The notes under the pieces: model-generated | Databases searched by the model: none | Seen by the model: only the letters and a program-made list of their open reading frames with translations | What the model was told of the DNA's origin: nothing | In this document: one piece after another, positions 1 to 27,876 of the stretch | Numbering within the stretch: the stretch's first letter is position 1 | Layout: every line of letters starts with the position of its first letter | Source: a virus | IMG/VR virus record: IMGVR_UViG_3300032331_003817 | Coordinates: 1 to 27,876 of that record | DNA: 27,876 nt | Strand: one strand, 5' to 3' | Made by a program: the position numbers and the translations under genes

Positions 1-98
1 GCTGTTGTAGTATAGTTTAAAGCATTATATAATTGAAGTAAATCATTAGTTTGAATTACATTATTATTTACAATGTTTGAGGAATTTAAAATTGCCAT
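1..98 (-). CDS. Partial CDS, probable virion structural protein (N-terminus only)
   Basis: An ATG at 98-96 opens a frame that runs off the left edge, reading MAILNSSNIVNNNVIQTND and then LLQLYNALNYTTT, with no stop in the 32 codons visible. It begins 2 bp after the stop of the preceding gene, the same tight spacing seen throughout this tail operon. The leader AGATAGATAATT has no Shine-Dalgarno sequence, as for its neighbours. The Asn/Thr-rich beginning and the position directly after a run of tail genes suggest another tail or fibre protein, but too little is visible to name a family. Confidence 0.7.
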   Translation of the reverse strand, partial: MAILNSSNIVNNNVIQTNDLLQLYNALNYTTT

Positions 99-100
99 AA

Positions 101-1114
101 TTATCTATCTATATTTATTAGTATTGTAGTATCGGTAGTTGGTGAAACAGGTAAAGGTTGGGATATTTTTCCTATTGCTAGTAAATTTTGATATTCATCA
201 TATAAACCAACAGTAGTAATATAGGGTGAAAAAGAAGAACCGGTTATATTATCACTTAAATATTGTCCAGGAGTATAAAAAGTACCTATAGAACTTGTTA
301 TTTGTGTACTTCCTGAAGTTAATGAAGGGTTTAAAGAAAAATTATATTCGTTATCTCTTAAAGTGCATTTATATTGTGTTTCATAAATGTTAAGTGAGGA
401 AGAAAAAGAGCAAGTTACATTAGAGGATGTTACAAAATCTAGTGTTGATGCTGCTGTTCCAGGACCATATACGTTTACATTATATAAAGAAACACCATAC
501 CCATTAAGTGAGGGGAAACTATCAGTTGTTATTACAGCTAAACCATGAGGATAAAATATTTGCCCACAAATTTGTGCTGAGGAGGAAAGGATTAAATTAC
601 CTTCTCCATCATCATATACTGAACCATTTCCTGTAGACCAAGTAAACGATTTAGGTTGGATGTAATTTCCATATAATTTAGTGGGAATTGACAAAACAGC
701 AATTTCGGAATTAGATGCTGTGGGAAATAATTTTTCAAAAGTTAATGTGGATTGATTATAATTAAAATATCTTCCATTTGACTGATTAGTACCTACTAAT
801 ACATCTCCTTCAGGTTGAGTACCTGGAAAGATATATCCTATATTAGCATTATCATTATATGAAGAACTTAAATGATTTGAGTAATATAATTCTTGAATAG
901 AATTATACACCAATCGTTGATATTGAGAAAAATCATAACCTGTTGTGGCATCTGTAGATGGATTAAATAATGTTCCTGAAAAGTTAGTTCCTAGAAATCT
1001 ATTAATACCAACATTAGAACCAGTTAATTGATTTCCTAAAAAAGTAAATCCTTTATTAACCTCAAAGGGGGTTATTATTATATCCTCTGCTAAAAATTGC
1101 TTGTAAGCGCCCAT
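101..1114 (-). CDS. Virion structural protein, paralogue of the adjacent 349-residue protein
   Basis: A 337-residue, Ser/Thr/Gly-rich, beta-type protein with no signal peptide or membrane segment. The last 90 or so residues carry the pattern NxSxNPSxxSGST ... ITTVGLY ... LLAIGKISQPLP, which is shared with the product of the gene just upstream (1120-2169). The central segment (SIPTKLYGNYIQPKSF, then a Gly-rich strand region and FYPHGLAVIT) looks like the body of a baseplate or tail-fibre attachment protein of marine T4-like phages. The ATG at 1114 lies 5 bp after the previous stop and has only an A/T-rich leader. It belongs to the baseplate/tail module, but its exact position in the virion cannot be told. 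Identification rests on family resemblance from memory and on context. Confidence 0.75.
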   Translation of the reverse strand: MGAYKQFLAEDIIITPFEVNKGFTFLGNQLTGSNVGINRFLGTNFSGTLFNPSTDATTGYDFSQYQRLVYNSIQELYYSNHLSSSYNDNANIGYIFPGTQPEGDVLVGTNQSNGRYFNYNQSTLTFEKLFPTASNSEIAVLSIPTKLYGNYIQPKSFTWSTGNGSVYDDGEGNLILSSSAQICGQIFYPHGLAVITTDSFPSLNGYGVSLYNVNVYGPGTAASTLDFVTSSNVTCSFSSSLNIYETQYKCTLRDNEYNFSLNPSLTSGSTQITSSIGTFYTPGQYLSDNITGSSFSPYITTVGLYDEYQNLLAIGKISQPLPVSPTTDTTILINIDR

Positions 1115-1119
1115 TCATT

Positions 1120-2169
1120 TTAAAAATCTAATTTAACGCGAATTAATGCTTCTTTTGTAAAATCTTTTGGTAAAGGTCTTGACAATTTAGCTACTGCTAA
1201 TAATTGACTTGTATCATTATATAATCCAACTGTTGTAATATATGTTTGGGGATTATTAATAAATCCACTAAATACTACTTCACCTGTAGATCCTGAAATA
1301 AATGAAGGATTTTCGGAGTAATTAAATTCTGCACTTCTAGGTCTTACAAATATAAAATCTGAGGTGATTGATTCTTGAGAATTTATATAAAAATCATTTG
1401 CTATTCCACTTAAAGCTATTCCTCCACTTATAGATAAATACATAGATGCATTTGGGGTTATTGTTGGAGCCGCAGATGATGTTGCAGAACCACTGTATAA
1501 AAATCCAATACCTCCGGAGGTTAAAGAATCTCCTAATGCTTTAGGATTTAATAAAATAGTTCCAATATCTGGAAGAAACCAACCATAAGATCCTGAGTTT
1601 TTAGAATATCCATCTGATGTGTTTCTAGTAGAAATTGTAGCTATTGCTCCTGTAGAACCTGTAATTAATTGGAATACTCTTCCTGCTTCTGTGAATTGGA
1701 CAGATGATACATAATTACTATTATCAGTTAATGTAATTGAACCTGAGGAGCCCGAAAGGGTTAAAGAAAGAGATCCTAAAAATAAAGAATCTTTATATCT
1801 AGCTCTTTCAAAAGTTAAAGCATAAAACTCGGATGAAGTAATAGTACCAAAGGTAAAATTAGTATTTTCATCCCCAATTACTAAATCTTGCCATTGGCCA
1901 TAAATTGTACTTGATGGAGAATATCCATTAACGGACGTGTTATAGGCTAAACTTCCACTACCATTACTATTTCCATAAGCTATAGCAAACTGTACAGATC
2001 CTGTGGTATTATCATATATATTAATAAAGAAATTCCCAGAAGATCCTGCTACTTGATTAGAGGAGGTTGCAATGGTTGTTAAAGAAGGAGCATTAGTGGA
2101 CCAAAGTGTAGAGGAAATCGAATCTGTACTTATTACAAAGTCTGTGGGATCAAATCTATTAAATGACAT
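1120..2169 (-). CDS. Virion structural protein with C-terminal ITTVGLY module
   Basis: A 349-residue beta-rich protein dominated by Ser, Thr, Gly and Asn. Its C-terminus (about residues 275-349) has NYSENPSFISGSTGE, ITTVGLYNDTSQLLAVAKLS, RPLP and a terminal KEALIRVKLDF. The first three parts match the C-terminus of the next gene (101-1114), so the two are probably tandem paralogues that diverged in their N-terminal halves. It lies 10 bp downstream of the 216-residue gene and 5 bp upstream of its paralogue, in one operon. The leader TAATATATAAAAT before the ATG lacks a Shine-Dalgarno sequence. It is probably a baseplate-periphery or fibre-attachment component. A virion location is inferred from context, and no enzyme motif is visible. 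Confidence 0.78.
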   Translation of the reverse strand: MSFNRFDPTDFVISTDSISSTLWSTNAPSLTTIATSSNQVAGSSGNFFINIYDNTTGSVQFAIAYGNSNGSGSLAYNTSVNGYSPSSTIYGQWQDLVIGDENTNFTFGTITSSEFYALTFERARYKDSLFLGSLSLTLSGSSGSITLTDNSNYVSSVQFTEAGRVFQLITGSTGAIATISTRNTSDGYSKNSGSYGWFLPDIGTILLNPKALGDSLTSGGIGFLYSGSATSSAAPTITPNASMYLSISGGIALSGIANDFYINSQESITSDFIFVRPRSAEFNYSENPSFISGSTGEVVFSGFINNPQTYITTVGLYNDTSQLLAVAKLSRPLPKDFTKEALIRVKLDF

Positions 2170-2179
2170 ATTTTATATA

Positions 2180-2830
2180 TTAGGATATTTGTGTTACTGT
2201 TACGGGAATAGTTAATCGGGCTCCTGAATCTCTACCAGATACAGTTAATGTAGCTTGTAGTATACTGTTTGAACCAAACAATGTATTAATAGTTGTTGCT
2301 CTTAGGTTAATTGTAGTACCAACTACTGTTTTAGATACTGTAGTACCTAGCGTATTTGTGTTTAAGGATTGGGCTTGAGCTGTATTAATACCAATACCCT
2401 CAAATGTACTAAATAATCTAACATCTGAAATTGTTGCTGTGTATCCACTAGTTTCACTATTGTTACCACCTAAATAATTTAATGTTTGAGGGGTAATAGC
2501 TAATGAAGCTCCTTGTTTAATTGTAATAGCACTATATCCTAAATCAAGAATGGGCATTTTAGCAGTTCCTCGAGGTAAAGTTACAAGTTTATATTTCATT
2601 ACTTGTGTTGATTGAGGAAAAGCCTCTAATAAAGGCATATTTTCAATTGCTTGCCCATAATACGCAGAACCTGAGGGGTGGTTGGGATTATAAAGTGTAT
2701 AATCAATTTCATCATCCGCTAAAGCAAATTGTGTAATTCTAAATGAACCATCATTTTGAGCTAATAATTGACGGCCTGTGTCTGTTAAAATAGCATCTAT
2801 TGTTACTACTGAGTTATTTAAATATCCCAT
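2180..2830 (-). CDS. Conserved T4-like tail/baseplate structural protein
   Basis: A 216-residue protein beginning MGYLNNSVVTIDAILTDTGR, followed by LLAQNDGSFRITQFALADDE, IDYTLYNPNHPSGSAYYG and, further on, MKYKLVTLPRGTAKMP. This opening block (residues 1-95) is a pattern I associate with virion proteins of marine T4-like phages encoded among baseplate genes. The C-terminal half (about 100-216) is Thr/Ser-rich beta structure ending in an Ig-like strand pattern (LTVSGRDSGARLTIPVTV). The gene follows the giant 1832-residue gene after a 29-bp A/T-only gap that may hold a regulatory element. No catalytic residues are evident. The structural role is well supported by context, the precise part is unknown. 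Confidence 0.78.
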   Translation of the reverse strand: MGYLNNSVVTIDAILTDTGRQLLAQNDGSFRITQFALADDEIDYTLYNPNHPSGSAYYGQAIENMPLLEAFPQSTQVMKYKLVTLPRGTAKMPILDLGYSAITIKQGASLAITPQTLNYLGGNNSETSGYTATISDVRLFSTFEGIGINTAQAQSLNTNTLGTTVSKTVVGTTINLRATTINTLFGSNSILQATLTVSGRDSGARLTIPVTVTQIS

Positions 2831-2859
2831 TTGTTATTTTTTATTTTATTATAAATATA
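2831..2859 (-). promoter_or_regulatory. A/T-only intergenic leader element (copy A)
   Basis: On the minus strand the gap between the giant tail gene and the 216-residue gene contains ATATTTATAATAAA, then A/T-rich sequence, with ATG 19 bp after the ATATTTATA core. The same core with a very similar continuation lies ahead of the 111-residue gene at 15507-15540. Read on the plus strand, the core contains TATAAATA (2850-2857), the T4 late-promoter octamer, but pointing away from the genes. It could be a late-promoter variant, an RNA processing or translation-enhancer site, or base-composition noise. Confidence 0.3.
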
Positions 2860-5800
2860 TTAAAGTAATCCTTTTTCAGATAAATTAGAGATAATAGTGT
2901 CAAACTTATTTAGAAGTGTTTGAGAAGAAAATTCGGGTACTAAAAATCCAGAAATTTCTTTTGATACTCCATTTGGATTATCTATATTAAGAACTACTAC
3001 ATTTGGATTAGGTGTAAAAGTTTTTATTAAAAATGAATTAATATTAGAGCCTGATATTAAATTTCTATCTAGTGTTAAAAATAAAGAATTAGAAATATTT
3101 TGTACAGGGGAATTAACGTCTGTAATCATATATGATTGATTTTCATCTGCTGAGAATCTTATTTGGTCTCCTCGATTTATAATAAAAGGTTGATAAGGAA
3201 AATCATATGAAGAACCTGAAGTTTCAATTTGGGAAAGACCATAAAAGTTTGAATTAAAAGCAGAGGATGTTAATATAGAAGATGTAGGAGAGCCCGTAGT
3301 AAAAAAGGATGAAGTTGGAGCACCAAATGGAGGATCTTGTGTAAAATAAAATTTTCCACTTGCTGTAAAATTAATTATATTACTGGCACCAACAATACTT
3401 GATGAAAAATAGGATGAATTGTATACTGGTCTTAATCTTGCTCTTACAAAATAACGACTTTCAGATATTATAGATTGAGGAGGAGCTGTAAGCTGTAAAG
3501 AGGTTAATGTATTATTCGCGGGGATTGATATTGTTTCATTATATATAACTTGTTCATTTCCTAATTGAAATTTTGGATTAGTTTTTACAAACTCTACATC
3601 TAATAAACCATTTGGAGATCCATTTAGTGGGTCAAATAACTGTACATTAAGATTAAGTTTTGGAATTAACTGTATTAAGGGATTAGAAGATAAAATAACT
3701 GAGGATGAAGGATTTGGAACTGATACAAGAGCAGAACTTCCTGATGTTATTGGGGCTACAAAAGTAATAAATTGATTCTGTTCATAGGCCCATGTAGGTG
3801 TTCCAGCATATGAGTATGTTGCTTCTGTTTGAAGACCATAATTAAGAGGAGCAGTTAAATTATTAAAAAATATTGTATTAAGTGATTGGGTTGAATTACT
3901 ACCTGTTTGTGAAAAAATAATTGCTTGGGGTAGGGCTGCCGATTTTATAACAGATTTAAGACCTGAAAATTTTGTTTCAAGACTAGAGGTTTGACTATAA
4001 AAAATAACCTTTGCTCTATTATTTTCATTAAAAGTTTTAGTTAAATTATAATAATATGAACTTGTTAAGCTTGGATTATAAACATTACCTAAATCATCAA
4101 CTATAAATTTAATATTAAATGATGTTTTTGATAAAAGTTCAGCTTTTGTTGTTTGATAACCTGTAAAGTAAGCAAAGAATGTTGCTTCTGATGTTATTAC
4201 GGGAATAGTGTTTTGTGCACCTATATTAAAATTAGGAGAGGTGTTTTTACTACCATTATATCTTGGGTTAGTAATTCTAAGTGTAGAATAATTTGAAGAA
4301 GGAACTGTTGATGGTGTTGCACTTCCTGATCCCCTAGAGGCACTAACAATTGAAAGAGTATTTACGGCCGTTATAGCATTTGAGGAAAAATCAACATCAA
4401 AAAATTCACTATTTGGTCTACTTACAACAGCATTATTAGATACGGGGTTTGTGTCAAATTCTTCATTAAATTCTTCTACAGTTATATTAGATATTGAAAT
4501 TGTTACACCTCCGCCTGCATTTTCTCCAAAATACAAAGGGGCAACTGGGTTAGTAATAAAAATTGTTTGAGTTAGGGATGTATTTGCTGTTGGGAATGGG
4601 GGTGTTGTAGTATTACGAAATATTCTTCCTGAGTTATCATATATAAAAGCACCACCGGGATTTGTACTTAGAGGTGAATTAGTTACTGTAAATGTAACAT
4701 AATAAGATTTTGCTATATTAAATCCATAAGCTAAGGCAAGGGAGGGATTTGGGGGTGGGGTTGTATAAGGAGTTGATGGTTCATTTGTAAATGAACTTCC
4801 ATTATTTAGTGAACTTGTTGAATATATTTGAATCAGATCTAAAGTAGAATCAGATAATACACCATCTGTTACTTGGAGAATAGAGCCACTTAATTCACCA
4901 TTATAAAATTCTGTTTGAGTTGAATCTGTAAATAGAACCGGTCCTAAGTTGGAGGGAGTTGAACCTGTCCAACTTTGGGTAATATTAATTATACCATTTC
5001 CGGTATATTGAGATGAGGTTAATCCAAATAAATCAGGCATTGTTCCTCCTGTACTACTTGAAATTTCATACATCTGGATTGAAGATCCTGTGATTTCTAG
5101 ATTTTGAAATACAAAAGGAGTATCCCAAACAATGTTAGGAGTTGATCCACTTCCATAAAAAGAAGTTGTAGTATGCGTATTAAATTGAGGAACAGGGTAT
5201 TTGTTTCTTTCTAGAATATGTTGTTTGATTACAACACCTGTTGTTAGAGAACTTCTAACAGGTACATAATCTTTAATCATTTTAAATAAAGCATTATCAT
5301 AATATTTGATAATTCTTATATAATCCCATAAATTATAGTTCTTATAGTATTTTTTAAAATACTCATTTCTTATAACATCTAAATCAGGATATGATTCTTC
5401 GGAAGAGGATACTAATCTAGGATCTCCTATATATTCTCCAATATTAAAATATCCTATTTGAGCATTAATATCATCATTAATTTCATTTTGTGGGGAAAAT
5501 GCTACCTCAACATAATTAATATTTTCATTATATGAAGAACTGTTATAACTATCTTGATTTATATTAATAAAAGGGGATAATGTTAAGTTTTGAGGGAGAT
5601 TAACTTCATTTGATCCACTATAAGGTAAAACAGTAGATACATTTTTAATTTTTTTAGATACAGTATTTTTTATTCCTGCAGGAATTTGATCTTGAAATAT
5701 AAATTCTCTATTTACGGAAGAAGTAATAGAATATAAACTATATTCACTAAACCCAGTATAAAAAGATGCAGTCATTTCTGTATATGATGAACCTGTAACT

Positions 5801-8358
5801 TTAGGGTGGATTGAACTAGTTTTTAGATAAAGATCATTTCCTAAAGGAGCTCTAAACATTAATTGTTCATAAGCACCATTAATACCTACTCCTTCTATAG
5901 AGTATGGATTCATGGTAAAATCATAAAAAATATCTTGAGTTAATGGGGTATTATAATATCTTATTTCTTGTAAAGAACCTCTAAATCCTGTATATAGTTG
6001 AGATCCGATTGGTTGAGGGGGGTAAAAAACTCCAAATTGAGCTTGGTATTCACTTATCCACTGGACATCTAAATTAGATGAGCTTATAGTTGAGGATCCT
6101 GTGTATCCTATAATAAATCCATCATCTCCATCATATATTTTATTAGCGGCAGATAAAGAAAAAGTATTATTTACTCGGGTGATCATTACAGACCACCAAC
6201 CTTCATTAAAAAATGGTAAATATATACTTGCGGAGATTGAGGGTTGGGAATATGAGTCAGGAATTAATTTTAGAGTACCATATTCATTTAAAGGATTGGG
6301 GATTGATCCTGAGTAAGATCCGCTTGTATATCCCGACCCTGTGTATTCTAATACAACAGCAAATGAATCAAAAACTGAACTAAATATGCTTTGGGAAGGA
6401 TATAAAAGTGCATCTTGCAATCCTGTAGATTTAAATCTAAATTGAACTGTTGAAGGAACATCATCGGGGGAGTGCCAATCTGTATAAGCTCTAAAAGGGA
6501 GATCAATTGCTGCGAATCCATTGTGATCTAGATCTGCTTTATAATTAAATTTATTTTGCCAATAATCCCAATCATTATTTTCTGTTTTATTTTTGCCTCC
6601 AAATTCATTAATTTGCAAAATTGTATCAGGGATACCGAAAATATTAATTAGTGATCTTAATCCAGCATTTGTTCCTTTTTTCTTTAATAAATAAGGTAAA
6701 TTATGGTAAATTTTCTTATAAGATAATTTTACAAAATCATCAATTGTAGGAAGATCTTCAGGACTTGATATTGAAGCTGTTACATAATTTGTAATTAATT
6801 CACTTCCAGTAGATGGGTATAAAGAACCATTAGATGAAAGGCCAATTAATGAACTATATATATTTTCTAAAGTATAAGTACTATCATATATTTTAGTACC
6901 TAAAGATTCTAATACAGTTGATACTAAATCTTTAGAAACTCCTTCATATAAATTAGAACTTGCATTTAGTTTTTCAGTAATATCTTTTGTATATAACCAT
7001 ATTTCATCAAAAAATTGACCAATTAAGTTAATAAATATAAAATAATTAGTATTACTTAAATTTTCTCTTAAATATAAAGGAATAATTTCATTTAAGTTAT
7101 TTTGATTAGTAGAATCATACTCGGCTGCTGTGTTTAGTTGATTATCATACCAAGTAATGGATTGACTACTAGTAGGGGGATATAAGACATATGGAGCTTG
7201 AGCATTAGATTTAGGCCAAGCATATGTCCCTGAGGTATAGTATAAAAAGTTTTCATATCCATCAAAACTAGAAATTATAGTTTCTATTTCTTTTTCTATT
7301 AATAATTTACTTGAAGAAATAGGGGATGTATTATTTGTTGATCCCGATATGCTAGAATAAATTAAATTTAATTGAGCTTGAGATGAAGAAATATTTGATA
7401 CTTTTTCTTTAAAATTATACAATCTTTGATAAGCTGAAGAGAAAAATATAAAATCTTCATAATCTGTATAATCCGTAGAAAGTTGAGGAGATGAAGAAGA
7501 TATATTATTAATTAACTGAAATAAAGATCCTGATAATGTTGTAGAAAGGATTTCATCATAATTTTTATATTGAGTTAAGGGGCCTGTTTTATCTTTTAAA
7601 GAAATATTATAATTTGGTCCTTTAAGTTGAATTGTTGTATCTTGAAATATATTTTCTTGTTGAAATTCTATTTGATACGCAACAGATTCTGCATTTTTAG
7701 TAAAAATGAAAAGTTCTGTTTTTGTATTAATACCTATTGGAAGAGGTTCATATAATTTAATTAGTAAAGAAATAGTATTATTTTCAGAATCAAATTCTAA
7801 TAATGAATTTACACCTACTACACATATATTATTACCAAAATTTAAATAAAATTCATCAAAATAATTATTACTTTCTACATTTTGTCTAAATGTATTATAT
7901 ATTTCATAATTAGAACTATTTAAAAAATTTACAGAATCAATCTCCGTAACATCAAACAATGGATTTGTATTAGAACTTAATCTAATTTCGGTTCTAGTTG
8001 ATGATATTTCACTAATAAATAAATTAGATCCTAATCCAGATCCTAATTCAGGCGTTATAAAATTATAAATAGTTTTTATAATCCCCGTTTCGTATCCTGC
8101 ATTGATTGCATCTTCTTCAGGGGTAAGTATTATATCAACTATATTTCCTTCGGGTGTAGTTAATGCCGGTTTATATGATCTTAAATCTTCATTTGCTGCT
8201 AAAAGAGAATTATTAGAATCATAGATAAAATATTCAATTTTACTATTTACAGGACTAAATGAAGATGTAACAATTACATTAGGAATAACAGAAACATCTT
8301 CAGGACTAATATTTTGAAGAGTTAATGTACTTGGGTCTATATTAATAATATTAATCAT
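2860..8358 (-). CDS. Giant baseplate/tail structural protein with LamG-like domain
   Basis: An 1832-residue protein, the largest in the window, lying downstream of the gp25 and gp6 genes where T4 encodes its large wedge protein gp7. Order by residue: 1-340, beta-rich N-terminal region; about 350-600, a conserved block with FINLIGQFFDEIWLYTKDIT and IYHNLPYLLKKKGTNAGLRS; about 610-820, a concanavalin/LamG-like domain ending in GFRGSLQEIRYYNTPLT; about 990-1065, an aromatic and charged helical block (YFKKYYKNYNLWDYIRIIKY, YVPVRSSLTTGVVIKQHI); then some 770 residues of Ser/Thr-rich beta sandwich modules, closing with FIINRGDQIRFSADE and a final charged strand-helix. It probably forms the baseplate periphery or fibre attachment, and the LamG-like domain may bind glycans. 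It is much longer than T4 gp7 (about 1030 residues), so equivalence with gp7 is only positional. The start at 8358 lies 1 bp after the upstream stop. Confidence 0.8.
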   Translation of the reverse strand: MINIINIDPSTLTLQNISPEDVSVIPNVIVTSSFSPVNSKIEYFIYDSNNSLLAANEDLRSYKPALTTPEGNIVDIILTPEEDAINAGYETGIIKTIYNFITPELGSGLGSNLFISEISSTRTEIRLSSNTNPLFDVTEIDSVNFLNSSNYEIYNTFRQNVESNNYFDEFYLNFGNNICVVGVNSLLEFDSENNTISLLIKLYEPLPIGINTKTELFIFTKNAESVAYQIEFQQENIFQDTTIQLKGPNYNISLKDKTGPLTQYKNYDEILSTTLSGSLFQLINNISSSSPQLSTDYTDYEDFIFFSSAYQRLYNFKEKVSNISSSQAQLNLIYSSISGSTNNTSPISSSKLLIEKEIETIISSFDGYENFLYYTSGTYAWPKSNAQAPYVLYPPTSSQSITWYDNQLNTAAEYDSTNQNNLNEIIPLYLRENLSNTNYFIFINLIGQFFDEIWLYTKDITEKLNASSNLYEGVSKDLVSTVLESLGTKIYDSTYTLENIYSSLIGLSSNGSLYPSTGSELITNYVTASISSPEDLPTIDDFVKLSYKKIYHNLPYLLKKKGTNAGLRSLINIFGIPDTILQINEFGGKNKTENNDWDYWQNKFNYKADLDHNGFAAIDLPFRAYTDWHSPDDVPSTVQFRFKSTGLQDALLYPSQSIFSSVFDSFAVVLEYTGSGYTSGSYSGSIPNPLNEYGTLKLIPDSYSQPSISASIYLPFFNEGWWSVMITRVNNTFSLSAANKIYDGDDGFIIGYTGSSTISSSNLDVQWISEYQAQFGVFYPPQPIGSQLYTGFRGSLQEIRYYNTPLTQDIFYDFTMNPYSIEGVGINGAYEQLMFRAPLGNDLYLKTSSIHPKVTGSSYTEMTASFYTGFSEYSLYSITSSVNREFIFQDQIPAGIKNTVSKKIKNVSTVLPYSGSNEVNLPQNLTLSPFININQDSYNSSSYNENINYVEVAFSPQNEINDDINAQIGYFNIGEYIGDPRLVSSSEESYPDLDVIRNEYFKKYYKNYNLWDYIRIIKYYDNALFKMIKDYVPVRSSLTTGVVIKQHILERNKYPVPQFNTHTTTSFYGSGSTPNIVWDTPFVFQNLEITGSSIQMYEISSSTGGTMPDLFGLTSSQYTGNGIINITQSWTGSTPSNLGPVLFTDSTQTEFYNGELSGSILQVTDGVLSDSTLDLIQIYSTSSLNNGSSFTNEPSTPYTTPPPNPSLALAYGFNIAKSYYVTFTVTNSPLSTNPGGAFIYDNSGRIFRNTTTPPFPTANTSLTQTIFITNPVAPLYFGENAGGGVTISISNITVEEFNEEFDTNPVSNNAVVSRPNSEFFDVDFSSNAITAVNTLSIVSASRGSGSATPSTVPSSNYSTLRITNPRYNGSKNTSPNFNIGAQNTIPVITSEATFFAYFTGYQTTKAELLSKTSFNIKFIVDDLGNVYNPSLTSSYYYNLTKTFNENNRAKVIFYSQTSSLETKFSGLKSVIKSAALPQAIIFSQTGSNSTQSLNTIFFNNLTAPLNYGLQTEATYSYAGTPTWAYEQNQFITFVAPITSGSSALVSVPNPSSSVILSSNPLIQLIPKLNLNVQLFDPLNGSPNGLLDVEFVKTNPKFQLGNEQVIYNETISIPANNTLTSLQLTAPPQSIISESRYFVRARLRPVYNSSYFSSSIVGASNIINFTASGKFYFTQDPPFGAPTSSFFTTGSPTSSILTSSAFNSNFYGLSQIETSGSSYDFPYQPFIINRGDQIRFSADENQSYMITDVNSPVQNISNSLFLTLDRNLISGSNINSFLIKTFTPNPNVVVLNIDNPNGVSKEISGFLVPEFSSQTLLNKFDTIISNLSEKGLL

Positions 8359-8359
8359 C

Positions 8360-8734
8360 TTATTTTTGTAGAGCTTTTAAGGCATCTTGTGCTGAGCTAA
8401 GAGCTGTTTGGGTAAATCTTTCGTTTAATTCAATATTTTCTTGTCTAAGTTCTGTTAATTCTGCTAATAAAGCATCTATTACTTCATTACCTACATTTTC
8501 AGATCCTATATATTCTTGACTTGTTAAAGCAAGGTACTGATGAGATTCTGTGTCTCCAAACTTAGGTATAATATAAAATAAAGATTGATAATATTCGAAA
8601 AATTCAGATATTGAAGGTAATGGAGGAAGAACGGGAGGGGTAATAGGAGTATTTAATTCTGTAAAAGTAGTATTAATGGTATCACTAAATGCTTTTTTTG
8701 CAAATACTTGTTTAACTATAGGTAAATTAGCCAT
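8360..8734 (-). CDS. Small tail/baseplate protein of unknown function
   Basis: A 124-residue protein beginning MANLPIVKQVFAKKAFSDTI. A Pro-rich linker (ITPPVLPPLP, about residues 31-40) is followed by an aromatic segment (FFEYYQSLFYIIPKFG), and a predicted helical or coiled-coil C-terminus runs from about residue 80 to 124 (EVIDALLAELTELRQENIEL). The start overlaps the stop of the upstream gene by one base (TAATG at 8736-8732), indicating translational coupling. The conserved position between two structural genes suggests a virion component or a trimerisation/assembly helper for the giant protein that follows. No named family is recognised. Confidence 0.7.
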   Translation of the reverse strand: MANLPIVKQVFAKKAFSDTINTTFTELNTPITPPVLPPLPSISEFFEYYQSLFYIIPKFGDTESHQYLALTSQEYIGSENVGNEVIDALLAELTELRQENIELNERFTQTALSSAQDALKALQK

Positions 8735-9915
8735 TATCCGTTAATTATTTTAAAATAATATTGATCATCAAATACTTGAATTGTTCCTGCTATGTCTGAT
8801 TTGATTAAAATAGCATAATATCTTTCAGGTTCTAAACCATTCATATAAATATCAAAATAACTTGAGCTTGAATCTGCACTTAATTGAGTATATTGGGTAT
8901 CAAAATCAATAACCATTTCATTTGTATCTAAATCTTTAACAGCCCAATATGAAGATGTAGGTAAATAATAATTATTTGTATAAACAGAACTAGTTTGCCA
9001 AAGTTGAGGAGGATATGTTGGGCGAGCATTTATCCTAAATCTATTATAACTTTGAGGGTAAAAAACACCAGGGTTTTGAGCTAAGGTTATTGTTGATGGG
9101 AGTGTATTTAATATTTCCATAGAAGAAGATCCTGAATTCCAGGTATAATCTCTCCAACTAAATTGTAATGATGGGGGATAAATTGTATGAGTATCTCTGG
9201 AAAAATATTTTAATTCAGGTTGAACTTCTTGATCATTTATAAATTCAGTTAGTTGCTTTACAATAAATCCATCTTGTGAAACTGATCCTGTGTATCTAGC
9301 TCTAATAATATTGGTTACATCTAAATTTAAATCTTTTGTATCATAAAATCCAAAAGTTGTAGATGCTGAAATAGGGTATGTATTTGAATTAAACCAAGCA
9401 ACAGATGAGCCTGTAAACCAATTACCACCACCCGCAGAGGCATAAGTAGTATTATATGAAGCTGTTATAAAAGATGGAAAACTTGAGGTTAACCACTGAC
9501 CTCCTATGGATCCTGAGTATGTTTTCCAAATCCAGCTTGTTCCATTAGTTTGTTCAGGGTCATCTAAATATCTTCCAGTACCCATATTCCAATCACCATA
9601 AACAGGATAACACTCAACTGTAGTATTTGCTTGTAAACCCGTTGAAGTAGCAATAAAGCATTGTAAATTCGCTTTCCATAAAGTATTGTCTAATAATTTA
9701 GATGAAGTTCCATTAATTTTTATTTTATTATCTAAAACATCATCTATTTCATCCTCTGAAAAGTTAATTAAAAAACGACTAGTTTGTGGGTTTGGATCAG
9801 AATAAGCAAATGAGGTTTCAGTTGCTTCAATAATTTCATCTAATCCTGTATTCATATTTGGTAATATAGAATACAAAGTTGCATCTTTAGTAGGGAATAA
9901 TTTATATACTGCCAT
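8734..9915 (-). CDS. DNRLRE-like beta-sandwich baseplate/tail protein
   Basis: A 393-residue protein. Residues 1-215 have the layout of DNRLRE-type modules: an opening FPTKDATLYS, then NTGLDEIIEATE, a paired-strand arginine motif (TSRFLINFSEDEIDD), a long strand on LQCFIATST and a late W-rich part with DLNLDVTNIIRARYTGSVS, comparable to the 'D-V-T ... W' ending of that fold. Residues 230-393 form a second beta module with SLQFSWRDYTWNSGSSSMEI and the terminal GLEPERYYAILIKSDI strand pair, resembling an Ig-like domain. It follows gp6 and precedes the 124-residue gene, so it is probably a baseplate-wedge or tail-periphery protein, roughly where T4 has gp8. The leader TATAATATAAAATAAA before the ATG has no Shine-Dalgarno. 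Fold assignment is by eye. Confidence 0.75.
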   Translation of the reverse strand: MAVYKLFPTKDATLYSILPNMNTGLDEIIEATETSFAYSDPNPQTSRFLINFSEDEIDDVLDNKIKINGTSSKLLDNTLWKANLQCFIATSTGLQANTTVECYPVYGDWNMGTGRYLDDPEQTNGTSWIWKTYSGSIGGQWLTSSFPSFITASYNTTYASAGGGNWFTGSSVAWFNSNTYPISASTTFGFYDTKDLNLDVTNIIRARYTGSVSQDGFIVKQLTEFINDQEVQPELKYFSRDTHTIYPPSLQFSWRDYTWNSGSSSMEILNTLPSTITLAQNPGVFYPQSYNRFRINARPTYPPQLWQTSSVYTNNYYLPTSSYWAVKDLDTNEMVIDFDTQYTQLSADSSSSYFDIYMNGLEPERYYAILIKSDIAGTIQVFDDQYYFKIING

Positions 9916-9926
9916 TTTATTTTATA

Positions 9927-11777
9927 TTATAAAGGTACTACTTTACCTTGTATGTCTGAGTCAGGGTATTTTATTTCAAAAATCATTGGGTTTAATGAAG
10001 GATATATGACATTATTTGCGGTTGCCGCTGAAATATCATATGAATAATCTGAATATCCAAGAGTTGAATCTGTTTTATTAACAAAATTTATTTCTTTAAC
10101 TGTTTGAATTCCATCAATTGCATCTAAAGTTATAAATAAATCTCTTAACAAAATAGGTTGATTAATTTGCCATTTATCAATATCAAATATATTTTTTAAT
10201 GCTAATATACATTTTAATAAAATTTCATCAGAATTAGAACCTGGGGTTGTTATGATTTCAAAATTAATTCCTATATTAATTATAAAAGCATCTTTAATAC
10301 CAATTGAATCACTAATCATTTTGTATTGAGATAAATAAGTGTTTAAATTTCTTTTTAAACCGTTTGAAGCATTTGTTAATTGTTTTGTATTATTATAAGA
10401 CAATACATATAAATCTATAGTACTTATAGAACGTGAGGTTGCATCTGGTTTTGAAGCATATACTTTAGCTACAGTTCCATATTCTGCGGGAAGGCTTAAA
10501 GATCTAATTGCATAATCATCAAAAGTTACATTTCTTAATTGACCTTGGAAACTACCTAAAGAATTTTGTCTTAATTCCTCTATATTATCCCCATCTGATC
10601 CACCAGAGGCGGCTCTTGGATTTGTTGCTAATAATGTACCAAAAATTTGTTGAGCTAAATTATTATTAGCTAATGATGAATTTATAAAAGTTACAGCATT
10701 AGTATTTAAATCTTGAAGAGCATTAGCTTGAACATTTGATGATACTCCACCACCAACAATATATCTAACAACTAGTGTAGTATTTGAAGGAGCAATACCA
10801 TAAGTATTTGTAAATATAAAATTTGTAGGGGCAAAAGCTGTAGTTAATTTGCTTTGATTAGTTGGAAGACCTAAACCAACATTATCAGGGTTTGGAATTA
10901 TTTCTTCAGTTGTATCTAATGGATCTCCGGAACCAAATTGGATTTGTAAGTTAGTTTTATCTAAAAATCTAGTTGCAAATCTATTTTGAACTTGTTTTAA
11001 CCTTAATAAATTAGAGACATCTGGGTTATTTAGATAATTTGGATCATTTGGATTTGAGTTAGTAAGAGTTTCATATATTGAATCTTGGGCTAAATAATCT
11101 ACTTCATACCATTTATCTCCTGTTGTTGAATCTGTAATATCTAAGATTCCTATGATTTTATCATCTGTTATAGTTCTTGAATCAAAAGGGATAGGAGAGC
11201 TAAATGAAAAAGATCTTGTTTTAACTGTTGCCGATATTGCTTTTCTTATTTTTTTAATTAAATAATAAGTAGGAAGACCCCCTGCGGTTTGGTAAACTGT
11301 TATTTCTGTTGGATCTGTTGAGCTACTAACAGCAAAATTAGTTTTGTCTGTAATTAAAAATGCTAGACTTCCACTAAAAATTGATGAAATTGGTGTGTTA
11401 GATGGGATTTGTAGAGCATAAGAAAAATCGGGGATTGTAACACTACCGGAAATTGTTGCCGGAAGTTGTTGATAAAGTTCTATGTCTGCTATAGCTGAGG
11501 TTGTAGCTTTTGGTTTATATCCTAACATATATGCTAAATCATATAAATTTTGAGTTTGGCGAGAATATTGAATAAAAGTTTCTTGGAATTGGTTATCTAC
11601 ATAAAAAGATAAAACATCTCCTACATAAGCCGCCATTTCTATAAACATCATTCCTGGGGATGCTGCTGTAAAGTCGGTATATGTGTTTGGAAAATACGTT
11701 TTAGTATAATCTATAAGACTATTTCGTAATGAGGTAAAGTCTCTGTTAGTATATTTTATATCTCTTTTAATACTCAT
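9927..11777 (-). CDS. 6: Baseplate wedge protein gp6-like (Baseplate_J family)
   Basis: A 616-residue protein beginning with RDIKYTNRDFTSLRNSLIDY, followed by FTAASPGMMFIEMAAYVGDV and a region ending YDLAYMLGYKPK. This is the characteristic N-terminus of T4 gp6 and related J-like wedge proteins. Around residues 390-445 it has GGSDGDNIEELRQNS and the following DDYAIRSLSLPAEYG, the central Baseplate_J signature. The C-terminus is an alpha/beta module with repeated hydrophobic strands. gp6 forms the wedge ring that joins the hub to the baseplate periphery. Its neighbour upstream is gp25, a direct partner of gp6 in T4, and the order 25-6 is conserved in T4-like phages. It is close in length to T4 gp6 (660 residues). 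Confidence 0.92.
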   Translation of the reverse strand: MSIKRDIKYTNRDFTSLRNSLIDYTKTYFPNTYTDFTAASPGMMFIEMAAYVGDVLSFYVDNQFQETFIQYSRQTQNLYDLAYMLGYKPKATTSAIADIELYQQLPATISGSVTIPDFSYALQIPSNTPISSIFSGSLAFLITDKTNFAVSSSTDPTEITVYQTAGGLPTYYLIKKIRKAISATVKTRSFSFSSPIPFDSRTITDDKIIGILDITDSTTGDKWYEVDYLAQDSIYETLTNSNPNDPNYLNNPDVSNLLRLKQVQNRFATRFLDKTNLQIQFGSGDPLDTTEEIIPNPDNVGLGLPTNQSKLTTAFAPTNFIFTNTYGIAPSNTTLVVRYIVGGGVSSNVQANALQDLNTNAVTFINSSLANNNLAQQIFGTLLATNPRAASGGSDGDNIEELRQNSLGSFQGQLRNVTFDDYAIRSLSLPAEYGTVAKVYASKPDATSRSISTIDLYVLSYNNTKQLTNASNGLKRNLNTYLSQYKMISDSIGIKDAFIINIGINFEIITTPGSNSDEILLKCILALKNIFDIDKWQINQPILLRDLFITLDAIDGIQTVKEINFVNKTDSTLGYSDYSYDISAATANNVIYPSLNPMIFEIKYPDSDIQGKVVPL

Positions 11778-11778
11778 T

Positions 11779-12186
11779 TTATAATGTTATATTAATTTCA
11801 TCTTGAATACCAAAATTTTCTACTTGATATTTCATAATAATTCCTAATTGATTGCTTTCTTTATTTACTACAAGATTAATTTCTTCTATCCCTACAAATG
11901 GAAAATATTGGTAAATTTGATCTTTTAAAAATTTCTTAACAAATTCAACATCAATAGTATCTAAAAAGTTCATGTTTATTAAATTATTTATTCCACTTCC
12001 AAAAAATGGATTAAATACTCTTTCTCCAGGGTTGGTTAAAAAAAAATTAATTAAATTATTTTTAATAGCATCTCGAGTTAAATAATTAGATTGAAATACA
12101 GAAGGAGCATTAAAAGGTATATTAACTCCTATGGCTTTTCGATCTATTGAATCTATTGGAAATCTATTTTGAACAATTATAGCCAT
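11779..12186 (-). CDS. 25: Baseplate wedge subunit gp25-like
   Basis: A 135-residue protein with the GPW/gp25 signature at residues 51-65, TNPGERVFNPFFGSGI, preceded by AIKNNLINFFL and followed by the INNLINMNFLDTID helix. It ends with the expected strand pair (EEINLVVNKESNQLGIIM). In T4 and related injection machines, gp25 binds gp6 and the sheath initiator and starts sheath polymerisation at the baseplate. The length matches the family (T4 gp25 is 132 residues). The start at 12186 follows the 114-residue gene after 5 bp, with leader AAATAACAATA and no Shine-Dalgarno. It is followed immediately by gp6, the usual order. Confidence 0.93.
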   Translation of the reverse strand: MAIIVQNRFPIDSIDRKAIGVNIPFNAPSVFQSNYLTRDAIKNNLINFFLTNPGERVFNPFFGSGINNLINMNFLDTIDVEFVKKFLKDQIYQYFPFVGIEEINLVVNKESNQLGIIMKYQVENFGIQDEINITL

Positions 12187-12191
12187 TATTG

Positions 12192-12536
12192 TTATTTATT
12201 CATTAAACCCATTATCATATCTAATCCTACTTCTCCTGAGGGTAAAGCACCATTGATATTATCTACAGATTGAGGTTGAAATTCATTTGCATATTGTGAT
12301 GTTATAGTTCCTCCATTTTGCATTTCACCTAAAATACCACCAAACATTTCACGTCTTTCTGTAGGGGTTAAAGTTCTAGGGTTAGTGATTTGAGGTTGTG
12401 CATAAGTATTTTGAAGAGTTTCAGTTACTATTGTTTTAGGGGAACGAATTGCTTCTAAAAGAATATCTTTTAATTCTTCTTGAATAGCTTCTTTTACCGC
12501 TTGTTTTATTAAAATTTTAAAATCATTAGTTTTCAT
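12192..12536 (-). CDS. Small conserved-type protein upstream of gp25, function unknown
   Basis: A 114-residue protein. Residues 1-40 form an amphipathic charged helix (FKILIKQAVKEAIQEELKDI). A Pro/Thr-rich stretch follows, then a helical RREMFGGILGEMQNGG segment and a Met-rich C-terminus (GLDMIMGLMNK). No cysteine, membrane segment or enzyme motif is visible. It sits between the hydrophobic structural gene and gp25 in the baseplate operon. The 17-bp gap before it contains the ATATTTATA element, with ATG 4 bp beyond. It could be a minor virion protein or an assembly chaperone, and I do not recognise a named family. Confidence 0.65.
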   Translation of the reverse strand: MKTNDFKILIKQAVKEAIQEELKDILLEAIRSPKTIVTETLQNTYAQPQITNPRTLTPTERREMFGGILGEMQNGGTITSQYANEFQPQSVDNINGALPSGEVGLDMIMGLMNK

Positions 12537-12553
12537 TGTTTATAAATATTAAA

Positions 12554-13882
12554 TTAATAAGCTTTTAAATCATCTCTATCAATAATTAATTTTAATTCTG
12601 ATATTAATGTTTGATTGTTTGTAGTAAATGATAATTCTGTTTGAATTAGAGCAATACCACTTGGTGAATATCCAACTGCTTTTTTTCTTATTACAGTTGA
12701 TGTGAAAGGAACTTCTTCAATTTTTATATCAAATCCATTATAAGAAGTTTCTTCATAATTATTATAATTAGCACTTCCGTATTCTATATATTGTTTAGCT
12801 ATATCAGAAAAGGGTTCTATAGACTGATTAGGTGTAATAGAGAGTTGGTTGGGGGTTGAATTTAAAAAACTATCTAATAAAAATTCATTATCTAAAACTT
12901 CATTAGCTAAAAATTCATTATCTAAAAATTCTTCACCTTGATTTTCAAGGGGGGGTAAATTTGTAGTTAAAGGAATATTTAAGGATCTGGTTGAAAGAAC
13001 ATCTTGGGTGTCTGGTTTAGTCAGACATCTTTGTAATAAAGGAATAATACCTGCTATGATTCCTGATATTTGTTTTAAAATAAGGGAAAACATAGCAATA
13101 GAAACAGATAATCCATTTATACCCGCTAGAATTGGGGCTATTCTTTCAGATCCATCTTCATTAAATAATAAAAAATTAGCAAGATAATCTAGATCATCTA
13201 TTGCTACTACTATAGCTCCGGGAACTTGTGGTATAGGTTTTGCAGCCGTCGATAATATAGGGAGTGTTTTCTTTATAGTTTTTACTATATCTAAAGTAAC
13301 ATTAATTCCTACAACAATTGGGTCCATTTTTTTTGAAAAACCATCAATTTTTGCAGCTGTTGCATTTAAATCTTTAATAATATTATTTAATTCATCTAGT
13401 GATTTTTGAGTTGTTTCTGCTGATGGACATTTATTTAATTCATCTGAGATGAATTTTAAGGCCATAGCCGTTAATATAGGAATTATCCTTTGTGGAAGTT
13501 TTTTTAATAATTTATTTATAATAGGAGTTAATTTACTAGGACCTTTAGGTTTTTGCTCTTTAGGAGTATTACTTTCAGTTGCTTTTGCTGCATCCTTATT
13601 AGCTTTTCTATCTTTTTTATTTTGTTCTCTTTTATCTTTTCTTATTTTTTTTTCTTTGTCAAATTCTTCTCTCCTTTTTTTTGCTTCTAATTGTTTTTTT
13701 TCATGATACGCTTTAAGAGATAAACCATCTTTTTTATTTTTAGCTTTTGGTATAACCGGAAGTTGTGTTGGGGTAACTTGAAGGGTGTTAGGACCTTGAG
13801 GTTTTAAGATATCGTTTGCTGATGCAATTGGGAGTTTTACATCTTTTAGAATGTCTTTTGCTAAATCAGGAGGTAGTTTCAT
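12554..13882 (-). CDS. Virion structural protein with Lys-rich helix and hydrophobic core
   Basis: A 442-residue protein. Residues 57-100 are an extremely Lys/Arg/Glu-rich helix (KKQLEAKKRREEFDKEKKIR). Residues 120-210 are helical and amphipathic. Residues 253-284 form a strongly hydrophobic stretch (GLSVSIAMFSLILKQISGII). A short acidic repeat around 320-345 alternates LDNEFLANE and LDNEFLLDS. The C-terminal domain (about 370-442) contains YNGFDIKIEEVPFTSTVIRK, KAVGYSPSG and LISELKLIIDRDDLKAY, a conserved ending I associate with structural proteins of marine T4-like phages. The hydrophobic helices recall tape-measure or membrane-interacting tail proteins, but it is short for a tape measure. 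Its start overlaps the stop of the gp5-like gene by one base, so the two are probably made together. Confidence 0.72.
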   Translation of the reverse strand: MKLPPDLAKDILKDVKLPIASANDILKPQGPNTLQVTPTQLPVIPKAKNKKDGLSLKAYHEKKQLEAKKRREEFDKEKKIRKDKREQNKKDRKANKDAAKATESNTPKEQKPKGPSKLTPIINKLLKKLPQRIIPILTAMALKFISDELNKCPSAETTQKSLDELNNIIKDLNATAAKIDGFSKKMDPIVVGINVTLDIVKTIKKTLPILSTAAKPIPQVPGAIVVAIDDLDYLANFLLFNEDGSERIAPILAGINGLSVSIAMFSLILKQISGIIAGIIPLLQRCLTKPDTQDVLSTRSLNIPLTTNLPPLENQGEEFLDNEFLANEVLDNEFLLDSFLNSTPNQLSITPNQSIEPFSDIAKQYIEYGSANYNNYEETSYNGFDIKIEEVPFTSTVIRKKAVGYSPSGIALIQTELSFTTNNQTLISELKLIIDRDDLKAY

Positions 13883-15171
13883 TAGCTTGTAAAATTAGTT
13901 TTAGAGGTAATATCTTTTAGTTGTGCTTGGATTTGTTCTAATGATACATTTATTTTAACAGCCATAACATTTAAAGGGGCTAAAGGTATTCCTGGTGGGG
14001 TTCCTACTACTGTTTCACATATAGATAAAAATGATTTTAAAGCTTCTATTAATGTATCTAATAAATCTACTGTTTGATTACCTAAAAGTAAGGGTTCATC
14101 AGCATCTTTATCTCCTAAATATAAATTTTTACTTTGAATAATTACATTATCTGTATCTAAATTTATGCTATTTACAGCATTTAAATTAATAGAAGAATTT
14201 GAGCTTAAAAGAAGATGATCTTCGGAACTATTAAAAACTAATCTCCCAGATGTTATAATAATTTGACTACCACTATATTGATTTGGGGCAATAGGTGTAG
14301 TAGAAGAAGTTTGATAACTTGAATAAGTTGTAGAGGCGGCCTCTAAGGGTAATTGTTGGGTACTTCCAAAATATATTGAACCTAAATCTTTATTTATTTC
14401 TTCAATAGTTGGTATCCAAGGTTCTGTGGTTGATGGTGCTTGGCCATTTCTTATAATTAAAATTGGATCTCCATTCTCACCAATGTTTGACCACGGATTT
14501 TGATTTGGAACTGTTGAACCAAAACGAATACTATGACCCCATCTACCTTCATAAATTATATCTCCTTCATAAGGTTGTAAATATTTAATATTATCTTTTT
14601 CTTTAAATGTTTTTCCTAAATTAATTCCAGATTCAGGAGCATCTTGATTGATAGAAGCTCCGGCTTGAGTTTGTTGGTAAGTAGTATTAGTTGCTTGGGT
14701 ATTATTTTCATTATTAAAATCTGTTAAGGGGTCTGGGAAAGCATTTTGGTGTAATGTGTTCCACATATTAAGAGGTTGAAAATAATAATAATCTACTTTA
14801 TTTAAATCTATATTTCTTGGATTTTGTGTATTAGTAGAGGGAAATGGTACAACATATGTTATTTCATTTATTAAAGGAATATGTTGAATATTTGGAAATA
14901 AAGGTTTTGCAAAATTATAATTATTAAGTAAATTATCTTCTTGTGATGTATTACTAACAAGAATAGGGTTTGAAAAAGAATCAAATAAAATACCTCCTAA
15001 AGTGTTATACTCCCCATATTTTTTAAATAATTTAGGAGTATCAATTTTAATTTTCTCAAGATTTATAAAAGAAAAATGTACTCTTACAGGAAGTATTGTA
15101 AAACTTCCATTTTTAATAAAATGACTACGATTTTGATCTTCTTGAGCCGATAAACCATATGATAAAGCCAT
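13882..15171 (-). CDS. gp5-like baseplate hub/spike protein lacking the lysozyme domain
   Basis: A 429-residue protein. Residues 1-130 form a hub-like N-terminal domain. Around 195-260 lies an OB-fold-like segment with YLQPYEGDIIYEGRWGHSIR and GDPILIIRNGQ, the pattern seen in gp5-type spikes of marine T4-like phages. Residues 305-360 carry short alternating strands (LLLSSNSSINLNAVNSINLD, VIIQSKNLYLGD), as in the triple-stranded beta-helix needle. The C-terminal helix (VDLLDTLIEALKSF) and an Ala/Pro-rich tail follow. No T4-lysozyme catalytic region is present. It is probably the central puncturing spike. The start at 15171 overlaps the upstream stop by one base. The preceding AAAGGAGATAAATA is one of the few Shine-Dalgarno-like sequences in the window, but it is also coding sequence for the previous gene. 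Confidence 0.72.
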   Translation of the reverse strand: MALSYGLSAQEDQNRSHFIKNGSFTILPVRVHFSFINLEKIKIDTPKLFKKYGEYNTLGGILFDSFSNPILVSNTSQEDNLLNNYNFAKPLFPNIQHIPLINEITYVVPFPSTNTQNPRNIDLNKVDYYYFQPLNMWNTLHQNAFPDPLTDFNNENNTQATNTTYQQTQAGASINQDAPESGINLGKTFKEKDNIKYLQPYEGDIIYEGRWGHSIRFGSTVPNQNPWSNIGENGDPILIIRNGQAPSTTEPWIPTIEEINKDLGSIYFGSTQQLPLEAASTTYSSYQTSSTTPIAPNQYSGSQIIITSGRLVFNSSEDHLLLSSNSSINLNAVNSINLDTDNVIIQSKNLYLGDKDADEPLLLGNQTVDLLDTLIEALKSFLSICETVVGTPPGIPLAPLNVMAVKINVSLEQIQAQLKDITSKTNFTS

Positions 15172-15506
15172 TATTTATCTCCTTTTAATTCATTCATTGC
15201 TGATAAAAGCTGATCTTTTTCTTCATCAGTAATTGTTAAGGTACCGTCTGCCATTTGTGTTTGCATTGCTCGTTGAGCTAGTGCAGCCATTTTAATTAAG
15301 ATATCATCATTCTTAACACTTATATCCATATATTCTTTAATCAAAGGGACTACTAAAGTAGCGTCCCCAATATCTGATATTAAGGGTTTTAATTCATTTA
15401 TAAGAGATGTTACCTGCTTATCTTTTTTTTGTTGGTTATTATAAATTTCTTCTAGAAGATCAGAAAATTTCTTTTTACCAAAGACTATATTATCAAATTG
15501 TGACAT
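15171..15506 (-). CDS. Conserved-type small helical protein, function unknown
   Basis: A 111-residue, largely helical, charged protein. It starts MSQFDNIVFGKKKFSDLLEE, continues with an internal hydrophobic segment (SDIGDATLVVPLIKEYMDIS), and ends in an acidic helix (TDEEKDQLLSAMNELKGDK). Similar small proteins stand next to gp5-like genes in marine T4-like phages as far as I recall, with no assigned role. It overlaps the gp5-like gene by one base (TAATG) and follows the sigma-factor gene after a 34-bp A/T-only gap containing an ATATTTATAATAAA element. It may be a chaperone or small virion component. No enzyme motif is visible. Confidence 0.68.
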   Translation of the reverse strand: MSQFDNIVFGKKKFSDLLEEIYNNQQKKDKQVTSLINELKPLISDIGDATLVVPLIKEYMDISVKNDDILIKMAALAQRAMQTQMADGTLTITDEEKDQLLSAMNELKGDK

Positions 15507-15540
15507 AAATATATTGTTTAGTTTATTATAAATATTAAAA
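15507..15540 (-). promoter_or_regulatory. A/T-only intergenic leader element (copy C)
   Basis: The 34-bp gap on the minus strand reads TTTTAATATTTATAATAAAC, then TAAACAATATATTT, and directly precedes ATG. The stretch ATATTTATAATAAA is identical to that at 2831-2859 and is at nearly the same distance from the start codon (20 versus 19 bp after the ATATTTATA core). This gap separates the late sigma-factor gene from the baseplate module, a natural place for a promoter. The element contains TATAAATA only on the opposite strand, so it is not a canonical T4 late promoter in gene direction. Confidence 0.35.
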
Positions 15541-16248
15541 CTAAAACTTTGTATATCCCTGTTCTAAATAAAATACATAATTTTGTTTAAAGATATCATA
15601 TAGCTGATTAGCTATTTTTGTAATTTTTGGGGTTTTAACATCTATTATTTCTCGAATATAGATGTAAAGGGCTTTTTTATTAAAAATATCTAAATTTTCT
15701 CTTTTTCTAAATAATTCTAAAATTGCATCTGCTATTCGGGCATCGTATTCTTTTGGGAATAATTCATATATATTTTGAGTACAATGTTCTATATAAAGAT
15801 CAATAAAAGAAGATAAACGTTCATTATATGAAGATTCATCAAGATTATAAGAGTGATTTTCTGATTCTTCTAGAATTTCAATAGGAGCAGTATCAACCCG
15901 TTTTTTGTAGTTTTTCTGATTTGATAAAATCAAATAACGTTTAGCAATTGTTCCAAAATAAGAAAATGCTTTAGCTCCTTTTTCTGGTTTAAATAAATGG
16001 ATTTTAGATAATAAAAATGTTATTACTTCGTGTTGGAGATCTGTAATATTATCTACCTCTGTATAATAAAATTTAAATGTATGGATAATATTTTCGGTAA
16101 GTTTAAAGAAAGCATAATGGATTTTATCATTATAAAGTCTACTTCTTATTTCAGGATCTGTTGTACTATTATAAAGAATAATAGCATCCTCAGTTTCTTT
16201 AGTAAAATATTGTACTCCTTTTTTCTTTTTTTTAACTAAGACTTCCAT
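15541..16248 (-). CDS. 55: Late-transcription sigma factor, gp55-like
   Basis: A 235-residue protein with a sigma region-2-like core at about residues 42-115: KIHYAFFKLTENIIHTFKFY, then DLQHEVITFLLSKIHLFKPE and AFSYFGTIAKRYLILSNQKN. The block 'F-PEKG-AFSYF--IAKRYLI' corresponds to the part of T4 gp55 that binds the RNA polymerase beta-prime coiled coil and melts DNA. There is no region 4, as expected for gp55, which recognises only a short -10-type octamer and relies on a sliding-clamp co-activator. The N-terminus is Lys-rich (VKKKKKG). It lies directly upstream of the baseplate genes it probably helps to express, and its start overlaps the stop of the preceding membrane-protein gene by one base. 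Residues 120-235 are helical and diverge from T4. Assignment is by motif, not alignment. Confidence 0.75.
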   Translation of the reverse strand: MEVLVKKKKKGVQYFTKETEDAIILYNSTTDPEIRSRLYNDKIHYAFFKLTENIIHTFKFYYTEVDNITDLQHEVITFLLSKIHLFKPEKGAKAFSYFGTIAKRYLILSNQKNYKKRVDTAPIEILEESENHSYNLDESSYNERLSSFIDLYIEHCTQNIYELFPKEYDARIADAILELFRKRENLDIFNKKALYIYIREIIDVKTPKITKIANQLYDIFKQNYVFYLEQGYTKF

Positions 16249-16529
16249 TATTTTTCAACATTTTTAATTATAAAAGAATTCAATATAGTTTGAATACTTT
16301 GAATTTGTTGAAAGAAAAATCCTATTTCATCATCTGATTTGAAACTTCCTTTGATATCAACTTCCTTTAGTTTTTTATCTGATGATTCTATTGTTTCTGA
16401 GATTTTATTTAAATAGGACATATACCCTGTTAGAATATCTTCTTGTTTTTCGTTTTTACGTAGGAGATTAAAGGTTGTATATCCTAAGATTACAACCATT
16501 AAACCTAAAATTATTATTGCTACTATCAT
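16248..16529 (-). CDS. Small single-helix membrane protein
   Basis: A 93-residue protein with an N-terminal membrane helix (MIVAIIILGLMVVILGYTTF, residues 1-20) followed by LLRKNEKQE, so the bulk probably faces the cytoplasm. Residues 25-93 are a charged helix or coiled coil (YLNKISETIESSDKKLKEVD) and a FFFQQIQSIQTILNSFI segment. It overlaps the HD-domain gene by four bases (ATGA) and the sigma-factor gene by one, so all three are translationally coupled. Small proteins of this design are seen beside gp55 in other marine T4-like phages as I recall, with unknown function. No lysis motif is evident. Confidence 0.7.
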   Translation of the reverse strand: MIVAIIILGLMVVILGYTTFNLLRKNEKQEDILTGYMSYLNKISETIESSDKKLKEVDIKGSFKSDDEIGFFFQQIQSIQTILNSFIIKNVEK

Positions 16530-17311
16530 AAGTTGTCTAATAAATTTTTAAGTTTCTCATTTTTTAATGAACCTAGTGCTTTTGTTTGAGCTGCGGGTTT
16601 TGAGAATGATTTTTTATTTGAATCTAATATAAATTTTTTCTTTGACCCATCCACGCTATTATTTAATTTAGGTAACCATTCCCTTTCAAATTCAATCCGT
16701 GCTGCCATTAAATCGGCCTGGTGTAGGATAAAAGGTAAAGATGTTCTAGGTTTTTGCTCTGGCATAAATGATAGAAGGTATTTTTTATTTGCTTCATCAT
16801 ATAAACCATCGTGGGTTTGAATAGCAATCATTTCATTAAATGTGTATGAGATACCGTGTGACTGAAGTAAAAATAAACCTCTATCGGGAACCGAAGCAAA
16901 TGGAACTTTAGTATTAAACATATACTCCTCTCCTAATTTTTCACGTCTCCAATTATCTGTCTGAGGTATATAGGACTCTTCGTTTTCACTCCCCATTTTA
17001 CCTAAATCGTGATTTAAAGCTGAAAATACTAGTTCCTCCATTGTAAAAGTAGACATATCACAACCTTCTTCTTCCCATAATGTAGCTTGTTTAATAGCAC
17101 ATCGGATAACACGCAGAACATGTTCTATATATCCTCCTGGGAATGAATTATGGTATTCTTTTTTATGAGCAGCAGGCATTAAAATAATTCTGTCTTCATA
17201 TGTTTTATAAAATTGGGTAAGGTTCCCCTTTCGAGGTTCAGAGATATATTTTTCAATATAATTCATTAATTCATTCCAATTTTCTTGGATTTGTTCAGCA
17301 GTAAAATTCAT
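16526..17311 (-). CDS. HD-domain metal-dependent phosphohydrolase
   Basis: A 261-residue protein with an HD-type metal site. It has HNSFPGGYIEHVLRVI (His54 and His64), the signature ALNHDLGKMG (His101-Asp102), IQTHDGLYDE (His167-Asp168) and LPFILHQADLMAARIEFE (His197, Asp200). The PGG-x-x-EH opening and the closing HQAD-x-x-AARIE resemble phage HD hydrolases and, more distantly, YhaM-type HD nucleases. The substrate is probably a nucleotide or nucleic acid, but nothing visible fixes it. All canonical metal-binding residues appear intact, so it is likely to be active. It is encoded just ahead of the membrane protein and gp55-like factor and overlaps the former by four bases. The C-terminus (220-261) is Lys/Ser-rich and probably flexible. 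Confidence 0.82.
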   Translation of the reverse strand: MNFTAEQIQENWNELMNYIEKYISEPRKGNLTQFYKTYEDRIILMPAAHKKEYHNSFPGGYIEHVLRVIRCAIKQATLWEEEGCDMSTFTMEELVFSALNHDLGKMGSENEESYIPQTDNWRREKLGEEYMFNTKVPFASVPDRGLFLLQSHGISYTFNEMIAIQTHDGLYDEANKKYLLSFMPEQKPRTSLPFILHQADLMAARIEFEREWLPKLNNSVDGSKKKFILDSNKKSFSKPAAQTKALGSLKNEKLKNLLDNL

Positions 17312-17326
17312 AACTATTTATTTAAA

Positions 17327-17524
17327 TTAAAACCTATTTATTTCTCCAGGACTTAAGGGTTCTTGTTGAATGAATGCTTTAGCATCATCTATAGATTCTC
17401 TAAGAACAATTAATGATTCTTCTACCTGTTCTCTTGATCCACCTCGATTTAACATTACATTAATCTTTCCTATCTCCCCCTCTGCTCTCTCTAACCTTCT
17501 CATTATAATCTCTCTATTTTTCAT
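17327..17524 (-). CDS. Small coiled-coil protein, function unknown
   Basis: A 65-residue, highly charged protein consisting of two predicted helices (residues 3-25, MRRLERAEGEIGKINVML; residues 31-54, EQVEESLIVLRESIDDAKAF) joined by a Gly-rich turn (NRGGSRE). It ends in a short Pro-containing tail. A helical hairpin of this kind suggests an oligomerising or adaptor protein. It lies 15 bp upstream of the HD-domain gene. The 64-bp leader has CGGAGAAAAAGAAA about 20 bp before ATG, too far to be an ordinary Shine-Dalgarno. The uniform charge pattern and context favour a real gene over the opposite-strand frame at the same place. Confidence 0.6.
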   Translation of the reverse strand: MKNREIIMRRLERAEGEIGKINVMLNRGGSREQVEESLIVLRESIDDAKAFIQQEPLSPGEINRF

Positions 17525-17588
17525 ATCTGTTTATTTTTTCTTTTTCTCCGTATTTTAAATATAATAATATAGAATTAGGGCTCCAAGT

Positions 17589-18026
17589 TTAGTTTAAAAA
17601 CTTCTCAACAATGTTTTGAATGTTTTTTAGATGGGCACATTTCTCATACTCTTCAAACTTTTCAAAATATAAAATTGAACTTTTTAAATATGATAGAAAA
17701 GTATTATCCGTAAATTTTAAAATAGAACTTTGGTGAAGTTTATTATTAATATCTATTTTTTCAATCCAGGAAAAAGCTTTATTGTATACTACAAATTCCC
17801 CAGCTTGTTCAACATCATCAATATCCAATTCTTGATCTAAAATAGAGAAGAATCCAATTATTTCTTTATTAAATAATTTATGATTTTGAATAAGTTTTTT
17901 AAACATACCTACCCAAAATAAAGGATGTTCCTTAAAATCTAATATATCATCTATTAATTGGGATTTTTCCTTTAAAGACTTAGGTTCTTCATCACTAAAT
18001 AATCCAAATATTTTATTTAAATCCAT
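17589..18026 (-). CDS. Helical protein of unknown function, first gene after the 200-bp gap
   Basis: A 145-residue predicted all-helical protein (KEKSQLIDDILDFKEHPLFW, VGMFKKLIQNHKLFNKEIIG, SSILYFEKFEEYEKCAHLKN), rich in Lys, Phe, Ile and Asp. No signal peptide, membrane helix or catalytic motif is seen. It is the first gene after the only sizeable intergenic gap, so it probably opens a transcription unit that continues through the HD-domain, membrane-protein and gp55-like genes. The start at 18026 is preceded by CATATTTATATCC with no Shine-Dalgarno. Function cannot be inferred from what is visible. Confidence 0.65.
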   Translation of the reverse strand: MDLNKIFGLFSDEEPKSLKEKSQLIDDILDFKEHPLFWVGMFKKLIQNHKLFNKEIIGFFSILDQELDIDDVEQAGEFVVYNKAFSWIEKIDINNKLHQSSILKFTDNTFLSYLKSSILYFEKFEEYEKCAHLKNIQNIVEKFLN

Positions 18027-18048
18027 GGATATAAATATGTTTATAACT

Positions 18049-18056
18049 CATTTATA
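18049..18056 (-). promoter_or_regulatory. Possible T4-type late promoter octamer (TATAAATG)
   Basis: On the minus strand this reads TATAAATG, one base from the T4 late consensus TATAAATA that gp55-type factors recognise. Its position would put a transcript start roughly 15-20 bp before the ATG at 18026, at the head of a transcription unit containing the gp55-like gene itself. In DNA this AT-rich, near matches arise often by chance, so the call is weak. Confidence 0.25.
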
Positions 18057-18112
18057 TTGTATATAACCGCATATTCCTTAAAATTCATAGGATTATATGA
18101 CATATATACATA

Positions 18113-18144
18113 CATAACTATATAAAAAAAGATGCAAAAATCAA
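18113..18144 (-). promoter_or_regulatory. Possible Bacteroidota sigma-A-type promoter
   Basis: On the minus strand a TTG (18144-18142) is followed after 21 bp by TAGTTATG (18120-18113), one base from the Bacteroidota -7 consensus TAnnTTTG at about the expected spacing from the -33 TTG. It would serve the gene starting at 18026 with a leader of about 80 bases. This is a pattern match in very AT-rich sequence and remains speculative. Confidence 0.22.
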
Positions 18145-18230
18145 CTCTTATTATTAATTTAAATTTTTAAAGTACTTAATATGTTTTGATTAAATTAAGA
18201 TATAAAAAAATTATAGTAAATACCCAAATA

Positions 18231-18422
18231 TTATATAGGATTATTAATATCTATAGGTACTTCTTTAATAGGTGATTCATCGTACCATTCCCATCCTTCT
18301 ACAGGATATATATAAGAATCTTTGTTTTCTTTAAGTAATTGATAATTTGGTGCATCTACAAAGTTAGGTGCATATTGCCAATTATCATCTTCTAATTTAT
18401 AAAATCCTGCTGTTGTTTCCAT
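18231..18422 (-). CDS. Small acidic protein after the adhesin, possible fibre-assembly protein
   Basis: A 63-residue protein from the ATG at 18422, or 70 residues from an upstream ATG at 18443 that would overlap the adhesin gene by 19 bp. I favour 18422. It begins 2 bp after the adhesin stop, and the context TAACTATGG is the same as at the start of the adhesin gene itself. The sequence is aromatic and acidic (FYKLEDDNWQYAPNFVDAPN, SYIYPVEGWEWYDESPIKEV). This matches the general look of small proteins that follow fibre genes in phages and are thought to be fibre-assembly helpers, but no family signature is certain. It is the last gene before the 204-bp gap. Confidence 0.6.
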   Translation of the reverse strand: METTAGFYKLEDDNWQYAPNFVDAPNYQLLKENKDSYIYPVEGWEWYDESPIKEVPIDINNPI

Positions 18423-18424
18423 AG

Positions 18425-20626
18425 TTATCCAGTTATTGCCCATCCTTTTGCTGTTATTGTTGCTCTTTCTGCTGCAGACCCTGTATATGCTGCTCCTGTA
18501 AGATTTATTGTTTTTGATACTACATTACTCCCAGATACAAGATCATTAAACAAAGTAACAAGTGATCCACTAGACATATTTGTATATCCTAAATTTATTT
18601 GAGGTGATGTTCCTGTCCATTGACCTGAACCAGTATTTAAAAGTCTTACTGCTTGTACATCTGTTCTCATGGATGTTGATGATCCTGGTTGGTTTAGTTC
18701 AAGTTTACTTAATGGTCCTGAAAATGAAATTGCAGAACCACTTGTAAATCTGTTATATTGTATACTGGTAGCAGTAATTAAAGGTGTAGTAGTTAAAGAT
18801 CCTATTTTTTCAAAGTTTGTAAGTGTTTTTAAATTAGAACACAATACAAACATAGAACTTATATCTGTTACCGCTGACAATTGGGCAGCTCCTGGTAAAA
18901 CACAAGTTTTTAAACTCGTACAATTATTAAAAGCAAAAGAAAATGTTGTAACAGCACCTACAGTATTTGGTAATGTAATACTCTCAATTGATCTACAATT
19001 GCTGATTATGCTTCCAAAATCAGTACATGCAGACATTGAAGTAGGTAAAGTAACAGATGTAAGTAAATTACAACCACTAAAACATCCTGATATTGTAGTA
19101 ACAAGATTTAAACTTGAAGGTAGTGTTACACTTGATAGCATATAACAATTTGCAAAAGTACTTGAAAGTGTGGTTAATGCAGTCATAGATGAGGGCATTG
19201 AAATACTTGTTAATATATAACAACTAGTAAATGCAGTACTTAATGATGTTAAAGAATTTTGAGTTCCTGGTGTCCATGTAAATGTTTTTAAACTGTAACA
19301 ACTAATACACATTGATGCCATAGTTGAAAATTGATACCCGGAAGGAATTGTAATTTCTTGTAATTTATAACAACTGCTAAATGTAGAACTAAAACTAACT
19401 GCTGCTGAGGGTGCTGCAGGTAATGTAATTTTAAGTAAAGAAGAGCATCCACTAAACATGCTAGCATAGGTAGTACATGCTGCAGCACTAGTAGGTAATG
19501 TACATGAGGTTAGTAAAGTGCATGACTGAAAAGTACTTGCAAAAGTACTAACATTTATATTTGATGGTAAAACAATGGTTTTTAATTGCGAACAAGAAGA
19601 AAATGTAGAATTAAAGTTATATATAGATCCTGCGGTACCAGTGGCAGGAAAATATACATTTTGTAAATTAAAACAACTAGAAAAACAAGATCCCATATTG
19701 ATTGCGCCAACTACTGTTGGCATACTTGTAAATTTTACCCATTCTAATTGACTACAAGCGGAAAAAACACTTGTCATGGAGGTAACAGCATTAATTGAAG
19801 GAAATGTAATAGATCTTAAATTTAAGCAGGCACTGAAACAGGAACCTATATCAGTACATGAATTCATTGTGGTTGGAAAAGTAACAGATCTTAAGTTACT
19901 ACAACTAGAAAAAGTATTACCTAAATTTGTAATATTAGTAGAATTTGACGGGAAAGTCAATTCTAATAAATTATAACATTGATAAAATGCTTGACTTAAT
20001 GAAGTCATTGCAGAATTAGAAGTTGGCATGACCACTTTAAGTAAGGATACACAGTTATAAAAAGTTGTAGTCCAACCGGTCCAAGATACTGTTGCTGGCA
20101 GTTTTACATATTGTAACATGCTATATACCCCTAATGAATTGGTATTTTGTCCTAATGAATAAAAATTAACAGCAGTTGCATTTTGTGTACTATCACCATA
20201 ATATGCTTCTAATACATTACAAATTTGAGAACTATTAGTATTACCACTAATTAAAATAGGCATTATATTGCAATTACTTAAAACTGATACTCCAGTTCCT
20301 GTAAAATAAACTCTAATTTTAAATGTTGTATAACCTAAAGTACAAGGAGTTCCAGTTCCTGGAGTATATGTGTGGTTAGTATTTGTTGATGCAGTAGTAG
20401 TAACTGTACTAGTAGTTCCGTCTCCCCAATCTATAATTATATTTTGGGTACCTGATGTTCTTGTAAATGATGTTCTAATTGAACAGGCTGCATCTCCAAG
20501 ATCACAAAATAGGAATTGTACTTCTGTTGCTACATCTGTAATTACAGGCCAATCTGAAGGTCTTGAATATGATGCTGGACCTGTTGTTCTATTAAAATAA
20601 TTTTGTACTGGTAAATTAAATGCCAT
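18425..20626 (-). CDS. BspA-type leucine-rich-repeat adhesin, probable receptor-binding protein
   Basis: A 733-residue protein. Residues about 40-120 contain IIIDWGDGTTST and NHTYTPGTGTP, a PKD-like Ig domain. Residues about 165-600 hold some 17 leucine-rich repeats of the BspA/LRR_5 type, each about 23-25 residues with the pattern F-x-x-C-x-x-L-x-x-(V/I)-x-(L/F)-P, for example TFSSCSNLRSVTFP and CFSGCNLLTSVTLP, with a Cys at the same place in every copy. The C-terminus (about 640-733) has VRLLNTGSGQWTG and ends AERATITAKGWAITG, a short cap I associate with Bacteroidota-type LRR proteins. No signal peptide is present, consistent with a virion protein. It sits between the long fibre and a small assembly-like protein, so it probably binds the host surface. 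The start follows the fibre stop by 2 bp. Confidence 0.78.
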   Translation of the reverse strand: MAFNLPVQNYFNRTTGPASYSRPSDWPVITDVATEVQFLFCDLGDAACSIRTSFTRTSGTQNIIIDWGDGTTSTVTTTASTNTNHTYTPGTGTPCTLGYTTFKIRVYFTGTGVSVLSNCNIMPILISGNTNSSQICNVLEAYYGDSTQNATAVNFYSLGQNTNSLGVYSMLQYVKLPATVSWTGWTTTFYNCVSLLKVVMPTSNSAMTSLSQAFYQCYNLLELTFPSNSTNITNLGNTFSSCSNLRSVTFPTTMNSCTDIGSCFSACLNLRSITFPSINAVTSMTSVFSACSQLEWVKFTSMPTVVGAINMGSCFSSCFNLQNVYFPATGTAGSIYNFNSTFSSCSQLKTIVLPSNINVSTFASTFQSCTLLTSCTLPTSAAACTTYASMFSGCSSLLKITLPAAPSAAVSFSSTFSSCYKLQEITIPSGYQFSTMASMCISCYSLKTFTWTPGTQNSLTSLSTAFTSCYILTSISMPSSMTALTTLSSTFANCYMLSSVTLPSSLNLVTTISGCFSGCNLLTSVTLPTSMSACTDFGSIISNCRSIESITLPNTVGAVTTFSFAFNNCTSLKTCVLPGAAQLSAVTDISSMFVLCSNLKTLTNFEKIGSLTTTPLITATSIQYNRFTSGSAISFSGPLSKLELNQPGSSTSMRTDVQAVRLLNTGSGQWTGTSPQINLGYTNMSSGSLVTLFNDLVSGSNVVSKTINLTGAAYTGSAAERATITAKGWAITG
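18815..20120 (-). repeat. Tandem LRR-coding repeats (about 17 units, 69-75 bp each)
   Basis: Each unit encodes one BspA-type leucine-rich repeat with the core F-x-x-C-x-x-L-x-x-V-x-L-P. The units differ at most synonymous and variable positions, so the array is older and more diverged than the SHAEG array in the next gene. The invariant Cys and Leu codons are the clearest landmarks. Variation is concentrated between the LxxVxLP strand and the next FxxC. Confidence 0.75.
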
Positions 20627-20628
20627 AG

Positions 20629-23600
20629 TTATACTGTTGGAAATATAGTTATTTCTCCTGTTATGTTTGTTTGAGGTGGGAATAATGCATAGAATGAAGC
20701 TGTTCCTGCAATAACGGTTACTTGTGGAAGTATGCCGGCTGTGGTTACTTCGGTATAACTAGCATTATCCGGAGTAAAATCTACTCTCGTATTGGTTGTT
20801 ATATTTGCATTAGCAAATGAACTAGTATAATAACTACCCGTAGCTACCCAACTTGATGATGGTAATGTTTGGGAAGTTAATTTGTAAATAGATGCTCCAC
20901 CTCCAGCACTTGGCGCCCATGAAGCAGACACAGCAAAGCTTGAGCTTATAGCATTTAAGATAAACGAAGCTGTTTGAGCATTTAAAACGTAACTAGCAGT
21001 TTGTGCTGTTTGAACAAATGAAGCAGTTTGAGCTATTGTTACGTATGAAGCAGTTTGAGCAAAACTTGAGCTTATAGCATTTTGTACATAAGATGCTGTT
21101 TGAGCACTTTGAACAAACGAAGCTGTTTGAGCTGTTTGAACAAACGAAGCTGTTTGAGTAAAACTTGAGCTTACTGCACTTAAAACATAGGAAGCTGTTT
21201 GAGCATTTTGTACAAACGAAGCTGTTTGAGCACTTTGTACGTATGATGCTGTTTGAGCTGTCTGTACATAAGATGCTGTAGTTGCGAAGCTTGAACTTAC
21301 TGCATTTAAAACATATGAGGCCGTTTGAGCTGTACCTTGGATTGACCCTGTAAATCCTGCAGTCGACGTAACACTTCCACTAAATATTGCGGGACCTATG
21401 TTTGTAAAGGTACTTGACCCAGATACTATTAAAGATCCAGTTACTTGTACTTGTGAACCTGAAGCAAATATAAGATTTGATCTTGCGGCATCCGATGTTC
21501 CATTACCTACAATAAAAGCACTTTGTGCTGATGATGATATATTATATTGTCCTTGTACGTGCTGGTATGATCCTGATGCTACAGTATAATATCCTTCTGC
21601 GTGTGATGCATATCCGGTTGTTGTTGTATTACTACCTTCTGCGTGTGAGAATCCTCCAGATGCTATTGTACTATCTCCTTCTGCGTGTGAAGCACCTCCG
21701 TATGCTGTTGTACCTTGTCCTTCTGCGTGTGAACCCACCCCAGTTGCAATTGTATTAATACCTTCTGCGTGTGATGATACTCCGGTTGATGTTGAACCTT
21801 CACCTTCTGCGTGTGATGATTGTCCGGTTGCTGTTGTACCTTGTCCTTCTGCGTGAGATGCTACTCCAGTAGTTATTGTAGTATGACCTTCTGCGTGTGA
21901 ATAGTATCCTAATGCTTCAGTAGAATAACCTTCAGCTGAAGATCCTAACCCAACGGTATGTGTTGATTCTCCACTTGTATGGCCAAAATTACCAATTGAT
22001 TCATCAGCTAATGTAGGATTATAATCACCATATATACCTACTTGATATTTGTTATTGGATGTATTAATACTAGTATCAACTAATGTTATTTGGGTAGCAG
22101 GAGTTCCAGTGTATGTAGAGGATAATACTTCAAGCTTGAATATATTTGGTGTCCCATTAATTTGTCCAATTACATCATCAATTAATACAAATAAACCCGC
22201 GGTAAATAATGAGGTTAAATCACCATACCCAGAATCTAATTCAAATACACCTGAAGTTATAGCTGTGGATGCTCCATATGTTAATTGACCTGCAATTGTA
22301 CTACCACCTTCTGCGTGTGAGTATGATCCGATTGCTTGGGTACTATCACCTTCTGCGTGGGATGCAAATCCTGATGCTGTTGTAACTTGTCCTTCTGCGT
22401 GTGAATAATCTCCGGTTGCTGTTGGAGAAGCACCTTCTGCGTGTGAAGCGAATCCTTGTGCCGTTGTATAATATCCTTCTGCGTGTGAATAGGATCCAGA
22501 TGAATTTGTGGCATAACCTTCTGCGTGTGAAGCCTCTCCATTTGCAGCTGCACCATAACCTTCTGCGTGTGAATATTGTCCAGTTGAAAATGTAGTATTT
22601 CCTTCTGCGTGTGAGTAATTTCCGGCTGTATTTGTACTAATACCTTGGGCATGTGATCCTGTTTGGATCAATAATCCATTTATTGTAACGGTTTGGGTTA
22701 ACGGGTTTACAAATGAAGCCGTTGAAGCAAAGCTTGAACTTACTGCAGTTCCAAGTAGTGATCCTGTAAATCCTGCAGTTGCAATAACACTTCCAGTTAC
22801 TTGTACTTGAGAACCTGAAGCAAATATTAGATTTGATCTTGAAACATCTGCTGTACCATTACCTACTATAAAAGCACTTTGTGCTGAAGAGGAGAGGTTG
22901 TATTGACCTTGTACGTGCTGATAAGATCCTGATGATACTGTATTAAAACCTTCTGCGTGGGAGTAGTCAGCTGATGCTGTTGTAGATCTACCTTCTGCGT
23001 GTGAACCCACTCCTGACGCTACTGTAAGTTGGCCTTCTGCGTGTGAATACGATCCATTTGCAGTTGTTCCATAACCTTCTGCGTGGGATGCAAATCCTGA
23101 TGCTGTTGTAACTTGTCCTTCTGCGTGTGAAGAACCTCCATTTGCTGTTGTACCTTGTCCTTCTGCGTGTGAATATAATCCTGATGCTACTGTAACCCAA
23201 CCTTCTGCGTGTGAATAATTTCCGGAAGCTGTTACCTTAAATCCTTGAACATGGGAAAATAAACCTGATGCTAATGAAGCTGATCCTTGATTGAATGATC
23301 CAGTTATACCTAATGAACCTGAAATAATAGCAGATCCGGTGTATGGAAATGTTGTGTCCGGTGCGTATGAAGCACTTAAAGCATTTGTAGCAAATGAAGC
23401 AGTTGTAGCAAAACTTGAACTTATAGCATTTAAAACGTATGAAGCAGTTGTAGCGGTTCCAAGTAAAGATCCGGTGAAGGATCCACTAAATGATCCAGTA
23501 TTTGAAAGGAATTGATCTACACGATTTGCTGTTACTATTAAAGAAGGGATACCCGGCACTACTCCAAATGCTGCCTCAGCGTGTAAACGTACATTTGCGT

Positions 23601-24369
23601 CTGGTGAATACCACATTAGTTGGAAGTAATCACCTGCAGCGGCGTTCACAAAGAAATTCCATGCTGCAACATAATGAGCTCCGTTTCCTACAAGTTGTAC
23701 AGAAGTAGCAGAATCACTAATATTTGATCCGTTTTTTCTAATCCATATCCATATCTCATCGGTTCCACTATCTGTTTTATCTACTTGAGCAGAAAATTGT
23801 ATATCATATACTCCCGCATTTTCTGTTTTAACATATGTGTTATATGGATTTGTTGATCCTGAGATAGATACTCCGTTTGTAATGTCTGTTGTATTAAGAG
23901 ACATTGAACGGGCAGTACCAGCAACATTGGTTTGAGTTTGGGTAGAATAAAAACTACCATATGAACCCGTAGCTGTATTAAATCCACCACTTACTGCTGT
24001 TGAAGAAACAGTAACTTGACCTAAACCATTTGTTGGTGATAAAGATATATTTGGGCCTGCTAACAGTTGGGTTACTCCACCATTTGCAGCATATGAAGCA
24101 CTTACGGATTGTAATACATAAGATGCTGTTTGTGCATTTTGAACAAATGAAGAGGTTAAAGCATACGAAGCAGTACCTGCAAATTGTGAGGTATTTGAAC
24201 CTGTATATGCATTAAATGAAGATGTAGTTACAAATGATCCAGTATTAATGCTACTTGAAATTGTAAAAAGTGATCCGGTTCCATCATATATAAGTGTTCC
24301 ATCTGTTTGGAGAACACGTTGATATGTATCTTCAATATTTGACCCTGATAAATTAAGAGGTCCTGCCAT
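20629..24369 (-). CDS. Long tail fibre with C1q-like domain and SHAEG head repeats
   Basis: A 1246-residue fibre. Residues 1-130: attachment region with TASYALTSSFVQ-type repeats. Residues about 130-290: a C1q/TNF-like jelly-roll (VYDIQFSAQVDKTDSGTDEI, GAHYVAAWNFFVNAAAGDYF). Residues about 385-475, 583-690 and 813-926: three blocks of 14-residue repeats with SHAEG (7, 8 and 8 copies), as in YadA-type heads and Firmicutes phage fibres. Blocks 1 and 3 each end in a QHVQGQYN ... AFIVGNG ... RSNLIFASGS cap; an unrelated 110-residue domain separates blocks 2 and 3. Residues about 1010-1145: octads of AQTASYVQ type. Residues 1150-1246: a C-terminal beta domain. It is probably trimeric and forms the distal fibre. 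The preceding TATAAAAATAAGTT lacks a Shine-Dalgarno. No Peptidase_S74 chaperone is seen. Confidence 0.85.
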   Translation of the reverse strand: MAGPLNLSGSNIEDTYQRVLQTDGTLIYDGTGSLFTISSSINTGSFVTTSSFNAYTGSNTSQFAGTASYALTSSFVQNAQTASYVLQSVSASYAANGGVTQLLAGPNISLSPTNGLGQVTVSSTAVSGGFNTATGSYGSFYSTQTQTNVAGTARSMSLNTTDITNGVSISGSTNPYNTYVKTENAGVYDIQFSAQVDKTDSGTDEIWIWIRKNGSNISDSATSVQLVGNGAHYVAAWNFFVNAAAGDYFQLMWYSPDANVRLHAEAAFGVVPGIPSLIVTANRVDQFLSNTGSFSGSFTGSLLGTATTASYVLNAISSSFATTASFATNALSASYAPDTTFPYTGSAIISGSLGITGSFNQGSASLASGLFSHVQGFKVTASGNYSHAEGWVTVASGLYSHAEGQGTTANGGSSHAEGQVTTASGFASHAEGYGTTANGSYSHAEGQLTVASGVGSHAEGRSTTASADYSHAEGFNTVSSGSYQHVQGQYNLSSSAQSAFIVGNGTADVSRSNLIFASGSQVQVTGSVIATAGFTGSLLGTAVSSSFASTASFVNPLTQTVTINGLLIQTGSHAQGISTNTAGNYSHAEGNTTFSTGQYSHAEGYGAAANGEASHAEGYATNSSGSYSHAEGYYTTAQGFASHAEGASPTATGDYSHAEGQVTTASGFASHAEGDSTQAIGSYSHAEGGSTIAGQLTYGASTAITSGVFELDSGYGDLTSLFTAGLFVLIDDVIGQINGTPNIFKLEVLSSTYTGTPATQITLVDTSINTSNNKYQVGIYGDYNPTLADESIGNFGHTSGESTHTVGLGSSAEGYSTEALGYYSHAEGHTTITTGVASHAEGQGTTATGQSSHAEGEGSTSTGVSSHAEGINTIATGVGSHAEGQGTTAYGGASHAEGDSTIASGGFSHAEGSNTTTTGYASHAEGYYTVASGSYQHVQGQYNISSSAQSAFIVGNGTSDAARSNLIFASGSQVQVTGSLIVSGSSTFTNIGPAIFSGSVTSTAGFTGSIQGTAQTASYVLNAVSSSFATTASYVQTAQTASYVQSAQTASFVQNAQTASYVLSAVSSSFTQTASFVQTAQTASFVQSAQTASYVQNAISSSFAQTASYVTIAQTASFVQTAQTASYVLNAQTASFILNAISSSFAVSASWAPSAGGGASIYKLTSQTLPSSSWVATGSYYTSSFANANITTNTRVDFTPDNASYTEVTTAGILPQVTVIAGTASFYALFPPQTNITGEITIFPTV
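20930..21335 (-). repeat. TASYV/TASFV octad repeats (24-bp units)
   Basis: The plus strand shows repeated GAAGCTGTTTGAGC-like units about 24 bp apart, coding AQTASFVQ, AQTASYVL and so on, interspersed with AISSSFA and AVSSSFT. A few diverged units also lie near 24110-24190 and 23370-23450 in the same gene. The octads probably form a repetitive trimeric shaft. The near identity of several units makes them likely to change number by recombination. Confidence 0.75.
21593..21942 (-). repeat. SHAEG array block 3 (8 exact units plus 1 degenerate, 42-bp period)
   Basis: The core CCTTCTGCGTG (plus strand) begins at 21593, 21635, 21677, 21719, 21761, 21803, 21845 and 21887, exactly 42 bp apart. A degenerate copy (CCTTCAGCTG, coding SAEG) follows at 21929. 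Each unit codes 14 residues with SHAEG at the fixed place. This block is the one nearest the fibre's C-terminal shaft. Confidence 0.92.
22307..22614 (-). repeat. SHAEG array block 2 (8 units, 42-bp period)
   Basis: The core CCTTCTGCGTG begins at 22307, 22349, 22391, 22433, 22475, 22517, 22559 and 22601 without any drift in spacing. One unit here (22348-22405) is identical over 58 bp to part of block 1. The block lies between a short HAQG leader and the 110-residue inserted domain. Confidence 0.92.
22949..23214 (-). repeat. SHAEG array block 1 (7 units, 42-bp period)
   Basis: The core CCTTCTGCGTG begins at 22949, 22991, 23033, 23075, 23117, 23159 and 23201, exactly 42 bp apart. A related SHVQG unit with different codons precedes it in the protein. 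The block ends in a QHVQGQYN cap whose coding sequence is duplicated after block 3. Confidence 0.92.
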
Positions 24370-24378
24370 AACTTATTT

Positions 24379-24924
24379 TTATATTAATGTTTGAATAATT
24401 CCTTCGATTATTCTGCTTTTTTCATCATCGCTGATTTTATTAATTTTTAAGTAAGAAGATATAATATTATTTAATTTAACTTTATTTGAAGCCATGTTAG
24501 TTAAGCCAATATTTTCTTTTACAAGTATTCGAGTTAAATTTTGAATGTGGTCCCCAGCTTTAATGTTTCTTACACTAATTGAGGGTTTAGATTCAGCTAT
24601 AATATTTTGGTTTGCTTGTGATTTCACTTCTACTGTTACCTTTCTTGCTGTTTCTACTTCAAAATCCGATTCCCAGGGTGTAAAATACGTATCATCTGCT
24701 ATAACTTCAAGCTTAATTTTACCTTTTGTTGATTCTTCTAATAAGTTTTTTAATTTTTTAATAGGAATGGTACATTTCCCTTTAGAATCAATAGTTCCTT
24801 TAAATAAAAGGTTTAAATTATCTGATTCTATTAATAAGCGTGCTTGGCTATTTTTAACAGAAGCACCTTCTAGTGATATAGAACATTCAAATACTTCTTG
24901 TTTATCTGTGTATAATATATACAT
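24379..24924 (-). CDS. Unknown two-domain protein (beta N-terminus, helical C-terminus)
   Basis: A 181-residue protein. Residues 1-100 are probably a beta-sandwich (MYILYTDKQEVFECSISLEG, GKIKLEVIADDTYFTPWESD), a linker with VTVEVKSQANQN follows, and residues 128-181 are helical (IQNLTRILVKENIGLTNMAS, DDEKSRIIEGIIQTLI). It overlaps the upstream 116-residue gene by one base (TAATG at 24926-24922) and lies 9 bp before the long-fibre gene. The pair with the 116-residue gene looks like a functional unit. I recall similar proteins in marine T4-like phages but no assigned role; a prohead-core or scaffold-type role is possible and unproven. Confidence 0.68.
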   Translation of the reverse strand: MYILYTDKQEVFECSISLEGASVKNSQARLLIESDNLNLLFKGTIDSKGKCTIPIKKLKNLLEESTKGKIKLEVIADDTYFTPWESDFEVETARKVTVEVKSQANQNIIAESKPSISVRNIKAGDHIQNLTRILVKENIGLTNMASNKVKLNNIISSYLKINKISDDEKSRIIEGIIQTLI

Positions 24925-25274
24925 TATCTATTTATTTTAATATCAATTCCTAGTATTTCTTTAGCTACTAGTGTTACATCGGCTATACGTATTTGACGAT
25001 TTAGTACCTTTTTAGTTTCTTTATATTCTATGCCCTTAACTTGACATAAAAGTTTAATAAATTTCTTTTTCTTATCAGGTTCTTTATCAAAATAATCATC
25101 AGGACTTTTACCACCTTGTAAAGCATCAATTAATTCAATGATTAAAGCGCAATCATTCCACAGATTTGTTCCTGTAACTATTTCATTAGGAGGATATATT
25201 TTTCCATCAGTTGGATTGGTTGCGCTCCATTTAAAGTTTGCTGTATTCCATTGAAAGGGTATTCTAGTTGACAT
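24924..25274 (-). CDS. Unknown protein coupled to the 181-residue gene
   Basis: A 116-residue protein. The N-terminal 40 residues are Trp/Asn/Pro-rich (RIPFQWNTANFKWSATNPTD), and the remainder is helical and Lys-rich (LWNDCALIIELIDALQGGKS, KKKKFIKLLCQVKGIEYKET), ending AKEILGIDIKINR. No membrane helix or catalytic motif is visible. It follows the putative lysin gene after 16 bp and is coupled to the next gene by a TAATG overlap. The leader AACGGGGATTTTTA contains a purine run close to ATG, but it is not a convincing Shine-Dalgarno. Function is unknown. Confidence 0.65.
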   Translation of the reverse strand: MSTRIPFQWNTANFKWSATNPTDGKIYPPNEIVTGTNLWNDCALIIELIDALQGGKSPDDYFDKEPDKKKKFIKLLCQVKGIEYKETKKVLNRQIRIADVTLVAKEILGIDIKINR

Positions 25275-25290
25275 TAAAAATCCCCGTTAT

Positions 25291-25884
25291 TTACCTAATA
25301 TCTGTTGATTCAATTAAAGTATAAGTAAAAGAATTTCCATGAATATCTCTTGATTTGCGACAAATTGCCATAAACTCTTCAAAGTCTTTAGATCGTTTAA
25401 ATACTTGACATCCTTCAGACCAATTTTCTACATAGGTAGAATCGGCTCCTGCTTTGTGAATATTAATTCCAAATACACCTTCATCAATTTTTAATTCATC
25501 AAACTTTAAATCTTTATTAGCATCACGATATACTTTAACGTTTTTTGCTTGACCTAAAGCTTCGTATTTCCCTTGATGTAATCTAATAGTATGTGATCCT
25601 CTATATTGACCTTCTACTAAACGTGCAACTCCTTTTGCATTGTGGAATTGTTGAACACCTTTTTTACCTGGGTCAGTTGTATTTGTCCATTCTTTGTATT
25701 GCCATTCCCCTCCTACTTTATAGGATACTGTAATAACGTCATCAAATACGTTTGTTACTGTTTGACCTGTTGCTGCGTTTCTAACACCTACGATGTTTAC
25801 GTCATAATCTTTTGCTCCTTCAAACCAAACATATCCTTTTGATTTTACTGCTGCTTCAACTTGTTCTTTTGTGTACTTTGCCAT
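25291..25884 (-). CDS. Putative lysin with L,D-transpeptidase-like (YkuD-like) active site
   Basis: A 197-residue protein. The C-terminal part carries FGINIHKAG (His143) and ENWSEGCQVF (Ser156, Cys159), the His ... SxGC arrangement of YkuD-type L,D-transpeptidases, followed by FEEFMAICRKSRDIHGNSFT. A preceding segment has GQYRGSHTIRLHQGKYEALG and VYRDANKDLKFDE. Proteins of this pattern occur in phages and are thought to act on peptidoglycan. Its place in a cassette with a holin-like gene supports a role in host lysis or in cell-wall modification. No signal peptide is present, so export would need the holin. The YkuD assignment is by motif only; it might alternatively be a non-catalytic relative, although both key residues are present. 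The leader ATAAAATAAAATAAAA precedes ATG. Confidence 0.6.
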   Translation of the reverse strand: MAKYTKEQVEAAVKSKGYVWFEGAKDYDVNIVGVRNAATGQTVTNVFDDVITVSYKVGGEWQYKEWTNTTDPGKKGVQQFHNAKGVARLVEGQYRGSHTIRLHQGKYEALGQAKNVKVYRDANKDLKFDELKIDEGVFGINIHKAGADSTYVENWSEGCQVFKRSKDFEEFMAICRKSRDIHGNSFTYTLIESTDIR

Positions 25885-25918
25885 TTTTATTTTATTTTAT
25901 AGTTATTTTATATATTAA

Positions 25919-26929
25919 TTAAAACCAATTTTTAGGGTTCCATTTTGATCTTTTAGCATCTTCTGCAGCTCTGTTTAAAGCATCTTGTGTTTCACGAGCT
26001 ACTCTTTCAGTCTCTCTTTGTGCTGCTTCTGCTGCTGCTTGAGTTTCTCTAGCTACACGTTCAGTTTCTCTTTGAGCTGCTGCTGCTTGTTCTTCAGCAA
26101 TTCTTCTTGATTCTGCTGCTAAACGATCCGCTTCTCTTTGAGCTGCTTCTGCTTGCGCTTTAGCTTCGTTTGCAATTCTATCAGCCTCTCTTTGTGCTGC
26201 TTCTGCTGCTAATCGTTGTGCCTCTAAAGCTAAACGATCAGCTTCTCTTTGAGTCGCTTCAGCTAATTCCCTTGACACTTTTGCTAATTTTTCTGCCTCC
26301 TCTGCTGCTATTCTAGCATCTTCAGCTATTTGATTTGTATCAACGCTTACACTTAAATCAACATCAACTCCAAGCAATACTGCTACCTCACCACTAACTC
26401 CTACTGTTGCTACTCCGTCTACGTAAGTAGCTTCACCACCACCCCCAATTCCAACTTGCTCTCCAACTGACACACCTGCACCCGCTGTAACTGAGCCCTC
26501 TCTGAAATCAGCAGTTCCTTCTCCATCAACACCTACTGAGGTACCTGCTGATACACTTCCGTTTGCTACTACCCCTTCATCACCTGCTCTTACTTCAAGA
26601 CTAGCTTCGTTTCCTGTTTTTGCATAAGCATCTACAGAACCACCAACTCCAAATCCTTCAGCATTAGCTTGGCCCTCTACTGTAACATGAACTTCAGTTG
26701 TATCTGAATAGTTTGCTTCTACATACACATTGTTACCATCTAAGCCACCATCAACTGATGCTTCGGTTCCAGTTTTAGCAGACACTTCAATACCAATTGA
26801 GGCATTTTCATCTCCTGTTTCTACTCCTGCAGATGCTGTAGTTGTAGTGTCAATTGAGGCACCACCTGAGGTTTCATCTGAATGTGTTTCAGCTGTTTGA
26901 TTTTGTTTCACACGCGCATGTTTTTTCAT
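25919..26929 (-). CDS. Ala/Gly-rich fibrous protein with long C-terminal coiled coil
   Basis: A 336-residue protein. Residues 1-35 are a basic then Thr/Ser-rich lead with no signal peptide. Residues 36-200 are Gly/Val/Ala-rich alternating strands with internal repeats (AKTGTEASVD at 51, AKTGNEASLE at 103; GVSVGEQVGIGGGGEATYV), suggesting a beta-solenoid or beta-prism. Residues 201-326 are a continuous charged coiled coil in which QRE(A/T)(D/E)R recurs five times at 18-22 residue spacing. It ends SKWNPKNWF. The layout resembles a trimeric fibre or a TolA/colicin-like translocation region. Its DNA is visibly less AT-rich than its neighbours, a sign of protein composition or of recent acquisition. 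It lies 2 bp from the sensor-like gene. The role is unknown: spanin-like tether, adhesin or secreted fibre are all possible. Confidence 0.7.
   Translation of the reverse strand: MKKHARVKQNQTAETHSDETSGGASIDTTTTASAGVETGDENASIGIEVSAKTGTEASVDGGLDGNNVYVEANYSDTTEVHVTVEGQANAEGFGVGGSVDAYAKTGNEASLEVRAGDEGVVANGSVSAGTSVGVDGEGTADFREGSVTAGAGVSVGEQVGIGGGGEATYVDGVATVGVSGEVAVLLGVDVDLSVSVDTNQIAEDARIAAEEAEKLAKVSRELAEATQREADRLALEAQRLAAEAAQREADRIANEAKAQAEAAQREADRLAAESRRIAEEQAAAAQRETERVARETQAAAEAAQRETERVARETQDALNRAAEDAKRSKWNPKNWF
25965..26330 (-). repeat. Coiled-coil coding repeats (QREADR / QRETER units)
   Basis: The plus strand shows repeated CTCTTTGAGCTGC(T)-like blocks coding AAQREADRLA and AAQRETERVARETQ. 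The last two units are near-identical in protein. Spacing is 18-22 residues, not the 14-residue period seen in the fibre gene. The units probably build an extended helical shaft. Confidence 0.65.
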
Positions 26930-26931
26930 GT

Positions 26932-27555
26932 TTATTTCTTTTTTATAGGTTTTTTGATGGGTTTTTTAATGGGTTTCTTTTTTCTTACGGGTTTAGTAAT
27001 TAAGGGTTTATCAAATCTTATTAACATAACAAATCCCAATAATAGTAAAACTAAAAAATAAATATATATGTTAAGTTCTAAAACTGCTCGTTGCAATTTA
27101 TCATTAGATTTTTCATAAGTTACATTTCTTAAATTTTCTATACTAGTAATAATTCTAGTTTTATAAGATAAATATTGATCAGTAAAAAATGCGGTATCAT
27201 TCATAGCAGCAAATGCTGGGGCCTCTATTACTGTTGCTAATTCATTGCTCAAACTTAAACCTTCATTGTAATATACCATACCTTCAGGTATAATATCAAA
27301 TTTCATTTGCTTTCTTCTTTCTAAATGAGAATTAAATTCATTTATGAATTTTTCTTTACCTGTAGCAGTGTATGCTATGGCTAGATAGGTTAAGCTATCT
27401 GTAGAGGTTCTTAAGTAATATGCGGTTCGTTTACCATTATCTAACTCTACATGAGCGTCTTCAATATCCTTTATTGCCGACATCGATAATAGTGCTGCAA
27501 TTGCAATTGGAATAGATATAAGCCATAGCTTACTCTTTATTTTTTCTATAATCAT
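26932..27555 (-). CDS. Membrane protein with chemoreceptor-like extracellular sensor domain
   Basis: A 207-residue protein with two membrane helices (residues 9-27, LWLISIPIAIAALLSMSAI; residues 162-180, NIYIYFLVLLLLGFVMLIR) enclosing about 135 helical residues. Within them, YLRTSTDSLTYLAIAYTATG (48-66) and the following FINEFNSHLERRKQ match the pattern R-x-S-S-D-x-L-T-x-x-A-x-x-Y-x-x-T-G that marks the ligand-binding region of many methyl-accepting chemoreceptors and sensor kinases. SNELATVIEAPAFAAMN (103-119) and DQYLSYKTRIITSIENL fit the later helices of the same domain. There is no HAMP, kinase or MCP signalling module, only a tail of KKPIKKPIKKP repeats. It overlaps the holin-like gene by four bases (ATGA). 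A sensor of periplasmic state that gates lysis is a hypothesis; capture of a host gene fragment is the likely origin. Confidence 0.68.
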   Translation of the reverse strand: MIIEKIKSKLWLISIPIAIAALLSMSAIKDIEDAHVELDNGKRTAYYLRTSTDSLTYLAIAYTATGKEKFINEFNSHLERRKQMKFDIIPEGMVYYNEGLSLSNELATVIEAPAFAAMNDTAFFTDQYLSYKTRIITSIENLRNVTYEKSNDKLQRAVLELNIYIYFLVLLLLGFVMLIRFDKPLITKPVRKKKPIKKPIKKPIKKK

Positions 27556-27876
27556 TTAATAACTTTTTTAGTAACTTTCTTTTTAATAGGTGATTTTCTA
27601 ACGGGTTTTTTAACTTCTGGTTGAGGAGCAACTTGGTTTAAGAATTTATTACTTAATACTTCGACTAATTTTAATCCTAAAAATCCAACAATAAAAGCTA
27701 ACCCATTTTGTAGTTTAGCTTCTTTTAAATTAAGTAATTCAATCATTACGGGAGTAAGGTAATTTGCGGCTGCCATACCACCAAAAATAGATAATATAGT
27801 TGATCTAATACCGGTTTCGGTATTTTTAGATGCCATTAAGATAGCTCCAAATAACCCACTAATTAAAAAACTTATA
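27552..27876 (-). CDS. Holin-like membrane protein, start outside the window
   Basis: An ATG at 27836 gives 94 residues, but the same frame stays open to the right edge and codes ISFLISGLFGAIL directly before that Met, which looks like a membrane helix. The true start is therefore probably beyond 27876. Two further hydrophobic segments follow (TILSIFGGMAAANYLTPVMI and NGLAFIVGFLGLKLVEVL), then a cytoplasmic basic tail (KKPVRKSPIKKKVTKKVIK). Three helices with a basic C-terminus and small size fit a class I-type holin. It is coupled by an ATGA overlap to the sensor-like gene, and a YkuD-like lysin lies two genes downstream. No family-specific motif is certain. Confidence 0.6.
   Translation of the reverse strand, partial: ISFLISGLFGAILMASKNTETGIRSTILSIFGGMAAANYLTPVMIELLNLKEAKLQNGLAFIVGFLGLKLVEVLSNKFLNQVAPQPEVKKPVRKSPIKKKVTKKVIK

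Follow-up and report, generated by a model that had tools for sequence, protein, structure and literature searches.

The gene at positions 26932-27555 (minus strand) of the window, that is, the whole stretch of 27,876 bases analyzed here, was found to encode a stand-alone sensor domain of the chemoreceptor type, the ligand-binding half of a receptor without its output, an assignment that holds on both predicted fold and profile homology. The gene lies next to a predicted holin gene, and this linkage suggests that its product is most likely a membrane-bound regulator of the holin built on a captured receptor domain. We assign a probability of about 0.55 to the reading that the receptor half works as the membrane partner of the adjacent holin and sets the time of lysis. 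Such holin-linked sensors in large phages related to Flavobacterium phages suggest that sensing may precede the bursting of the cell.

The virus record, which is of the same length as the window and has no other copy, has a G+C content of 31%, and one of its baseplate proteins is closest to Flavobacterium phage immuto (45% identity over the whole length). From these two features we infer that the virus is probably a large contractile-tailed phage of a Bacteroidota host. Searches with the sensor protein, its alignments, and the neighboring holin identified homologs in 27 other viral contigs of up to 348 kb, with identity to the window protein ranging from 98% down to about 38%. Together with the window, these contigs yielded 24 distinct holin/sensor pairs, of which L015 is the window copy. 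The family is already represented in UniProt by a protein of an uncultured Caudovirales phage labeled only as 'uncharacterized protein' (BFVD A0A6J7WR66; 48% identity and TM-score 0.80 to the sensor). No relative was found by tblastn in named phages and plasmids, and two scans of bacterial genomes by short exact peptide patterns, which distant relatives escape, found no close one.

The open reading frame, proposed in the earlier note as a gene, proved to be real, since it encodes a 207-aa protein that has a family of homologs and is under purifying selection. In the periplasmic part, pN/pS averages 0.088 (66 pairs, close clade), and hence the domain is kept by strong purifying selection and its pattern is not due to chance. 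The N-terminus is basic, and hydropathy analysis indicates hydrophobic segments at about residues 8-31 and 154-187, separated by some 130 residues. The first transmembrane helix, TM1 (about residues 10-28, positions 27472-27528), begins helix 1 of the AlphaFold model and is followed by the periplasmic sensor domain (residues 28-161, 27073-27474), and TM2 (residues 161-180, 27016-27075) belongs to the model helix 126-181. In the place of a HAMP and an output domain, the alignment shows a basic Lys/Pro-rich C-terminal tail (residues 181-207, 26935-27015; all features on the minus strand), whose length differs among relatives. Thus the absence of the signaling module, noticed earlier from the sequence, is confirmed: the reading frame ends approximately 25 residues past TM2, and hmmscan detected no Pfam match to a HAMP or output domain in the protein.

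Near the beginning of the sensor domain lies the motif R-x-S-T-D-x-L-T-Y-L-x-x-A-Y-T-x-T-G (residues 49-66, 27358-27411, minus strand), which is common to bacterial chemoreceptors. In 13 aligned homologs, down to 38% identity, R49, S51, D53, L55, T56, Y62, and T65 are invariant. The pattern R-x-S-x-D-x-L-T followed by Y-x-x-T-G, as it had been read initially, therefore stands from R49 to T65 but not at G66, which is variable. The conserved residues may have a structural role instead of a ligand-binding one.

The AlphaFold model built with divergent homologs in the alignment (mean pLDDT 83.7, about 90 in the sensor domain), which replaced a poor one made with near-identical sequences (pLDDT 58.3), is a four-helix up-down bundle whose first and last helices extend through the membrane. 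Comparison with PDB by VIA-align returned exclusively bacterial sensor domains among the best 34 entries, with HK9 at the top (Z 13.0), and the best Foldseek matches in PDB were sensor domains of histidine kinases and chemoreceptors (top probability 1.00, but at an E-value of only 0.02). The three lines agree on a four-helix sensor domain, and so the outcome that the earlier note had named as a possible refutation, an unrelated fold, was not observed. Among viral structures, the second match (probability 1.00, TM-score 0.51) was BFVD A0A8S5L4P1, from an ssRNA phage record and named a 4HB MCP domain protein, which may be another example of a phage protein with a receptor-like bundle.

As helical bundles may reach such Z scores from their arrangement alone, evidence was also sought in the sequences. 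Searches of Pfam, PHROGs, and PDB sequences with the sensor protein and its profile gave nothing meaningful; in particular, Pfam 4HB_MCP_1 (PF12729) was matched neither by the protein in hmmscan nor in a six-frame search of the window. A consensus bait, which produced only chance matches in PDB, was used solely for finding bacterial proteins with the same motif, and the comparison itself was made with natural sequences, six of the chemoreceptor-like kind and one diguanylate cyclase, all taken from plasmid records. Aligned by hhalign, the phage and bacterial profiles match with probability 97.2 and E 2.8e-11 over 142 aligned columns at 23% identity, and either phage clade by itself reproduces the match. 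Outside the motif, SNEL...E..AF is aligned to SD.L...E..AM, and Y..YK..I to YH..KA.I. Since selection by bait favors the motif, the comparison was rerun without the motif half; the match became weaker (E 1.2e-4, probability 56), yet remained far above the shuffles. In the controls, a reversed profile and 100 column shuffles, the scores did not exceed 20, compared with 60 for the real profile. Together with the fold matches, this homology to natural bacterial receptors bears out the suggestion that the region between the two membrane helices is an extracellular domain of the chemoreceptor type.

Among the closest known systems are the bacterial LRQSSDDLTRLARTYVVTG-type sensor domains of chemoreceptors and diguanylate cyclases from Azospirillum (L052), Spartinivicinus (L054), Vibrio (L056), and Legionella (L057), which share with the phage sensor the motif, collinear helices, and a transmembrane segment on either side, but in which the loop joining helices 2 and 3 is longer. 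In the four bacterial relatives scanned with Pfam, the sensor region is followed by HAMP and MCPsignal or by GGDEF, whereas the phage protein ends with its basic tail after TM2. Pfam contains no separate model for the sensor region of these four proteins, which explains the silence of the profile libraries on the phage protein. The relationship between the phage and bacterial domains became visible only by fold and profile-profile comparison.

The gene upstream of the sensor (27552-27876, minus strand) overlaps the sensor start by the four bases ATGA. As the window ends within this gene, its reading frame, called from 27836, is truncated and the true start lies outside the window; the homolog in L001 begins 20 residues earlier, with MKEIGITISFLISGLFGAIL... 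Based on profile matches, we predict this gene to encode a holin of PHROG 2359, as it is small, has several transmembrane segments, and occurs near endolysin genes. The E-value against phrog_2359 is 5e-10 for the window protein and 2.6e-13 for the full-length homolog, with values in the family ranging to 8e-14. Members of the family have 94-119 aa, in which three hydrophobic segments and the basic tail leave no room for a periplasmic domain. The tails of holin and sensor are both basic and are alike within one phage, in loci that share ancestry.

The sensor adjoins the holin in all 24 distinct loci, the distance ranging from a called overlap of 83 bases to a gap of 23 bases. The order is holin-sensor in 16 of them and sensor-holin in eight, and persistence of the pair in both arrangements is good evidence that the two genes function together, with the reservation that the loci are related and few independent events stand behind the 24/24 adjacency. 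These two genes are the only constant ones within 3 kb, the next neighbors being present in 15 and then 12 of the 24 loci. A search with the holin profile found 28 contigs, 27 of which contain the sensor. The one contig lacking it, L085, encodes a holin that ends in a stub instead of the long Lys-rich tail; this holin shares a cassette with a lysozyme-type endolysin. Among nine whole records, six large ones have exactly one holin and one sensor each, and three phages with related baseplates have neither. Coupling of the sensor to a holin-like gene, claimed in the earlier note from the window, is thus supported by both the overlap and the conserved adjacency, and homologs away from holins, which could have spoken against it, were not encountered in the related phages.

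Chemoreceptors of this class respond to ligand binding with a shift of TM2. In the phage protein, TM2 leads only to the basic tail, and hence any output has to pass via the membrane or the tail to a neighbor; as the genetically fixed neighbor is the holin, we propose the holin as the receiver. The bundle would dimerize as chemoreceptors do, and the state of the periplasm (presence of a ligand, or a condition of the envelope or of crowding) would shift the transmembrane helices of the sensor. These helices, together with the basic tail, could then hinder or favor holin assembly and thereby set the lysis time. As a first guess, the effect of the sensor would be that of an antiholin. A more specific version, which we offer tentatively and consider less probable than the membrane partnership as such, is a chemosensory lysis clock, in which the four-helix domain would read a periplasmic signal and gate the holin directly across the membrane with no intracellular signaling; candidate signals would be a nutrient, an envelope fragment, or a crowding cue.

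The same linkage to the holin would also suit a structural lysis partner that senses nothing, such as a co-holin, scaffold, or membrane organizer with the bundle serving as a spacer or dimer module. The basic tails present in both proteins agree with this explanation, as does the fact that no ligand is known. However, a motif shared with receptors and invariant at 38-43% identity is more than a mere spacer needs, and we regard a purely structural role as rather doubtful, though it is the strongest of the competing explanations.

Two further explanations would detach the protein from lysis control. It could act as a dominant-negative receptor, forming mixed dimers with a four-helix receptor or sensor kinase of the host and silencing host signaling, so that the proximity to the holin would reflect late expression only. 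Retention of the input domain in the absence of the output domain fits such a role, and it is well established that four-helix sensor domains act as dimers in bacteria. On the other hand, the pairing is specific to the holin and occurs in two gene orders while the other late genes vary, and the two bacterial genome scans, insensitive as they are, found no close bacterial relative; we therefore consider this explanation improbable. Even less credit can be given to superinfection exclusion, in which an envelope protein expressed late with the lysis genes stops the entry of a second phage. An inner-membrane protein with a periplasmic domain would suit this function, and in T4 the control of the holin is connected with superinfection (PMC11413866), but exclusion predicts no tie to one holin family, and the observed tie is near-invariant.

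Returning to the sensor as a membrane partner of the holin, antiholin genes often lie beside holin genes, and their products may be integral to the membrane (PMC7182436; PMC11413866). P2 LysA and lambda S107 are membrane-integral antiholins encoded next to the holin (PMC11413866), and ArrA of ICP1 was found as an antiholin from its transmembrane segment and the proximity of its gene to that of the holin (PMC7182436). By position and topology the phage sensor agrees with these antiholins, having transmembrane segments and standing beside the holin in 24/24 loci, but it has a receptor-type periplasmic domain, which is not described for LysA, S107, or ArrA in these two papers. T4 RI binds the periplasmic domain of the holin T (PMC11413866). 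The comparison with RI made in the earlier note can be retained for its logic, as RI/T and the proposed sensor would both represent an envelope sensor next to the periplasm controlling a holin. It does not extend to the mode of contact: the holin of our phages has no periplasmic domain and a contact of the RI type is unlikely, so that we propose contact via the transmembrane helices, the tails, or both. Moreover, unlike RI, the phage sensor has two transmembrane helices and a four-helix bundle.

How sensing regulates lysis is understood in very few phages, including T4 and ICP1, and a limited literature search found no description of a holin paired with a chemoreceptor-type domain. In the family described here, a domain from a well-studied class of receptors is fixed beside a holin across divergent large phages. 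Since ligand-finding methods exist for such domains, phage sensing of the outside before lysis becomes directly testable, and the proposed function would show that a receptor input module can be reused without any signaling output.

Other genes near the pair may also be relevant for lysis. The product of the gene at 25291-25884 (minus strand) is a putative cell-wall-active lysis protein (phrog_3000, E 1.4e-37; phrog_33083, E 1e-12) that matches the C-terminal part of the endolysin family phrog_33083, the N-terminal part of which matches the L085 lysozyme. The early description of a putative lysin near the sensor is therefore reasonable. In L011, L044, and L078, a GH19-type or chitinase-like endolysin is encoded within about 2.5 kb of the pair. 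Between the putative lysin and the sensor, the gene at 25919-26929 (minus strand) encodes a 336-aa protein with no assigned role, which contains Gly/Ala-rich beta-like repeats, a long coiled coil of AAQRE-type repeats, and the conserved end KWNPKNWF. It has no known family match, and its relatives, found in 10 of the 24 loci in the main cluster and in four more in a related cluster, can flank the pair from either side, in both clades.

Several exported or membrane proteins were observed at the other loci. In 15/24 loci, the holin is directly preceded by a small exported protein (92-113 aa; L001:5351-5650 and equivalents) that has a signal peptide and apparent beta-strands and may act on the outer membrane. 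In six loci of the distant clade, a lipoprotein of approximately 320 aa that combines a coiled coil with a transmembrane segment in the middle of the protein is encoded just upstream of the pair (L050:3638-4600, L051:3667-4626, L032:2113-3066, L086:898-1869), and could be an unusual spanin. Directly upstream of the pair, L050:4619-4999 and L051:4628-4999 encode a phage protein of about 125 aa that resembles one transmembrane helix plus the MscS beta-domain (PF00924, E 0.033, below the cut-off); a truncated part of a tension channel next to a holin is of interest in its own right. At L085, the single locus in which the holin occurs without the sensor, the gene beside the lysozyme encodes a 151-aa lipoprotein (L085:1592-2047), which has a C-terminal transmembrane segment and the layout of a unimolecular spanin.

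Finally, two large genes of the window precede this region. The gene at 18425-20626 adjoins tail genes, and its 733-aa product, which carries BspA-type leucine-rich repeats (PF13306, E 6e-41), is a candidate for a receptor-binding protein or an adhesin. The 1246-aa product of the gene at 20629-24369, probably a tail fiber, contains many SHAEG-x-TTASG repeats, which resemble the head repeats of YadA-type adhesins and are mixed with TASYV/QTASF repeats.
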